Positions 1-59,454 of a stretch of 59,454 nucleotides of DNA are shown here, piece after piece. Every line of letters starts with the position of its first letter. Position 1 is the first letter of the stretch. Made by a program: the position numbers and the translations under genes. Location: contig JADGQK010000008.1 of the NCBI GenBank assembly GCA_017881915.1, positions 1-59,454 on the forward strand, read 5' to 3'. Under the pieces are notes generated by a model. It saw only the letters and a program-made list of their open reading frames with translations. It did not search any database and was not told where the DNA came from. This stretch comes from Chloroflexota bacterium (GTDB lineage: Bacteria; Chloroflexota; Limnocylindria; Limnocylindrales; CSP1-4).

Positions 1-162
1 GTCAACCTCGCCAAAGACCTTGAAGTCCCAGCTGGCCAGGTCCGTATTCGGGGTGGAGCCGTAGTGGAGGACCGGGAACTTCTCGGTCCGGTACTGGCCG
101 GGCGGGATCCGCTCGGCAATCGCCGGGTCGTTCGACTTTCCACCGAAGAAGCGCTCAAACAT
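1..162 (-). CDS. Molybdopterin-dependent (sulfite oxidase-like) oxidoreductase, N-terminal fragment
   Basis: Only the first 54 codons lie in the window; the gene runs off the left edge. The translated start (MFERFFGG) leads into ERIPPGQYRTEKFPVLHYG and then a DLASWDFKVFGEV stretch. This is the characteristic opening of the bacterial sulfite oxidase-like molybdopterin oxidoreductases, before the Moco-binding domain. No Tat signal is visible, so a cytoplasmic enzyme is likely. The ATG at 162 is preceded by an AGGAG ribosome site about 8 bases upstream, which supports the start. The substrate cannot be told from this fragment. The family assignment rests on the N-terminal signature alone. Confidence 0.75.
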   Translation of the reverse strand, partial: MFERFFGGKSNDPAIAERIPPGQYRTEKFPVLHYGSTPNTDLASWDFKVFGEVD

Positions 163-334
163 GGGTCACTCCTGGAGCTTGCTCGGTCCGCCAGCGCTGC
201 AGCGATCCAGTTGACCCATACGCCCTGCGCGAGATCGGCCAGGATCGGCGTGATGATGATCAGGCCCATTGTGAACGGATCGCCGACTTCAAGGGAATAG
301 GTTCCTGACCGCAGATGCGCTAGGCTACCGCCTC
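163..334. other. Divergent intergenic region
   Basis: This 172-base stretch separates the leftward oxidoreductase from the rightward glycosyltransferase. It holds the AGGAG ribosome site of the former and the TAGGCT -10 box of the latter. No clean gene with its own stop codon was found in it. Confidence 0.6.
321..326 (+). promoter_or_regulatory. -10 box (TAGGCT) for GT2 gene, probable leaderless start
   Basis: TAGGCT lies 8 bases before the GTG at 335 and no ribosome-binding site is visible. Transcription would begin at or next to the start codon. Confidence 0.5.
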
Positions 335-1138
335 GTGAACCCCACACCACCAGCGGCCGGCTCGGCGGATCGCGAAGCCCTGGCTGGGCGCCCCCGGGTC
401 ATCGTGGTCATGCCCGCCTACAACGCCGCCCAGACGCTTGAGCGCACGTATGCCGACATTCCGTTCGATGTCGTCGACCACATCATCCTGGTCGACGACG
501 TGTCGAAGGACGAGACCGTCGACATCGCCAAGAATCTCGGGTTGCAGGTGGTGGTCCATCGCCAGAACCGGGGCTACGGCGGTAACCAGAAGACGTGTTA
601 CCTGACGGCCCTCGAGGAGGGCGCCGACGTCGTGGTGATGCTCCATCCCGACTACCAGTACGACGCGACCCGGATCCCCGAGCTGATCGCTCCGATCGTC
701 GCCGGCGACAAGGATCTGATGCTCGGCAGCCGCTTCCTGGGCAACCCGCTGGCCGGCGGGATGCCCCGCTGGAAGTACATCAGCAACCGCTTCCTGACCG
801 GTGTCGAGAACCTCGTTTTCGGGCTGCGCCTGTCCGAGTACCACACCGGCCTGCGGGCCTACAGCCGGGCGCTCCTCGAGGCGATCCCGTACGAGCTCAA
901 CAGCGATGATTTCGTGTTCGACCAGGAGTTGATCGCGCAGGTCGTCGCAGCCCGCCGGTTCAAGATCGGCGAGATCGGCGTACCGACCCGCTACTTCGAG
1001 GAGGCCAGTTCGGTGGGCTTCAAGCGCAGCGTCGTGTATGGCCTGGAGACCCTCGGAGTGGTCATTAGCTACATCCTCCACGCGACCCGGATCCGGCGCT
1101 CGGCCAAGTTGACCGCCCGCGGCCGCGCGACCGGCTGA
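335..1138 (+). CDS. GT2 family glycosyltransferase (dolichyl-phosphate mannose synthase-like)
   Basis: This 267-residue protein has the GT-A fold signature: VIVVMPAYNAAQTLE near residue 25, IILVDDVSKDET near 50, and HPDYQYDA near 110 as the metal/nucleotide-binding acidic motif. It then has GSRFLG and a YHTGLRAYSR acceptor-side motif. Family members move a sugar from a nucleotide donor to a polyprenyl phosphate or glycan acceptor. There is no strong membrane anchor, so it should act at the inner face of the membrane. The next gene starts 5 bases after its stop and encodes a flippase-like membrane protein, so the two probably work together on a lipid-linked sugar. The start is GTG with a -10 box 8 bases upstream. 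Donor and acceptor are unknown. Confidence 0.85.
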   Translation: MNPTPPAAGSADREALAGRPRVIVVMPAYNAAQTLERTYADIPFDVVDHIILVDDVSKDETVDIAKNLGLQVVVHRQNRGYGGNQKTCYLTALEEGADVVVMLHPDYQYDATRIPELIAPIVAGDKDLMLGSRFLGNPLAGGMPRWKYISNRFLTGVENLVFGLRLSEYHTGLRAYSRALLEAIPYELNSDDFVFDQELIAQVVAARRFKIGEIGVPTRYFEEASSVGFKRSVVYGLETLGVVISYILHATRIRRSAKLTARGRATG

Positions 1139-1142
1139 CGGC

Positions 1143-2153
1143 GTGCGCGGCCGGAACGGGGCGATCCTGCGGGTCGGGATCGGCCTGGCGATCTCGATCT
1201 TCTCGATCTGGTTTGTCCTGCGCGAGGTTGACCTCGGCCAAGCCTGGGCGATCATCCGAGGTGCCAATCCGGCCTGGCTCGCCCTTGCCCTGCTCTGCCT
1301 GTCGGCCGACGTCCTGATCCGAGCCCTGCGCTGGCAGCGGCTGATCCTGCCGATCCAGCGCGTTCGCTATCGCCCGATCCTGGGCTACCTGCTCGTCGGC
1401 TATCTCGCCAACAACGTCCTGCCCGCTCGACTGGGCGAGCTCGTCCGGAGCCACTACCTGGGCGACCGTGAGCGGATCAGCCGGGCGTCCACGCTCGGCA
1501 CTGTCGTCGTCGAACGGGTCGTCGACACCGCCGTTGTCGTGGCGATCGCCGCCCTGGCCATCCTCGTTCTGAACGTCCGGGGCGTCGTCGCCAGCGCGAT
1601 CCTGGTTGGCCTCGCGGTCACCGGGCTGCTCGTCGTTGCGCTCGCGGTCGGGATCGCCGCCCATCGGCTGCCAGGTGCCCGGCGGCTGGTCGTGCTGATC
1701 GAGCGTTGGCCGAGCGTGGCCGGGGCCGCTCGCAAGCTGCGCGACGGGCTGGCGGTGGCGGGCCGGCCGCGGACCCTGGCCGAGGCACTCCTCCTGAGCG
1801 TGGCGGCCTGGGGTGCGACGGTCGTCGCCTTCGCCGCGATCGGCCAGGCGATTGGGCTGCACCTGCTGATCGGGGAGGCATCTTTGCTCGCCGCCGGGGT
1901 GGCCCTCGCCACGGCGATCCCGTCCGGACCGGGCTATCTCGGGACGTACGAGCTGGCGGCCGTGAAGATCGCGGAGGCGCTTGGGCGCCCGACGGACCAG
2001 GCGTTCGCCCTGGCCCTCCTCGCACATGCCTCGGTCCTCGTCCTGACCTCCGTCGCCGGCTCCGTCGCGTTCCTCCGGCTGGGCTGGACGAGCAGCGTCC
2101 GGGAAGTCGAGGATGTGGTCGCCGGCACACCCGATCCGGACGCGATTCCCTAA
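1143..2153 (+). CDS. Flippase-like / LPG synthase transmembrane-domain protein
   Basis: This 336-residue integral membrane protein has about eight hydrophobic segments. It matches the lysylphosphatidylglycerol synthase TM-region family (UPF0104, AglD/MprF flippase domain). Diagnostic features are ALRWQRLILPI near residue 65, GYLANNVLPARLGELVRSHYL near 90-110, VVVERVVDT, and PSGPGYLGTYELA near 260. No aminoacyltransferase domain follows, so only the membrane module is present. It follows the GT2 gene by 4 bases and is probably co-transcribed. A role in lipid or lipid-linked-sugar translocation is inferred from the family, not shown. GTG start. Confidence 0.8.
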   Translation: MRGRNGAILRVGIGLAISIFSIWFVLREVDLGQAWAIIRGANPAWLALALLCLSADVLIRALRWQRLILPIQRVRYRPILGYLLVGYLANNVLPARLGELVRSHYLGDRERISRASTLGTVVVERVVDTAVVVAIAALAILVLNVRGVVASAILVGLAVTGLLVVALAVGIAAHRLPGARRLVVLIERWPSVAGAARKLRDGLAVAGRPRTLAEALLLSVAAWGATVVAFAAIGQAIGLHLLIGEASLLAAGVALATAIPSGPGYLGTYELAAVKIAEALGRPTDQAFALALLAHASVLVLTSVAGSVAFLRLGWTSSVREVEDVVAGTPDPDAIP

Positions 2154-2231
2154 TTCGCGGCCGCGTACCGCGTGCTTCCGCACCGGACGCCGAGCCGCCG
2201 CGCCGGTCCTTCACTCCGGCTCCTGCCGGAA

Positions 2232-2436
2232 TGTGCGCTCAGAACACCAAACCGCCGATTCCAAGGGTTTGGCGAGGTCGACGGGCGCTCCTCGGCCTGG
2301 AACTCTTCCCGCCGCACGCTTGGCCGAGCGTGAACTCGCCGATTCTCGGGTCGAGGAGGACGCCGCGGCCGCAGCCCCCGGCCGCCGGTCCCGTTTCGCG
2401 CCCTGAATCGCCGATTTGATGTACTGAGAGCACACA
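2232..2436. repeat. MITE-like element with ~30-bp terminal inverted repeats, copy 1
   Basis: The left arm (2232-2261) reads TGTGCGCTCAGAACACCAAA and ends CCGCCGATTC. The right arm (2405-2436), reverse complemented, reads TGTGTGCTCTCAGTACATCA and ends AATCGGCGATTC. The arms match at most positions, with two or three small differences, and enclose about 140 bases without a coding signature. The same arms recur at 58533-58717, and a single arm recurs near 35798. All copies are intergenic. No transposase is present, so a non-autonomous mobile element or REP-like sequence is the best reading. Confidence 0.6.
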
Positions 2437-2620
2437 GCTGCAGGATTGAAGACGCGGCGGGCGGCCGGACGCGACCCGACCCACCCTGCGAATGAGGAAC
2501 GGATCCGGCCCAGCCTCCAGGTGGGCCTTGCGCTCGCCCTCACCGACGCGAGCCTGCGAGGCGCAGTGAGCATTCGCAGCAGGTCTCAGGAGGCCCTCCG
2601 CCGTCTTGTCCCTGGGCCGT

Positions 2621-2648
2621 TTGACAGATACTATGGTTTTCGTAGGAT
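2621..2648 (+). promoter_or_regulatory. Sigma70-like promoter upstream of the F420/PPOX gene
   Basis: A perfect TTGACA at 2621-2626 is followed after 16 bases by TAGGAT at 2643-2648. This gives a leader of roughly 85-90 bases before the ATG at 2743. It is the only clear two-box promoter I noticed in the window. Confidence 0.6.
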
Positions 2649-2742
2649 CTTGCCGCGGAGGCCCCTCCGGCCCGTCGCACCGCGGGCGCTGGCGACGCTC
2701 ATTCGGATCCCCGAGACACACAACCGCCCGAGAGGCACAACG

Positions 2743-3162
2743 ATGACGATCGCCATTACCGCTGGAACGCACATGCTGCTTACGACGTTCCGCAAGAGTG
2801 GCGCTGGTGTCTCGACCCCCGTCTGGACTGTTCCGGTCAGTGACGGCCGCATCGGGATGTGGACCGGTGCCGGGACGGGAAAATGGAAGCGCCTACGCAA
2901 TAACCCGCGCGTCACGATCCAGGCATGCACCGCCCGAGGGAAGACCCGGCCGACGGACCCGATCCTCGGGGGCAGCGCCGAGATCGTCCAATCGGGTCCG
3001 TTGTTCGACGAAGTCCAGGCCAAGATCCGCGTGAAGTACGGTCTACGGATCCACATCATTCCGTGGATCAGCCGTCTGCAGGGACGCCTCAAAGCCGACC
3101 AAACATTCGGAGATACCGTCGTGCTCATCACGATGGTCGAGAAGGACCGATCGTCCGGGTGA
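2743..3162 (+). CDS. PPOX-class F420-dependent oxidoreductase
   Basis: This 139-residue protein resembles the split beta-barrel PPOX/DDN-like family. It opens MTIAITAGTHMLLTTFRKSG, has STPVWTVPVSDGRIGMWTGAGTGKWKRL in the cofactor-binding strands (residues 23-50), and then NNPRVTIQACTARG. The T-x-RK-G-x-x-STPVW pattern is typical of F420-binding members rather than FMN-only ones. Such enzymes reduce or oxidise small organic substrates with deazaflavin F420. The ATG at 2743 is chosen because GAGAGG lies 8-9 bases upstream and the family signature begins there. The MarR gene 118 bases downstream may be co-transcribed. Substrate unknown. Confidence 0.8.
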   Translation: MTIAITAGTHMLLTTFRKSGAGVSTPVWTVPVSDGRIGMWTGAGTGKWKRLRNNPRVTIQACTARGKTRPTDPILGGSAEIVQSGPLFDEVQAKIRVKYGLRIHIIPWISRLQGRLKADQTFGDTVVLITMVEKDRSSG

Positions 3163-3280
3163 GGTCCACCTGGCCGCCGGCCCACGAACAAAGGCACGCA
3201 ACGGAGGGGAGTCGGGTCGTCACGACGCCAGCCCCACGATCTGATCGCGGGGCCGTCCGCAGGCTCGTGGCCAATCCAGC

Positions 3281-3778
3281 GTGAGCAACCCGCGGACGCC
3301 AGGCATCACGGAACGCGAGATGGTCGAGATCAACGCCACGGCATTCGAGCTGCGAACGGCCCTTCGGGTCCTGCGGGTCGAGCTGGCGATCAACACCTAC
3401 CGGGTCGCGAGTGTCGCCGGGCTGAACGACTCAGACCTGGCCGTCCTCGATGTCCTGGCCCGAGATGGAACGCAGTCGCCCACGGCCCTCGCTCGTCGCA
3501 CGGGCATCCACGCCGCGACGATGACCGGGGTACTGGTCCGCCTGGAGAAGGCCGGCTGGATCGTTCGCCGCCCCGACGCCGCCGACGCGCGGCGGGTTCA
3601 GATCGAGGCCGCCGGGTTCGCACGCCTGACGGAGATCTACGGGGACGGCAACCAGCGACTCGACGAGATCGCCGCCGGCCTGACCACAGAGCAGGCAGGC
3701 ACCGTCCTCGACTACCTGCGGACGGTGACCGACGCCGTCCGGGCCGCCTCCCTCGAGCTCGCTGCGACGGCCCGCTGA
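3281..3778 (+). CDS. MarR-family transcriptional regulator
   Basis: This 165-residue protein has a MarR winged helix. The helix-turn-helix spans about residues 55-95 (DLAVLDVLARDGTQSPTALA, then ATMTGVLVRLEKAGWIVRR), followed by the wing DAADARRVQIEA, in which DxRxxxI is the conserved DNA-contacting wing. Long terminal helices would form the dimer interface. MarR proteins usually repress neighbouring genes and respond to small phenolic or oxidising ligands. The likeliest target is the F420/PPOX gene just upstream, but I see no obvious palindromic operator. GTG start. A perfect hairpin terminator follows at 3844-3870. Confidence 0.85.
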   Translation: MSNPRTPGITEREMVEINATAFELRTALRVLRVELAINTYRVASVAGLNDSDLAVLDVLARDGTQSPTALARRTGIHAATMTGVLVRLEKAGWIVRRPDAADARRVQIEAAGFARLTEIYGDGNQRLDEIAAGLTTEQAGTVLDYLRTVTDAVRAASLELAATAR

Positions 3779-3843
3779 AGGGGACGAGCCGGCCAGCGAG
3801 GGCGGCCGGCATCGAAATGCCGTCAGCTCCGGGCGTGAATCGA

Positions 3844-3870
3844 GAACCCCCGGCGTGCTGCCGGGGGTTC
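3844..3870. terminator. Bidirectional intrinsic terminator hairpin
   Basis: A perfect 11-bp stem (GAACCCCCGGC / GCCGGGGGTTC) with a 5-base loop sits between the converging MarR gene and the leftward betaine-transport operon. The T-tracts are weak on both sides, as is common at high GC. Confidence 0.7.
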
Positions 3871-3889
3871 TGACCTTCGCCGCAAGGAG

Positions 3890-4891
3890 CTACGGGAGCA
3901 GGCCGGCCTTGGTCAGCCAATCTTTGGCAACAACGGCAACGTCCTTCTGGTTGACCGCGATGTCAACGCCGAGGGTGGTCAGGTCGGGCGTGGTCATCTT
4001 GGCCGACACGGCGTTGAGCAGCGCCTCGAACGAGGTCGCGTCGACCTTGGCGAGATAGTCGTTGCGCACGAGCGGGGCGATGTTCTCGGCCGGCTGGGTA
4101 TTGAGGTCGTCGGTCAGGGTGACGAAGCCGAACTGCGCGATGGCCGGCTGGGTCGAGCACAGCTCGGCGATATCAATCGCCTTGCCGTTCAGGGCCGTGG
4201 CCATCGGTACGTCACAGGCAGCGAGTGCCTGGCGCTGGGCCGGTGGGTAGGTGATCCCGTACTTGACGAGCGCGCCCTTGCACACGTTGTTCGTATCGCA
4301 TTCGGGGGGCAGGCCCCACTTGAGCTGGGTCTGGACAGCGGCCAGGTCGCTCATCTTCGACAGGTTCAGGGTGGTTGCGGTGTCTTTGCGGACGACAAAG
4401 GCATTGCCGTCCTGGGCCGGGGCGATATTGAGGACCGTGATCCCGCCGCCCTTGGTCGACAGGATCGTCTGGAGCGCTGCCCGGTTGGCCTCCCCATCGC
4501 CACTGTCCTTGGTGGGGTCGTAGTACGCGAGCCCGGACCCGACGTACTCGGGGACCAGGTCAATGGCGCCGCTCTCGAGGGCCGGCTGGCGGGCCGTGCG
4601 CTTGCCCAGCTTCAGGTGACGTTCGACTGAATAGCCCGCATGCTCCAGCACCTGGGCGTAGATCTCCGCCATCAGGGCGGACTCATAGAAGCCGTCGGAA
4701 CCGATCTTGATCGTGGGCTTGGCCGCGCTCGGCGCGGTTGCGGCGCTGGCACTGGGCCCTGCTGCTGTGCTCGCGCTCGGCGCGGTTGCGGCGCTGGCAC
4801 TCGGTGCCGTTGTGCTGCCCCCACCCGACGAGCAGGCGCTGAACAGCACCAGCATCGCCGCCCCGAGGGCCAGCACGCGGTTCATCCGCAT
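3890..4891 (-). CDS. Quaternary-amine (choline/glycine betaine) ABC transporter substrate-binding lipoprotein
   Basis: This 333-residue protein starts MRMNRVLALGAAMLVLFSAC, a lipoprotein signal ending in the lipobox cysteine (near residue 20). A low-complexity Ala/Pro/Ser linker of about 40 residues follows, encoded in part by a duplicated 29-base unit. The OpuAC-type binding domain then begins KPTIKIGSDGFYESALMAE; AIDLVPEYVGSGLAYY is the classic OpuBC/OsmF motif. It would capture a quaternary amine outside the cell for the two permeases encoded upstream. The start at 4891 is preferred over the ATG at 4912 because AAGGAG lies 9 bases before it. It is the last gene of the operon. Confidence 0.9.
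   Translation of the reverse strand: MRMNRVLALGAAMLVLFSACSSGGGSTTAPSASAATAPSASTAAGPSASAATAPSAAKPTIKIGSDGFYESALMAEIYAQVLEHAGYSVERHLKLGKRTARQPALESGAIDLVPEYVGSGLAYYDPTKDSGDGEANRAALQTILSTKGGGITVLNIAPAQDGNAFVVRKDTATTLNLSKMSDLAAVQTQLKWGLPPECDTNNVCKGALVKYGITYPPAQRQALAACDVPMATALNGKAIDIAELCSTQPAIAQFGFVTLTDDLNTQPAENIAPLVRNDYLAKVDATSFEALLNAVSAKMTTPDLTTLGVDIAVNQKDVAVVAKDWLTKAGLLP
4726..4802. repeat. 29-bp direct repeat in the lipoprotein linker
   Basis: The unit beginning GCGCTCGGCGCGGTTGCGGC occurs at 4726-4754 and again at 4774-4802, with a 48-base period. It encodes the Ala/Pro/Ser linker of the substrate-binding lipoprotein and so is a likely site of length variation. Confidence 0.8.
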
Positions 4892-5001
4892 GATGGGTTT
4901 CTCCTTCTCCATGGTCCGCTGGCCTTGGCGCGGCAACGGTCCGCGTACCATACCAGCGCAAGTGGCTTGACCAGCTGCGGCATTCGGGTTGCGTCCATCG
5001 C

Positions 5002-5742
5002 TCAGCCCATCCCCGGGCTGTCGGCCGGAGACGCCTGCTCCGCCGGGCCGGCCCATCGATCGAGAGGACCTCGCAGTGCGCGCGGCGTGATCCGGCGCTG
5101 GATCAAGGCGAGCACGATGTCCAGCCCGATGGCGAGGCCGGCCACGAGGATCACCCCGGCGTAGAGCTGGGCCGGCAGGCTCGGGTTGCTGAAGCCGTCC
5201 ACGATGAATCGACCCAGGCCACCCCCGCCGACGACCGCGCCGATCGTCGCCGTTGCGATCACCTGGAGGGTCGCCGTGCGGAAGCCACCCACGATCACCG
5301 GCGTGGCCAGGGGAATCTCCAGGCGACCCAGGATCTGGGGCTCGCGCAGGCCCATCCCCCGGGCAGCCTCGACCAGGTCGCGATCAACCTCTCGAATCCC
5401 GGCGTAGGTGGTCACCAGGATCGGCGGGATCGCCAGGAGGGTCATCGCCAGGAACGTGGGGATCACGTTCAGGCCGTACTCCGGCGAGATCTGCAGGGAG
5501 ACCGGCAGGATGATCACCAGGACGGCGTACGAAGGGATGGCCCGCCCGATGTTGGCAATGTTGATCACCGCCGTCGCGAACCGCCCGGTGTGGCCGATGA
5601 ACAGGCCGATCGGCAGGCCGATCAGGGCCGCGACAAGGAGGGCAGCCCCCGACAGCGAGACATGCTCGAAGAGGCGGTTGGGGATCCCGGCGGAGCCCTG
5701 CCAGTTCAGTGGGTCCAGGAACCAGTTGACGACGCTATCCAT
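5002..5742 (-). CDS. Quaternary-amine ABC transporter permease (OpuCD/ProW-like)
   Basis: This 246-residue permease begins MDSVVNWFLDPLNWQGSAGI and has about five or six membrane segments. The cytoplasmic EAA loop reads LVEAARGMGLREPQILGRLEIPLATPVI, which docks on the ATPase. IGRAIPSYAVLVIIL and GGGGLGRFIVDG are typical of the ProW/OpuCB/OpuCD group. The ATG at 5742 overlaps the stop codon of the upstream permease (TGATG), which argues for this start over the one 10 codons earlier and for translational coupling. The binding protein follows after 110 bases. Confidence 0.88.
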   Translation of the reverse strand: MDSVVNWFLDPLNWQGSAGIPNRLFEHVSLSGAALLVAALIGLPIGLFIGHTGRFATAVINIANIGRAIPSYAVLVIILPVSLQISPEYGLNVIPTFLAMTLLAIPPILVTTYAGIREVDRDLVEAARGMGLREPQILGRLEIPLATPVIVGGFRTATLQVIATATIGAVVGGGGLGRFIVDGFSNPSLPAQLYAGVILVAGLAIGLDIVLALIQRRITPRALRGPLDRWAGPAEQASPADSPGMG

Positions 5743-6416
5743 CAGCCTGCGCTCCCCGGCGCCCTCGCCCACGGCGTGATCCAGCGCTCGATCTGGACGA
5801 AGAGCACGTCGGCCGAGACGGCGAGCACGACCGAGAGGGCCGCCCCGAGGAGGTACTTCGTGGGGAAGAACGTCTGGAGCCCCTCGGTGATGAGCTGGCC
5901 CAGGCCCCCGAACGTATCCCCACCGATGATCGAGGCAACCGTGGCCAGGCCGATCGCCGTGACGGTCGCCAGCCGCAGGCCAGCGATCATCATCGGGACG
6001 GCGAGGGGGAACTCGACCCGGATCAGCCGCTGGGTCCGGGTGTAACCCATTCCCTCGGCGGCTTCGAGAACCTCGGGCGCTACGCCGCGGAAGCCCGCCA
6101 CGATGCTGCGCACGAGGATCAGCAGGGTGTAGCTGACGAGCGGGATCAGGGCCGACACGAGCGACAGCCCGGTGATCGGGATGAGCACGGCGAAGGCGGC
6201 CAGGCTGGGGATCGTGTAGAGCACGCCAGTGACGGCCGTGATCGGGCCGTAGACGATTGGCTGGCGGACGGCCCAGATCGACAGGACGAGGGCGATCAGG
6301 AAGCCGATCGCGACGGGCAGGATTGTCAGCTCGAGATGCTGGCCGATCCGCTCGGCGATCTGGCCGAGGTGATCGCCGATCCAGCTGAAGTCGATGAGCT
6401 GCTGACCGGGAAGCAT
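5742..6416 (-). CDS. Quaternary-amine ABC transporter permease (OpuCB/ProW-like)
   Basis: This 224-residue permease begins MLPGQQLIDFSWIGDHLGQI. It has LTILPVAIGFLIALVL in the first membrane helix, YTIPSLAAFAVLIPITG, an EAA loop LEAAEGMGYTRTQRLIRVEFPLAVPMMIAG, and a GGDTFGGLGQLITEG periplasm-facing motif. It pairs with the permease just downstream to form a heterodimeric channel. The ATG at 6416 lies 4 bases after the ATPase stop, and its GGAG ribosome site overlaps that stop. An in-frame start 25 codons earlier would give an Arg-rich tail inside the ATPase gene and is disfavoured. Confidence 0.88.
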   Translation of the reverse strand: MLPGQQLIDFSWIGDHLGQIAERIGQHLELTILPVAIGFLIALVLSIWAVRQPIVYGPITAVTGVLYTIPSLAAFAVLIPITGLSLVSALIPLVSYTLLILVRSIVAGFRGVAPEVLEAAEGMGYTRTQRLIRVEFPLAVPMMIAGLRLATVTAIGLATVASIIGGDTFGGLGQLITEGLQTFFPTKYLLGAALSVVLAVSADVLFVQIERWITPWARAPGSAG

Positions 6417-6420
6417 CGGG

Positions 6421-7623
6421 CTACTCCGCCGGATCCGCCGGCGCACCGGGCGGCGCGTCGACGAGGTAGGCCGGCGCGATGTGGCCCTCACGCATCCGCT
6501 CGGCGATCATGTCGACCGTCACCAGCCCCTGGACCGCCCCGGTCCGGTCGGTCACGATGCCCACCTGGACGTCGCTGTCGAGCAGCAACGACAGGGCATC
6601 CTTGAGCGTGGTTCGCTTGTTGACGAACGGGGACGTCGGGTTGGCCAGGGCCTCGGTCAGCGGCCCGGATTCGGGCAGCGTCGCCGCGTCGATCCAGCCC
6701 AGCGGCCGGTTCGCCGGATCGGTCAGGAGGACGAATTGGAACGAGGCGGCCAGGCCCCGGCGGCGTGCCTCGCCGGCATCCGAGCCGACCACCGCCGTCG
6801 GCGCCGCGTGAAGGGTCAGGTCGGCCACCCGGCTCAGCGCGAGCCGCTTGAGGCCGCGGTCCGTCCCGACGAAGCGGGCCACGAAGTCGGAGGCCGGGCT
6901 GGCCAGTAGCTCGGCCGGGGTGCCGAACTGGGCGACCTTCCCCCCGATCTCAAAGACGGCGACGAGGTCGCCCATCTTGATCGCCTCGTCGATGTCGTGG
7001 GTGACGAACAGGATCGTCTTGGCCAGCTCCTCCTGGAGTCGGAGGAACTCGTCCTGGAGGCGCTCCCGGACGATCGGGTCGACCGCGCCGAAGGGCTCGT
7101 CCATGAGCATGATCGGGGGGTCTGCGGCCAGGGCGCGAGCCACGCCGACGCGCTGCCGCTCGCCGCCCGATAGCTGGCTGGGGAAGCGCCGGGAATACTT
7201 CGCCGGGTCCAGGCCCACGAGTCCGAGGAGCTCTTCGGAGCGCTCCCTGATCCGGGCGCCCGACCAGCCCAGCAGGCGGGGCACGGTGCCCACGTTCTCG
7301 ACGACCGTCTGGTGGGGGAAGAGGCCGGTCTGCTGGATCACGTAGCCGATCCCGCGGCGGAGCTCAGTCAGCTCCCGGCCCGCGGCGTCCACTCCGTCGA
7401 GGAGGATCCGCCCGGACGTGGGCTCGATCAGGCGGTTGACCATCTTGAGCGAGGTGGTCTTGCCGCAGCCCGAGGGTCCGACCAGAACGCAGATCCTGCC
7501 CGCCGGGATCGACAGGGAGAGGTCGTTGACGGCCGCCGGCGTGCCCGCCTTGGCAGACCCGCCGTACCTCTTGCTGACCTGATCGAACTCGACCGTGGCG
7601 GCCCGACCGGCGCTCGATTCCAT
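6421..7623 (-). CDS. Quaternary-amine ABC transporter ATP-binding protein with CBS domains (OpuCA/ProV-like)
   Basis: This 400-residue ATPase has Walker A GPSGCGKTTSLK near residue 49, Q-loop IQQTGLFPH, signature LSGGERQRVGVARALA, Walker B IMLMDEPFGAVD and the switch His in LFVTHDIDEAIKMGD. About 130 C-terminal residues form a CBS pair (residues 260-385; FVNKRTTLKDALSLLLDSD and GIVTDRTGAVQGLVTVDMI). In osmoregulated betaine importers this pair senses ionic strength or c-di-AMP. It is the first gene of the four-gene operon. A TATCGT box about 40 bases upstream on the minus strand may be its promoter. Whether it responds to osmotic stress cannot be read from sequence. Confidence 0.92.
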   Translation of the reverse strand: MESSAGRAATVEFDQVSKRYGGSAKAGTPAAVNDLSLSIPAGRICVLVGPSGCGKTTSLKMVNRLIEPTSGRILLDGVDAAGRELTELRRGIGYVIQQTGLFPHQTVVENVGTVPRLLGWSGARIRERSEELLGLVGLDPAKYSRRFPSQLSGGERQRVGVARALAADPPIMLMDEPFGAVDPIVRERLQDEFLRLQEELAKTILFVTHDIDEAIKMGDLVAVFEIGGKVAQFGTPAELLASPASDFVARFVGTDRGLKRLALSRVADLTLHAAPTAVVGSDAGEARRRGLAASFQFVLLTDPANRPLGWIDAATLPESGPLTEALANPTSPFVNKRTTLKDALSLLLDSDVQVGIVTDRTGAVQGLVTVDMIAERMREGHIAPAYLVDAPPGAPADPAE

Positions 7624-7816
7624 GCCCCTGGCGACCCCTTGCTGCAGGTTCCGGAACGATAGCCGAAGTCATCCCCGGCATGAACCGGCTCGCATTGCGA
7701 CCGCGCGGCGGACGGTGAGGCCCGCCCAACTGTCGCACAGGGCCTTCGACCTGCTTGGTCCACTCGAAAGGGGCTTCGAGGATGTATCGAACCTCTGACC
7801 TGTCGGCCCCGGGAGG

Positions 7817-8764
7817 CTACCCGGCCAGGAGTGGCTTGACCTCGCCGATGAACCGCTCGAACGTCTCGGCGTCGTAGGGCGCGGGCTGCTCGGAGATCAC
7901 GGTCTTGAAGCCGAGCTCGACGTACGGCGCCAGCTTGTCGGCGATCTGGGCCGGCGTCCCGTTCCAGAACGTGTCGTCGTCCTCGACATTGGCCCAGGGG
8001 GTGCGGTTGTGCTCGAGTGCCGCGTGCATCACCCGCTCAGCCTCGGCCTGGCTGTCGCGGATGGTCAGCTTCACGCCCAGGGTGAACTCGATCTCGGAGA
8101 TGTCCCGGCCGACCGCGTCGCAGTGGCCGCGCAGGACCTCGACCTTGTGGGCCATGAACTCCGGGGTGCCCATCGCGTTCCACTGGTCGGCATATTTGGC
8201 AACGGTCCGCAGGGTCTTCTTCTCGCCACTCCCGCCGATCATGATCGGCAGGTGGCCCTGGAGCGGGACGGGATGGTGGCGGACCTCGTCAAAGGCGTAG
8301 TGGCCACCCGGCGCCGACGTGAACGTCTTGCCATCGAGCAGGCTGCGCATCGCCCCTACCGACTCGTCCAGCCAGTCGAGCCGCTGGCCAAAGCCCGAGC
8401 CGAAGTCGATCCCGTGGGCCTGATGCTCGGGCTCCATCCAGGCCCCGCCGATGCCCAGGATCGCCCGCCCATTGCTGATGTGGTCGAGCGTGGCGGCGTT
8501 CTTGGCCACGATTCCCGGATTGCGGAATGTGTTCGCCCCGACCAGCAGGCCGAGCTTGGTCTTCTTCGTCGCCATGGCCCATGCCGCGAGCGTCGACCAG
8601 CCCTCGAAGATCGACTGGTAGGGGTCGCCGAAGATCGCGTAGATGTGGTCCCACGTCCACAGGCTGTCGTAGCCCAGCTCGTCGACCCGCTTTGCCCCCT
8701 CGAGCATCTCGGGCCAGCTCGCGGCCTGGCTCCAGAGCAGGATTCCGCACTTGAGATCAGGCAT
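7817..8764 (-). CDS. LLM-class F420-dependent oxidoreductase
   Basis: This 315-residue protein is a luciferase-like TIM-barrel enzyme. Family marks are MPDLKCGILLWSQ at the N-terminus, ELGYDSLWTWDHI near 30, LGLLVGANTFRNPGIVAK near 75, LDHISNGRAILGIGGAW near 95, and PIMIGGSGEKKTLRTVAKYADQWN near 175-200. The GGSGEKKTLR loop and the length fit the F420-using LLM group rather than FMN luciferases. The reaction is hydride transfer between F420 and an unidentified substrate. GGAG lies about 7 bases before the ATG, and a CATACT box lies further upstream. With the PPOX protein at 2743 it implies that the cell makes F420. Confidence 0.88.
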   Translation of the reverse strand: MPDLKCGILLWSQAASWPEMLEGAKRVDELGYDSLWTWDHIYAIFGDPYQSIFEGWSTLAAWAMATKKTKLGLLVGANTFRNPGIVAKNAATLDHISNGRAILGIGGAWMEPEHQAHGIDFGSGFGQRLDWLDESVGAMRSLLDGKTFTSAPGGHYAFDEVRHHPVPLQGHLPIMIGGSGEKKTLRTVAKYADQWNAMGTPEFMAHKVEVLRGHCDAVGRDISEIEFTLGVKLTIRDSQAEAERVMHAALEHNRTPWANVEDDDTFWNGTPAQIADKLAPYVELGFKTVISEQPAPYDAETFERFIGEVKPLLAG

Positions 8765-9303
8765 TTTGTCTCCGCTGGGGCAGGCTGGGGAGCCCTAAGT
8801 ATGGCCGATCCCGCTGATTGGCTTGGCCAGGCCGTCGGCACCCGGCTCCGACACAGCGAGCCGACCCCCGCGATCGAGGCAAGGCCAGGTTCCGTGCGCA
8901 GCCACACCCATCGGCCCCCGATCCGGCCCTCCAGCGATCCCGGCGGGCCCGCTTTCGGGGGCTTGGTGGAACCTCACTTAGGGCACGCCTTGCCTTGGGA
9001 ATGCTCATGCAGCGAGTACCGGGCACGCCCAGGCTGGGCCTCCCTTGAAGCTTGGCGTTCTTCGTGCATGGTCGCGGTGAGCGCAAGCGGGACCGTCAAG
9101 ACCTCGTCCGAGCGCTGCGCCAGCGCTGGACCAGGATTCGCGCTCAGCTCACGCTCGACCGAGCGTGCCTCAGCCGACCGAAGGCCGCTCGCAGGCGCTT
9201 GGCGCCGCGCCTTGTGCTGGCAGCGACCATGGACGAAGAATCGATCGCGCTAACGGCCGCTGAGGGCGCGAGGCCACTCCCCGACGGCCAGTCGCGCGAA
9301 CTC
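8765..9303. other. 539-base stretch with no supported gene
   Basis: The stretch lies between the leader of the LLM gene and the end of a leftward hypothetical gene. All frames crossing it are Arg/Pro/Ser-rich shadows without signatures. I see no repeat, hairpin or RNA that I can support. Confidence 0.5.
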
Positions 9304-9591
9304 TCAGGCGTGATCCAGCTCGCGCGAGATGGCCCGGAGGATGAACCGCGCCGCCTCCGCGGACTTGCCGCCGAGCTTCTGGCCGTCGTTCTGCTCGAGG
9401 GCCCTGCCCAGGTCGCCCAGCATCTGGTCGAGGAGCGGCGTTCGCACCAGCGCCCCGGAAGCAAAAGAGGCCTCCAGGCCGGCCGCGGCCGCCCGGGCGT
9501 TGTCGACGGCGTGGCCCTTGGCCTCGAGCTCGACCCGGAACCCGGCGCGAGCCGCGTCGGCGGCGGGGCCCGCGCTGGGGATCGTCGACAT
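9304..9591 (-). CDS. Small conserved-type hypothetical protein
   Basis: This 95-residue, probably helical, protein contains ARAGFRVELEAKGHAVDNAR, then TPLLDQMLGDLGRALEQND and a KSAEAARFILRAISREL tail. There is no membrane segment, cysteine pair or recognised domain. It starts 2 bases after the stop of the GNAT gene, so it is very likely co-translated with it. Regular hydrophobic spacing and normal amino-acid composition argue that it is real. No function can be assigned. Confidence 0.6.
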   Translation of the reverse strand: MSTIPSAGPAADAARAGFRVELEAKGHAVDNARAAAAGLEASFASGALVRTPLLDQMLGDLGRALEQNDGQKLGGKSAEAARFILRAISRELDHA

Positions 9592-9593
9592 CG

Positions 9594-10283
9594 TCAGTGG
9601 ATCCGTTCAATCGAGGGCGTGTCGGCTGGGCGCCCGGTCGCCGGGTCGGTGAGCGGCGCCTCCTCGTCGGGAGCGGCCGCGCCTGCACCACCTGCGCCAG
9701 CCCGAGCGGCAGCCGAAGCCGCCGCCAGCTGGGCCCGCCAGTCGCTGTCCAGGATGCTCATCTCAACCTCGTCCCACCAGCGCCCATCACGCCGGATCGC
9801 CTCGCGGGCTCGCCCCTCGATCACGAAGCCGGCCCGCCGGTACGAGCGGATCGCCCGCTCGTTGAAGGCGAATACGCTCAGCCCGATCCGGTGGAGCTGG
9901 AGACGCTCGAAGGCATGCTCGACCATCAGCCGGGTGGCCTCGGTCCCGAAGCCCTTGCCCCAGGCGTCCTTCTCGCCGATCGTGATGTGGAACAGCGCGG
10001 ATCCGTTCTCGCCGTCGAGCTGGCTGAAGGCACAGGTCCCGAGCAGTCGATCAGTCGCCCGCTCGTGGATCGCCATTGCCAGCGAATCGGAACCCAGGAC
10101 CCGGGCCTGGAAGAAGCGTTCGATCTCCGGTCGGGCCATCGGCCCATCCTGGTAACGGGTGAGGCGGGAGACTTCCGGGTCGGCATACCAGCGCATGAAG
10201 GCCGCAAGGTTGCCCGAGACATGCCGCCTCAGGACGACCCGGTCGCCGATCAGTATGTCGGGAAACCAGCTGCGCTTGAGCAT
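9594..10283 (-). CDS. GNAT-family N-acetyltransferase (RimJ/RimL-like)
   Basis: This 229-residue protein starts MLKRSWFPDILIGDRVVLRR. It has the GNAT core at residues 15-175: AAFMRWYADPEVSRLTRY, then FHITIGEKDAWGKGFGTEATRLM with the acetyl-CoA pyrophosphate loop (WGKGFGTEA), and LQLHRIGLSVFAFNERAIRSYRRAGFVIEG. This is the RimJ/RimL subgroup, which acetylates protein N-termini or small amines. The Ala/Gly/Pro-rich C-terminal tail of about 45 residues is probably disordered. The ATG at 10283 lies 10 bases from a palindromic GGTATACC box shared with the divergent DNA ligase gene. The frame stays open far upstream, antisense to the ligase; that part is a shadow. Confidence 0.85.
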   Translation of the reverse strand: MLKRSWFPDILIGDRVVLRRHVSGNLAAFMRWYADPEVSRLTRYQDGPMARPEIERFFQARVLGSDSLAMAIHERATDRLLGTCAFSQLDGENGSALFHITIGEKDAWGKGFGTEATRLMVEHAFERLQLHRIGLSVFAFNERAIRSYRRAGFVIEGRAREAIRRDGRWWDEVEMSILDSDWRAQLAAASAAARAGAGGAGAAAPDEEAPLTDPATGRPADTPSIERIH

Positions 10284-10293
10284 CGAGGCGGAC

Positions 10294-10301
10294 GGTATAC
10301 C
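10294..10301. promoter_or_regulatory. Palindromic GGTATACC, shared -10 box for divergent genes
   Basis: GGTATACC is its own reverse complement, so it offers TATACC in both directions. It lies 9 bases before the ligase ATG (10311) and 10 bases before the GNAT ATG (10283). Only 27 bases separate the two starts, and neither has a ribosome-binding site. Confidence 0.5.
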
Positions 10302-10310
10302 ATCGCCGCC

Positions 10311-12065
10311 ATGCGCCGCTGGAGCGAGGTCGCCGAGCGGGTCTCGGCCACGACGCGAACCTCTGTCAAGACCCACCTCCTGGCTGACTACCTCAGCACG
10401 CTGGAGGCCGGGCAGCTGCCGATCGCCGCCGTGTTCTTCGCCGGTCGACCGTTCGCGGAGGTCGACAGCCGGACCACCGGCCTGGGCTGGGCCACGATCT
10501 CGGGGGCCGTCGCCGCGCTGACCAGGCTGCCGGCCGACGCGCTCGCTGAGGCCTACGATCGGTCCTCGGACCTCGGTCTCGCGGTCGCCGATGTCCTGGA
10601 ACAGGCCGCCGAGGTCCGCCGCGCCAGGGGGCTCCCCGAGCCGATGGTTGAGCCGCCCAACCTGGCTGCTGTCGCCACGGCGTTTGCCGAAATCGAAACG
10701 GCTGGCGGAGCCCCGGCGAAGGCCGACCGTTTCGCCGACCTGCTGGCCCGATGCGATCCGCTGACCGCCCGTTATGTCGTGAAGATCCTGACCGGCGAGC
10801 TTCGGATCGGGCTGAAGGAAGGCCTGCTCGAGGCGGCCCTGGCCGAGGCGTTCGAGCGCCCGATCGGCGCCGTGAAGCGGGCCGGGATGCTGACCGGCGA
10901 CATCGGCCGGACGGCGCTGCTGGCCCGCGAGGATCGCCTGGACAGTGCAGTCATCGCCCTGTTCCACCCCCTCAAGTTCATGCTCGCCACGCCAGCCGAG
11001 AATGCCACCGAGATCATCGCGCGGCTCGGCCCGACCGCCTGGGTCGAGGACAAGTACGACGGGATCCGGGCCCAGCTCCACCGTGCCGGTCGCGAGGTTC
11101 GCCTGTACAGTCGGGACCTGCACGACATCACCGGCCAGTTTCCCGAGGTCGTGGCGGGTGCCCGCGACCTCTCCTGGACCGGGATCCTCGACGGCGAGGT
11201 GCTGGCTTATCGCGACGGCCTGGTCATGCCCTTCGTCGCCCTCCAGAAACGGCTCGGCCGAAAGGCTCCGTCGGCGGCGATCCAGGCCGAGGTCCCGGTC
11301 GTCTTCGTCGCATTCGACCTGCTGGCGCTGGCTGATCCGGCAGTGACCGCGGCCGAACCACGGGCCCAGGCGCTCCTCGACCGACCCCTGTCCGAGCGTC
11401 GTCATCTGCTCGAAGCACTGGCGCTGCCGCTGGCCGACGTCGGCGGATCGTTCGCCTTGTCTCACCTCGTGTCGGTCGACTCGGCCGCGGCACTCGAGCG
11501 GGCCTTCAACGACGCGCGACTGCGGCGCAACGAGGGCCTGATGGTGAAGGACCCCGCAAGTGCCTACTCGCCGGGCCGGCGCGGCCTGGGCTGGCTGAAG
11601 ATGAAGAAGGCCCTGGCAACCCTCGACTGCGTCGTCGTTGGCGTCGAACTCGGTCATGGCAAGCGCCATGGCGTCCTGTCCGACTACACCTTCGCGGTCC
11701 GGGATGAAGCAACCGACCGACTGCTAACGATCGGCAAGGCCTACACGGGCCTGACCGATGTGGAGATCGCCGAGATGACCGCGTGGTTCGAGGCTCACAC
11801 GCTGGATCGCTTCGGTCGCTATCGGACGGTCGAGCCTTCCGTCGTGGTCGAAGTCGCGTTCGACGTCATCGTCCGCTCGAACCGGCACAATTCGGGCTTC
11901 TCATTGCGCTTTCCGCGGATCGCCCGGCTACGGCCCGACAAGGACCCGGCCGAGATCGACACGACGGCCACGGTCGAGGCCGTCTGGAGCGGTCTCCAGC
12001 ACGGCGCCGAGCAGCTCGTTACCGCCGGTCACGAACGGGGCGGGCGGGAAGGCCCGGCCGGCTAG
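10311..12065 (+). CDS. ATP-dependent DNA ligase
   Basis: This 584-residue enzyme has the archaeal/bacterial LigB-type layout. The N-terminal DNA-binding helical domain (residues 1-210) includes KILTGELRIGLKEGLLEAAL. The nucleotidyltransferase domain has motif I WVEDKYDGIRAQ, whose Lys (near residue 248) takes the AMP, motif III VFVAFDLLAL, motif IV NEGLMVKDPAS and motif V WLKMKKALATLD. An OB-fold follows, with VVVEVAFDVIVRSNRHNSGFSLRFPRI. It seals DNA nicks using ATP and would be additional to the usual NAD-dependent LigA. The ATG at 10311 is chosen from the family N-terminus and the -10 box 9 bases upstream. The ORF is open much further upstream, opposite the GNAT gene. Confidence 0.93.
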   Translation: MRRWSEVAERVSATTRTSVKTHLLADYLSTLEAGQLPIAAVFFAGRPFAEVDSRTTGLGWATISGAVAALTRLPADALAEAYDRSSDLGLAVADVLEQAAEVRRARGLPEPMVEPPNLAAVATAFAEIETAGGAPAKADRFADLLARCDPLTARYVVKILTGELRIGLKEGLLEAALAEAFERPIGAVKRAGMLTGDIGRTALLAREDRLDSAVIALFHPLKFMLATPAENATEIIARLGPTAWVEDKYDGIRAQLHRAGREVRLYSRDLHDITGQFPEVVAGARDLSWTGILDGEVLAYRDGLVMPFVALQKRLGRKAPSAAIQAEVPVVFVAFDLLALADPAVTAAEPRAQALLDRPLSERRHLLEALALPLADVGGSFALSHLVSVDSAAALERAFNDARLRRNEGLMVKDPASAYSPGRRGLGWLKMKKALATLDCVVVGVELGHGKRHGVLSDYTFAVRDEATDRLLTIGKAYTGLTDVEIAEMTAWFEAHTLDRFGRYRTVEPSVVVEVAFDVIVRSNRHNSGFSLRFPRIARLRPDKDPAEIDTTATVEAVWSGLQHGAEQLVTAGHERGGREGPAG

Positions 12066-12119
12066 CGGGCGGGCCGGCTCACCGCTCGGGAAACCGTGGT
12101 CGGCGCCGGGTAGGACCGG

Positions 12120-12125
12120 TATCCT
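12120..12125 (+). promoter_or_regulatory. -10 box (TATCCT), leaderless start
   Basis: TATCCT is 6 bases before the GTG at 12132, which places the expected transcription start exactly on the start codon. No ribosome-binding site is present. Confidence 0.5.
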
Positions 12126-12131
12126 GTTCTC

Positions 12132-12662
12132 GTGTTCAACCAGATGGCGGGCCAGCCGCTCGACCTGACCCTTTACACCGACTCGTTCATCATCAAGGGC
12201 ACGATCATGACCCGCTACAAGCGGGTCACCGATGTGCTGAGCGACCCTGAGCACAACTTCCTCGTTCTGAGCGACGCCACCGTCGATGAGTACGGTTCGC
12301 GTGAGCTGGCTACCCGCAGTGAGTTCGCCCAGGTGAACCTGGCGACGGTCCTCTTCGCCGTCTCGAACGTCCCGGTCGATCCGACCCCCGAGCTGCGCAC
12401 GATCAAGGTGCCCGAGGCAGCCCTGATCTCGATCCCGCCGTTCCGGATCAGCGGCCGGATTCACCTGTTGCCAGAACGCACCCTGGCCGAAGCGCTGGGC
12501 CAGCTCGAGGCTCGCTTCCTGCCGGTCACCGATGCGACCTACTGGTCCGAGACGGTCGGCGAGGCCCGCCAGACTGTGCCCCTCCTGGCCTTCAACCAGT
12601 CCCGGGCCCAGGTCCTTGCGCCCTTCCGCGTCGTGGATCCCTGGGCGGGCCTCAACAGCTAG
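12132..12662 (+). CDS. Hypothetical protein (unrecognised, DUF6812-like)
   Basis: This 176-residue soluble protein begins MFNQMAGQPLDLTLYTDSFI. It continues IKGTIMTRYKRVTDVLSDPE, a beta-rich segment ending NFLVLSDATVDEYGSR, then LATVLFAVSNVPVD and IPPFRISGRIHLLPE. The strand pattern and the opening TLYTDSFIIKGTI suggest a small beta-barrel module. I associate it loosely with DUF6812-type proteins and cannot name a function. It starts leaderlessly and converges, with a 4-base overlap, on the rhodanese gene. Codon use matches its neighbours. Confidence 0.7.
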   Translation: MFNQMAGQPLDLTLYTDSFIIKGTIMTRYKRVTDVLSDPEHNFLVLSDATVDEYGSRELATRSEFAQVNLATVLFAVSNVPVDPTPELRTIKVPEAALISIPPFRISGRIHLLPERTLAEALGQLEARFLPVTDATYWSETVGEARQTVPLLAFNQSRAQVLAPFRVVDPWAGLNS

Positions 12663-13501
12663 CGATCAACCGGCAGGTCGAGCCGGTCGCCCCACTCGGC
12701 CCAGCCTCCGTCGTAGACCGCGACGTCGTCGTAACCGGCCAGCGTGAGCAGGTAGGCCAGCTTGGCGGCCGCCACACCGGAGCCGTCGTAGCACACGATT
12801 CGCCGCCCGCGGGTGATGTTCGCCTTGAGCAGCAGGTCATGCAGTCGGTCGCCGGGCTGGAATCGGCCGGTACCCGGTTGGGTCAGGCCGGCAACAGGCA
12901 GGTTCACGGCGCCCGGGATGTGGCCGAGCCGACGGGTGTTGCCTTCGAAGCCGTGGTACTCGGCCGTCGCACGAGCGTCTACGAGGAGAACGCCGGACGA
13001 GCCGAGCAATGCCCGGACGTCGGAGGTGGCCAGGCGCAAGCGCGCACGGACGGTCGGGCTGAACCTGGCAGCCGGCGGCGGCACGAGCGCGTTCGATACC
13101 TCGCCGCCGCTCTCCGTCCAGGCCCGATAGCCGCCATCCAGGATCCGCACCGAATCGAGACCGTAGACGCGCAGGCTCCACCAGGTCCGGGCGGCATACA
13201 GACCGGCGACGTCGTCATAGAGCACAACCGTCGAACTGGCTCCGACCCCGGCCCGACCAAGCGCGGCCGCCACTCGATCGGCGTCGGCCAGGTGCAACAC
13301 GCCGGTCTCGTCATCCCGATCGACCAGCTCGACGACCCAGTCGAGGTACGTGGCACCCGGAACATGGCCGGCCCCGTGCACGGCTCGCCCGGAGCCATCC
13401 GGGCGCCAGCGGACGTCGATCACCCGAAGGTCGGGCCGGCCGAGACCCTCGGCCAGCCACTCGGTCGTGGCCACGATCTCGGGGCGGGGATAACCAGCCA
13501 T
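12659..13501 (-). CDS. Tandem-rhodanese sulfurtransferase-like protein with displaced active-site Cys
   Basis: This 280-residue protein has two rhodanese domains (about 10-130 and 155-278). Marks include VIDVRWRP, GHVPGATYLDW, YAARTWWSLRVYG and ILDGGYRAW in the first, then VLLVDARATAEYHG, GHIPGAVNLPV, IVCYDGSGVAAAKL and VYDGGWAEWG in the second. In typical enzymes the second loop reads YCGSGVTA or CRKGVTA. Here Asp occupies the Cys position and the protein's only Cys lies two residues earlier. The first-domain loop (VVLYDDVAG) lacks Cys, as usual. Sulfur-transfer activity is therefore uncertain. The start at 13501 is divergent from the aminotransferase gene, 23 bases away. Confidence 0.85.
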   Translation of the reverse strand: MAGYPRPEIVATTEWLAEGLGRPDLRVIDVRWRPDGSGRAVHGAGHVPGATYLDWVVELVDRDDETGVLHLADADRVAAALGRAGVGASSTVVLYDDVAGLYAARTWWSLRVYGLDSVRILDGGYRAWTESGGEVSNALVPPPAARFSPTVRARLRLATSDVRALLGSSGVLLVDARATAEYHGFEGNTRRLGHIPGAVNLPVAGLTQPGTGRFQPGDRLHDLLLKANITRGRRIVCYDGSGVAAAKLAYLLTLAGYDDVAVYDGGWAEWGDRLDLPVDR

Positions 13502-13507
13502 GCGCCC

Positions 13508-13518
13508 ATATCATAGGG
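13508..13518. promoter_or_regulatory. Overlapping divergent -10 boxes
   Basis: On the minus strand TATGAT (13515-13510) lies 8 bases before the rhodanese ATG. On the plus strand CATAGG (13512-13517) lies 7 bases before the aminotransferase GTG at 13525. Neither gene has a ribosome-binding site, so both look leaderless and polymerases would compete here. Confidence 0.45.
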
Positions 13519-13524
13519 ACCGTT

Positions 13525-14766
13525 GTGAGCGCGCTTTCCGCCGAGGCCACCAAGGTTGCCGCCCTGCGCCGGGCGTTGCCTGCTACGTCGGCCGGGATCT
13601 ACCTCAATGCCGGGACGTGTGGTCCGCTGCCGGCCGAGACCGCGGCCGCGATGGCCGAGCTGGCGGACTGGGAGCTGCGCCTCGGACGAGCATCGCCGGA
13701 CACCTACTTCGACGTCCTTCAGCGGATGGAGGAGGCCCGCGCTTCAATCGCCGCGATCATTGCGGCCGACACTCGTGACATCGCCCTGACCCATTCAGCC
13801 ACCGAGGCGCTCAACGTGGCTGCCTGGGGGATCGACTGGCACCCCGGGGACCGGGCGGTAACGATCCGCCAGTTCGAACACGCTGGCGGGTTGAGCGCGT
13901 TGTATACGATCCGCGACCGGCTCGGGATCGAGCTCGATCTCGTGGACGTCGGTTACGGCGGAGACCACGATCAGGTGCTCGCCGCGCTCGACGCCGCGAT
14001 CCAGCCAGGAACCCGGCTGGTGAGCGTGGCCCACGTCTCATACGCGACCGGCGCGGTCCTGCCGATCGCCGGGATCGCCCAGCTCGCCCACGCTCGGGGA
14101 GCGCTCCTCGCGGTCGATGGTGCGCAGGCCGTCGGCGCGATCCCCGTCGACGTGGCCGCGCTCGGCGCCGACGTCTACGCGATCGCCGGCCAGAAGTGGC
14201 TCCTGGGGCCGGAAGGCACCGGGGCGCTGTACGTCGCCCCAGCGGCCATCGAACGGATCCGGATGACCTATGCCTCGTTCTGGTCGTTCGAGCAGCAGGA
14301 CCTGCTCGGTTCGGCGCGCCCGTGGCCGACCGCCCGGCGCTTCGAGGGGACAAGCGGGATCAACCATTCACTCATCGTGGGCCTGGCCCGAAGCTGCGGC
14401 TGGCTGTCGATGTTCGTAGGTATCGACTGGGCCCTCGGGCGGGGGGCGGCGCTCGCCCGGCTGACCGCCGAGCGCCTGGCGTCGATGCCCGGCGTCACGC
14501 TGCTCACACCGCTCGAGGTGATGGCCGGCCTGGTCACCTTCCGGGTCGCCGGCTGGTCGGCCCAGGCGATCATCGACGAGCTTGGCGCCCGCGCCTTTGT
14601 GATTGCCCGGACAATCGAGGATCTGGATGCCGTCCGCTTCTCAGTGGGCTGGTTCAACACCCAGGAGGAGCTCGAACGTGCCCTGGGCCTGCTCGCCGAT
14701 CTGGCGGGCCACACTCCCGAATCGATGCCACCGCGCCGGACGCTGGCCCTCCTCGACGGGCCATGA
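13525..14766 (+). CDS. Class V aminotransferase (cysteine desulfurase-like)
   Basis: This 413-residue PLP enzyme has the class V fold. It contains IYLNAGTCGPLPAETAAAM near 25, ALTHSATEALNVAAWGIDW near 90, and SVAHVSYATGAVLPIAGIA near 160. LLAVDGAQAVGAIPVDV carries the Asp that pairs with the PLP ring nitrogen, and IAGQKWLLGPEGTGALYV carries the Schiff-base Lys (near residue 217). I see no conserved desulfurase Cys loop, so it may act on other amino acids (as isopenicillin-N epimerase-like or kynureninase-like members do). It is divergent from the rhodanese gene, which hints at shared sulfur chemistry. A membrane protein gene overlaps its stop by ATGA. Confidence 0.85.
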   Translation: MSALSAEATKVAALRRALPATSAGIYLNAGTCGPLPAETAAAMAELADWELRLGRASPDTYFDVLQRMEEARASIAAIIAADTRDIALTHSATEALNVAAWGIDWHPGDRAVTIRQFEHAGGLSALYTIRDRLGIELDLVDVGYGGDHDQVLAALDAAIQPGTRLVSVAHVSYATGAVLPIAGIAQLAHARGALLAVDGAQAVGAIPVDVAALGADVYAIAGQKWLLGPEGTGALYVAPAAIERIRMTYASFWSFEQQDLLGSARPWPTARRFEGTSGINHSLIVGLARSCGWLSMFVGIDWALGRGAALARLTAERLASMPGVTLLTPLEVMAGLVTFRVAGWSAQAIIDELGARAFVIARTIEDLDAVRFSVGWFNTQEELERALGLLADLAGHTPESMPPRRTLALLDGP

Positions 14767-15242
14767 CGCCCGACGCCCCGCCTCCGTCGGCCGCCCCGCC
14801 ACTGGCCGATGCCCCGCCTGCGCTGGGCGAGCCGCGCGCCGGGTCGCCGCTCGCGCCGGTGCCGATCCGGCGCCGGTCCGAGGTGGAGGTCCGCTGGCAC
14901 CAGTTCCGCAATCCACCCCGGCCGATCCTCCGGGCAGTCATGAGCTCGCTGGTCGTGGCGACGGCCCTCGGGTTCGCCTATCTCGCGTACGACGTCAGGC
15001 TCAGCCAGGGCGCAGCCCTGCCGGGCGGCGATCTCAGGACGCTCGCGGTCACCCTGTTCATCGTGGCCGTCCTGATCTCCGGCAGCCTCATCACCTACCT
15101 CGTGGTCCCGCAGCCAACCGGCTCCGGGAACGCCCGTCGCCGGAGCCGCTGGAGCGCGGCACTGGGCCTGTTTGCTGCGGTCCCGATTGCGTACCTTGTC
15201 CTCGTCGTCGAGGGCCAGATTCTTCGGCCGTTGCTGACCTGA
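14763..15242 (+). CDS. Hypothetical membrane protein
   Basis: This 159-residue protein has a Pro/Ala-rich cytoplasmic head of about 45 residues. Three hydrophobic segments follow: VMSSLVVATALGFAYLAYDV, LAVTLFIVAVLISGSLITYLV and ALGLFAAVPIAYLVLVVEGQ. The ATG overlaps the stop of the aminotransferase gene (ATGA), so translation is coupled. No domain is recognised. The frame is open for 189 codons before this ATG, but that part is a shadow of the aminotransferase. Confidence 0.7.
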   Translation: MTPDAPPPSAAPPLADAPPALGEPRAGSPLAPVPIRRRSEVEVRWHQFRNPPRPILRAVMSSLVVATALGFAYLAYDVRLSQGAALPGGDLRTLAVTLFIVAVLISGSLITYLVVPQPTGSGNARRRSRWSAALGLFAAVPIAYLVLVVEGQILRPLLT

Positions 15243-15401
15243 CGGTGACTCGTCAGGCCCCAGAAGTGGTGCGCAGACGCGCCGTCTTGGGGGTTGGCAC
15301 GCACGAACCGACCTAGTCCTTTCGTACTCTTCCGCGCTACCCTGCCGTGGTTATCATCCGGAACGGACCGCCAAGCTGCGATCCAACCGTTGAGGTTCTT
15401 C

Positions 15402-15908
15402 GTGTCCGACGAGCAGCACGTCGCTCTGCCCCACCTGTTCGGTGGCCCTGCCTATGCGCGTCCGCCGCGGCCCGTGGCGGAGCTTCCGCGACCGTTCGAT
15501 CCGGACGAGCTCCCACTCGAGGCCGATCGGAGCGACGAAGATGCGTCCCGGGTGCTCCAGCTCATGGGCAGCTCGTGGGCGCCGACGATCCTTCCGGTAA
15601 TCAGGGCCAAGAGCCAGCGTAAGGCTCGAGCCCCAAAGGCGGGCAAGGCTGGCGTCGCCGGCGGTGCTGCGGCTGGAGCAACGGGCTCGGTCGGCGCCGG
15701 TTCGGCGGCAGGAAGTGCCGCGGCTGGCACAGCGGGCTCGGTCGGCGCCGGTTCGGCGGCAGGAAGTGCCGCGGCTGGCACAGCCGGTTCAGCCGGCGGC
15801 GGTTCGGCCGGCCCGAGTCACGGCAACGGCATCAGTCACGGCGGGCTCCAGGGCCGGCCGCTTCGCCTGCGCGGCCTCGGACGCATCTTCGGCGCCGGCC
15901 GAAAGTAG
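15402..15908 (+). CDS. Hypothetical protein with Gly/Ala/Ser tandem repeat
   Basis: This 168-residue protein starts VSDEQHVALPHLFGGPAYAR, has a Pro-rich acidic segment PRPFDPDELPLEADRSDEDA, then VLQLMGSSWAPTILPVIRAK. A low-complexity run follows, containing two exact 17-residue copies (GSVGAGSAAGSAAAGTA), and the tail is basic and Gly-rich. The GTG at 15402 is preferred because GAGG lies 7 bases before it and the upstream in-frame part has no signature; TATCAT at 15352-15357 could be its -10 box. There is no signal peptide. Function unknown. The repeat may be polymorphic between strains. Confidence 0.6.
   Translation: MSDEQHVALPHLFGGPAYARPPRPVAELPRPFDPDELPLEADRSDEDASRVLQLMGSSWAPTILPVIRAKSQRKARAPKAGKAGVAGGAAAGATGSVGAGSAAGSAAAGTAGSVGAGSAAGSAAAGTAGSAGGGSAGPSHGNGISHGGLQGRPLRLRGLGRIFGAGRK
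15684..15785. repeat. 51-bp tandem repeat, two copies
   Basis: A 51-base unit beginning GGCTCGGTCGGCGCCGGTTC occurs twice in tandem, at 15684-15734 and 15735-15785. It keeps the reading frame of the Gly/Ala/Ser-rich protein. Confidence 0.85.
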
Positions 15909-15964
15909 GCTCGTTCGGTCCCTTCGGAGCGGGACCCTAGACATTTGTCGCCGAACGTGGCGCA

Positions 15965-16423
15965 ATGGGCGCGATGGCTTCCTCCAGGCGATCCTCCGGG
16001 CCAGACGACGCGACCCAGCCCGAGCGCGAGCAGTCGCTCCGGATCGGGCAGGCGGCCGAGCTGCTCGGCGTGGGCATCGACACCCTCCGGCGTTGGGAGA
16101 CGAGCCACAAGCTGCGGGTCATCAGGACGGCTGGCGGGCAGCGGGTCGTCCCGATCCTCGAGGTCAGCCGCCTGCTTGCCGAGCGCCGGCGGGGCACGAC
16201 CGATCGGCCGATCGTGGCCCAGTCGGCTCGCAATCGCTTCGTCGGCATCGTGACCCGGGTCGAGCGCGACGGTGTTGCTGCCGTGGTCGAGGTCCTGGCC
16301 GGACCGCATCGGCTGGTCAGCCTGATGACAGCCGAGGCTGTCGACGAGCTCGACATCACGATCGGCCTCGAAGTCGTCTGCGTGGTGAAGTCGACGAACG
16401 TGATCGTCGAGATCCCACGCTAG
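15965..16423 (+). CDS. MerR-type helix-turn-helix / TOBE domain regulator
   Basis: This 152-residue protein joins a MerR/excisionase-like DNA-binding domain (residues 24-75; SLRIGQAAELLGVGIDTLRR then WETSHKLRVIRTAGGQRVV) to a C-terminal TOBE/Mop domain (85-152; ARNRFVGIVTRVERDGVAAV, ending VVCVVKSTNVIVEIPR). TOBE domains bind molybdate or related oxyanions, so this is probably a molybdate-responsive regulator or Mo-storage-type protein. The window's left edge carries a molybdoenzyme, which fits Mo use by the cell. A TAGACA box lies about 22 bases before the start. The ATG at 15974 is an alternative. Confidence 0.8.
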   Translation: MGAMASSRRSSGPDDATQPEREQSLRIGQAAELLGVGIDTLRRWETSHKLRVIRTAGGQRVVPILEVSRLLAERRRGTTDRPIVAQSARNRFVGIVTRVERDGVAAVVEVLAGPHRLVSLMTAEAVDELDITIGLEVVCVVKSTNVIVEIPR

Positions 16424-16454
16424 CCCCGCCCGGGGAGACGGGCCTGCCCAGTGC

Positions 16455-16460
16455 TACGAT
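16455..16460 (+). promoter_or_regulatory. -10 box (TACGAT) of the tRNA gene
   Basis: TACGAT ends 6 bases before the first base of the mature tRNA. The predicted transcription start therefore coincides with G1 or lies very near it, leaving little or no 5' leader. Confidence 0.5.
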
Positions 16461-16466
16461 GCCAAC

Positions 16467-16542
16467 GGGGGAGTAGCTCAACGGTTAGAGCGGCGGGCTT
16501 ATATCCCGCTGGTTCCAGGTTCGAATCCTGGCTCCCCTACCA
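16467..16542 (+). tRNA. tRNA-Ile (anticodon UAU)
   Basis: A complete 76-base cloverleaf with encoded CCA. The acceptor GGGGGAG pairs with CTCCCCT (one G-U at the end). U8-A9 and the D stem GCTC/GAGC follow. The anticodon stem GCGGG/CCCGC encloses the loop CTTATAT, with U33, anticodon TAT (34-36) and A37. The variable loop is 5 bases, and the T arm is CCAGG TTCGAAT CCTGG. Anticodon UAU reads the rare isoleucine codon AUA. Most bacteria instead use a CAU anticodon modified to lysidine. The gene stands alone between the TOBE regulator and a converging membrane-protein gene. Confidence 0.93.
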
Positions 16543-16595
16543 AATCCTCCCAGGCCGATCCCGATACCCTGGAGCAACTGCGCGAGGGCCCGGGG

Positions 16596-17345
16596 TCAGT
16601 CGAGGATCGCCCGGATCCGGTCCAGGATCTGGCGCCGCCGGTCGCTGCTGAACGTCCGATGGGGCGGCAGGGACGCGAGGAACGCCGGGATCTGGCCTCG
16701 GCCGATGACCGAGGTCGCGGCATTCCGGGTGACCGAGTCGTCCCCGGCAACCACGGCCGCATAGACCTTGACCACGAAACCGTGCTCGTCCGAGGCGAGC
16801 CAGCGTCGGACGGCCTCGGCGTCACGAGCCGTCCGCTCGAGCGGGTTCTCGATGGCGACCCACTGACCGTCGGCCACGGCTTCCCAGCGGCCGTCCACCA
16901 GGCGTGCAACGTCGGCCGAAGGCAGTTGGCCCAGGACGACGATCCCGTGTGGTCCGACGATCAGGGTCCCAACCGCCCGCCCGCCCGGCAGGATCAGGTC
17001 GCGCACCGCCACGTAATCCTGGCCCAGGGTCGATCCAAGGCCGGCGAGCGGGTCTCGACGCGCGCTCAGGGGATTCTGGAGCTCAGTGAAATCGAGGATC
17101 CGGTGCGTGCCGAGGACCAGGCAGATGGCCGGCAGGGCCAGGGCCATCAGCCAGCCGAGGGCGTGAAATGCGTTTTCGTTGGAGACCGCCCGGCCATGCG
17201 CCGCGAAGACTTCGACGAATGGGGTGGCCAGGGTCAGGTAGGCCAGGCACAGGCCGGTGACGACGTAAAGGGCACCGATCAGCCGGGCAATCGCCAGTGC
17301 CCGTGGGGTCGGGCGACGACGAGTATGGGCGCGGATGACCTCCAT
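16596..17345 (-). CDS. Membrane protein with NERD-like (nuclease-related) domain
   Basis: This 249-residue protein starts MEVIRAHTRRRPTPRALAIA. It has two membrane segments (LIGALYVVTGLCLAYLTLA and ALGWLMALALPAICLVLGTH), then a cytoplasmic domain. GTLIVGPHGIVVLGQLPSAD and ENPLERTARDAEAVRRWLAS follow the strand-helix pattern of NERD domains. The usual catalytic core ending in acidic-x-Lys after the GIVVL strand is not seen (Gly-Gln-Leu instead). Nuclease activity is therefore doubtful. The ATG at 17345 is preferred to the one 12 codons earlier because GAGAGG lies upstream of it. Converges with the tRNA. Confidence 0.6.
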   Translation of the reverse strand: MEVIRAHTRRRPTPRALAIARLIGALYVVTGLCLAYLTLATPFVEVFAAHGRAVSNENAFHALGWLMALALPAICLVLGTHRILDFTELQNPLSARRDPLAGLGSTLGQDYVAVRDLILPGGRAVGTLIVGPHGIVVLGQLPSADVARLVDGRWEAVADGQWVAIENPLERTARDAEAVRRWLASDEHGFVVKVYAAVVAGDDSVTRNAATSVIGRGQIPAFLASLPPHRTFSSDRRRQILDRIRAILD

Positions 17346-17518
17346 GTCCGGATCCTCTCCGACGCCGCCTTCCGGCGCCATGACCAGTTCGGACTAGCCA
17401 GCCCAGGCCAGCCTGACCAGCCGCCCGTCCGGACCACCCCAGACCGACCGACGCGGTGTCGGCGTGCACCGCCGGCTAGCACCCGACCCGCTCAACGGGG
17501 TTGAGCCTGGGCAAGAAC

Positions 17519-17545
17519 GGACCCCCGGGGAGGGACCGGGGGTCC
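17519..17545. terminator. Perfect 10-bp hairpin, possible terminator
   Basis: GGACCCCCGG and CCGGGGGTCC pair perfectly around a 7-base loop. On the minus strand the hairpin is followed by GTTCTTG, a weak T-tract. It sits between two genes that point away from each other, so it does not terminate either of them. Confidence 0.5.
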
Positions 17546-17678
17546 GCAAGGGCACGGCGACATATACGGGTCACGCGGTCGCGGTCGTGTGCCGTTCTCT
17601 GCCCTTGATTCGGGCGGCCGGGGCAGAGGTTGCGATCCGGTGCACAACGGAGCCGTTCCTCGCGTGGGACGGCGCCCC

Positions 17679-17684
17679 TAGAAT
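17679..17684 (+). promoter_or_regulatory. -10 box (TAGAAT) fixing the LuxR start
   Basis: TAGAAT ends 7 bases before the ATG at 17692 with no ribosome site between them, indicating a leaderless mRNA. It supports this start over one 76 codons earlier. Confidence 0.5.
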
Positions 17685-17691
17685 TCGGCAC

Positions 17692-20600
17692 ATGGCGGCG
17701 AAGTTCACGAGCGCGCGCTTCGTGGGGCGGGAGCGCGAACTCGCCCGCATCGCGACCGCCATCGAGGCAACAGCCGCCGGGCGCTCGACCACCCTTCTGA
17801 TCGCCGGCGCGGGTGGCGTGGGTGTCTCACGCCTCCTGACCGAGACCCGCCAGCGACTGGCCGGCCTGTCGGAGCCCTTCCAGGTGATTCGCTGCCGGGC
17901 CCGTTCGGGACGCTCGGGCGACCCCTACGCTCCAGTCGGCGTGGCCCTGGCGCGGCTCTTCGATCGCATTCCGGATGCCGGCCTGCCGGCGCTCCTGGAA
18001 ACCGGGGCGCAAGAGCTGGTCCGGCTGGTGCCGGGCGTCCAGGAGAGATTGGCAACGCTGGGGCTCCTGTCTGCCCGCCGGACGACGATCGACCCTGAGC
18101 GACGCCAGACGCGGATGCTCGAGGCGATCCTGGGCCTGCTCACCCGTCTGGGCGAAACAACGCCGGTCGTCCTCATGCTGGAGGACCTCCACGATGCCGA
18201 TGCTGGAACGCGGGCCCTTGCCGCATTCCTGGCCCGGGTGTCCCGTCCCGGCCGGCTGTGCGTGATGGCCACCTACCAGCCCGACGAGCTGACCCGGCGG
18301 CATCCCCTCCACGACACGCTCGGCGCGATGGCCGATGCCGCGCGGCCACCCGAACGGCTCCTGCTCGAGCCGCTCCATCGCGATGAGCTCGCTCGCCTGA
18401 TCGAGGCGATCGAGGGAGAACGCCCGTCGGCCTCGGTCCTGCTCCTCGTGTCGGAGCGATCACGGGGTAACTCCCTGGTGGCCGAGGAGCTTCTCGCCGC
18501 TCGTCGCGAGCTGGCGGGCGGGTCGCTGACTGGCTCTCTCGACGAGCTGGTCGTCGCTCGCCTGGCCGGCCGTTCGACCGAATGCCGGCGGGTCCTGCGT
18601 CTGCTGGCCCCAGCCGGCGAGCCGCTGACGCTCGAGCAGCTGTCCACCGCCTCGCTCGCCTTCGAGCGTGAGGCGGATCGCCCGGCTCCGCGCTCCAGCT
18701 CATCGCCCCGGCGCGGCGGGGGAATCCTCGAGGCCGACCTGGGCCACGGCCTCGCTGAAGCGCTCGAGCATGGCTTTGCCCGACTCGAAACGCTCAACAG
18801 CGACGATCCCTTCGACGACGCCGCGGTCGCTGCCCTGCCGGCCGACGCGGTCGTCGGCATCCGTCACCCGCTCATCGCCCGTTCGATCGAGGCCGATCTG
18901 CTGCCCGGCCAGCGCCGCCGCCACCATGCGGCGTTGGCCGAGGGACTCGCCGAACGGCCCGGATCGCGCGCGCGTCATTGGCTCGCCGCCCACCAGCTCG
19001 GGCCGGCCCGCTCGGCAGCCATCGAGGCGGCGACCCTGGCCGAGAACGTCGACTCGCTGGCCGATGCGCTGGCCCACCTCGAGCTGGCCCTGGAGATCGA
19101 CGATCGAACCGAGCCATCCGGGGGCAAGGCCGATCCGGCGGCGCCGGCCAACCTCCTGCAGCGAGCCGCCGAGGCCGCCTTCGCCGACGGTCGGCCGGCC
19201 CGTGCTGCCGCATACGCCGAGTCGGCGATCGCCCGGCTCGACGAGCGTGCCGACCGTCTCCGAATGGGCCTCCTCTTCGAGCGGCTCGGGCGCTACCGCC
19301 GGACCGCTGGCGACCAGGAAGGCTCGATCCTCGCCCATTCCCGGGCCGTCGAGCTGGTGCCGACGAAACCGTCGCGCGAGCGGGCGCTCGTCCTCGCGGC
19401 GTTGGCCCAGGTGCGCATGCTGGAGGGCAAGTTCAAGGAGGCCGAACGGCTGGCCGACGAGGCGATCCGGGTGGCCCGGCTGGTCGGGCCCGCCGCCCTC
19501 GGCGAGCAAGGTCACGCGACCTGCACGCTGGGCATCAGCCGGGTCTGGGGCGAGGATCCGGAGGGCGGCCTGGCCCTCCTGCTCGAGGCCCGGGCGATCG
19601 CCGCCGAACTCGACCGGTTCGACGACGTCTTCCGGGCGACGGCCAATCTGACGACGGCGCTCGACCTGCTCGGCCGGAAACGCGAGGCCGTCGAGGTGGC
19701 CCGGGCCGGGATCGAGGCGGCCCAGCGGGCCGGCCAGGAGGCGGTCTTCGGCAACTTCCTGCGGGGCAACGGCGCCGACTCGCTCTTCCTGCTCGGTGAC
19801 TGGGCCGCCTCCAGGGCGCTCGTCGAGACCGCCCTCGAATGGAGTCCGGTGGGGGTCAACCTCGTAAATGCCTTGTCCAACCTGGCGATCGTCGAGATCG
19901 AGACACGGGCCGGCGAGGCCGCCGCTCGAGTCCTCGGGCGGCTCCTGCTCGAGCTAGAGACCGTGCCCGATGCCCAGGATTCGGTCCCGACCTACCAGGC
20001 CGCCGCCTCGTTCGCCCTGTGGCGGGGCGATCTCGAGGATGCACGTCGGGTGGTTGGCCTGGGTTGGAGCCGGGTCCGCGAAACGGAGGACTGGGTTCTC
20101 GTGGCCCGGATGGCGGCCGTCGTCCTGGAGGTGGACGCAGCATCGATCAGCGACGCTCGGGCCGGCCGAGATCTATCGACGGTTGCGGCGGCCCGGAGTC
20201 GAAGTGCCGTGGTCCTGGCCGAGGCAGAAGCGGCCGTCCACGGTGCCGGTGTTGCCCCGGCGTTCGGATCGCGCCGCGAGGCCGATGCGCACCTTGCCCT
20301 GGCCCGTGCCTATCGGGCCCGGATCGAGGGCCGTGACGATCCCGCCGCCTGGGATTCGCTGGCCCGGACCTGGGATGCCCTCGAGCGCCCGTATCAGGTG
20401 GCTCGCGCTCGCTGGCGCCAGGCTGAGGCCGCCCTCGGCGCCGGCGACGGCCGCGCAGGTCGGCCCGCCGCGAAGGCGGCCCTCCTGGAGGCCGTCCGGT
20501 ATGCCCGCGAGCTTGGCGCAGGACCGCTCTTGCGCGAGCTTCAGGAGCTCGCGGGCCGGGCGTTGATCCCGCTGCCGGAGGCGGTCGAGAGGCCCGACGC

Positions 20601-20994
20601 GCCGGAGGTCGAGGCGCGCCTGCCGATCAATGACTCGCGCGCAGTCCCGCTCGGGGCGACCCGCCAGGTGCCGGACTCGGCCTTTGAGGGCGGCCCGGAC
20701 TGGGGCCCGGCTGGGACGACTCCGCGAGCCGATGATCGGCCGGGCCTCGCCCAGGCCTTCGTGGGACCGGCCGAGCCGCCACCCGGCGACACCTTTGGGC
20801 TGAGCCGTCGCGAACGCGAGGTTCTCGTCCAGCTTGCCCAGGGCCGGACGAACCGGGAGATCGGCGAGCGCCTGTTCATCAGCCAGAAGACTGTTGGCGT
20901 GCACGTCGGGAACATCCTCTCGAAGCTCGGTGTCTCGGGCCGCGTAGAGGCGGCCGCCGTGGCGATCCGGCTCGGACTCACCGACCCGCACTGA
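17692..20994 (+). CDS. Large LuxR-family regulator with AAA-type ATPase and TPR-like repeats
   Basis: This 1100-residue MalT/LuxR-type protein begins MAAKFTSARFVGRERELARI. It has an N-terminal STAND-like ATPase domain (10-300), a long helical TPR-like middle (about 430-950) and a C-terminal LuxR helix-turn-helix (FGLSRREREVLVQLAQGRTN through KTVGVHVGNILSKLGVSGRV). Walker B VVLMLEDLHDAD is normal. The P-loop reads IAGAGGVGVSRLL, with Val where the invariant Lys should be, so nucleotide binding may be lost or altered. Such proteins usually sense a small ligand through the TPR region and activate transcription. The target is unknown. The start rests on the leaderless -10 box and the family N-terminus. 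Confidence 0.88.
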   Translation: MAAKFTSARFVGRERELARIATAIEATAAGRSTTLLIAGAGGVGVSRLLTETRQRLAGLSEPFQVIRCRARSGRSGDPYAPVGVALARLFDRIPDAGLPALLETGAQELVRLVPGVQERLATLGLLSARRTTIDPERRQTRMLEAILGLLTRLGETTPVVLMLEDLHDADAGTRALAAFLARVSRPGRLCVMATYQPDELTRRHPLHDTLGAMADAARPPERLLLEPLHRDELARLIEAIEGERPSASVLLLVSERSRGNSLVAEELLAARRELAGGSLTGSLDELVVARLAGRSTECRRVLRLLAPAGEPLTLEQLSTASLAFEREADRPAPRSSSSPRRGGGILEADLGHGLAEALEHGFARLETLNSDDPFDDAAVAALPADAVVGIRHPLIARSIEADLLPGQRRRHHAALAEGLAERPGSRARHWLAAHQLGPARSAAIEAATLAENVDSLADALAHLELALEIDDRTEPSGGKADPAAPANLLQRAAEAAFADGRPARAAAYAESAIARLDERADRLRMGLLFERLGRYRRTAGDQEGSILAHSRAVELVPTKPSRERALVLAALAQVRMLEGKFKEAERLADEAIRVARLVGPAALGEQGHATCTLGISRVWGEDPEGGLALLLEARAIAAELDRFDDVFRATANLTTALDLLGRKREAVEVARAGIEAAQRAGQEAVFGNFLRGNGADSLFLLGDWAASRALVETALEWSPVGVNLVNALSNLAIVEIETRAGEAAARVLGRLLLELETVPDAQDSVPTYQAAASFALWRGDLEDARRVVGLGWSRVRETEDWVLVARMAAVVLEVDAASISDARAGRDLSTVAAARSRSAVVLAEAEAAVHGAGVAPAFGSRREADAHLALARAYRARIEGRDDPAAWDSLARTWDALERPYQVARARWRQAEAALGAGDGRAGRPAAKAALLEAVRYARELGAGPLLRELQELAGRALIPLPEAVERPDAPEVEARLPINDSRAVPLGATRQVPDSAFEGGPDWGPAGTTPRADDRPGLAQAFVGPAEPPPGDTFGLSRREREVLVQLAQGRTNREIGERLFISQKTVGVHVGNILSKLGVSGRVEAAAVAIRLGLTDPH

Positions 20995-21127
20995 CCCGCC
21001 GGCCACGACGTCCTGCCCGGCCGAGGACCTCACTCGCGGCGGGCCCTCGATCGGGCCTGGCCGTCCGCGTCCAAACTGCAACCCTCTTGCATCCAGTCGG
21101 GCCTCGCCGCCGGTCTGCCTCGAGGAC

Positions 21128-21133
21128 TACAGT
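21128..21133 (+). promoter_or_regulatory. -10 box (TACAGT) of small Cys-rich protein gene
   Basis: TACAGT lies about 57 bases before the ATG at 21190. The leader ends in the palindrome CTCCGCGGAG, which overlaps the GGAGG ribosome site and could hide it. Confidence 0.35.
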
Positions 21134-21189
21134 GAAGTCAGTGTCGCGGCTTGTCTGCGACTGGTCTTCAGTCTCCGCGGAGGTCTCCC

Positions 21190-21420
21190 ATGATCCAGCC
21201 GGTCAACCAGTCCGCCTGGCCGATTCGCCGGGCCGACCCGGCCTCGGGTCCGACGACCTGTGCGTCCTGTGGTTGTCGCCTCAAGGTGGATGCCTTCGAG
21301 GAGTCGTGGCGCCATTTTCCCGGGAGCACCGGCCGCGATGCTCGCGGCTGCCGGGTCGAGTGTGTCAGCCTGGCCCACGACATCCACGGTTTGGCCATCG
21401 TCGCCCGCTCTGCGGGCTGA
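21190..21420 (+). CDS. Small Cys-rich protein, possible zinc-binding
   Basis: This 76-residue protein begins MIQPVNQSAWPIRRADPASG. It has TTCASCGCRLKVDAFEESWR, then GCRVECVSLAHDIHGLAIVA. The CxxCxC and CxxxC spacing with nearby His residues could bind zinc or a similar metal. The ATG at 21190 has a strong GGAGG ribosome site 6 bases upstream, which is rare in this window and supports a real gene. It stands alone between the LuxR ATPase and the converging response-regulator gene. No family is recognised. Confidence 0.55.
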   Translation: MIQPVNQSAWPIRRADPASGPTTCASCGCRLKVDAFEESWRHFPGSTGRDARGCRVECVSLAHDIHGLAIVARSAG

Positions 21421-21588
21421 GTCGTCGGGCCAGGGTCGCACCTCGTCCGGGCCGCGCTCACCTGGCCTGGCCCGCCGGCACGCTGAGCTGCCGAGGAGCC
21501 TGCCGGAACTTGGGACGGCGCCCAGCCTCGGGGCAGCGCCCGGGCTCGGCACCGCCGCCCGAGTCGTACGAAGTCCCGCCGGCGCAGG

Positions 21589-22299
21589 CTAGGTTCGCCC
21601 CTCGTCGACTTCCACGCGGTACCCAACCGAGCGTACGGCGACCACCGCGGGCCCGCCGACGGCCGCGACTTTCGCCCGCAGCCGGGCCAGGTGGGGCTTG
21701 AGCCAGAGCAGGTCTGGATTCGGTTCCGACGGCCAACCGGCCCGAACGAGTCGGGCATGGGGCACGACGTCGCCGCCGGCCCGCACGAGGGTCTCGAGCA
21801 GACGGTATTCGGTTGCCGTGAGCGGCAGCAGCGTTCCCCCGACCCGGGCCTCGTGGCGGCCCGGCTCGATCGTCAGTGCGCCGGCCTGCAGTGCTGCCCC
21901 GCCGCCAACCGAGCCGCCCGCGGCGTCGACCCGACGCATCACCGCGGCGATCCGGGCGAGAAGCTCCTGCCGGCCGAATGGTTTGGTCAGGTAATCGTCC
22001 GCACCAATCTCGAGCGCCCGGACCTTGGCGCCCTCGCCGCTCTCGCCCGACACGACCAGGATGGGGACGTTGCCGGCGGCCCGGATCTGTCCGGCCACGC
22101 TGAAGCCGTCCGGACCGGGCATGGCCAGGTCGAGCAGGACCAGGTCGGGCGACTCTTCGCGGAAGCGCCGAACGGCCGTCAGGCCGTCATAGGCGGTGAT
22201 CACCTGATGGCCGTCCTGGCCGACGAGGGCGGTGATCGCTCCGACCATCGCAGGGTCATCGTCGACGACGAGGATCCGGAGCGGGCGGACGTTGGGCAT
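21589..22299 (-). CDS. OmpR/PhoB-family response regulator
   Basis: This 236-residue protein has a receiver domain (8-122): acidic pocket ILVVDDDPAM, phospho-acceptor Asp in LVLLDLAMPGPDGF (near residue 56), and Lys in DDYLTKPFGRQEL. A winged-helix effector follows (140-232; LTATEYRLLETLVRAGGDVV and RSVGYRVE). It should be phosphorylated by the histidine kinase encoded 11 bases upstream and then bind DNA. The recognition helix region (LLWLKPHLARLRAKV) is typical but shortened. Targets are unknown. Confidence 0.9.
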   Translation of the reverse strand: MPNVRPLRILVVDDDPAMVGAITALVGQDGHQVITAYDGLTAVRRFREESPDLVLLDLAMPGPDGFSVAGQIRAAGNVPILVVSGESGEGAKVRALEIGADDYLTKPFGRQELLARIAAVMRRVDAAGGSVGGGAALQAGALTIEPGRHEARVGGTLLPLTATEYRLLETLVRAGGDVVPHARLVRAGWPSEPNPDLLWLKPHLARLRAKVAAVGGPAVVAVRSVGYRVEVDEGRT

Positions 22300-22310
22300 G
22301 GGCAGGTTCC

Positions 22311-23582
22311 TCAGACAGCCACGGCAGCGGGCAAGGCCAGGACAAATCGGGCCCCAGTGCCTGGCGCCGGCTCACACCATAGCCGGGCGCCCATCGCCTC
22401 GGCCAGCCGGCGGGCCGCGTACAGGCCGATCCCCGAGCCCCGGGCCGTGTGGGTATCGCGCCGCGCGTAGGGCTCGAAGATCCGTTCGCGCCACTCGACC
22501 GGGATGCCCGGCCCCTCGTCGCCGACGCCCAGCCGGACGACGCCCTCGACCAGCGTGACGTCGACCGTGATCGTCGTGTTCGGCGGTGCGTACTTGACCG
22601 CGTTCTCGATCAGGTGCTCGATGATCTGGCGCAGGCGCCGCGGATCAGCCAGCGCGTGGCGGCGGACCTCCACGTGGTGCTCCACCCGATGCTGGCGGAG
22701 AAGCGGTTTGAGTTCGACGACGAGGTCCTCGAGCAGCGCCCCGACGTCGATCGGGGCGACTTCCACGGGACCCTCGGCATTCGGCCGGATCGACGCCAGG
22801 ATCGAGTCGACCAGCCGATCCAGCCGGTCAACCTGGTCGATCGTGCCCTGGTACCAGGCCTCGCGCTGAGCCCGTCGGGCCGGATCCCGGCTCGGCCGGC
22901 CCTCGAGCGGGGGATCGTCGGCGAGCAGGTCGGCGTAGGCTCGCACGACGGCGAGTGGCGTGCGCAGCTCATGGGTGACCAGGGCGATCAGCTCGGTGCG
23001 TGCCTCGTCGAGGCGCTGCAGAGCGACGACCTGGGCCTCGGCCTCGCGCTGCTCGCGGCCCTTCTGGACGATCCCGGCGAGAAGGTCGGCGATGGCGCTC
23101 AGGTGGGCGGCATCCACCGGGTCGAAGTCGCGCAGAACCTCGGTCTGGACGTTGAGCACGCCGACGATCTGGTCATGCCACGACAGCGGCACCGACAGCA
23201 TCGACGCCACGTAGCGTCGCTGATCGATCCCGCGGACCCACATGAAATGGGGATCCTGCTTGACGTCGGCCACGATCATCGCCTTCTGGCTGGCAGCCAC
23301 GCGACCGGTGACGCCCTCGCCGAGCGGCACCCTGGCGCGCCCGATTTGGTAGCGGTCCAGGCCGTTCGTGGCGGCCAGGGTCAGATGGCTTCCGTCGCGG
23401 TCGAGGAGGTAGAGCGAGCTGACGTCGGCGTGCAAGGCGTCGCGGGTTTCGTCCACGATCGTCTCGAGGAGCTCGTCCCAGGTTCGGGCCGTCGTGGCCA
23501 GCCGGGCAACCCGATGCAGGAAGCGCAGCTGCCGGAGCTGCTCCTCAGGCGAGCGATTTGGCGTCGGCGCCGGCATGACCAT
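22311..23582 (-). CDS. GAF-domain sensor histidine kinase
   Basis: This kinase of about 423 residues has a GAF sensor domain (residues 20-170; DVSSLYLLDRDGSHLTLAAT, then LGEGVTGRVAASQKAMIVAD). The HisKA dimerisation helix has the phospho-His in ELIALVTHELRTPLAVVRAY, and the HATPase_c domain has IEHLIENAVKYAPPN, VGDEGPGIPVEW and GSGIGLYAARRLAEAMG. There is no membrane segment, so it is a soluble sensor. It is followed directly by its response regulator. The ATG at 23582 is favoured because TACCAT lies 7 bases before it; an ATG three codons earlier (23591) is possible. Confidence 0.9.
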   Translation of the reverse strand: MVMPAPTPNRSPEEQLRQLRFLHRVARLATTARTWDELLETIVDETRDALHADVSSLYLLDRDGSHLTLAATNGLDRYQIGRARVPLGEGVTGRVAASQKAMIVADVKQDPHFMWVRGIDQRRYVASMLSVPLSWHDQIVGVLNVQTEVLRDFDPVDAAHLSAIADLLAGIVQKGREQREAEAQVVALQRLDEARTELIALVTHELRTPLAVVRAYADLLADDPPLEGRPSRDPARRAQREAWYQGTIDQVDRLDRLVDSILASIRPNAEGPVEVAPIDVGALLEDLVVELKPLLRQHRVEHHVEVRRHALADPRRLRQIIEHLIENAVKYAPPNTTITVDVTLVEGVVRLGVGDEGPGIPVEWRERIFEPYARRDTHTARGSGIGLYAARRLAEAMGARLWCEPAPGTGARFVLALPAAVAV

Positions 23583-23631
23583 GCGCCTCATGGTACGGGA
23601 GGCCCGCTAGCCGGCTCATCAGCGCCGGACA

Positions 23632-23668
23632 GCAGCAGACCCGGACGGAGGACGTCCGGGTCTGCTGC
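23632..23668. terminator. Perfect 15-bp hairpin
   Basis: GCAGCAGACCCGGAC pairs perfectly with GTCCGGGTCTGCTGC around a 7-base loop. It lies just upstream of the kinase gene and 95 bases past the stop of the small leftward ORF at 23764-23865, whose terminator it may be. The T-tract is weak. Confidence 0.6.
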
Positions 23669-23763
23669 CTGTGGCCGTGGTTTCCAGCGAGGTGGAGGGA
23701 GTCGCTGTGCCACTGCCGGGACCGTCAAGCGGGCCGGGGCACCGGTCCGCGCTGACGAACGGG

Positions 23764-23865
23764 TCAGGACCAGCGGCGGCCGAGCGGGTGAGCGACGAGG
23801 GCGAGCACCACGGGCAGCACGGTTACCCCGAGCAGCCAGACGCGAGCCTTGATTCGATCGAGCAT
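23764..23865 (-). CDS. Possible 33-residue single-span membrane peptide
   Basis: The frame encodes MLDRIKARVWLLGVTVLPVV then LALVAHPLGRRWS: a basic head, one hydrophobic helix and a basic tail. GCGGAG lies about 10 bases before the ATG, and a perfect hairpin lies 95 bases past the stop on the same strand. These support a real small gene. The short length and lack of a family make it uncertain. It may be in the same transcript as the histidine kinase unless the hairpin stops it. Confidence 0.35.
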   Translation of the reverse strand: MLDRIKARVWLLGVTVLPVVLALVAHPLGRRWS

Positions 23866-24169
23866 CCGGATGGACTCCGCTTGCCGGCGAGACCTGGAGT
23901 GCCGTTCGCGCGCCGGTCGCGATCGGGAACCGAGGTTACGCGCCGAAAGAGCCATCGCCAAGCCGGACGAAGGTACCAGTACTTTTGGGTCAGTGCGCCG
24001 TGGCACCATCGGCGAGGCCGGCTATCGGACGCCCCGGTCTGCCTCGAGGACATGGTCACGCAGCTGACGGTAGAGTGGGCACCACCAAACCGATCATCCG
24101 CCGTGCGCGCTCGACGCCGTGGTCCTTTCCGGACCGGCGCCGGCCGAACGAAAGGAAGATGTCCCCGCG
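23866..24169. other. Intergenic region before the cupredoxin gene
   Basis: About 300 bases without a supported gene. It contains a TAGAGT box at 24071-24076, which could start the cupredoxin mRNA with a leader near 90 bases, and an AAGGAAG ribosome site close to the ATG. Confidence 0.4.
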
Positions 24170-24658
24170 ATGCGTCACGCCCGATCCTCTCTGGCCGCCT
24201 TCATCGCGCTGTTTGCCTGCCTGGCCCTGGCCGGCTGCGCTTCGCCGGGAGCAGCCGGCTGGACGTTCGCCCCTCCGCCGTCGCCCACGCCAACCCCGGC
24301 TGCTTCGGCAGCCGCCAGCGGCTCACCCGCGGCCGGCAGTTCGGCCGTCCCGAGCGATTCGGCCGTCCCCAGCGGTGGAACCGCCGACGTGACGATCAGC
24401 GCCCTGAATATCGCCTTCGAACAGACGTCGGTCGATGCGCCGGCAGGCAAGGCGTTCAGCCTGCTCTTCGACAACAAGGACGCGAGTGTCCCGCACGACG
24501 TCTGGATCAAGGATGCGAGCGGAACCGCCGTCTTCCAGGGCGCGATCATCACCGGCCCCGGCCAGACGACCTATGACGTCCCGTCGCTGGCCGCCGGCAC
24601 GTACACCTTCACCTGCTCGGTCCATGCCAATATGACCGGCACATTGGTCGCCAGGTAA
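24170..24658 (+). CDS. Cupredoxin-domain lipoprotein
   Basis: This 162-residue secreted protein starts MRHARSSLAAFIALFACLAL, with a lipobox ending AGC near residue 23. A Pro/Ala/Ser linker (25-70) is followed by a plastocyanin/azurin-like domain. Copper ligands are visible: His in SVPHDVWIKD, then Cys, His and Met in FTCSVHANMTG, the standard type-1 site order. It is probably an electron carrier on the outer face of the membrane. The ATG at 24170 is chosen because it starts the signal peptide and AAGGAAG lies upstream; an earlier start 17 codons before would spoil the signal. A GC hairpin follows. Confidence 0.88.
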   Translation: MRHARSSLAAFIALFACLALAGCASPGAAGWTFAPPPSPTPTPAASAAASGSPAAGSSAVPSDSAVPSGGTADVTISALNIAFEQTSVDAPAGKAFSLLFDNKDASVPHDVWIKDASGTAVFQGAIITGPGQTTYDVPSLAAGTYTFTCSVHANMTGTLVAR

Positions 24659-24660
24659 GG

Positions 24661-24681
24661 GCGGGCGGCCCGAGCGCCCGC
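24661..24681 (+). terminator. GC hairpin after the cupredoxin gene
   Basis: GCGGGCG and CGCCCGC pair around a 7-base loop 3 bases after the stop codon. There is no T-tract, so its strength as a terminator is uncertain. Confidence 0.4.
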
Positions 24682-24700
24682 GGATATCCCCGGGGTTCCG

Positions 24701-25456
24701 ATGACCGACGCGCTCTGCTACCGCGACAGCTACGCCGCCCGGATCGAGGCGACGGTCGTGGCGACGAGCCCGCGCGGTGCGGGCGGCGGGGATCTCGTCG
24801 TGCTCGACCGGACCGTCTTCTACCCGGGCGGCGGCGGCCAGCCGGCCGATCGCGGGCTGCTCCTGCGCTCCGCCGGTGGTCGGACGTGGACCGTGCGGAC
24901 AGCGCGCCGGGATGGCGGCGAGATCGTCCACGAGCTCGAGCCCGAGAGCGGCGCGCCGCCGGCGGTCGGCGATCGCCTGCAGGTCGAGCTCGACTGGCCC
25001 CGCCGGCACCTCCTGATGCGGACCCACACGGCACTGCACGCCCTGTGCGGGGTTGTCTGGCGCGATTACGGGGCCCAGGTCACCGGCGGGAACATGGAAC
25101 CAGGCAGCGGCCGGATGGACTTCGAGTTCGAACGGATGAACGTGGATCTCGTCGGGGCGATCGAGACGACCGTCAACGTCGAGCTCGCCCGCAACCACGA
25201 GATCCGGGTCAACGTCCTGCCTCGCGCCGAGGCGTTCGCGATCCCCGACCTGATCCGGACCAAGATCAACCTCTTGCCACCCGGGATCCCCGACATCCGC
25301 ACGATCGAGATCGTGGGCCTCGACCTGCAGGCCGACGGCGGCACCCACGTGGCAAACACCAGTGAGGTCGGACAAATCAGGGTGACCGGTTACGAATCCA
25401 AGGGCCGGATCAACAAGCGGATCCGGATCGCCCTCGTCGCCGACGTCGAGAGCTAG
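24701..25456 (+). CDS. Alanyl-tRNA editing protein (AlaX family)
   Basis: This 251-residue protein resembles the editing domain of alanyl-tRNA synthetase. It has VVLDRTVFYPGGGGQPADRG (residues 33-52), the zinc/catalytic RTHTALHAL near 106, and LQADGGTHVANTSEVG near 212. It hydrolyses Ser or Gly wrongly attached to tRNA-Ala. In most AlaRS/AlaX proteins the last motif is CGGTH, with Cys as a zinc ligand. Here Asp takes that place, which might still coordinate zinc. It precedes mreB but is probably separately transcribed, since a -10 box lies between them. Confidence 0.88.
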   Translation: MTDALCYRDSYAARIEATVVATSPRGAGGGDLVVLDRTVFYPGGGGQPADRGLLLRSAGGRTWTVRTARRDGGEIVHELEPESGAPPAVGDRLQVELDWPRRHLLMRTHTALHALCGVVWRDYGAQVTGGNMEPGSGRMDFEFERMNVDLVGAIETTVNVELARNHEIRVNVLPRAEAFAIPDLIRTKINLLPPGIPDIRTIEIVGLDLQADGGTHVANTSEVGQIRVTGYESKGRINKRIRIALVADVES

Positions 25457-25487
25457 GCCCGCTATCGGGTTTGCCCGCCCGTGCGGG

Positions 25488-25493
25488 TATACT
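25488..25493 (+). promoter_or_regulatory. -10 box (TATACT) for mreBC
   Basis: TATACT would start transcription near 25500, leaving a leader of about 95 bases before the mreB ATG at 25594, where GAAGGAA provides a weak ribosome site. Confidence 0.45.
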
Positions 25494-25593
25494 CCACGTC
25501 CGCCTCTCAGCCCACGCGATCCGCTGCGGCGCGCGCCCATCTCATCGCGGGCCCCGGCGCACACGGGCTCCGCACGAAGGAACCGCCGGAATC

Positions 25594-26655
25594 ATGTTCG
25601 ACCGCCTCCTCGGCCTTTTCTCACGGGATATCGGAATCGATCTCGGGACAGCCAACACGCTGGTCCACGTTCGAAACCGGGGAATCGTGATCAGCGAGCC
25701 GAGCGTCGTGGCGATCGAGGCGAAGACGAAGAAGGTCCTGGCCATCGGGGCCGAGGCGAAGCGGATGGTCGGCCGCACGCCGGCATCGATTATCGCGGTG
25801 CGGCCATTGCGCGATGGCGTGATCAGCGACTTCGACGTGACCGAGCAGATGATCAAGTACTTCGTCAACCGGGTCCACGACCGCGTTGGCCTGATCCCGC
25901 GACCGCGGATGCTGCTCGGCGTCCCTTCCGGCGTCACCGAAGTCGAGAAGCGCGCGGTTCGCGACGCGGCCCTCAATGCAGGTGCGCGCTGGGCCCGCCT
26001 GATTGAGGAGCCGATGGCCGCCGCGATCGGAGCCGGCCTGCCGGTCAGCGAGCCATCGGGCAGCCTGATCGTCGACATCGGCGGCGGCACGACTGAGGTG
26101 GCCGTGATCAGTCTCGGCGGCATCGTGATCGCCCGAAGCATCCGGATCGGCGGCGACGAGATGGACCAGGACATCGTCACCTTCGCCCGGCGCGAATACA
26201 ACCTGTTCCTCGGCGAGCGGACGGCCGAGGACATCAAGATCGCCATCGCGTCGGCCTACCCCGGCGAGTGGGACGCGCAGCGGGTGGTCCTGCGCGGCCG
26301 CGACCTGCTGACGGGTCTGCCTCGCAGCGTCGAGGTTGGCGCCGATCAGATCCGCGAGGCGATTGAACCGTCGGTCCAGCAGATCGTCGACACGATCAAG
26401 GACACGATCGAGGAGACACCACCTGAGCTGGTCGCCGACATCATGGACCAGGGTATCGTCCTGGCCGGTGGCGGGGCGCTGCTGGCTGGCCTCGACCAGC
26501 GGATCGCGGAGGCCACCCAGATGCCCGTCCACATCGCGGACGACCCGCTCACCTGCGTGGCCCGAGGGACCGGCGTGGTCCTCGAGGAGCTGGCCACGAA
26601 TCCGGCGATGCAGCGGGTCCTGGTTGCAGACACGTACGCTCGCACCCCGCGCTGA
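25594..26655 (+). CDS. mreB: Rod-shape-determining protein MreB
   Basis: This 353-residue bacterial actin starts MFDRLLGLFSRDIGIDLGTA. It has the phosphate-1 loop GIDLGTANTLV, the second loop LIVDIGGGTTEVAVISLGG (near 160), LIEEPMAAAIGAGLPV, and the adenosine motif GIVLAGGGALLAGLD (near 290). Membrane-associated MreB filaments guide lateral peptidoglycan synthesis and give rod shape. The short N-terminal amphipathic segment (MFDRLLGLFS) fits membrane binding. mreC follows 24 bases later. Length and motifs are complete. Confidence 0.97.
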   Translation: MFDRLLGLFSRDIGIDLGTANTLVHVRNRGIVISEPSVVAIEAKTKKVLAIGAEAKRMVGRTPASIIAVRPLRDGVISDFDVTEQMIKYFVNRVHDRVGLIPRPRMLLGVPSGVTEVEKRAVRDAALNAGARWARLIEEPMAAAIGAGLPVSEPSGSLIVDIGGGTTEVAVISLGGIVIARSIRIGGDEMDQDIVTFARREYNLFLGERTAEDIKIAIASAYPGEWDAQRVVLRGRDLLTGLPRSVEVGADQIREAIEPSVQQIVDTIKDTIEETPPELVADIMDQGIVLAGGGALLAGLDQRIAEATQMPVHIADDPLTCVARGTGVVLEELATNPAMQRVLVADTYARTPR

Positions 26656-26679
26656 CGGACACGGCCGGGGTCGCCTGCG

Positions 26680-27636
26680 ATGACTGCTCTGCTCAACGAC
26701 CGTCGGACGCGTCGGCGCTCGATCACCTACGCGGTGCTCCTGGCGACCTGCCTGGGGCTCATGGTGTTCTCCTCCAGCCCGCCCGTCCAGGAGCTCCAGA
26801 AGGGCGTTGCCTTCGCCTTCAAGCCCGTCCAGACGGCGGTCGATTCGGTCGCCCGCGGGGTGGGCTCACTGGTCGCCACGATCGGCGAGATCGACACCCT
26901 CCACCGGACCAATGACCAGCTCACCTCCGAGAACGCGACCCTCAGCGCCGAGAATGCGCGGGCCAAGGAGCTCGAGCGCGAGAATCAGATCCTCACCGGT
27001 CTCCTCCAGGTCCAGTCCGGCCTCGGCTTCCAGTCGGTTGGAGCGACCGTGATCGGGCGCGAGACCTCCGAATTCCGGCGGGTCGTGACGATCGATGTCG
27101 GCACCGACCGGGGGATCATCGTCGGCGACGTCGTGGTTGCCGACGGGGGCGCGCTGGCCGGCCGGGTGACGGCAGTCGCGGGTGGCTCGGCCACGGTCCT
27201 GCTGATCAACGACACGAGCTCGACCGTGATCGGCCAGCTTGGCTCGAACCAGGCGACCGGCTCGGTGATCGGCCAGCTCGGCGGCGTACTCGTCATGGAG
27301 GACGTTGATTCGACCGAGCGGGTCCAGATCAACGACCAGGTTGTCACCGCCGGGATCGACCTCGGCAACGGCGTCCGGTCGCCGTTCCCGAAGGGCCTCC
27401 TGATCGGCACCGTCGTCGACGTGCAGCGCGATGCAAATGCCGTGGTCCAGACCGCGTTCATCCAGCCGGCCGTCAACCTGGACAAGCTCGAATATGTCCT
27501 CGTGATCACGAACTACAAGGGCGGCCTGCCACCCGTCGATCAGCAGGCCGTGCCGTGCCCCAGCGGTGGCGCCACCCTGCCGGCGGGGGAGCAGCCCTGC
27601 GTGACTGCAAGTCCGTCACCCGCGCCCGGCCACTGA
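26680..27636 (+). CDS. mreC: Rod-shape-determining protein MreC
   Basis: This 318-residue protein has an N-terminal membrane helix (SITYAVLLATCLGLMVFSSS), a coiled coil at about 70-110 (DTLHRTNDQLTSENATLSAE), and the extracytoplasmic beta-domain. That domain contains ATVIGRETSEFRRVVTIDVG, VVVADGGALAGRVTAVAGG and GLLIGTVVDVQRD. MreC links MreB filaments to the transpeptidases outside the membrane. It ends in a Pro/Ser-rich tail. No mreD, PBP2 or rodA follows; the next gene is rmlA, which has its own -10 box 5 bases after this stop. Confidence 0.95.
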   Translation: MTALLNDRRTRRRSITYAVLLATCLGLMVFSSSPPVQELQKGVAFAFKPVQTAVDSVARGVGSLVATIGEIDTLHRTNDQLTSENATLSAENARAKELERENQILTGLLQVQSGLGFQSVGATVIGRETSEFRRVVTIDVGTDRGIIVGDVVVADGGALAGRVTAVAGGSATVLLINDTSSTVIGQLGSNQATGSVIGQLGGVLVMEDVDSTERVQINDQVVTAGIDLGNGVRSPFPKGLLIGTVVDVQRDANAVVQTAFIQPAVNLDKLEYVLVITNYKGGLPPVDQQAVPCPSGGATLPAGEQPCVTASPSPAPGH

Positions 27637-27640
27637 CCGC

Positions 27641-27646
27641 TAGGCT
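27641..27646 (+). promoter_or_regulatory. -10 box (TAGGCT) for rmlA, leaderless
   Basis: TAGGCT ends 7 bases before the rmlA ATG at 27654 and no ribosome site is seen. It separates the polysaccharide locus from mreBC. Confidence 0.5.
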
Positions 27647-27653
27647 TCCAACG

Positions 27654-28415
27654 ATGAAGGGGATCGTTCTCGCCGGTGGGACGGCGACCCGCCTGTTCCC
27701 GCTCACGATCGTCACGAACAAGCACCTCCTGCCGATCTACGACCGGCCGATGATCTACTACCCGATCGCGACCCTGGCCGGGATGGGGATTCGCGAGGTC
27801 ATGGTGATCGTCGGAGGCAAGAGCGTCGGCGACGTCGTGGAGCTGCTTGCCGACGGTTCCCACTTCGGGTTGGACCTGACCTATCGCTATCAGCACGGTG
27901 CCCTGGGCATCGCCCACGCGATTGGCCTGGCCCGGGACTTTGTCGGCGACGAGGCCTTCTGCTGCGTCCTCGGCGACAACATCCTGCTGGGCGACCCGCT
28001 GGCGGCCGTGGCCGGCGAATTCGAGGCAGGATCGTACGGCGCCGGCACGCTTCTCTATCGGGTGCCGGACCCCGAGCGCTTCGGAGTCGCCGAGCTTGGT
28101 CCGAACGGCGAGGTGGTCGGCTTCGAGGAGAAGCCGGACGTGCCCAAGAGCGACCTGATCCCGATTGGGGTCTACTTCCTGCGCGCCGATGCCTTCGACG
28201 TGATCGACCGGCTGGCCCCGTCCGGGCGGGGTGAGTTCGAGATCACCGACGTGCTCAACCATTACATCCCGAACGGCGGGCTCTACACCCGCGTCTACGG
28301 TGGCCATTGGGCCGATGCCGGGACCGTGCCATCGCTGCTGCGGGCCGCGGCGATCGCGGCCGACGACGACGCGGCTGGTCGGCTCAGCCCGGCCCCCCAG
28401 CGGCCCGGCCGATGA
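27654..28415 (+). CDS. rmlA: Glucose-1-phosphate thymidylyltransferase (RmlA-like)
   Basis: This 253-residue nucleotidyltransferase starts MKGIVLAGGTATRLFPLTIV. It has the activated loop GGTATRLFPLT, TNKHLLPIYDRPMIYYPIATL, CCVLGDNILLGDPL (metal-binding Asp), VGFEEKPDVPKSDL and GGHWADAGTVPSLLRAA. It makes dTDP-glucose from glucose-1-phosphate and dTTP, the first step to dTDP-L-rhamnose. The usual GSGTR loop is GTATR here, a mild variation. The rmlB, rmlD and rmlC genes follow in order. It is a little shorter than the usual ~290 residues and lacks the full C-terminal allosteric region. Confidence 0.9.
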   Translation: MKGIVLAGGTATRLFPLTIVTNKHLLPIYDRPMIYYPIATLAGMGIREVMVIVGGKSVGDVVELLADGSHFGLDLTYRYQHGALGIAHAIGLARDFVGDEAFCCVLGDNILLGDPLAAVAGEFEAGSYGAGTLLYRVPDPERFGVAELGPNGEVVGFEEKPDVPKSDLIPIGVYFLRADAFDVIDRLAPSGRGEFEITDVLNHYIPNGGLYTRVYGGHWADAGTVPSLLRAAAIAADDDAAGRLSPAPQRPGR

Positions 28416-28434
28416 TTGCGCCGAGACCGTGTCG

Positions 28435-29586
28435 ATGACCCACGAGCAATTTGGGCCTGGTTCACACCTCCTCGTCACCGGCGGCGCCGGGTTCATCGGA
28501 TCCTGCTTCGTCCGCGAAATCCTGGGCCGCGACGACGGGACCCGGATTACCGTCCTCGACACCCTCACCTATGCGGGCAATGAGGAGAACCTGAGGCTGG
28601 TCCTGGACGATCCCGGCCAGGCGGCCCGCTTCCGCTTCGTCCGCGGCGACATCGCCGACCCGGCCATCGTTCGCCCGCTCGTGATCGAGGCCGACGCAGT
28701 CCTGAATTTCGCGGCTGAATCTCACGTCGACCGCTCGATCCTCGATCCGGCGGCATTCCTGCGGACCGGAGTGATCGGCGTTCACGTCCTCCTCGAGGCC
28801 TGCCGCGCGGAGGCGGCCCGCCTGGCCGCGGGCGAGCGCCGGACGAGTGGCGGTGATCCTCGCCCGGCGCCGCGTTACCTCCAGGTCAGCACCGACGAGG
28901 TCTACGGCTCGGTCGAGTCCGGCCGCTCGGTCGAGACGGACGCGCTCGCGCCGCGCTCCCCGTACGCCGCGGCCAAGGCGGCCGGTGAGCTGCTGGTCCG
29001 GAGCTACGTCGTGACCTACGGCCTCGATGCCCTGGTCACCCGCGGCTCGAACACCTATGGCCCATACCACCATCCGGAGAAGCTCATCCCGCTGTTCATC
29101 ACCAATGCCCTCGACGACCGTCCGCTGCCGCTTTACGGCGATGGCCTGCAGCAACGCGACTGGCTGTTCGTGACCGACCACGCCGGGGCGATCGAACACA
29201 TCCTGGGTCGCGGCGTGAGCGGCGAGACATACAACATTCCAGGTTCGGCCGAGATGACCAACCGGGAGGTCGTGCGACTGCTCCTGGAGGCCCTGGGCAA
29301 GCCCTGGTCGCTCGTCCGGACGGTCGAGGATCGTCCCGGCCACGACCGGCGTTACGCCCTGGACGGCTCGAAGTTAGCTGCCCTCGGCTGGCGCAACCGG
29401 GTCGCTTTCGCCGACGGCCTGCGCCTGACCGTCGACTGGTTCCGGGCCAATGAAGCCTGGTGGCGCGCGCTCAAGGCCGGCGACTGGGACGCCTATTACG
29501 ATCGCCAGTACGGCCGTCGATTGGCCGGCTCCGAACCCGCGGGACTCGCGCCCACCGGGCCCGGGCCGGGCCGGCCGGCGGGCTGA
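28435..29586 (+). CDS. rmlB: dTDP-glucose 4,6-dehydratase (RmlB)
   Basis: This 383-residue extended SDR enzyme has the NAD loop LLVTGGAGFIGSCFVREIL at the N-terminus, LDTLTYAGNEENLRLV and FAAESHVDRSILDPAAFLRT. The catalytic triad region has STDEVYGS and the YAAAK motif in RSPYAAAKAAGELLV, followed by GSNTYGPYHHPEKLIPLFI. It converts dTDP-glucose to dTDP-4-keto-6-deoxyglucose. Starts at ATG 28435 or GTG 28429 are both possible, 19 or 13 bases after rmlA. The C-terminal ~20 residues are Gly/Pro-rich and extra to the family. Confidence 0.93.
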   Translation: MTHEQFGPGSHLLVTGGAGFIGSCFVREILGRDDGTRITVLDTLTYAGNEENLRLVLDDPGQAARFRFVRGDIADPAIVRPLVIEADAVLNFAAESHVDRSILDPAAFLRTGVIGVHVLLEACRAEAARLAAGERRTSGGDPRPAPRYLQVSTDEVYGSVESGRSVETDALAPRSPYAAAKAAGELLVRSYVVTYGLDALVTRGSNTYGPYHHPEKLIPLFITNALDDRPLPLYGDGLQQRDWLFVTDHAGAIEHILGRGVSGETYNIPGSAEMTNREVVRLLLEALGKPWSLVRTVEDRPGHDRRYALDGSKLAALGWRNRVAFADGLRLTVDWFRANEAWWRALKAGDWDAYYDRQYGRRLAGSEPAGLAPTGPGPGRPAG

Positions 29587-29587
29587 C

Positions 29588-30553
29588 GTGCGGATTGCGG
29601 TCACCGGCGCGAGTGGCCGTCTGGGCCGGGCCATCCTCGCTGCCCTGGCTGACGCTCCATTCACCGGGATCAGCGGCCCGCTGGCCTGGAGCCGGCCGGA
29701 CTATGACCTCGATGACGTCGGCGCTGCAGCGCGCCTGATCGCCCGCGACCAGCCCGAGGTGATCGTCCACGCCGCGGCCTGGACCGACGTCGATGGCTGT
29801 GCCCGGCAGCCCGAAATCGCTCAGCGGCGCAATGCCGAGGCCGTCGTCCGGCTGTCCGAGGCGGCGGCGGGCTCGGGAACCGATCTCATTCTCATCTCGA
29901 CCAACGAGGTGTTCGACGGTCGTCGGACCGACGGCCTGGGCTATCGCCTGGATGATCGCCCGAACCCGATCAATACCTACGGTTCGAGCAAGCTCGCCGG
30001 CGAGGCGGCCGCCGCGACGGCCTACGCCTGGACGCCCGATGGTGCGTCTGCTCATGGCTCGTCGCCGGCCAGCGGTCCAGCTCTTGCGATCGTTCGGACC
30101 GCCTGGCTGTATGGCCCGCCTGGCAATGACTTCCCCGAGAAGATCGCCCGGGCCGGCGAACATGCCCGCGCCGCCGGCGAGTCGCTCCGGGTGGTCGGCG
30201 ACGAGACCGGCTCGCCCACCTTCACTGCCGACCTGGCCGACGCGATCGTGGAGCTGATTGGCTGCGGTGAACGGTTCGCGGGGATCCACCACGTCGTCAA
30301 CGGTGGAGCCGCCACTCGGGCCGCCTGGGCCCGGGCGGCCCTGGCCGGCCTGGCGATCGACGTCCCGATCATGGAGGTCCCCGGCTCGACTTGGACGCGC
30401 GCGTCAACGCCGCCGGCGTGGGCTGTTCTCGAGCCAACCCGGATGCCTTCCGGCGAGCCTCTCCGGCCGTGGACCGCGGCCCTCGCCGACTATCTCCCGG
30501 CGCTCCGCCGGCAGCTAGCCGTCCGACCTGGCGTCGGCGCCGCAGTCCGGTGA
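29588..30553 (+). CDS. rmlD: dTDP-4-dehydrorhamnose reductase (RmlD)
   Basis: This 321-residue SDR protein starts VRIAVTGASGRLGRAILAAL. It has VIVHAAAWTDVDGCARQPEI, LILISTNEVFDGRRTDGLGY, the catalytic YxxxK in NTYGSSKLAGEAAA, and VRTAWLYGPPGNDFPEKIAR. It reduces dTDP-4-keto-L-rhamnose to dTDP-L-rhamnose with NADPH. The GTG start lies one base after the rmlB stop. An Ala/Ser-rich insertion of about 20 residues (PDGASAHGSSPASGP) follows the active site and is unusual for the family. Confidence 0.9.
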   Translation: MRIAVTGASGRLGRAILAALADAPFTGISGPLAWSRPDYDLDDVGAAARLIARDQPEVIVHAAAWTDVDGCARQPEIAQRRNAEAVVRLSEAAAGSGTDLILISTNEVFDGRRTDGLGYRLDDRPNPINTYGSSKLAGEAAAATAYAWTPDGASAHGSSPASGPALAIVRTAWLYGPPGNDFPEKIARAGEHARAAGESLRVVGDETGSPTFTADLADAIVELIGCGERFAGIHHVVNGGAATRAAWARAALAGLAIDVPIMEVPGSTWTRASTPPAWAVLEPTRMPSGEPLRPWTAALADYLPALRRQLAVRPGVGAAVR

Positions 30554-30560
30554 TCGCCCG

Positions 30561-31142
30561 ATGACCGCCCCGTCGCGCCCTGCCGCTTCGGTCCTGCCCG
30601 GCGTCAGGTGGGGTGCGATCGATCGGCACGGCGACCTGCGCGGGTCATTCCGCGAGCTCTGGCGCGCTTCGTCCAACCTGGATCTCAGCCCGCGCTGGAC
30701 CGGCTCGCCCGACGCCCACTTCGTCCAGGCGAACCTGTCGACCTCGGCCCTCGGCGTCCTGCGCGGCCTGCACTACCATCGCCGCCAGCTGGACCATTGG
30801 ATCGTCGCATCGGGCCGCGCGCTCGTGGCCCTGGTCGACGTCCGGCCGGCAGCGGCCGGGTCCGGCCCGGCCGTGGTCGAGACTCGCGAGCTGGCCGCCG
30901 AGGGAACGGTCACGATCCCCAGGGGGGTTGCCCACGGCTTCCTCGCGCTCGAGGCGCTCGAGCTGATCTACCTCGTGACGAACGAATACGACGGGTCCGA
31001 CGAGCTCGGCTTCGCCTGGGATGATCCGGCCGTGGGTGTCCCCTGGCCCGCTTGCCCAACGCCCGACGGCCGCCCGATCCTGTCCGAGCGTGACCAGGCC
31101 AATCCAACGCTGGCCGGCCTGCTCGAACGGCTTCGCCGATGA
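30561..31142 (+). CDS. rmlC: dTDP-4-dehydrorhamnose 3,5-epimerase (RmlC-like)
   Basis: This 193-residue cupin-fold protein has RWGAIDRHGDLRGSFRELWR, HFVQANLSTSALGVLRGLHY followed by HRRQ, VALVDVRP, TIPRGVAHGFLALE and LIYLVTNEYDGSDELGFAWD. The His of RGLHYH is the conserved catalytic base of RmlC. It epimerises C3 and C5 of dTDP-4-keto-6-deoxyglucose. The gene order A-B-D-C completes dTDP-L-rhamnose synthesis. It starts 7 bases after rmlD. Confidence 0.92.
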   Translation: MTAPSRPAASVLPGVRWGAIDRHGDLRGSFRELWRASSNLDLSPRWTGSPDAHFVQANLSTSALGVLRGLHYHRRQLDHWIVASGRALVALVDVRPAAAGSGPAVVETRELAAEGTVTIPRGVAHGFLALEALELIYLVTNEYDGSDELGFAWDDPAVGVPWPACPTPDGRPILSERDQANPTLAGLLERLRR

Positions 31143-31392
31143 GCCGGTGCACCGGCGCCCCGCAATTCGCTACGGCGGCGATCGAGGGCGCACCACCGGC
31201 GACCACCATCAACCCCACCGCAGTCCGCCCGACCGGGCTGCTCCGACCGGCACTTCGGACGATGGGCCCATTCGGGGCCGGGACCATGTCGGCATTGAGT
31301 CGGGCATCCCCATCCGGGAGTCTGGGGATGCCCTCCACCTCCGGTTCGCTGGGGCAACCACGAGCCGGTCCGCGGAAGCTCGGAGACTCCCC

Positions 31393-32328
31393 TTGCGCAA
31401 GCTTCTCAGTGCTCTCTCCCTCGCCTTCCTGATCGGCGTCGGGCTGGCCGTTCCGGCAGCCTCGGCTTCGAGCCTGTCGAGCGCCAAGGTCGTGATCATC
31501 GTCGGCCCGGTCGACACGTCAACGTCCTCGTACATCGCCGACGCGAACGTGGCCGCCGCCGCGGCTCGCCAGTACAGCTCGAACGTCGTCACGATCTACA
31601 CGCCGCACGCGACCTGGGCCACCGTGAGCGCCGACCTGCAGGGCGCCTCGATCGTCGTCTACATGGGCCACGGGAACGGTTACACGAGTCCCTATCACAA
31701 GGTCTTCAACATCAATGCGATCCCGTCGACCGTGGATGGCCTGGGCCTGAATCCGTCGGGCAACAAGACGAATAACAGCACGACCGAGTATCACGGCGAG
31801 GCGGAGCTGGCCAAGTCGATCAAGCTCGCCCCGAACGCCGTCGTGATCCTCGCCCACCTGTGCTATTCGGCCGGGAACTCCGAACCCCAGAATCCGGCCC
31901 CAACGTTCTTCGAGGCGCGGCTGCGAGTCGACAACATGGGCGCCGGCTGGCTGAGGACCGGAGCCCGGGCCGTCATCTCCGAGGTCTACTCGTCGGGGAT
32001 GGCCGGCTGGTACATCAGCCAGCTGTTCACGACCCATCAGACGATCAACGACCTGTGGCAGGGCGCTCCGACCTTCAACAACGACGTCCAGGTGTCGGCC
32101 TCCATCCGGAACGGCTGGGCAACCGTCCAGCTCGACCTCGACGCGACCATCAGCCCGACGAAGAACGAGCACTTCGGGCGGGCGATCAGTGGTGACATGA
32201 CGCTACTCACTGACGCTGCGGTCCGAAGGCCAGTCCCATCGCCATACGGTCAGGTCACCCTGGCCCAGCCGGGGGCCCCGAGGGTCGCTGGGATGGGGGT
32301 CCGGCCGCGCAGCCTGAGCCTGCGCTGA
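31393..32328 (+). CDS. Secreted caspase-like (clan CD fold) protein, undescribed
   Basis: This 311-residue protein starts at a TTG (31393) with GGAG about 9 bases upstream and a clear Sec signal: LRKLLSALSLAFLIGVGLAV ending PAASA. The mature part has SSAKVVIIVGPVDTSTSSY, then ASIVVYMGHGNGYTSPY (candidate catalytic His near 92) and NAVVILAHLCYSAGNSEPQN (candidate catalytic Cys near 160). A His-Gly motif followed about 65 residues later by a strand ending in Cys is the layout of clan CD peptidases such as caspases and gingipains. The motif match is mine and unverified. It sits inside the polysaccharide locus, after rmlC. A frame extending further upstream lacks signal features. Confidence 0.65.
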   Translation: MRKLLSALSLAFLIGVGLAVPAASASSLSSAKVVIIVGPVDTSTSSYIADANVAAAAARQYSSNVVTIYTPHATWATVSADLQGASIVVYMGHGNGYTSPYHKVFNINAIPSTVDGLGLNPSGNKTNNSTTEYHGEAELAKSIKLAPNAVVILAHLCYSAGNSEPQNPAPTFFEARLRVDNMGAGWLRTGARAVISEVYSSGMAGWYISQLFTTHQTINDLWQGAPTFNNDVQVSASIRNGWATVQLDLDATISPTKNEHFGRAISGDMTLLTDAAVRRPVPSPYGQVTLAQPGAPRVAGMGVRPRSLSLR

Positions 32329-32350
32329 TCCCCGGCCGGCGCCTCCGGCC

Positions 32351-32356
32351 TACACT
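32351..32356 (+). promoter_or_regulatory. -10 box (TACACT), leaderless
   Basis: TACACT ends 6 bases before the ATG at 32363 and no ribosome site is present. Confidence 0.5.
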
Positions 32357-32362
32357 GGCCCC

Positions 32363-33124
32363 ATGTCGTCCGATCCCCGACCCGGAACCTGGATCATCCT
32401 GCCGACGTACGACGAGGCCGAGAACCTGCCCGGCATCGCTGCGGCGATCCTAGCCGAGCTGCCCGGCGCGACGTTGCTCGTCGTGGACGACGGGTCGCCC
32501 GACGGGACGGGTCAACTGGCCGATCAGCTGGCAGTCGAGGACGAGCGGGTCCGGGTCCGCCATCGCCCGGCGAAGCAAGGTCTCGGCCGAGCGTACCTCG
32601 AGGGCTTCCGGGTTGCCATCGATGGCGGCGCTGACATCCTCGTCCAGATGGATGCGGACTGGTCGCACGACCCGGCCGACCTGCCCTCGCTGATCGACCC
32701 GATCGCCGACGGTGCAGTCGATCTGGTCATCGGCTCGCGCTACGTTCCAGGTGGCGGGGTGATCGACTGGGGACTTGCCCGGCGGGTGATCTCGCGGGGC
32801 GGCAGCCTGTTCGCACGGCTCGTGCTGGGCCTCGCCCCGCACGACCTGACCGGTGGGTTCAAGGCCTGGCGCGCCGAGACGCTCGCGGGGATCCCGTTCG
32901 ACGGCATCCACGCGGGGGGCTACGTCTTCCAGATCGAAATGACCTATCGGGCGAGCCGGCTCAGGGCGCGGGTCCGGGAGGTGCCGATCACGTTCCGCGA
33001 CCGGCGGGTAGGCCATTCGAAGATGTCGCGGCGGATCATCGGCGAAGCCCTGATCGTCGTCTTGCAGCTCCGCTGGGACGAGCTCCGCGGACGAGGTCCG
33101 CGCCCGATGCGCCCCGAGGCGTGA
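32363..33124 (+). CDS. Polyprenol-phosphate sugar synthase (GT2, Ppm1/DPM1-like)
   Basis: This 253-residue protein starts MSSDPRPGTWIILPTYDEAE. It has LLVVDDGSPDGTGQLADQL, the metal-binding motif QMDADWSHDPADL, IGSRYVPGGGVIDWG, LTGGFKAWRAETL and ITFRDRRVGHSKMS. This matches soluble polyprenol-monophosphomannose synthases, which load mannose from GDP-mannose (or glucose) onto a polyprenyl phosphate for use outside the membrane. There is no C-terminal membrane domain. It overlaps the next glycosyltransferase gene by GTGA. Confidence 0.9.
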   Translation: MSSDPRPGTWIILPTYDEAENLPGIAAAILAELPGATLLVVDDGSPDGTGQLADQLAVEDERVRVRHRPAKQGLGRAYLEGFRVAIDGGADILVQMDADWSHDPADLPSLIDPIADGAVDLVIGSRYVPGGGVIDWGLARRVISRGGSLFARLVLGLAPHDLTGGFKAWRAETLAGIPFDGIHAGGYVFQIEMTYRASRLRARVREVPITFRDRRVGHSKMSRRIIGEALIVVLQLRWDELRGRGPRPMRPEA

Positions 33125-34443
33125 CCCTCAACCGACCTCGCGGCGTCAGCCCCGACCCGCTCGGCCTGCGTGTCGTCATGGACACTCGGCCGCTGGCGGA
33201 CCCAGCCCGCGGCCCGACCACCGCGATCTACCTTGGCGAATTGCTGGCCGCCTATGACGCTGAGCCGGTCGATGGCGAATCATTCACCTTCCTGGTTGGC
33301 CTCCGCAGGCCTGATCCAACCGAGGCCTTCGCCAGCCTCGACGTGGCCGCGCGCCGGCGGATGCCGCCCAGCTACCTGCTCCGCTCGGGCGCACTGTCCG
33401 TCGACCCCTTCCTGCTCCGGGGCGCGACAATCGGGGCGTCCTGGTGGGCCGAGCAGGGCGGCGCTGCCGGGGCCGTGTTCCACACCGCCGCCAATGCGAT
33501 CCCGATCGGTTCGCAGCTGCCTGTGGTGGTCACCCTGCTCGATCTGGCTCCATGGGAAATGCCGAGCGTCTACCAGCGCAGTCCCGCCGCTGCCTTCGGC
33601 CAGCGCCTGCGCGGTCGGATTCTGCGCGACGCGGCGTCGGTCATCGTGGGCACCAACGCGACGGCGCGGGCCGTCCATAACCTCCTCCGAATTCGCCCCG
33701 AGCGACTCGTCGTCGTGCCGCTGGCGGCCCGCGCTGCATTCCGCCCGGCGGCGCCCGACCGGGCGCCCGGGTCCTCATCGAAGCCGGCCGGCCCAGCCCA
33801 TGATCCGCGCAGCGACCGGGCACGGCTCGGCCTCCCGGAGCGCTACCTCGTGTACTCCGGTCGGTACGATGCCCGCCAGGACCTTGGCTCGCTGGTCGGG
33901 GCGCTCAGTCGCCTGGCGGCCGCCGGTCGCCCTGCCGGGCTCGCCGACCCGATCGCCTGGCCGCCGCGAATCCTGCTGATCGGTGCCTCGCCCGCTGATC
34001 GAGCCGCGCTGGCCCGGACGACGGCCCGCGAGGGGGTCGGCGAGCTCCTCGCCTACGCGCCCACGCTGGCCGTTGAGCGAGTGGCCGGGCTCGTCGCCGG
34101 GGCCCGCGCGGCAATCCTGCCATCGATCAGCGAGGCGGCCGGCTTACCGGCGATCGAGGCGCTGGCGGCCGGCACGCCGGTGATCGCCAGCGCAGTCGGC
34201 GCGCTACCCGAGATCGTGGGCGGGGCCGGCATCCTCGTCGAGCCGCGCGACTCGGATCGTCTCGCCACGGCGATTGCAACTGCCTGGACTGACGAGGACC
34301 TGTGGGTTCGACTGCGGGCCGACGCCCTGACGAGGAGCGGACCGGACCGGACGACCTGGTCCGACGTGGCCCGGGCCACCCGGGTCGTGTATACCGACGT
34401 CGGCGCGCGCCGCTCCCCCGAGGATGAGGTCACCGGCATCTGA
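33121..34443 (+). CDS. Glycosyltransferase family 4
   Basis: This 440-residue GT-B enzyme has an N-terminal half beginning LGLRVVMDTRPLADPARGPT, a middle SVIVGTNATARAVHNLL, and the donor-binding half with YLVYSGRYDARQDLGSLVGA. The retaining-GT signature reads AAILPSISEAAGLPAIEALA, then GTPVIASAVGALPEIVGGAG. It would transfer a sugar from a nucleotide donor to a glycan or lipid acceptor in the cytoplasm. The GTG start overlaps the preceding stop. A Pro/Ala-rich insertion sits between the two halves (near residues 215-235). Confidence 0.85.
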   Translation: MTLNRPRGVSPDPLGLRVVMDTRPLADPARGPTTAIYLGELLAAYDAEPVDGESFTFLVGLRRPDPTEAFASLDVAARRRMPPSYLLRSGALSVDPFLLRGATIGASWWAEQGGAAGAVFHTAANAIPIGSQLPVVVTLLDLAPWEMPSVYQRSPAAAFGQRLRGRILRDAASVIVGTNATARAVHNLLRIRPERLVVVPLAARAAFRPAAPDRAPGSSSKPAGPAHDPRSDRARLGLPERYLVYSGRYDARQDLGSLVGALSRLAAAGRPAGLADPIAWPPRILLIGASPADRAALARTTAREGVGELLAYAPTLAVERVAGLVAGARAAILPSISEAAGLPAIEALAAGTPVIASAVGALPEIVGGAGILVEPRDSDRLATAIATAWTDEDLWVRLRADALTRSGPDRTTWSDVARATRVVYTDVGARRSPEDEVTGI

Positions 34444-34494
34444 GCGCGACATGACGATGGGTGCCGGGATCGACGACTTGCGCCGCCGACGGCT

Positions 34495-35685
34495 CTAGTC
34501 GGAGGGCGGACCGTTGCGGGGTGGGGCCGGGGAACCAGCGTGAACGGTGATCGGCGTTCCCCAGGTGACGACATTCACGAAGGTCTGCCCGACTGTCAGG
34601 CTCAGCTGGTGGCCGGCACCATCGAAGAAGAGGGTCGGCCCGTTCGTCGAGCGCTTCTTCCAGGTCCCCTTGATGGTATGCCCGTTCGTGGCGATCCAGG
34701 CCGGCCCGCTGCCCACGATCGTGGCCTCGAGCCGGTGTTTGTACGGTTCGTGATCGTTCAGAGGCCCGAACTTCATCCACATGATCACGACGTTCGTCGG
34801 GGCGATCCGGACCTTGGATGCGGCGTCATGCTGGGCGCCCTCGACGCTCACCGTCCGGAGGTAGGTGTTCGAGACGCGGTCGTAGTCATAGCGGATCGCG
34901 TTCTGGGGGTAGGCGAAGGTGATCCGGCCGCCGACCGGCCGGACGGACAGGGGCGCGGGGGGATTGAAGGTCCAGATCGGCTTCGGTGGCGCGCTCGCTC
35001 GAAGGAGCGTTGCCAGCCGGCGGAGCTGCGCCCCGGTCGTGTACAGGTTGTGCGGACCGACGCGGCTGGTAATCCGCCGAAATGAGCCCCCATAACGGAA
35101 CTCATCGGCGTTGTAGACCAGCTGCCCGCTGCCCTGGCTGCGGAGCGTGGTCAGCGCCTGGGGCGAGCCGCCGGCGTGGACGTACAGCGCCCGCCATTCC
35201 GACGCCCAGGCGATGAAGTAGTAACGCGCGCTGCGAACCGGCCCGACGTCGGTGGGAACCGTCTCCGCGAAGATCGCCATGTAGCGCGGGATGCCGCCCT
35301 CGGCCGGGGCCTGGAAGACGATCGACGCTTCGCCCAGGCCCGATTGAGGTCGCGCTGGACTCAGGTCGTCGAGCATCACCGCGATCGGATGGAGGGCCGC
35401 CGCGGCTGGGCTAACGAGTTTGCCGGTCAGTGGCGCGGGCACGAGCACCGGGCTCGGGCTGGGCGACGGAGTCGGCGACGCCGTGGGCAGGCCCGTCGTT
35501 GCGCTGGCTGATGGTGAGTCAGACGCTGGACTACTCGACGGACTCGCCGTCGGGCCGACCAGTGCAGAGTTGATCGGTGAAGGCGTCGTCGGCGAACAGC
35601 CGACCAGCCAGACCGCACAGGCGATCGCCAGTCCGACGCGCCGACCCTGGCTGCGTCCTCGTCCCAATCTGCCCCGTCCGATCAC
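34495..35685 (-). CDS. DUF3048 (YerB-like) lipoprotein
   Basis: This protein of about 396 residues starts at GTG 35685 and has the lipoprotein signal RVGLAIACAVWLVGCS, with Cys near residue 28. A Ser/Pro/Ala linker (30-75) follows, then two DUF3048 segments: PIAVMLDDLSPARPQSGLGE, VGPVRSARYYFIAWASEW, and later VVIMWMKFGPLNDHEPYKH and GTWKKRSTNGPTLFFDGAGH. The function of this family is unknown; its members are extracellular. TATTCT ends 7 bases before the GTG, a leaderless arrangement that fixes the start; the frame stays open 66 codons upstream through a repeat arm. It converges with the GT4 gene. Confidence 0.85.
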   Translation of the reverse strand: MIGRGRLGRGRSQGRRVGLAIACAVWLVGCSPTTPSPINSALVGPTASPSSSPASDSPSASATTGLPTASPTPSPSPSPVLVPAPLTGKLVSPAAAALHPIAVMLDDLSPARPQSGLGEASIVFQAPAEGGIPRYMAIFAETVPTDVGPVRSARYYFIAWASEWRALYVHAGGSPQALTTLRSQGSGQLVYNADEFRYGGSFRRITSRVGPHNLYTTGAQLRRLATLLRASAPPKPIWTFNPPAPLSVRPVGGRITFAYPQNAIRYDYDRVSNTYLRTVSVEGAQHDAASKVRIAPTNVVIMWMKFGPLNDHEPYKHRLEATIVGSGPAWIATNGHTIKGTWKKRSTNGPTLFFDGAGHQLSLTVGQTFVNVVTWGTPITVHAGSPAPPRNGPPSD

Positions 35686-35692
35686 GCGGCGG

Positions 35693-35698
35693 AGAATA
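35693..35698 (-). promoter_or_regulatory. -10 box (TATTCT), leaderless DUF3048 gene
   Basis: On the minus strand TATTCT is followed by 7 bases and then the GTG at 35685. This decides the start of the lipoprotein. Confidence 0.5.
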
Positions 35699-35797
35699 GC
35701 CGATGCTGGGAAACGGGGCCGGACTTCGTTCCCGGCGGCGGCCGTTTCCTGGATTGGGCCCTCGAGTCGCAGTCCTGAAGGAGCCCTGGAAGCGTCC

Positions 35798-35820
35798 GTT
35801 TGATGTTCTGACTGCACCCA
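35798..35820. repeat. Solo arm of the inverted-repeat element
   Basis: GTTTGATGTTCTGACTGCAC at 35798 onward matches the right arms of the elements at 2232-2436 and 58533-58717 (consensus GTTTGATGTTCTGAGTGCAC). I could not find a second arm nearby, so it may be a decayed or truncated copy. It lies between two divergent genes. Confidence 0.5.
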
Positions 35821-35890
35821 CCTGCCAGGCAACGGGGGGCCGAGTCTCGGCAGCCCGAGACCGAGCCACGACCTCTTGGCCAAAGACCGG

Positions 35891-35896
35891 TAGGCT
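35891..35896 (+). promoter_or_regulatory. -10 box (TAGGCT) of repeat-protein gene
   Basis: TAGGCT lies 26 bases before the ATG at 35923, and GGAG sits about 8-9 bases before that ATG. This gene would have a short leader with a normal ribosome site. Confidence 0.4.
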
Positions 35897-35922
35897 GATG
35901 GGACGCAGCCGGAGAAACGATC

Positions 35923-36582
35923 ATGACCGACCAGCCAACCGCACGTCCCAGGCGGGCAGTCCGCCCAGCTTCGACCGATGCCACCGCAGCCGTGCCCAGG
36001 TCAGCCGCGAAGGCCAGGGCCAAGCCGACGACGACGGCGGCCAAGCCGGCCGCGCCGACAACGAGGATCAAGACGGGCACGTCATCCGCCCGCCGGCCTG
36101 CGTCGGCGGACACGGCCACTCGAACGGATGCGGCCACGGCAGCGGCAACCACCAGAGGCCCGGTGGCGGTGCCGGTCATCGTCGAACCGGCAGGCAACGA
36201 CCGCCGGCTGACGATCCAGCAGGGTGGCATTGGTGCGGTCAGTGCCGCGGAAGTCTCCGTCTCGCAGGGCGGCATCGGTGCGCTGCAGGCGGAGCAGGTA
36301 TCGGTCGAGATGGGCATGGTCGGGGCTGCCATGACCAACGAGCTTCACGTCCACCAGGGTGCGGTCGGGGCCGTCCTCGCCCGGGATGCCCGGTTCGAGC
36401 AGGCTGGCGTCCGAACGCTGATTGCCAACCGCGTCCATTTCGGCCAGAACTCGGGCGCCGGATTGGTCCTGGCTGCCCACGTCGATGGCGACGTCCGGAC
36501 CCTCCTCGATTGGCGCGGCGCACTGGCCTTCGGAGCCGCTGCCGGCCTCATCCTGGGCGTCCTCCGGAACCGTCGGCGCTGA
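35923..36582 (+). CDS. Membrane-anchored protein with 15-residue repeats
   Basis: This 219-residue protein has a basic Ala/Thr/Pro-rich, probably disordered head (1-85). Six imperfect repeats of 15-16 residues follow (about 93-185): LTIQQGGIGAVSAAE, VSVSQGGIGALQAEQ, VSVEMGMVGAAMTNE, LHVHQGAVGAVLARD, ARFEQAGVRTLIANR and VHFGQNSGAGLVLAAH. One C-terminal membrane helix (ALAFGAAAGLILGVL) with an RNRRR tail ends the protein. The repeat pattern is like a beta-solenoid or bactofilin-type stack. No family is recognised. The orientation (no signal peptide, basic tail) suggests a tail-anchored protein facing the cytoplasm. Confidence 0.7.
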   Translation: MTDQPTARPRRAVRPASTDATAAVPRSAAKARAKPTTTAAKPAAPTTRIKTGTSSARRPASADTATRTDAATAAATTRGPVAVPVIVEPAGNDRRLTIQQGGIGAVSAAEVSVSQGGIGALQAEQVSVEMGMVGAAMTNELHVHQGAVGAVLARDARFEQAGVRTLIANRVHFGQNSGAGLVLAAHVDGDVRTLLDWRGALAFGAAAGLILGVLRNRRR

Positions 36583-36600
36583 GCAGGAGCCGCCCTCCGG

Positions 36601-36606
36601 TATACT
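36601..36606 (+). promoter_or_regulatory. -10 box (TATACT) for the UDP-ManNAc3NAcA operon
   Basis: TATACT would start transcription near 36613, ahead of the eight overlapping genes that begin at 36679 (or 36628). Confidence 0.45.
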
Positions 36607-36678
36607 CCGCAATCGGATGACCGGTCGGTGCGGACAGCACCGCCAGGCACCGGTCCGAGCACTGGAGTCCCGCACCCC

Positions 36679-37350
36679 GTGATAGATCCTGCAGCCCGGG
36701 TACATCCGTCGGCGGACCTCGAAGCAGATGTCGAGATCGGTCCCGGCACGAGCATCTGGCACCGCGCCCAGATCAGGACGGGCGCCCGAATCGGCTCGGA
36801 GTGCGTGATCGGGCGGGACGTGTTCATCGATGAAGGCGTCGTTCTGGGCAACCGGGTCAAGGTCCAGAACCTCGCCCTGATCTACCACGGCGTGAGCGTC
36901 GAAGATGGCGTGTTCATCGGCCCCAATGCGATCCTGACCAACGACCGCTACCCCCGGGCGATCACGGCCACCGGCGAGCTGGCCCGAGCCGCCGACTGGA
37001 CGGTCTCGCCGATCCTCCTGCGGACCGGCTGCTCGATCGGGGCCGGCGCCGTCGTCGTGGCAGGCATCACGATCGGCAGGTTCGCCACGATCGGGGCGGG
37101 CGGGATCGTGACCCGCGACGTGGCAGACTTCGCCTTGATGGCGGGTAGCCCGGCCCACCGGATCGGCTGGGTCTGTGCGTGCGGCGCCCGACTCCTCGAT
37201 TCCGAGGGGCGCAAGGCGCCGCCCGAGCCGGCTGTCTATTCGGCCGATCCCGAACTCGCCTGTCCCGTGTGCCACCGGCACTACCGTTACAACCCCGAAG
37301 CCGACACCCTGATCGAACGGGTCGGCCTGCACCAAGGAGTCCGAGCATGA
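36679..37350 (+). CDS. UDP-sugar N-acetyltransferase, left-handed beta-helix (WbpD/WlbB-like) with zinc-ribbon tail
   Basis: This 223-residue protein has hexapeptide repeats over residues 1-160 (IDPAARVHPSADLEADVEIG, TSIWHRAQIRTGARIG, VFIDEGVVLGNRVKVQ, SVEDGVFIGPNAILTNDRYP). It resembles WbpD/WlbB, which acetylates the 3-amino group of UDP-GlcNAc(3NH2)A. The C-terminal tail has CACGARLL and CPVCHRHY, a four-Cys zinc-ribbon-like pair, found in some of these acyltransferases. The next gene overlaps by ATGA. The start is uncertain: GTG 36679 has GGAG 14 bases upstream and GTG 36628 is in frame. Confidence 0.85.
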   Translation: MIDPAARVHPSADLEADVEIGPGTSIWHRAQIRTGARIGSECVIGRDVFIDEGVVLGNRVKVQNLALIYHGVSVEDGVFIGPNAILTNDRYPRAITATGELARAADWTVSPILLRTGCSIGAGAVVVAGITIGRFATIGAGGIVTRDVADFALMAGSPAHRIGWVCACGARLLDSEGRKAPPEPAVYSADPELACPVCHRHYRYNPEADTLIERVGLHQGVRA

Positions 37351-38456
37351 TCCCGATTGCCCGCCCCGATATCGGAGACGAAGAAGTTTCTGCCGTCAGC
37401 GACGTTCTCCGCTCGGGGATGCTGGCTCAGGGCAAGCGGGTCGCCGAACTTGAGGCCCGCTGGGCGGACTACTGCGGGGTGAAGCACGCGATCGCCACCA
37501 GCAACGGCACCCTGGCCCTGATGTCGATCTTCGCCGGGATCGGACTCGCGCCCGGCGACGAGGTGATCACGGTTTCGCACACGTTCGCGGCCACCGCCAA
37601 CGCGATCCTGTCAACCGGGGCGATGCCCGTGTTCGTCGACATCGAGCCCGACACCTACCTGATCGACGCCGCCCGGATCGAGGCCGCGATCACGCCCCGG
37701 ACCCGGGCGATCGTGCCGGTCCACCTGTTCGGCCTGGTGGCCGACATGGACATGATCACGGCCCTGGCCGACCGCCACGGCCTGGCTGTGGTCGAGGACG
37801 CCTGCCAGGCCCATGGGGCAACCTTTCGCGGGCGCCGCGCGGGGAGCTTCGGCTTCGGTGCGTTCAGCCTGTACGCGACGAAGAACATGACCACCGGTGA
37901 GGGCGGCTTCATCACCACCGACGACGACCACCTGGCCGACTGGTTCCGGCTCTACCGTAACCAGGGCATGCGCTCCCGCTACCAGTTCGAGATGCTCGGT
38001 TACAACTACCGGATGACCGACCTGAACGCTGCGATCGGGCTCGTCCAGCTGGACAAGCTCGACCGAAACACGGCTCGTCGCCGGGAGATCGCCGCGGGAT
38101 ACGACCGGGCCTTCGCCGACCTGCCGATCAAGACGCCGATCACGCCCGAAGGGCGGACCCACGTCTTCCACCAGTACACGCTCGACGTGGGCAGCCAACG
38201 CGATGCGATCGTGGCCGACCTGCGCGAGGCCGGTGTCGGCGCCGACGTCTACTATCCGATCCCGGTCCACCGCCAGTCGTACATCATGGAGCGCGGCCTC
38301 CACGCGGACCTGCCGCTGACCGACGCGGCGGCGGCCCGGACCCTCGCCCTGCCGATGTTCCCGGGCCTGACCCCGGCCGAACAGACGACCGTGGTCGACG
38401 CTGTTCGAGCCACAGTTCTTCGCCATGCCGGAGCAGCCGTCGAGACGGTCGCCTGA
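37347..38456 (+). CDS. DegT/DnrJ/EryC1 sugar aminotransferase (WbpE-like)
   Basis: This 369-residue PLP enzyme starts MIPIARPDIGDEEVSAVSDV. It has the family marks LRSGMLAQGKRVAELEARWA, AIATSNGTLALMSIFAGIGL, VVEDACQAHGATFRGRRAGS, the PLP-Lys motif FSLYATKNMTTGEGGFI (near residue 184) and YNYRMTDLNAAIGLVQLDKL. In the WbpE role it aminates C3 of the 3-keto UDP-GlcNAcA made by the next gene product. It overlaps both neighbours by 1-4 bases. Confidence 0.9.
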   Translation: MIPIARPDIGDEEVSAVSDVLRSGMLAQGKRVAELEARWADYCGVKHAIATSNGTLALMSIFAGIGLAPGDEVITVSHTFAATANAILSTGAMPVFVDIEPDTYLIDAARIEAAITPRTRAIVPVHLFGLVADMDMITALADRHGLAVVEDACQAHGATFRGRRAGSFGFGAFSLYATKNMTTGEGGFITTDDDHLADWFRLYRNQGMRSRYQFEMLGYNYRMTDLNAAIGLVQLDKLDRNTARRREIAAGYDRAFADLPIKTPITPEGRTHVFHQYTLDVGSQRDAIVADLREAGVGADVYYPIPVHRQSYIMERGLHADLPLTDAAAARTLALPMFPGLTPAEQTTVVDAVRATVLRHAGAAVETVA

Positions 38457-39520
38457 TGGCCGGGGCCTGGCGGCCCGTCGGCTCGGAGCACGAGCTGCGG
38501 GTGGGATTGGCCGGGCTGGGTTCGATGGGCCGCAACCACCTTCGGGTGCTGCGGGCCCGCCCAGGCTGCCGGCTCGTGGCTGTTGCCGACCCGGTTCCCG
38601 AGGCGCTGGCCGCGGCGGTTGGCGGCGGCACCGACGCTCCGGACTCGCTCGGGTTCTCCGAACCGCTGGCGATGATCGCCGAGGCGGACCTCGACGCCGT
38701 CGTGATCGCCGCCCCGACGACCAGCCACCGGGCGCTGGCCATCGCCGCGATCGAGCGTGGCCTGGCCGTACTGATCGAGAAGCCCCTCGCCGTGAGTGTT
38801 GACGAGGGCCTCGAGATCCTCGCCGCGGCGCGCCGCAGGGGAGTGCCTGTCCAGGTCGGCCACGTCGAGCGCTTCAACCCGGCCGTCCTCGAGCTCGGAC
38901 GACTCCTCGGTGAAGGCTGGCTGAGCACGATCTATGCGATCACCAGCCGGCGAGCCGGACCCTTCCCGGCCCGGATCCGTGACGTCGGGGTGACGATCGA
39001 CCTGGCCACCCACGATGCCGACATCCTGTCGTGGGTGGCCGGTGAGCGCCCCGACCGGGTCTACGCCGAGCTCGCCCAGCGGATTCATGCCAGCCACGAA
39101 GACCTCCTCTTCGGCCTGCTCCGGTTTCCTTCCGGGGCAACCGGCATGCTCGATGTCAACTGGCTCACCCCGGCCAAGCGTCGCCTGCTGACCGTCGTGG
39201 GCGAAGAGGGGATGTTCGAGCTCGATTACCTGACCCAGCGGCTCACCTTCACCCGGGCCAACACTCGCGGCCCGGACCTGATTGCCGGCTATGCGCCAAC
39301 CTTCGCTGGCGATGTGGTCGAGCTGCCGGTCGCCAATGGCGAGCCGCTGGCCGCCGAGCTTGACGCGTTCCTGACGGTCATCCGGGATGGCGGCCGGCCC
39401 GTCGTCGATGTCGAGGACGGCCTGTGGGCCGTCGCGATCGCAACATCCCTGCTCGAGGCCGCTGCCGGCGGCCGCCCAATTGACCTATCCGACTTCTCCG
39501 CGAGGCTACCTGTCGCATGA
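38456..39520 (+). CDS. Gfo/Idh/MocA-family oxidoreductase (WbpB-like)
   Basis: This 354-residue protein has an N-terminal Rossmann fold (VGLAGLGSMGRNHLRVLRAR near 17) and the conserved EKP motif in GLAVLIEKPLAVSVDEGLEI. The C-terminal domain contains GHVERFNPAVLELGRLL and the active-site region VGVTIDLATHDADILSWVAG. WbpB oxidises UDP-GlcNAcA at C3, coupled to the aminotransferase encoded just before it. Start and stop overlap the flanking genes. The GHVERFNPA segment is typical of UDP-GlcNAcA 3-dehydrogenases. Confidence 0.88.
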   Translation: MAGAWRPVGSEHELRVGLAGLGSMGRNHLRVLRARPGCRLVAVADPVPEALAAAVGGGTDAPDSLGFSEPLAMIAEADLDAVVIAAPTTSHRALAIAAIERGLAVLIEKPLAVSVDEGLEILAAARRRGVPVQVGHVERFNPAVLELGRLLGEGWLSTIYAITSRRAGPFPARIRDVGVTIDLATHDADILSWVAGERPDRVYAELAQRIHASHEDLLFGLLRFPSGATGMLDVNWLTPAKRRLLTVVGEEGMFELDYLTQRLTFTRANTRGPDLIAGYAPTFAGDVVELPVANGEPLAAELDAFLTVIRDGGRPVVDVEDGLWAVAIATSLLEAAAGGRPIDLSDFSARLPVA

Positions 39521-40953
39521 CCACCACCAACCGACCCAGCGCTGCCGCTCCCAGCCTGCTCGGCGGCTCGATCCAGCTGCCCATCCGCCCCTGCCATCAC
39601 CCGGAACCGCGGACGGTCGCGCCGTGGACCGGCGAAGCGGGCAGCGTGGGGCGAGTCACGGTCGTGGGTGCGGGCAAGATGGGCCTGCCGCTCGCGGTCC
39701 AGTTCGCCGGCCACGGCTGGGACGTGACCGCGGTCGACGTCCAGGCGTCGGTCGTTGATTCGATCAACGCCGGGCTCAACCACGTGACCGAGGAGCCGGG
39801 CCTGACCGAGGGAGTCGCGTCGGCCCACGCCGACGGTCGTCTCCGGGCAACGCTCGATGGCGCGGCCGCGGCTGCGACCGCCGATGTCGTCGTGTTGATC
39901 GTGCCGGTCATGCTCAACGACGAGCAGCAGCCCGACTACCGCTACATGGACGCCGCCGTCGCGGCGATCGCGCCGGGCGTGCACGCCGGCTCGACGATCA
40001 TCTTCGAGACGACCCTGCCGGTCGGCGACACCCGGGGCCGGTTCCTGCCACGCCTGGCAGCGGTCAGCGGCCTGCGCGCCGAGCAGGACTTCTTCGTCGC
40101 CTTCTCACCCGAGCGCCTGTACAGCGGCTCGGCCCTTACGAACCTGGCCACCTATCCCAAGCTCGTCGGCGGCATCGGTCCGCAGTCAGGCGCCCGCGCG
40201 GCCGCCTTCTACGGATCTGTCCTCGACGCGGAAGTCGTCCTGATGAGCTCGGCCGAAGCTGCCGAATTCAGCAAGCTGGCCGACACGACCTATCGCGACG
40301 TGAACATCGCCCTGGCCAACGAGTTCGCCCGCTACGCCGACCGAGTGGGAGTGGATGTCCAGGAAGTGATCGCGGCCGCTAACAGCCAGCCGTACAGCCA
40401 TATCCACCAACCCGGCCTGGGAGTCGGCGGTCATTGCATTCCCGTCTACCCGCACTTCCTGCTCAGCCGGGCGCCGGAGATGGAGCTGGTCGAGCTCAGT
40501 CGCCGGGTGAATGACGGTCAGATTGGGCTGGCGATCCGGACCATCCAGAAGTCCCTCGGCGGCCTCGAGGGCGTGCCGGTCCTGGTCCTGGGCCTGACCT
40601 ACCGCGACGGGGTCAAGGAGCTGGCCTACTCCCGGGCGCTGCCGCTCATCGAGCGGCTCGCCTTTCACGGCGCGATCGTATCGGCGTACGACCCGCTCCT
40701 GTCCGCTGCAGAGATTGCCCGGAGCGCGGCCAACGCCTATCAGTGGGGGACGCCCAGCGATGCCCGGGCGATCATCACCCAGACGGCCGACCCGCTCTTC
40801 GGCACCCTCGACTTCGAACTCTTCCCGGCGGCCGAGGTGCTCTTCGACGGGCGCAACAGCCTGCGGTCGCTCGTCCTGCCCGGACGGGTCGGGTACCACG
40901 GTGTCGGCGTCCCTGCCGCGGCGCGCGTGCCGGCGGAGGCTGCCGCCCGCTGA
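39517..40953 (+). CDS. UDP-N-acetylglucosamine 6-dehydrogenase-type nucleotide-sugar dehydrogenase (WbpA-like)
   Basis: This 478-residue protein has a nonconserved 45-residue head, then the NAD loop VTVVGAGKMGLPLAVQFAGH. It has the central FFVAFSPERLYSGSALTNLA and KLADTTYRDVNIALANEFAR, the catalytic Cys in GLGVGGHCIPVYPHFLLS, and the C-terminal PVLVLGLTYRDGVKELAYSR. It oxidises C6 of a UDP-hexosamine to the uronic acid; UDP-GlcNAc is the expected substrate from its operon partners. It overlaps the next gene by TGATG. A second dehydrogenase lies at 50797. Confidence 0.9.
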   Translation: MTTTNRPSAAAPSLLGGSIQLPIRPCHHPEPRTVAPWTGEAGSVGRVTVVGAGKMGLPLAVQFAGHGWDVTAVDVQASVVDSINAGLNHVTEEPGLTEGVASAHADGRLRATLDGAAAAATADVVVLIVPVMLNDEQQPDYRYMDAAVAAIAPGVHAGSTIIFETTLPVGDTRGRFLPRLAAVSGLRAEQDFFVAFSPERLYSGSALTNLATYPKLVGGIGPQSGARAAAFYGSVLDAEVVLMSSAEAAEFSKLADTTYRDVNIALANEFARYADRVGVDVQEVIAAANSQPYSHIHQPGLGVGGHCIPVYPHFLLSRAPEMELVELSRRVNDGQIGLAIRTIQKSLGGLEGVPVLVLGLTYRDGVKELAYSRALPLIERLAFHGAIVSAYDPLLSAAEIARSAANAYQWGTPSDARAIITQTADPLFGTLDFELFPAAEVLFDGRNSLRSLVLPGRVGYHGVGVPAAARVPAEAAAR

Positions 40954-42101
40954 TGCGGATTGCCAGCGTCGTCGGGACTCGACCTCAGCTGATCAAGGCG
41001 GCGGTCCTCCAGCCGCTCCTGCGGGCCCGCCACGACGAAGTCTTCATCGACACCGGCCAGCACTACGACGAGGCCCTCGCCGGGGCGTTCGTGGGCGAGC
41101 TGGGCCTTGCCCCACCCGACTACCAGCTGGGCGTTGGGGGCGGCAGCGCGACCGAACAGACGGCCGCGATGCTCAGCCGCCTCGAACCGATCCTCGCGGC
41201 GGAGCGGCCGGAGGTCGTGATCGTCTACGGCGACACGAACTCCACCCTGGCCGGTTCGATCGCCGCCGCGCAGCTCCGCCTGCCGGTCGCCCATGTCGAG
41301 GCCGGCCTGCGCAGCTTCGATCGGCGGATGCCCGAGGAGATCAATCGGGTGATCGCCGACCACCTGGCGACCTGGGCCTTTGCGCCCACCCCGACGGCCG
41401 TCGAGAACCTGGCGGCCGAAGGACGGACCCGGGGGGTCCACCTGGTCGGCGACCTGATGCAGGACCTGGCCGCCCGCCTCAGCGCGGAAGTCCGCGACCC
41501 GGCGGTCCTGGGCCCGATCGAGCTGCGCCTGGCCGCACAGTCCGCGGGTCTCCGCCTCCGCCCCGGCAGGTACCTCTTCGCCACGGTCCATCGGGCCGAG
41601 AACCGACAACCGGCCGCGCTCCGTGCCTGGGCCGAGCTCCTCGGCGGGGTCGCGAGCGAGGCGCGGCCGGTCATCCTCGCCCTTCATCCGGGGACCGCTG
41701 CCGCCCTCGATGCGGCCGGTGTTCGCCTCGCGCCGGCGGTCCGGGTGATCGAGCCGCAGGGCTATCGGACGACGCTGGCCCTGCAGCTCCACGCGGCGGC
41801 CGTCCTGACCGATTCGGGCGGAGTGCAGCGCGAGGCCGCCTGGCTGGGTGTGCCCTGCCTGGTCCTGCGGAGCGCGACCGAATGGCTCGAGGCAGTCGCC
41901 GATTCGGGCGGCAGGATGGTCGTCGTGGGGCTCGATGCGACGCGGGCCGCCGCGGAGCTCGACCGGCTGGCACCCGCGGATCGCGCCGAGTCCATCGCCC
42001 GGGATCGCGCGACGGGCCTCCGCCTCGAGCCGGCCGGCGCGGCGGCGGCCATCGTTGCCGCCCTTGAAGAAGGAGTCGGGAGTCGGGAGTCGGCTTCGTG
42101 A
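40953..42101 (+). CDS. UDP-sugar 2-epimerase (WecB/WbpI-like)
   Basis: This 382-residue protein starts MRIASVVGTRPQLIKAAVLQ. It has VFIDTGQHYDEALAGAFVGE, PEVVIVYGDTNSTLAGSIAA, AHVEAGLRSFDRRMPEEINR, FATVHRAENRQPAALRAW and VLTDSGGVQREAAWLGVPCL. These are the hallmark motifs of non-hydrolysing UDP-GlcNAc 2-epimerases. In this operon it most likely acts as WbpI, turning UDP-GlcNAc(3NAc)A into UDP-ManNAc(3NAc)A. The ATG overlaps the previous stop. Confidence 0.92.
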   Translation: MRIASVVGTRPQLIKAAVLQPLLRARHDEVFIDTGQHYDEALAGAFVGELGLAPPDYQLGVGGGSATEQTAAMLSRLEPILAAERPEVVIVYGDTNSTLAGSIAAAQLRLPVAHVEAGLRSFDRRMPEEINRVIADHLATWAFAPTPTAVENLAAEGRTRGVHLVGDLMQDLAARLSAEVRDPAVLGPIELRLAAQSAGLRLRPGRYLFATVHRAENRQPAALRAWAELLGGVASEARPVILALHPGTAAALDAAGVRLAPAVRVIEPQGYRTTLALQLHAAAVLTDSGGVQREAAWLGVPCLVLRSATEWLEAVADSGGRMVVVGLDATRAAAELDRLAPADRAESIARDRATGLRLEPAGAAAAIVAALEEGVGSRESAS

Positions 42102-43489
42102 CTCGGGTCGTCATGTTCGTGTACAACGACTGCCGGACCGACGCGCGAGTCCTGCGCGAGGCGGCGAGTCTCACGGCCGCCGGCCATCAGGTGACGATCG
42201 TCGCTCGTCCAACCAACCCCACCGCCACGGTCGGCGACCGCGAGGAACGCGACGGGTTCGAAATCGTCCGGGTGCCGGTCCCCCAGCGCTGGCGCTTCTA
42301 CTGGACCTGGCTGAGCTACCCGTGGCGGATGCGGCGCTGGTGGGCCGGCCGGGTTGAGCAGGCCTTCCATCGGCTGCCGATCGGCCTCGTCGAGCTCGCG
42401 GGCCTCGTCGGTGCGGCGCTCGTGACCATCCCCTGGGCGATCGTCCGTGCCCCGTTTTACGCGCGGGCTCGTCGCCGGCCGACGCCGCCAGGCGGGTCAA
42501 CCTTCGACTGGCTCGTGCGCTGGCGCTGGGTCGTCCTCGGCTGGGCCGATCGCGCGGCCGAGGCGGCCCCCGCCGGCGACGTCTATCACGGCCACGACCT
42601 GAGCGGTCTTGAAGCGGCGGGACGGGCCAGGCGGCGGGCTGGCGGCCGGCTCGTCTACGACAGCCATGAGATCTTCCTCGAATCAGGCTCAAACGCCGAC
42701 CGGCCGCGCTTCCTGAAGGCGATCCTCGAGCACAGCGAGCGGCGCTGGATTCGAGAAGCAGATGCGCTCGTGACGGTCAACCAATCGCTGGCCGCGGATC
42801 TTGGCGCTCGATATCGTCCCCGGCGGACCGTGGTCGTCCACAACTGCCCCGCCCGCTGGGAGCCGCCGATCCCGCGCCCCGACCTCATTCGTTCGACGAC
42901 CGGAATCCCCGCGGATGCGCCGATCGCCCTCTACCACGGCGCCTTCTCGGCCCACCGCGGACTCGAGGAGCTCGGAGCGGCAATCCTCAGGCCCGGTCTG
43001 GAGCAGGTCCACGCGGTCTACCTGGGCTATGGCTCGCAACGGAGGATGCTCGACCAGATGGCTGTGGACCCGCGTTACGGCGGCCGGTTGCACGTCCTGG
43101 GCGCTGTTCCGCCCGAGGACCTCCTGCCATGGGTGGCATCGGCCGACGTCGGGGTGATGGCGATCCAGGCATCGACTCGGAATCACCGCCTGTCAACGCC
43201 CAACAAGCTGTTCGAGGCTCTTGCCGCCGGCCTGCCTGTCGTCGTCAGCGACTTTCCGGAGATGCACCGGATCGTCCTGGAGACAGAGTCCGGGCCCCTC
43301 GGAACGGTCTGCCGCCCGGATGCGGTCGACGATGTTGCCCGGGCCATCCGATCGATCGTGGATTTGCCACGGGCGGAGCAGGAAGCCATGCGGATGCGCT
43401 GCCTGCGGGCGGCCCACGATCGCTGGAACTGGGAGTTCGAGATCGGCGGGCTGCTCGCCCTCTATGCGGATCTCGAGCACGCTCGGTGA
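42098..43489 (+). CDS. Glycosyltransferase family 4, first of three tandem paralogues
   Basis: This 463-residue GT-B protein starts MTRVVMFVYNDCRTDARVLR. It has GRLVYDSHEIFLESGSNADR in the acceptor half, LYHGAFSAHRGLEELGAAIL at the donor-domain start, and the signature NHRLSTPNKLFEALAAGLPV, then VSDFPEMHRIV. A hydrophobic segment near residues 95-115 (ELAGLVGAALVTIPWAIVRA) may hold it to the membrane. The GTG start overlaps the epimerase stop (GTGA). Sugar and acceptor are unknown. It shares the NHRL-TPNK block with the next two genes. Confidence 0.87.
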   Translation: MTRVVMFVYNDCRTDARVLREAASLTAAGHQVTIVARPTNPTATVGDREERDGFEIVRVPVPQRWRFYWTWLSYPWRMRRWWAGRVEQAFHRLPIGLVELAGLVGAALVTIPWAIVRAPFYARARRRPTPPGGSTFDWLVRWRWVVLGWADRAAEAAPAGDVYHGHDLSGLEAAGRARRRAGGRLVYDSHEIFLESGSNADRPRFLKAILEHSERRWIREADALVTVNQSLAADLGARYRPRRTVVVHNCPARWEPPIPRPDLIRSTTGIPADAPIALYHGAFSAHRGLEELGAAILRPGLEQVHAVYLGYGSQRRMLDQMAVDPRYGGRLHVLGAVPPEDLLPWVASADVGVMAIQASTRNHRLSTPNKLFEALAAGLPVVVSDFPEMHRIVLETESGPLGTVCRPDAVDDVARAIRSIVDLPRAEQEAMRMRCLRAAHDRWNWEFEIGGLLALYADLEHAR

Positions 43490-44784
43490 CCGATCTGCCG
43501 GTCGTCCCCCAGCGCTGTGTTCTCGTCCTGCCATCGACGGCCGAGTTCGACTCCCGGACCTACCGGATCGCCAGCACGCTGAGCCGCCGCGGCCATGATG
43601 TCACCGTCGTGGCCCGGCTCGCCCCGGGGCTGCCGGCCAGCGAAGATCACCCGGCCGGGTACCGGATCCTCCGGGTCCCGGTCTCGGCGACGGCCGGCTT
43701 GCCACGACCGTTGCGCCGTTTGGTCGGAGCCGTCCGCCGTCACGCCCGGGCAGCCAGCTCGCCGACCGGCCAGGTCGGACCGGCGCCGGCCACGCGTTCG
43801 GCGGGGGGGATCGACCGATTGCTCGCGATCGCGCTGACCGTGCGAGCGCAGCGCCAGGCGACCCATCGGACCGCGCCGCCCGCTGACCTGGTCCACGCGA
43901 TGGCGTACATGGGGATCCCGATCGGACTCGACCTGGGTCGGCGGGACGCGGCGCCGGTCATCTATGACGCCCGGGATATCTACGTGGACGCGGCGCACCT
44001 GGCCCGGCTGCCCCAACCGGCCCGTCGACTGTTCGCCCGGATCGAGGGGGGCTGGGCGCGCCGGGCGAGTCGGGTGATGACCGTGAATGTCCCGTACGCG
44101 GAGGTGATGGCCGAGCGATTTGGCGTTCCACTGCCCCTGGTCGTCATGAACTGCGCCTACCGGCGTGAGCCCGGCGGGGGCCATCCACGTCGCTTCCACG
44201 AGCGGCTCGGCCTCGATCCGGAGACTCGGGTCGTCCTCTACCAGGGCGGCTTCTCGCGCGACCGCGGGATCGAGCAGCTGATCGCCGCGCTCCCGAAGCT
44301 GCCCGACGCGGCGCTGGTCCTGCTCGGCTACGGCCCGCTCCGGGCAGAGCTCGAGGCCCGCGCGGCTGAGCCCGGGCTGGCTGGCCGGCTCCATGTGCTG
44401 CCGGCTGTCCCGCCGACCGAGCTCATCGAGTGGGTTGCCTCGGCCGACGTTGTGGCGATGCCGATCCAGCCGACGACCCTGAACCACCGGCTGACGACTC
44501 CGAACAAGCTGTTCGAAGCGATGGCGGCCGGTGTGCCCGTGATCGCGAGCGACCTGCCCGGGATGGCCGGGATCGTTCGGGAAACCGGCTGTGGCGTCCT
44601 GGTCGATCCGACTGATCCGGAGGCGATCGCCAGGGCGGCCCGGGATCTTCTCGACCTGCCGGCGGCCAGCCGCGAGGCGATCGGCCGGCGTGGGCTCGAG
44701 GCCCATCTTGCGACCTACAACTGGGAGGCACAGGCCGCGCTCCTCCTCGCCGAGTACGGCCGCCTGACGGGGCGCCCGTGGTGA
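43486..44784 (+). CDS. Glycosyltransferase family 4, second of three tandem paralogues
   Basis: This 432-residue protein starts VTDLPVVPQRCVLVLPSTAE. It has HDVTVVARLAPGLPASEDHP, VIYDARDIYVDAAHLARLPQ, VVLYQGGFSRDRGIEQLIAA and the signature NHRLTTPNKLFEAMAAGVPV, then ASDLPGMAGIV. The donor-domain block is nearly the same as in the preceding protein, pointing to gene duplication. The GTG start overlaps the previous stop by GTGA; the frame is open further upstream but only as a shadow. It should add one sugar of the repeat unit. Confidence 0.87.
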   Translation: MTDLPVVPQRCVLVLPSTAEFDSRTYRIASTLSRRGHDVTVVARLAPGLPASEDHPAGYRILRVPVSATAGLPRPLRRLVGAVRRHARAASSPTGQVGPAPATRSAGGIDRLLAIALTVRAQRQATHRTAPPADLVHAMAYMGIPIGLDLGRRDAAPVIYDARDIYVDAAHLARLPQPARRLFARIEGGWARRASRVMTVNVPYAEVMAERFGVPLPLVVMNCAYRREPGGGHPRRFHERLGLDPETRVVLYQGGFSRDRGIEQLIAALPKLPDAALVLLGYGPLRAELEARAAEPGLAGRLHVLPAVPPTELIEWVASADVVAMPIQPTTLNHRLTTPNKLFEAMAAGVPVIASDLPGMAGIVRETGCGVLVDPTDPEAIARAARDLLDLPAASREAIGRRGLEAHLATYNWEAQAALLLAEYGRLTGRPW

Positions 44785-46109
44785 GCCAGCAGGCTGCGCC
44801 TCGGCCGCCGCGCGCCGTCATCCTCGTCGCCAACCCTGCCGCGCCCTATTCGCGGGCATTGCGGATCGCCCGAACCCTGGTGGCCGCGGGCTACCGGGTC
44901 GAGATCGCGGCGGTCGCGGTGGATGACCTGCCCGAGCGCGAACCAGGGATGGGCTGGGAGCTCCGCCGGTATGGAGCCTCAGGGCCGTGGGCACGCCTCG
45001 GCGGCTCGGCCAGCCGCACCGCTTCTGGTCGGGGCCCGGCTAACACGAGATCCGGCGGCCCGGCCGGGCGGCTCCTCCGACGGGCGGTCAGCCTTGCCGG
45101 CGCACTCCGGCGCTGGATCTTCTGGCCCCACACCGTCCGCGGTTGGTGGGCCACCCTGGACCGCGAGCTCGAGCCGGCCGACCTCTACCACGCCTGTGGC
45201 AGCCTGACCGTTGCGGCCGCCCTGCGGGCCCGCCGCCGGGCGCCGGTGGGGCCGGCTGGACTTCCTGCTGGAGTCATCTATGACGCGATCGACGACGTCT
45301 TCGAGTCGAACAACGTCCTCGACATGCCCCGGCCGTTGCGCACCTGGCACGCTCGCCGGGAAGCCCGCTGGGCCCATGCGGCCGACGCGATCATCACCGT
45401 GAACGAGGCGCTCGCCGAGCGGCTCGCCGCCCGCTGGAGCCTCGCCTCAGCGCCCATCGTCGTACCCAACTACCCCGAGATTCCGGGCGCTCGTAGCGGC
45501 GCGGGCAGCGGGGACGCGCCGCCCGACCCGATCAGAGCTGAGCTCGGCCTGCCAGCGACCACCCGAGTCGTCCTGTTCCAGGGCAGGCTCGGCCCCCGGC
45601 TCGGTCTCGACGAGGCGGCCGAGGCGGTCCTGCTTGTCCCGGACGCTGCACTTGTCCTGCTCGGGTTCGGCCGCTCGTTCGAGCGCGAGCAGGCGCGCGA
45701 CCGCGAGCCCCGCTTCGCCGGCCGCCACTTCACCATCCCGCCGCGTCATCCCGACGAACTCCTGGGCTGGACCGCAGGCGCGGATGTCGCGCTCGTGCCG
45801 CTCCCGCCGGTCTCGATCAACCAGCGCTTGTCGAGCCCCAACAAGTTCTGGGAGGCACTCGGCTCCGGCACACCGGTCGTCGTCCCGGCAGCGCTCAGCT
45901 ACATGGCCGCGATCGTCCGAGAGCGCGACCTCGGAATCGTGGCCGCGTCGGCGGGCGCGACGGACCTCGCCGAAGCCATCTCAGCCTGCCTCGCCCAGCT
46001 CGCCACCGATCCCGGCTGGCGCGCCCGGATTCGGGCGACGGCCGGACGCTACTACAGCTGGCCGGAGGCAGCCGCCAGGTATCGCGCGGTCGTCGCGCGG
46101 CTGGCCTGA
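44781..46109 (+). CDS. Glycosyltransferase family 4, third of three tandem paralogues
   Basis: This 442-residue protein starts VSQQAAPRPPRAVILVANPA. It has VIYDAIDDVFESNNVLDMPR, AADAIITVNEALAERLAARW, VVLFQGRLGPRLGLDEAAEA and the signature NQRLSSPNKFWEALGSGTPV. It is more diverged than the other two, with an Arg/Ser-rich insertion near residues 75-100. It is the last gene of the eight-gene run and overlaps the previous stop (GTGA). It converges with the leftward glycosyltransferase after 114 bases. GTG 44778 is an alternative start. Confidence 0.85.
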   Translation: MSQQAAPRPPRAVILVANPAAPYSRALRIARTLVAAGYRVEIAAVAVDDLPEREPGMGWELRRYGASGPWARLGGSASRTASGRGPANTRSGGPAGRLLRRAVSLAGALRRWIFWPHTVRGWWATLDRELEPADLYHACGSLTVAAALRARRRAPVGPAGLPAGVIYDAIDDVFESNNVLDMPRPLRTWHARREARWAHAADAIITVNEALAERLAARWSLASAPIVVPNYPEIPGARSGAGSGDAPPDPIRAELGLPATTRVVLFQGRLGPRLGLDEAAEAVLLVPDAALVLLGFGRSFEREQARDREPRFAGRHFTIPPRHPDELLGWTAGADVALVPLPPVSINQRLSSPNKFWEALGSGTPVVVPAALSYMAAIVRERDLGIVAASAGATDLAEAISACLAQLATDPGWRARIRATAGRYYSWPEAAARYRAVVARLA

Positions 46110-46223
46110 TCGCGCCGATGCCTGCCCAGCGCCCCGGGCGGGACGAGCCGGCGGTCAGGACGTGCGCCGAGACGGGCCTTCGTCCGCCGGGAGTGGCGAA
46201 CGATCGGCGCGGCCCCGGGATCC

Positions 46224-47696
46224 TCACGTCGCGGTGACGGCGTGGGCGCGCAGCGCTGCGCCCACGCCCTCGGCAAATCGAGCCGATAGAACGGCCGGGT
46301 CCTCGGCGGCGGCGATCTGATGGGCGGCCTCACGGGCTCGCGGATGCCGCAGCCGGTCGGCGTCGCGCAGGGCCGCGACCAGCGAGTCGCGCGAGCCCGG
46401 CTCGAAGGTCGTGGCCGTCTCAGGCGTGACGATGTCGGCAATCCACGGCACAGCCGGCGCGATGATCGGCACTCCGAACGTCAGGGCCAGCAGGAGAGTC
46501 GCGGAATTCAGTGTTCGCTGGTACGGCAGGACGACGACGTCCGCGGCGTGGAGGAACAGCTGGATGTCGGCCGCCGGAATCGTCCGGGCATGAAGGCTGA
46601 CCCTCGGGTCGGCCGCGGCGCGCTCGAGGAAGCGGCTGGTCTCGGAGCTCCCGTCGGGCGCCCCCGCGACGACGAGCCGCCGTTGGACCGTGTCGTTGGC
46701 CACGACCTCCCAGGCATCGAGCAGGTCGGTCATGCCCTTGTACGGCTTCAGCCCGCCGATAAATGTGTAGACCCGATCGTCCGGGTCGAGGCCGAGGGCG
46801 TAACGGGCTGCGTTCCGGCTGACGATGTCTTCGTATGCGCCGCGAAAGCTCGGCAGGGGGACATGCAGGATCTTGGCCGCCGGAATCGCGTAGTACTCGG
46901 CGGCTGCCTCCACGGTCCGCGCGGCGAGGATGTGGACGATCGTCGCCCGGGCGACGATCTGACGCCGCAGCTCAGCCTCCTCGCCGGGCAAGAGGCAGTC
47001 GTGGGGCAGGACGTTGTGGACCGTCCACACGAGCCGGCCCCCGCCGGCCAGGAAACGGTCGATACGGGCGAGGAATGCCTCGGTCCGGACCCGCGCCTCC
47101 TCGGGCGTCGTCACGCTGTGGAGGACCCGATTGAGCCAGTGGAGGTGGAGGACCACATGGGTTCCCGCCTGCGCCAACGGCAGGAGCTCCTCGATATCCT
47201 CGAGATGGAAAAGTGGCAGGGGTGCGACGCCGTGCTCGAACGCCCTCGAGTAGAAGAGATCCTGGAACGGGCTGCCAGGGCTGAGTGGGTGGTATGGGAG
47301 GAGAATCGGCTCGGCGTGGCCGAGTGCGCTCAGGCTGCGAATGGCGGCAGTTGCGTCGACCAAGAGGTCGGCTCGGTCGCCGGAGCGACCGCGGATCCGG
47401 GCCGTGCGCAGGGCCGTGCCTCGGAGCTCGCGTGCCCACGGGTCGGTTGGGCGGGCCGCCAGCACCGGTTCGAGCTGGGCCAGGGCGCCGGCCGGGTCAC
47501 CCCGTTCGATCGCGGCCGCGGCCCGCTGCAGTCGTCTTGTCTGGCCGTCCGTCCGGGCTGGTGGCGGGGTCGGTCGGCCGAGCGTCAGATCGCGGGCTGC
47601 CCGGACGAGCCGGATCAGGGCCTGGTCCCGGGGAGGTGGAAGGAGCGCGGCGACCCGTTGGCCGAGCCCCCGCTGCGGCTGGCCGCTGGACGTCAC
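46224..47696 (-). CDS. Glycosyltransferase (GT4-like) with N-terminal helical extension
   Basis: This 490-residue protein has an unusual N-terminal part (1-110) with a TPR-like helix pair ([20 protein letters not shown], then QLEPVLAARPTDPWARELRG). A GT-B core follows: VVLHLHWLNRVLHSVTTPEE, LVWTVHNVLPHDCLLPGEEA, VYTFIGGLKPYKGMTDLLDA, VVVLPYQRTLNSATLLLALT and GVPIIAPAVPWIADIV. It probably adds a sugar to the exported polymer. It follows the exporter ATPase on the same strand after 64 bases. GTG start; ribosome site weak, so the N-terminus is moderately sure. Confidence 0.8.
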   Translation of the reverse strand: MTSSGQPQRGLGQRVAALLPPPRDQALIRLVRAARDLTLGRPTPPPARTDGQTRRLQRAAAAIERGDPAGALAQLEPVLAARPTDPWARELRGTALRTARIRGRSGDRADLLVDATAAIRSLSALGHAEPILLPYHPLSPGSPFQDLFYSRAFEHGVAPLPLFHLEDIEELLPLAQAGTHVVLHLHWLNRVLHSVTTPEEARVRTEAFLARIDRFLAGGGRLVWTVHNVLPHDCLLPGEEAELRRQIVARATIVHILAARTVEAAAEYYAIPAAKILHVPLPSFRGAYEDIVSRNAARYALGLDPDDRVYTFIGGLKPYKGMTDLLDAWEVVANDTVQRRLVVAGAPDGSSETSRFLERAAADPRVSLHARTIPAADIQLFLHAADVVVLPYQRTLNSATLLLALTFGVPIIAPAVPWIADIVTPETATTFEPGSRDSLVAALRDADRLRHPRAREAAHQIAAAEDPAVLSARFAEGVGAALRAHAVTAT

Positions 47697-47760
47697 CGCG
47701 GGCTTGCCGGTTCGAGCCGGCCTTCACTGAGTCGGGCAGTCAAGAACGCGATCGGTCCAG

Positions 47761-48657
47761 TCATCGTTTTGGACTACGCCCTGAGGTGGGCAGGCCGGCC
47801 GGCACAGACCCGGCGCCGACGCCGATCGCCGCGTCAACACTGGTTCCGAGCAGCGCGGCCGCCTCCGCCAGCTTCCTGGCGCGGGTGGCCTCGGCGTGGG
47901 CCTGGTGGAGCCGAACGACCTCCGCCGGTTGACCCTCGGCCACGATGCGACCTTCCTCGATGAGCATCGCCCGGTTGCAGAACTCACTCACCCAGTTCAT
48001 GTCATGGGTCACCAGGACGATGGCCTTGGCGGCCCGGGCGAGCTCGTGGACCCGGGCCATGCTCTTCTCGCGGAACACCTGGTCGCCGGTGGCCAGGACC
48101 TCATCGAGCAGGAGCACGTCCGGGTCGACGTTGGTCGCGATGGCGAACCCCAGCCGGGCCCGCATGCCGGATGAGTAGGTCTTGACCGGGGCGTCGATGA
48201 ATTGACCGATGTCGGCGAACTCGATCATCCGCACCGCGCGCTCGTCCATCTCCCGGTGCGGGATGCCCATGAAGGCTCCGACGAGGGTGATGTTGTCGCG
48301 CCCGGTGAGCTCCTGGTCGAAGCCCGCGCCGAGCATCAGCAGGCTGGAGACGTGGCCCTGGACCTCGATCGAGCCCTCGGACGGGGTGATGATCCCGGCC
48401 AGCGCCTGGAGGAGCGTGCTCTTGCCTGCGCCGTTCGGGCCGATGACTGCCAGCGACTCACCCCGGACCATCCGGAAGTTGACATCCTTGAGCGCCCAGA
48501 ACGCCCGATCCTTGTCACCCTTGCGCCCGAACGTGGCGAGGGTATTGCGGATGCTGTTCCGGAGGGTGTTCTTCTTCGTCAGGCGCAGGCTGTAGCGAAC
48601 CCCCAGGCCCTGGACGTCGACGGCGTACCGGCTTACCCCGCTGACTTGGCGGTCCAT
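47761..48657 (-). CDS. Polysaccharide/polyol-phosphate ABC exporter ATP-binding protein (Wzt/TagH-like)
   Basis: This 298-residue ATPase has Walker A VIGPNGAGKSTLLQALAG (near 75), Q-loop MLGAGFDQELTGRDNITL, signature TYSSGMRARLGFAIATNVDP, Walker B VLLLDEVLATGD and VLVTHDMNWVSEFCNRAMLI. The SSGM signature and the GLGVRYSLRLTKK head are typical of polysaccharide and teichoic-acid exporters. It has an extra tail of about 55 residues but no full Wzt carbohydrate-binding domain. It starts at ATG 48657 (or GTG 48660), overlapping the permease stop. Confidence 0.92.
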   Translation of the reverse strand: MDRQVSGVSRYAVDVQGLGVRYSLRLTKKNTLRNSIRNTLATFGRKGDKDRAFWALKDVNFRMVRGESLAVIGPNGAGKSTLLQALAGIITPSEGSIEVQGHVSSLLMLGAGFDQELTGRDNITLVGAFMGIPHREMDERAVRMIEFADIGQFIDAPVKTYSSGMRARLGFAIATNVDPDVLLLDEVLATGDQVFREKSMARVHELARAAKAIVLVTHDMNWVSEFCNRAMLIEEGRIVAEGQPAEVVRLHQAHAEATRARKLAEAAALLGTSVDAAIGVGAGSVPAGLPTSGRSPKR

Positions 48658-49523
48658 CACAGGATCTTGGCGAAGGCGGGTTCAAGCCGCTTGAAGATCA
48701 CCGTCGCGAAGACGAGAAGGACGAGGCTTCCACCCATCACGATCCCCAGCCCGACAAAGTCCGGAGGCGTGCCGTAGTAGACGACGTTCCGGTACGAGTT
48801 GAGGATCGCGTAGAACGGGTTGAGCATCATGACGTGCTCGATCGTCGGGTGCGACTTGCCCAGGCTGAGCACCGTGTCCTCGCCGTAGAGCGCCGGCGAC
48901 AGGTAGAACCAGAGCCGGAGGACGTGCCGGGCGAGGTTGCCAACGTCGCGAAAGAAGACATTCAGCCCGGCCAGGATCAGCCCGAAACCGAACGAGAAGG
49001 TGAACTGGACGGCCGCGATGACCGGGATCCAAAGGAGCGTGATGTGGATCCGGTCGGGGTACATCAGGAGGAGCATCCCGCCCAGCGGGATGAGGCCGAA
49101 CGCGAACTCGGTCACCCCGGTGATCATCGTGGCGGCTGGCAGGACGATCTTGGGGAACTGGAGCTGCTTGATCAGCTTGTCCTGACCGCTCACCGACGCG
49201 ATCGAGTCGGTGGTGATGGTCGTGAACCACTTCCAGGGCAGGATCGCCGCGAAGATGAACAGCGGATACGCGGGCTGGCTGCGCGCGAAGATGACCGTCA
49301 CGAGGAGGACATATACGGCCATCTGGAGGAGCGGGTCGAGGACCCACCAGACGTTCCCGAAGAAGGTGTCGGTGCCCTTCTTCTTGAGCTCCGCCTGGGA
49401 GAGGTAGCGAATCAGCCGCCGCCGGCCCCGGATCTCGCGGGCCGCTTCGGGGACGAGACTGAGGATCCCCTTCCTCGCCGAGGACGTGCGGTATGAAGGG
49501 GGCCGTTCCTGGGTCATGTCCAT
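48657..49523 (-). CDS. Polysaccharide/polyol-phosphate ABC exporter permease (Wzm/TagG-like)
   Basis: This 288-residue ABC-2 type permease starts MDMTQERPPSYRTSSARKGI. It has the family motif RRLIRYLSQAELKKKGTDTF, then about six membrane helices (MAVYVLLVTVIFARSQ, GVTEFAFGLIPLGGMLLLMY, GGSLVLLVFATVIFKRL), with FRDVGNLARHVLRLWFYLSP and MMLNPFYAILNSYRNVVYYG. It forms the membrane channel for lipid-linked polymer export with the ATPase encoded next. A TACGCT box lies 10 bases before the ATG at 49523. The gene is divergent from the GT4 gene at 49571. Confidence 0.92.
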   Translation of the reverse strand: MDMTQERPPSYRTSSARKGILSLVPEAAREIRGRRRLIRYLSQAELKKKGTDTFFGNVWWVLDPLLQMAVYVLLVTVIFARSQPAYPLFIFAAILPWKWFTTITTDSIASVSGQDKLIKQLQFPKIVLPAATMITGVTEFAFGLIPLGGMLLLMYPDRIHITLLWIPVIAAVQFTFSFGFGLILAGLNVFFRDVGNLARHVLRLWFYLSPALYGEDTVLSLGKSHPTIEHVMMLNPFYAILNSYRNVVYYGTPPDFVGLGIVMGGSLVLLVFATVIFKRLEPAFAKIL

Positions 49524-49533
49524 AAACGGGTGG

Positions 49534-49561
49534 AGCGTAGCATCTCTGCCCTGGCTAGCAT
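49534..49561. promoter_or_regulatory. Divergent -10 boxes between exporter and GT4 gene
   Basis: On the minus strand TACGCT (49539-49534) lies 10 bases before the exporter ATG. On the plus strand TAGCAT (49556-49561) lies 9 bases before the GTG at 49571. Only 47 bases separate the two genes. Confidence 0.4.
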
Positions 49562-49570
49562 GTACGGGAC

Positions 49571-50800
49571 GTGACCGCCAACCCGCCCACGATTCCGCGC
49601 CGGCCAATCGGCATGATCGTGCATGCCTACTACGAGGAGGACCCGCGCGTCCGGCGGGAGGCCGAATCGCTCGTCGCGCGGGGGCGACGCGTGGACGTCT
49701 TCGCTCTTCGTCGGGAAGGAGACGCAGCCGAAGCCAGCATCGATGGTGTCCACGTCCATCGACTGAACGTCCAACGCCACCAGGGTGCTCGGCTCGGTAC
49801 CTACTTGCGCGAGTACCTGGCCTTCCTGTTCCGGGCGGGGTGGGCCGTCACCCGGGCCCACCGCCGACGGCACTTCGCCGTGATTCAGGTCCACACGCTG
49901 CCCGACTTCCTGGTCTTCGCCGGGCTCCCGCTTCGGCTCGTCGGGGTTCCCCTGGTGATCGATCTTCATGAGGCGATGCCGGAGTTCTTCCGGATGCGCT
50001 TCCCAGGCGCTGCGAACCCGCTCGTCCATCGTCTGCTCGTCCTTCAGGAGCGCCTGTCCATTCGCACAGCCAGCGCCGTGATCACGGTCAACGATGCCCT
50101 GGCCGCTCGCCTCGTCGCGCTGGGCGTTCCCTCCGCCAAGATCACCGTCCTGCTCAATAGCCCGTCGCTGGTCCGGTTCGACCCGGCCGCATACCCCAGC
50201 CGCGCCTTCTGCGCGGATGGCACACTCCGGCTCGTCTATGCCGGCGCGCTGACCCCGACCTACGAGGTGGACGTTGCCCTCGAGGCGATCGCCCGCCTGG
50301 CCAGCGCCCGGCCGGCGCTCCCGGTGGCACTGGAGATCTACGGGCGCGGTGACGCAGAGGCGACGTTGCGTACCCGCGCCGCCGACTTGGGAATCGGCGA
50401 GCGGGTGACATTCCACGGTCGCATCCCGATCGAGGACGTCCCCGCGGCGATCGCCGCCGCCGACATTGGCCTCGCCCCCACCCGGCGCGACCCGTTCACC
50501 GATTTCTCCCTGTCGACGAAGATCTTCGAGTACGGCGCGATGGGCAAGCCGGCCGTCGCGTCGCATCTGCCACTGGTCGAACGGACGTTCCCGCCAGGCT
50601 CGGTCTTCGTCTATGAGCCGGGCGATCCGGATGCCCTCAGCGGGGCGCTCCTGGCGATCGTCGACGACCCACGGGCGCGGGACGCGGCGATCGCCCGCAC
50701 CAGCCTGCGAATTCGAGAGTTGTCATGGGAGCACGAGGCGGACCGCCTGGCCGCGCTGATCGAGCGTCTCGCGCCCGACCGTCTATCCTCCTCCTCGTGA
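49571..50800 (+). CDS. Glycosyltransferase family 4
   Basis: This 409-residue GT-B protein has an N-terminal half with GMIVHAYYEEDPRVRREAES, VDVFALRREGDAAEA and LVIDLHEAMPEFFRMRFPGA. The donor half has LRLVYAGALTPTYEVDVALE and the signature TDFSLSTKIFEYGAMGKPAV. It is a distant relative of the three tandem GT4 enzymes. The 3' end contains the -10 box of the next gene and overlaps it by GTGA. It probably builds the exported glycan; specificity unknown. Confidence 0.87.
   Translation: MTANPPTIPRRPIGMIVHAYYEEDPRVRREAESLVARGRRVDVFALRREGDAAEASIDGVHVHRLNVQRHQGARLGTYLREYLAFLFRAGWAVTRAHRRRHFAVIQVHTLPDFLVFAGLPLRLVGVPLVIDLHEAMPEFFRMRFPGAANPLVHRLLVLQERLSIRTASAVITVNDALAARLVALGVPSAKITVLLNSPSLVRFDPAAYPSRAFCADGTLRLVYAGALTPTYEVDVALEAIARLASARPALPVALEIYGRGDAEATLRTRAADLGIGERVTFHGRIPIEDVPAAIAAADIGLAPTRRDPFTDFSLSTKIFEYGAMGKPAVASHLPLVERTFPPGSVFVYEPGDPDALSGALLAIVDDPRARDAAIARTSLRIRELSWEHEADRLAALIERLAPDRLSSSS
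50784..50789 (+). promoter_or_regulatory. -10 box (TATCCT) inside the GT4 gene, leaderless dehydrogenase start
   Basis: TATCCT ends 7 bases before the GTG at 50797 and lies within the last codons of the preceding gene. It may give the dehydrogenase its own promoter besides read-through. Confidence 0.45.
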
Positions 50801-52101
50801 GCCTCGACACCCGCATCGCCATCATCGGCCTCGGGTACGTCGGCCTACCGCTGGCCCTTGCCTTCAGGGAAGCCGGCTTCGACGTCACCGGCGTTGACGC
50901 GAGCGCTCGCCGGGTCGACGAGCTCAACGCTGGCCGCTCGCCCATCGACGACATCGACGATGCCCGGCTCCAGCGTGGGCTGACGGCAGGCCTCCGGATC
51001 TGCTCGCCGGACGTGGCTGCGCTCGAAACCGCGGACGTCGTCTTCGTGTGCGTCCCGACGCCCATCACCCAAGCCAAGGATCCCGATCTCGGGCCGGTCC
51101 TGGGCGCCGCGATCCTGGTCCGCGAGCACCTTCGCAAGGGCCAGCTCGTGGTCCTCCAGTCGACCACATTTCCGGGGACGACCGCGGGTCCGTTCCGCAC
51201 GGAGCTCGAACGATCGGGCCTGCTCGCCGGCCGCGATTTCGAGCTCGCGTTCGCCCCGGAGCGGGTCAACCCGGGTGACCCGGCGAGCGCTACCAAGATC
51301 ATCCCGCGCCTCGTCGGCGGGACGACGCCGGCGGCAACGACTCGTGCAGCGGCTCTCCTCCGCCACATCAACGACAACGTGGTGGAGCTCAGCTCACCGG
51401 ATGCGGCCGAGCTGGCGAAGCTGCTCGAGAATGTCTTTCGCAACGTGAACATCGCCCTCGTCAATCAGCTCGCGCTGCTGTGCGAGCGGATGGAGGTCGA
51501 CGTCTGGGAGGTGATCGACGCGGCCGCCACCAAGCCGTTCGGGTTCATGCGCTTCACGCCCGGCCCCGGCGTCGGCGGCCACTGCATTCCGGTCGACCCC
51601 TACTACCTCTCGTGGCGCGCCCGGGAGTTCGACTTCGTCGACCGCTTCGTGGAGCTCGCGGGGGACATCAACCTGGCCATGCCGCGCCATGTCGTTGACC
51701 TCGTTGCGGAGGCGCTCAACGACCGCGGCCGCGCTCTCAGCGGCGCGAAGGTGGGAGTCCTGGGGGTCGCCTTCAAGCCGAACGTGCGCGACCCGCGCAA
51801 CTCGCCGGCTGCCGAGATCATCGCCGGCCTGCGAGCACGGGGAGCGTCGGTCAACTTCCACGATCCGCACGTCGCGTCGTTCCGCGCCGCCGATGGTGTC
51901 GAGTCGGCCTCGGCGGACCTGCCCGACCTTCTCGCCGGCTCGGACGTCGTGGTCGTCGTAACCGCCCACGCGGCCATCGATTGGGACGCCGTCTATGCGC
52001 GGTCCGACCTCGTGGTCGACACGACCGACAGCTCGCGGGGCCGGACGATCCGTCCCCGTCAGGTCCTTCGCCTCGGGGCCGGGTGGGGCGCCCGACCCTG
52101 A
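50797..52101 (+). CDS. Nucleotide-sugar dehydrogenase (UDP-glucose/UDP-GlcNAc 6-dehydrogenase family)
   Basis: This 434-residue enzyme has IAIIGLGYVGLPLALAFREA at the N-terminus, VVFVCVPTPITQAKDPDLGP, VVLQSTTFPGTTAGPFRTEL, FELAFAPERVNPGDPA and KLLENVFRNVNIALVNQLAL. The catalytic Cys lies in GPGVGGHCIPVDPYYLSWRA, and GVLGVAFKPNVRDPRNSPAA is in the C-terminal domain. The PERVNPGD motif fits the WbpA/TviB group that acts on UDP-GlcNAc. This second dehydrogenase may supply another uronic acid to the polymer. The GTG start follows a -10 box by 7 bases. Confidence 0.92.
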   Translation: MSLDTRIAIIGLGYVGLPLALAFREAGFDVTGVDASARRVDELNAGRSPIDDIDDARLQRGLTAGLRICSPDVAALETADVVFVCVPTPITQAKDPDLGPVLGAAILVREHLRKGQLVVLQSTTFPGTTAGPFRTELERSGLLAGRDFELAFAPERVNPGDPASATKIIPRLVGGTTPAATTRAAALLRHINDNVVELSSPDAAELAKLLENVFRNVNIALVNQLALLCERMEVDVWEVIDAAATKPFGFMRFTPGPGVGGHCIPVDPYYLSWRAREFDFVDRFVELAGDINLAMPRHVVDLVAEALNDRGRALSGAKVGVLGVAFKPNVRDPRNSPAAEIIAGLRARGASVNFHDPHVASFRAADGVESASADLPDLLAGSDVVVVVTAHAAIDWDAVYARSDLVVDTTDSSRGRTIRPRQVLRLGAGWGARP

Positions 52102-52150
52102 TCGCGGCCGTCCTCCGGCCGGCCCATCGAGGCCGGGATCAGATGTACGG

Positions 52151-52156
52151 TACGAT
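52151..52156 (+). promoter_or_regulatory. -10 box (TACGAT) of the foldase gene
   Basis: TACGAT would start an mRNA with a leader of about 60 bases before the ATG at 52223, where AGAGGA lies roughly 14 bases upstream. Confidence 0.35.
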
Positions 52157-52222
52157 GTCGCACCGCCACGGCGTGTGTCCACGATCGGGCCCGACGTGCT
52201 TCCCAGAGGATCATCGACGCGA

Positions 52223-53971
52223 ATGACGCAACGTGCCAAACCGGCCACCCCGCGAGCTCGTCGAACGGCCAGCGAGCGTTCCAACCGGCGAACCCTCTAC
52301 CTCAACATCGCTTTCCTCGCCGCGATCCTGCTGGGCACGGCGACCCTGATCGGCGCCGCTTTTGCCTCCTACGCCGGCACCCACTGGGCCGAGGTGGCCA
52401 ACGTCAACGGCGTCTCGATCAATCGGGATCAGGCCCAGGCCGCGGCCAACGTCGACCTGTTCAAGCTGACCTACCAGGTTTCCCAGCTCCGCGACGACCT
52501 CGCCGCCGGCCGGATCAGCCAGGCCGACTACGACGCCCAGAACTCCACCCTGACCCAGGCACAGCAGAATGTCTCGAGCGGCGTGGTCGACGCGCTCGCG
52601 GATGACGAGCTCCAGCGGCAGCTCGCCAAGCCGTTCGGAATCAGTGCCTCGGATCAGCAGGTCGACGGCCAGCTCCAGGCTGACGCCACGATCAAGGAGT
52701 CGCGCCACGTGCTGATGCTCGCGGTCAGCCCGACCGCGACCGGCGCGACGGCCACCGACGCCGAGAAGACGATCGCCCGGCAGACGGCCGAGGCGGCGTA
52801 CGGCCAGCTCCGGTCGGGCACGGCATTCGCGACGGTGGCCAAGCAGTTCTCGACCGATTCCACGGCCACGACCGGCGGGGACATCGGTTGGATCCGGCAG
52901 GCCAGTGCCAGCCAGGACGCCAACCTGGTCAGTGCCGTCTTCGAGCTTCCGGTCAACGGCCTGACCAACGTGATCGTCGGCACGGACGGCTCGTACCTGA
53001 TCGGTTCGGTCATCGCGATCGCCCCCCAGACACTCGACGCCAGCTTCACCCAGCGGATCAAGGATGCCGGAGTCAGCCTGGACGCCTATCGCGCCCAGGC
53101 GCGCTCCGAGCTGATCGACCTGGCGCTCGCCGCCAGGATCACGTCGGACGCGACGACCACTGCCTCGATCCAGCGCGAGGTCAGTGAGATCAAGATCGAT
53201 ACGAGTTCGTACACCGGTCCCGGCCAGCAGGTCCGGGCGCGCCACATCCTGTACACGCCCGGTGACACGACGGCCAGCTCGGCCAGCCCGATCCCATCGG
53301 ATGACCCCGGCTGGGCCCTGGCCCAGGCGAAGGCCGAGGCGACCTACACCAAGCTGAAGGCGCTGGCCGGCACGCCCGCCCTCGTCACCCAGTTCGAGGC
53401 GACCGCCCAGGTGGACAGCAAGGACACCGGCTCGGCAACCGACGGCGGGCTCCTGCCCTGGTTCGACGCGGGGTCCGGGCTGGATGCCGCCTTCGGCGCG
53501 GCGATCTTTGCGTCGACCGTCAAGGTCGGCGACCTCCTGCCCCCGGTCCGCAGCCAGTTCGGTTGGCACGTCATCCTGGTTGACTCGATCCGTCCGGCAC
53601 CGGTCGATCGGGCCGCTGCGCTCCAGAAGCAAGCTGCCGCCGCCGGCGCGGACTTCGCAGCGCTGGCGAAGGCGAACTCGGATGGTAGCGAGGCTGCCCA
53701 GGGTGGGGCCGTCGGCTGGATCGCCCGGGACCAGGTCTCGGCCGAGCTCGAGAAGGCGGTCTTTGCCGCGCCCCTCGGCAGCGTTAGCGCTGTGGTCACC
53801 CTGTCCGACGGCCTGTACATCTTCAAGGTCACCCAGGAGCAGAGCCGCCTGCCCGATCCCACCCAGGTCACGACCCTCAAGAGCTCGGCGTTCACGAACT
53901 GGTACGCGATCCAGAAGGCGAAGGCAAGCATCACCGGCCCGGATGTCACCCAGAGCTCAGTAGCACCCTAG
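52223..53971 (+). CDS. Membrane-anchored parvulin-type peptidyl-prolyl isomerase (PrsA/SurA-like)
   Basis: This 582-residue protein has a basic head, one membrane anchor (NIAFLAAILLGTATLIGAAF, residues 28-47) and an extracytoplasmic SurA-N-like helical region (55-155). Parvulin-like units follow. The first has SRHVLMLAVSPTATG and TTGGDIGWIRQA. The second has VRARHILYTPGDT, TDGGLLPWFDAGSGLD and FGWHVILVDSI. A third, partial unit has AQGGAVGWIARDQVSAELEK and DGLYIFKVTQ. It should help fold secreted proteins. The ATG at 52223 is chosen because it starts the anchor region; the frame is open further upstream as shadow. Confidence 0.88.
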   Translation: MTQRAKPATPRARRTASERSNRRTLYLNIAFLAAILLGTATLIGAAFASYAGTHWAEVANVNGVSINRDQAQAAANVDLFKLTYQVSQLRDDLAAGRISQADYDAQNSTLTQAQQNVSSGVVDALADDELQRQLAKPFGISASDQQVDGQLQADATIKESRHVLMLAVSPTATGATATDAEKTIARQTAEAAYGQLRSGTAFATVAKQFSTDSTATTGGDIGWIRQASASQDANLVSAVFELPVNGLTNVIVGTDGSYLIGSVIAIAPQTLDASFTQRIKDAGVSLDAYRAQARSELIDLALAARITSDATTTASIQREVSEIKIDTSSYTGPGQQVRARHILYTPGDTTASSASPIPSDDPGWALAQAKAEATYTKLKALAGTPALVTQFEATAQVDSKDTGSATDGGLLPWFDAGSGLDAAFGAAIFASTVKVGDLLPPVRSQFGWHVILVDSIRPAPVDRAAALQKQAAAAGADFAALAKANSDGSEAAQGGAVGWIARDQVSAELEKAVFAAPLGSVSAVVTLSDGLYIFKVTQEQSRLPDPTQVTTLKSSAFTNWYAIQKAKASITGPDVTQSSVAP

Positions 53972-53980
53972 CGCCGCCGA

Positions 53981-55189
53981 ATGCTCGATGCGCTGCTTGC
54001 CGAAGCCCGGCTCCGTTGGGGGCTCGACCCCTCGGCCGGGCTCCAGGTGGCAGCCGCCGAGCAGCTGATCGGTACCCCGATCGAGGCGAGCCGGCCGCTG
54101 ATCATCGTGCCGCTGGCGGGGTTGCTGGGTGGCAGCGCGATGTCAGCCGCGGCAGCCGGATCGCCGGACGCTGTGGCCGGAGCGTTGCCTGGGCGGCACG
54201 GGCCGCTCGGCCGTGATCCGCTGACACTCCTGGGGCGGCTCTATCCGGGGCTGCACCCGGTCGGACGCTTCGGCGCGACCACCGAATCAACGATCGGCGA
54301 GCTGACCGACAGCGACCTGCGCTCCCCTCTCTACATCGGGCCCGTCGCCCCGGAGCTGGCCAGTGCCGGACCCTGGGCGATGCCCTGGATCAGCCAGCGG
54401 CTGCGCCTGCCCGACGGCTGTCCCTGGGACCGCGAGCAGACCCACGCCTCGCTGCGGAAGCACCTGCTCGAGGAGGCTTACGAGGTCTACGACGTGCTCG
54501 CCGACGGTCCCACGCCGGCGCTGGCCGAGGAGCTCGGCGACCTGCTCCTCCAGATCGTGCTCCATGCCCAGCTTGCGGCCGAAGCCGGGGTCTTCGACCT
54601 GGCCGACGTCCAGGCCGCCCTGGCCACCAAGATCGTCCGCCGCCACCCGCATGTGTTCGGCAGCGCCGAGGCGCGGACCGCGGCCGACGTCAACCGGCAG
54701 TGGGAACGGATCAAGGCCGACGAACGAGCGCGCGCCGCCGAGGCCGAATCCGCCGACGCAAGCCCGGCCGGCGCCGAGGCCGGCCCGAAGAGTGCCCTCG
54801 ACGGGATCAGCCGATCGATGCCGGCGCTCGCGGCCAGCCAGGAGATGCAGGAACGGGCCGCCGCCCTGGGCTATGACTGGCCCTCGATCGACGGGATCCT
54901 GGCCAAGCTCCACGAGGAGCTCGGCGAGCTGCTGGCGGCCGGCTCGAACGCCGATCGCGAGGAGGAGCTGGGCGACCTGCTGATGGTCGCCGTCAACCTC
55001 GGCCGGCGCCAGGGTGTCGAGGCCGAGGCGGCGCTCCGGTTTGCGAATGACAAGTTCCGGCGCCGCTTCCGAAGCGTCGAACGCCAGGCGGCCGAGCGCG
55101 GAGTTGCCCTGCGCGACCTCGACTTCGACGGACTCGACGCCCTGTGGGCCCAGGCCAAGATCGAAGAGCACCAGGAGAAGCTGCGATGA
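53981..55189 (+). CDS. mazG: Nucleoside triphosphate pyrophosphohydrolase (MazG) with degenerate methylase-like N-terminus
   Basis: This 402-residue protein has two MazG domains. The first (about 140-245) has [33 protein letters not shown] and [17 protein letters not shown]; the second (290-385) has [20 protein letters not shown] and [14 protein letters not shown]. The EExxE-type metal sites are intact. The first 130 residues are odd: [20 protein letters not shown] then [20 protein letters not shown] resembles the end of a tetrapyrrole methylase domain, as fused to MazG in YabN, but the S-adenosylmethionine-binding part is missing. It hydrolyses non-canonical NTPs to NMPs. RNase PH overlaps by ATGA. 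Confidence 0.9.
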
Positions 55190-55923
55190 CGATCGGTAAC
55201 CAGCCGGCCATGGTCCGGGCCGACGGTCGGGCGCCGACCGACCTGCGTCCGGTCACCCTCACCCTCGACGTCCTGAAGTGGGCCGAGGGCTCGTGCCGGA
55301 TCCGGGTCGGCGACACGGAGGTCCTGTGCGCGGCCTCGATCGAGGACCGGGTACCGCCGCACCTGCGCGGCAAGGGCACCGGCTGGGTCACCGCGGAGTA
55401 CTCGATGCTGCCCAGGGCCACGGCCGAGCGCACCCAGCGCGAGTCGGCCAGGGGCCGGATCGGGGGTCGCACCCACGAGATCCAGCGCCTGGTCGGCCGC
55501 TCGCTGCGCGGAGTCGTCGACCTGGCCCGGCTGGGCGAACGCACGATCACGATCGACTGCGACGTGCTGCAGGCCGACGGCGGCACCCGGACCGCCTCGA
55601 TCACCGGCGGTTACGTGGCCCTCGCGGCGGCCCTGATCACCTACGGCATGGAGCGCACGATCAGCGGCAAGGTGGCCGCCGTCAGCGTCGGGATCGTGGG
55701 CGACCAGGCGTACCTCGACCTCGACTACTCGGAAGATTCCCGGGCCGAGGTCGACTTCAACGTCGTCGGCACGGATGCCGGTGCCTATGTCGAGCTGCAG
55801 GGGACGGCCGAGGGCAAGCCCTTCGATCGCGCCGGACTGACGAGCCTGCTCGACCTGGCTGGGACCGGCCTTGAGCGCCTCTTCGCGGCCCAGGCCGCGG
55901 CCCTGGCCCAGGTCAGGCGCTAG
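55186..55923 (+). CDS. rph: Ribonuclease PH
   Basis: This 245-residue phosphorolytic 3'-exoribonuclease has [100 protein letters not shown] and [20 protein letters not shown]. These are nearly the full family consensus. It trims tRNA 3' ends using phosphate. Translation is coupled to mazG (ATGA), and rdgB follows 43 bases later; rph-rdgB pairing is common in bacteria. Confidence 0.96.
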
Positions 55924-55966
55924 TCGGCGGCGGGCGCCTCGTGAAGTCCGTGCCCGGCGGGCGAGC

Positions 55967-56605
55967 TTGAACGACCGGCCGCGGATCGTCATCGCGACCC
56001 ACTCGAAGCACAAGCTGGCCGAGCTGGCCGAGCTGCTTCGACCGGAGCACGCCGAGCTGGTCACCCTCGACGCCCTGGGGATCTCTGCCGACCCGATCGA
56101 AGACGGAGCCACGTTCGAAGCGAACGCCCGGCTCAAGGCCCGCTTCTTCGCCCGTCTGAGCGGCCTGCCCACGATCGCCGATGATTCCGGAATCGAGGTC
56201 GCCGCCCTGGACGGTGGGCCCGGGGTCCGTACCCGGCGCTACGCGGGCGAACAGGCGACCGACAGCCAGAACAACGCGAAGCTGCTGGCCGCCCTGGCCG
56301 GCCTGCCGGCGGCCGAACGAGGCGCACGCTACGTCTGCGTGCTTACCCTGGTGATCCCTGATCGGGGCGGTCCGCGCGGCGGGCTGCCGATCGCCGCACA
56401 GTCGCGAGGCACGCTCCGGGGCCGGATCGCAGGCGAGCCTCGGGGGCAGGCCGGCTTCGGCTACGACCCGATCTTCGAGCCGCTCGGCGAACCGCCCGGC
56501 GGCCGGACCCTCGGCCAGCAGACGGCCGCCGAGAAGTCTGCGATCTCGCACCGATCGCAGGCAGCCCACCGGCTGGCGTTGCGCCTGCGCGGCCTCGGCT
56601 ACTGA
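55967..56605 (+). CDS. rdgB: Non-canonical purine NTP pyrophosphatase (RdgB/HAM1)
   Basis: This 212-residue protein starts at TTG (LNDRPRIVIATHSKHKLAEL). It has IEDGATFEANARLKARFFAR, PTIADDSGIEVAALDGGPGV, RTRRYAGEQATDSQNNAKLL, GQAGFGYDPIFEPLG and TAAEKSAISHRSQAAHRLAL. It removes ITP, dITP and XTP from the nucleotide pool. The TTG at 55967 is chosen because the family N-terminus begins there and no ATG or GTG is in frame nearby; GGCGGG lies just upstream. It converges with the LCP gene. Confidence 0.92.
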   Translation: MNDRPRIVIATHSKHKLAELAELLRPEHAELVTLDALGISADPIEDGATFEANARLKARFFARLSGLPTIADDSGIEVAALDGGPGVRTRRYAGEQATDSQNNAKLLAALAGLPAAERGARYVCVLTLVIPDRGGPRGGLPIAAQSRGTLRGRIAGEPRGQAGFGYDPIFEPLGEPPGGRTLGQQTAAEKSAISHRSQAAHRLALRLRGLGY

Positions 56606-56657
56606 ATCCCGGGCCCGAATCCTGGGCGATGGAGCCGGGAGCCTCGCGCGGTCGTCC

Positions 56658-58193
56658 TTACGGGCTGCTGCTCGACTCCGCGCTCGGGCCGAGGATTGGA
56701 CCCGGGCTTGCGCCGGTGCCGATCGCCGGGCGGCTGCCCGGCGCGCTGAACAGTCCGGCGGCCATCGCCCGGATCCTGGCCAGGTCGGGGATCTGGACCG
56801 AGCCATAGGGAGAGACGGTGGCGGGCTTGATCAGGGGGATCCTGACCACGACCTGGTAGATCGACTTCGGGCCGATCTCCGACGCGATGGCGGCGAGGTT
56901 GGGCAGCTGGTCCCTGGGCAGGTCGGTCTCGACATCCTTGCCCACAGCAGCGATCAGGCCCGGCAGCTGCAGGACGAGGTCGGGGCTGGCCAGTTGCTTC
57001 CGAAGGGCCAGCAGGAGGGCCTGCTGGCGGGCCTGGCGGGTGAAGTCGCTCTCGCCGAGCGGATGTCGGATCCGGGCGTACGCCAGGGCGTCGGATCCGT
57101 TGAAATGGTGCGGACCGGCGGTGACCGACCAGCCCATCCGGACGCCGTAGCCGTGGTAGGTCGGGTCGTCGAGCGCCTTGGCGACGTTGATGTCGATTCC
57201 GCCGAGCGCGTCGACGAGGTTCACGAACGAGCCAAGGTCGGCAAAGACGTAGTAGTGGACCGGAATGCCCAGGAGCAATCCGACGGTGTCCTCGAGGGCC
57301 CGCATGCCGCCGGTCGGGAAGTCCTTCGGGTGGGTCTGGGCATAGCTCATCAGCGAGTTCAGCTTGGGCGCATACACCTGGCCGCCGGCCAGCGGCGTGT
57401 TCACCATGTCCCGCGGCAGGGAGACCATGCTCACCGTCCGACCGACCGGGTCGACCGACACGACCATCATCGAATCGGTCAGGGCGTGGTCTCGCCCGGC
57501 TCCCGAATCGACGCCGACCAGCAGGATGTTGATCCGGCCGCCGAAGGCCGGCAGCGGGCCACTCTGGGCGCCGGCCACGCCGCCCGCGACCGACGCACTC
57601 GAGAAGATCGAGGAGAACGCGTTCATCGCGCCCAACCCCACCGAGGCGGCGAACAGGTGCGGAACGGCGGTGACCACGAAGATCGCGGCCAGTCCCGCGG
57701 CCGCGGCGCGGCTTGGCCGCCAATCGAAGCGCTGGTCGAAGAATGCCTGGCCGGCGGCCAGGACCCGCCAGCCGAAGACCACCCCATTGACGATCAGAAG
57801 GGCGACGATCGTGCTCGGCGCAAGGGCCAGGGCGAGCAGCTGCGGAAACGGCACGAGTCGGGCGATCAGCAGCGCGATTCCGACGAGGGCGAGCGTGGGC
57901 AGGGCGAACTGCACAGCAATTCGCCAGCGCGCATTGACCAGCTGGCCGGTGCCGGGCAGGACCGACGAGAGCAGCGCGCTGAAGACCCGGCGCCGATTGC
58001 TCGGGCGATTCTCGGCCGCCACGCTCGCTCGTGCGCGGCTCCGGGCCGGATCAAGCGGGGCGGCATCGCGCTCGATCGGCCGGGCATCGCGAGTCAGCGG
58101 TCGGACGGCGGGGGGCCGCTGGCCCGCTGGGTCGCGGCTGATTCGATGGGCCTGCACGCGGGGCGCGACTCCGGCTGCGGTCTCCGACGACAC
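56658..58193 (-). CDS. LytR-CpsA-Psr (LCP) family protein with multi-span N-terminal domain
   Basis: This protein of about 511 residues has a cytoplasmic basic head (1-65). A multi-pass membrane region (70-205) follows, with SVLPGTGQLVNARWRIAVQF, a TM2-like PGxGQL motif, and helices ALVGIALLIARLVPFPQLLA and IVALLIVNGVVFGWRVL. The LCP domain (230-470) has INILLVGVDSGAGRDHALTD, MVSLPRDMVNTPLAGG, GIPVHYYVFADLGSFVNLVD and ALAYARIRHPLGESDFTRQA. LCP enzymes attach lipid-linked wall polymers to peptidoglycan. Most have one membrane span, so the multi-span head is notable. The start is uncertain: GTG 58193 lies 26 bases after a TAGACT box. Confidence 0.88.
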   Translation of the reverse strand: MSSETAAGVAPRVQAHRISRDPAGQRPPAVRPLTRDARPIERDAAPLDPARSRARASVAAENRPSNRRRVFSALLSSVLPGTGQLVNARWRIAVQFALPTLALVGIALLIARLVPFPQLLALALAPSTIVALLIVNGVVFGWRVLAAGQAFFDQRFDWRPSRAAAAGLAAIFVVTAVPHLFAASVGLGAMNAFSSIFSSASVAGGVAGAQSGPLPAFGGRINILLVGVDSGAGRDHALTDSMMVVSVDPVGRTVSMVSLPRDMVNTPLAGGQVYAPKLNSLMSYAQTHPKDFPTGGMRALEDTVGLLLGIPVHYYVFADLGSFVNLVDALGGIDINVAKALDDPTYHGYGVRMGWSVTAGPHHFNGSDALAYARIRHPLGESDFTRQARQQALLLALRKQLASPDLVLQLPGLIAAVGKDVETDLPRDQLPNLAAIASEIGPKSIYQVVVRIPLIKPATVSPYGSVQIPDLARIRAMAAGLFSAPGSRPAIGTGASPGPILGPSAESSSSP

Positions 58194-58321
58194 CGGTCCA
58201 CAACGGCCGGCCGGGGCAGAGTCTAGCAGGCCAATCGCCCGCAGGGAGAACGAACGTTCGGCCAGGACGGCGAGACAAACGCGAATCGCCCGCGGCGCAG
58301 CTGCGGGGTCGGGCAGTGCCG

Positions 58322-58365
58322 CGCCGGGCCGCTGGATCATCAACGCCGGGCCGCTGGATCATCGA
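58322..58365. repeat. 22-bp tandem repeat, two copies
   Basis: CGCCGGGCCGCTGGATCATC plus AA (58322-58343) is repeated as the same 20 bases plus GA (58344-58365). Confidence 0.85.
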
Positions 58366-58532
58366 CGCTCTGCGTGGCGACGCCGGACGGTCCCAAGTTG
58401 CCTGCCAGTCACCGCCCGGCGTCGAGCGTTTAGACGGACAACCCGGCAGCGATGTAGCGCCTGGTGGCGGCGCTCTTCTGCCGCAACAGCCCCGCGCGCC
58501 TCCGCAGCAGCCTGCAGTCGCCCCGTCCAACG

Positions 58533-58717
58533 TGTGTTCTCAGTGCATCAAACGGCAGATTCAGGCCAGAAACCGGGGGTCAGGGGTTGTCACGACCGGC
58601 TCAGTTGCCCCGAATCCATCCCGAGCCACGCTCAGGAGAGCGTAATCCTCGTCGCCGTCCTCCGGCCGACGCGGACGACGCGTCTCGAATCCCCTCGTTT
58701 GATGTTCTGAGTGCACA
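58533..58717. repeat. MITE-like element with ~30-bp terminal inverted repeats, copy 2
   Basis: The left arm (58533-58562) reads TGTGTTCTCAGTGCATCAAA and ends CGGCAGATTC. The right arm (58687-58717), reverse complemented, reads TGTGCACTCAGAACATCAAA and ends CGAGGGGATTC. The arms match those of the copy at 2232-2436, while the ~124-base interiors look unrelated. The element is intergenic, before the end of the amino-acid ATPase gene. Confidence 0.6.
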
Positions 58718-58784
58718 TGGCTGCGTTGCGGCCGAACCGGAGCACGCGCCGCGGCGCCCAGGAGGTGCCGCGGCCGGACGAGAC

Positions 58785-59454
58785 CTACAGGATCTTCGAG
58801 AGGAAGCTCTTCGTGCGTTCCTGTTGCGGGTTCGTGAAGAAGTGCTCGGGTGTGCCTTCCTCGATGATCAGGCCCTCGTCCATCATCACCATCCGGTCGG
58901 CGACCTCGCGGGCAAAGCCCATCTCGTGGCTGACAACGATCATCGTCATCCCCTCCCGGGCGAGCTCCTTCATCACTTCGAGGACCTCGCCGATCATCTC
59001 CGGGTCGAGGGCGCTGGTCGGCTCGTCGAAGAGCATCACCGCGGGGCGCATTGCCAGCGCCCGGGCGATCGCCACCCGCTGCTGCTGGCCGCCGGACAGC
59101 TGGGCCGGATAGGCGCCCTCCTTGTGCGCCAGCCCGACCCGGGCGAGGAGCTTGCGGCCCATCTCGATCGCCTCGTCTTCGTTGACCCCGCGGACCTGGA
59201 TCGGCGCCTCGATGATGTTGCCCAGGGCAGTCTTGTGTGGGAACAGGTTGAAGCGCTGGAAGACCATCCCGATCTCCTGGCGTTGGCGGGCGATGTTGCG
59301 CTCCTTGTCGGCGACGAGCTTGCCGTTCTGCTCCCGATAGCCGATCAGGTGCCCATTCACCATGATCCGGCCCTGCTGGATCTTCTCGAGATGGTTGATG
59401 CAGCGGATGAAGGTGGTCTTGCCCGAGCCCGACGGGCCGCACACGACCACCACC
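58785..59454 (-). CDS. Polar amino-acid ABC transporter ATP-binding protein, partial
   Basis: The gene is cut by the right edge, so about 20-30 N-terminal residues are missing. The visible 223 codons contain Walker [20 protein letters not shown]-loop [20 protein letters not shown], signature [20 protein letters not shown], Walker [21 protein letters not shown] and the switch His in [19 protein letters not shown]. The NHLE, FNLFPH and [10 protein letters not shown] details are those of GlnQ/HisP-type importers for glutamine, glutamate or other polar amino acids. The permease and binding protein should lie beyond the window. Confidence 0.93.

Follow-up and report, generated by a model that had tools for sequence, protein, structure and literature searches.

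Known clan CD peptidases and surface proteases

Clan CD peptidases share a parallel sheet core in which the catalytic His lies on a loop past strand 3 and the catalytic Cys follows strand 4 (PMC4357240). Its families include the secreted C25 enzymes (gingipains RgpB and Kgp; PorU), the secreted bacterial C11 enzymes (clostripain, iotapain) and the intracellular CHAT/Craspase and separase (C50) enzymes. PorU of P. gingivalis has been proposed as a sortase-like protein of the type IX secretion system, and its orthologues possess a conserved Arg 32 residues past the Cys that is absent from gingipains (PMC4560394). In Clostridioides difficile, the S-layer precursor is cut by the cysteine protease Cwp84, which attaches to the wall by its CWB2 repeats; the slpA locus lies next to a locus for cell-surface polymer synthesis (PMC5842191).

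The gene described here lies within a window of 59,454 nucleotides, the whole stretch of Chloroflexota DNA that was analysed. Its product is probably an active clan CD cysteine endopeptidase that has a core distantly related to C25, is exported through Sec and acts on wall or surface proteins. It represents a family of secreted C25-like proteins that is syntenic and spans the lineage, falls outside Pfam model coverage, and ties a caspase-fold enzyme both to the locus for cell elongation and to a glycoside hydrolase of wall type. To our knowledge, no cell-wall function has been described for the caspase fold outside of the type IX system. With this family in hand, surface maturation in poorly known Chloroflexota becomes directly testable.

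The closest working analogue is Cwp84, a surface cysteine protease with which the window protein would share its mode of action, and whose slpA locus adjoins polymer genes. The two enzymes are nevertheless unrelated since Cwp84 has a papain fold (C1A), and CWB2 repeats are found in only some relatives of the window protein and not in the window protein itself.

The gene and its product

The features of the gene and the encoded protein are as follows.

31393–32328, + strand: gene for a clan CD (C25-like) protein of 311 aa; position of the TTG start kept in relatives
31382–31385, + strand: Shine-Dalgarno GGAG, 7 nt 5' of the TTG; CGGAGA conserved in L087, L003 and L002
31393–31467, + strand: putative Sec signal peptide, residues 1–25, cleavage between PAASA and S, read by eye from the sequence
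31486–32220, + strand: predicted catalytic domain, clan CD (C25-like), from invariant Lys32; from alignment, model, and structure and profile comparison
31669–31671, + strand: putative catalytic His93, GHG motif, end of strand 3; 48/48 and 18/18 homologues, co-aligns with the C25 GH motif
31861–31863, + strand: putative catalytic Cys157, end of strand 4; 48/48 and 17/18 homologues, co-aligns with the C25 and C14 Cys strand
31924–31926, + strand: invariant Arg178, in a helix, 21 residues past Cys157; 48/48 and 18/18 homologues
32221–32325, + strand: C-terminal tail, low-confidence/disordered (pLDDT 50–74); a module of approximately 100–650 aa occupies this place in other genera

The open reading frame at 31393–32328 is a real gene. 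It begins with TTG (31393–31395) and ends with TGA (32326–32328); three genus orthologues keep a TTG at this codon, preceded by an identical CGGAGA, and a fourth relative has GTG instead. Comparison with four relatives gave dN/dS values of 0.2–0.5 (NG86), indicating purifying selection. An Rfam search upstream of the gene identified no riboswitch at gathering score. The source genome (2.9 Mb, 166 contigs) contains a single copy.

The first-pass annotation had proposed a Sec signal and, judged by eye, residues 1–25 fit this description, with RK in the putative n-region, a hydrophobic core and an AXA box. Pro21 of this region is conserved in 43 of 48 homologues. As the catalytic domain starts approximately six residues past the signal, there is no room for an N-terminal prodomain, and the protein is unlikely to be activated in the gingipain manner, by removal of one.

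Predicted fold

A search of the PDB by sequence profile returned chance matches only, making a comparison of folds necessary. AlphaFold2, supplied with an alignment of 48 sequences, produced a high-confidence model (pLDDT = 90, pTM = 0.86). According to DSSP and in mature numbering, strand 3 (61–65) is followed by His67 and strand 4 (123–128) is followed by Cys131. A distant homologue with 22–31% identity to the main family was also modeled and presented the same order of strand-His and strand-Cys. When the window model was searched against the PDB with Foldseek, the leading matches were SAVED-CHAT (E = 3.8e-5), Craspase and the C11 peptidase iotapain, followed by separases, legumain and caspase-1 interspersed with flavodoxins. 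The model of the distant homologue matched Craspase, SAVED-CHAT, many caspases and a separase. Template TM-scores were modest (approximately 0.4), and the matches are thus informative at the level of the clan and not of the family. Nothing was found in a viral structure library at E ≤ 0.001. The topology of the model and the Foldseek matches are in agreement, and on the strength of this prediction the earlier assignment of a clan CD fold is judged to be correct.

Relationship to known clan CD families

No Pfam model reached its cut-off for the window protein and NCBIfam gave no match. The Pfam C25 model (PF01364) scored 17 bits, below the gathering threshold of 23, and its match spans only profile positions 192–330 of 374, corresponding to the catalytic half. 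Sub-threshold signals among the 48 aligned homologues were to C25 in 22 and weakly to CHAT in seven, with no C25 match better than an E-value of 0.001.

Profiles were then compared in hhalign against real Chloroflexota C25, CHAT, C11 and C14 domains, and against eight unrelated families from the same loci as controls. C25 was matched with a probability of 90 (E = 1.7e-6), with the GHG motif aligned to the GH of C25 and the Cys residues to each other. The probabilities for CHAT, C11 and C14 were 0.6–10% (CHAT approximately 3%, C11 at most 5%), and the controls did not exceed 0.7%. Thus, while CHAT/Craspase and separase are the closest solved folds, they are intracellular enzymes and CHAT is a poor match by profile; similarly, C11 resembles the window protein in structure and in being secreted, yet not in profile. 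C25 is the best of the four profile matches and is also secreted, but the window protein aligns to its catalytic half only and has no N-terminal prodomain. From these comparisons, the window protein belongs to an undescribed and unnamed C25-like family of clan CD, a divergent relative of C25 that comprises the catalytic half only. Four family searches of Limnocylindria genomes, the class of the window, identified no C25, CHAT, C11 or C14 proper; in the genomes sampled for these four, no clan CD type other than the C25-like family was found.

Active site

The layout of His and Cys that was noted in the first pass is borne out. Of the checks suggested there, those on structure, on conservation of the His/Cys pair and on co-occurrence all support a clan CD fold with this dyad. 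His93 lies within YMGHGNG and Cys157 within LAHLCYSAGNSE, with both motifs confirmed in the window protein, and the dyad is identical in all 48 aligned homologues. Also invariant in this alignment are Lys32, Gly38, the glycines of the GHG motif around His93, Tyr158, Gly161 and Arg178. In a deeper set that includes other Chloroflexota, His and Arg are present in 18 of 18 sequences and Cys in 17 of 18. The sole exception is a family f4 paralogue (L088:709-1536, G136:C12) in which YAQAHYAPG substitutes His for the Cys while GHG is kept. This paralogue is likely inactive, and part of the peptidase family may therefore be non-catalytic.

Distribution

Homologues were identified at 23 loci of the genome collection and in 36 of 61 related genomes. 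Within the taxonomic family of the window they occur in 34 of 37 genomes, the window included; they are absent from all 19 of the small (0.8–1.2 Mb) genomes of a sister family and present in two of five other members of the class. A profile search of 400 genomes from the phylum added more of family f4, likewise within the window's class, together with five distant cases from other parts of the phylum. The peptidase family is found almost only in one uncultured Chloroflexota group. Plasmid and phage collections yielded no homologue and, on present evidence, the gene is not mobile.

The copy number is usually one to three per genome without large expansion, and three other members of the genus gave two matches each. 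A second set of copies sits away from the mreBC site that is described below. In two genus members, the second copy adjoins a MarR-type regulator (L094:5047-6933, L096:3241-4761).

Genomic neighbourhood

The neighbours of the gene in the window are as follows.

25591–27636, + strand: mreB and mreC, starts approximate; constant upstream neighbours in 30 loci
27654–31142, + strand: rmlA, rmlB, rmlD and rmlC, starts approximate; between mreC and the peptidase gene in 17/30 loci
32363–33124, + strand: polyprenol-phosphate sugar synthase; conserved downstream neighbour
33121–34443, + strand: family-4-type glycosyltransferase; conserved downstream neighbour

Gene order was tallied over 30 loci at the ancestral site whose upstream sequence is long enough, with near-duplicates counted once. 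The peptidase gene directly follows mreB-mreC in 13 loci and mreB-mreC-rmlABDC in 17, a few of the latter being on contigs that show only part of the upstream run. The first-pass annotation had correctly placed the gene between rmlC and the polyprenol-phosphate sugar synthase, and had taken the setting to be a polysaccharide locus. This is accurate in part: the rml genes are present at the site in 17 loci and the sugar synthase is found downstream in 18, but the association that never varies (30/30) is with mreBC, and 13 loci have no rml genes at the site. With a gap of 250 bp to the end of rmlC, the window gene is not tightly packed behind it.

In 17 loci, a gene for a secreted GH18 protein is located between the peptidase gene and the sugar synthase, and in two family f4 genomes, whole-genome searches also located one downstream, in the same orientation and no more than a few kb away. 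The GH18 domain is matched by Pfam, has a DGxNxDFE motif and resembles the solved structures of the sporulation glycosylase YdhD and of chitinases. At L014:10429-14130 and equivalents, the secreted GH18 hydrolase is extended by FlgD-Ig, CWB2 or DTR-type modules. The window genus has no GH18 gene at the site and only a distant GH18 (33% identity) elsewhere.

C-terminal extensions

The peptidase of most genera ends in a C-terminal extension of approximately 100–650 residues made up of CWB2 repeats, FlgD-Ig/CHU_C domains, or a DTR-motif repeat with no Pfam match. The neighbouring GH18 protein bears the same type of extension as the peptidase. The tails of peptidases and GH18 proteins from the same locus were more alike than in all 20,000 shuffles, a comparison that does not control for shared ancestry. 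As proof of a specific partnership, the matching modules are weakened by this kinship and by the habit of genome G020, where CWB2 is also carried by several other proteins. Since closely related genomes share both tails and CWB2 is genome-wide in G020, the modules indicate a common surface address and not a proven partnership. G020 has 17 CWB2 repeat matches over several contigs, and most of its relatives have none. Another observation concerns L101:6823-8820 and L101:8865-12389, a peptidase and a GH18 protein whose extensions have a DTR and ITGNLTVTG repeat in common; the repeat of the peptidase had no Pfam match at an E-value of 0.01.

The peptidases of the window genus have no C-terminal extension, and the genus has no CWB2. 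The window clade, whose four sequences have no extension (support 100/100), is placed by the gene tree among relatives that do; three changes of label are needed overall, a pattern that suits a derived loss. Three distant homologues from other Chloroflexota (L084, L085 and L086) end in VMIPLILR, VYLPLTLNR and VYLPTITR, respectively, which looks like a shared C-terminal signal.

Proposed role and alternatives

The peptidase would work outside of the membrane on the growing wall. There, Cys157 activated by His93 would attack a peptide bond of proteins located at the surface or associated with the wall, and the GH18 hydrolase or further surface proteins with extensions may be among these substrates. 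While the wall is assembled, such cleavage would mature, activate or remove its targets. The peptidase of most genera is probably held at the surface by its CWB2, FlgD-Ig or other repeat module. In the window genus, having neither extension nor GH18 neighbour, it would instead act as a free secreted, or loosely held, domain. A role in maturation or processing is our best guess for this enzyme.

Somewhat unlikely by comparison is a clan CD enzyme that remodels the wall itself along with MreBC-driven growth, be it by cutting stem peptides beside GH18 or by transferring proteins onto a rhamnose- or polyprenol-derived glycan. Taken alone, a peptidoglycan endopeptidase that cuts cross-linked stem peptides while GH18 cuts the glycan strand, together a two-enzyme module for opening the wall during MreBC-driven growth, is unlikely. 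The constant mreBC linkage and the GH18 neighbour with like C-terminal modules in 17 loci are consistent with such a module, as are the resemblance of the GH18 domain to YdhD and its DGxNxDFE motif. However, this domain resembles chitinases too, the window genus, among others, has no GH18 partner at the site, and we know of no clan CD enzyme that acts on peptidoglycan.

The first-pass annotation had raised a sortase-like role for glycan-linked proteins alongside maturation. In a PorU-like reaction, an acyl-enzyme formed at the Cys would move secreted proteins to an amine of a wall glycan derived from the rml and polyprenol-sugar genes. This reading draws on the inclusion of PorU in the nearest family, C25, on the glycan genes in the neighbourhood and, suggestively only, on the invariant Arg of the peptidase family, which lies at +21 from the Cys here versus +32 in PorU. 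A comparison of the C-termini of the peptidases and their GH18 partners revealed no shared cleavable signal, and the homologues bring their own C-terminal modules. In addition, classical C60 sortases are encoded in the window genome and in 18 others of the 37 searched, and 13 of the 30 loci have no rml genes at the site. The sortase-like proposal is thus unsupported; given the C60 sortases and no evident short C-terminal signal, it is held as a rival of rather low probability.

A nutritional or defensive protease directed at external proteins, with a location owed to history only, is improbable. Most of the secreted clan CD enzymes studied to date are digestive or virulence proteases, and a free domain without extension in the window genus would suit this lifestyle. 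Against it, one site beside mreBC is conserved across many genera and the one to three copies per genome do not amount to a large expansion. Finally, a clan CD fold that serves for binding or as a scaffold without catalysis finds some backing in the L088 paralogue, which has no Cys at the catalytic position. For the window protein, this reading is very improbable given the invariance of both His and Cys, and of the surrounding motifs, in 48 of 48 homologues.
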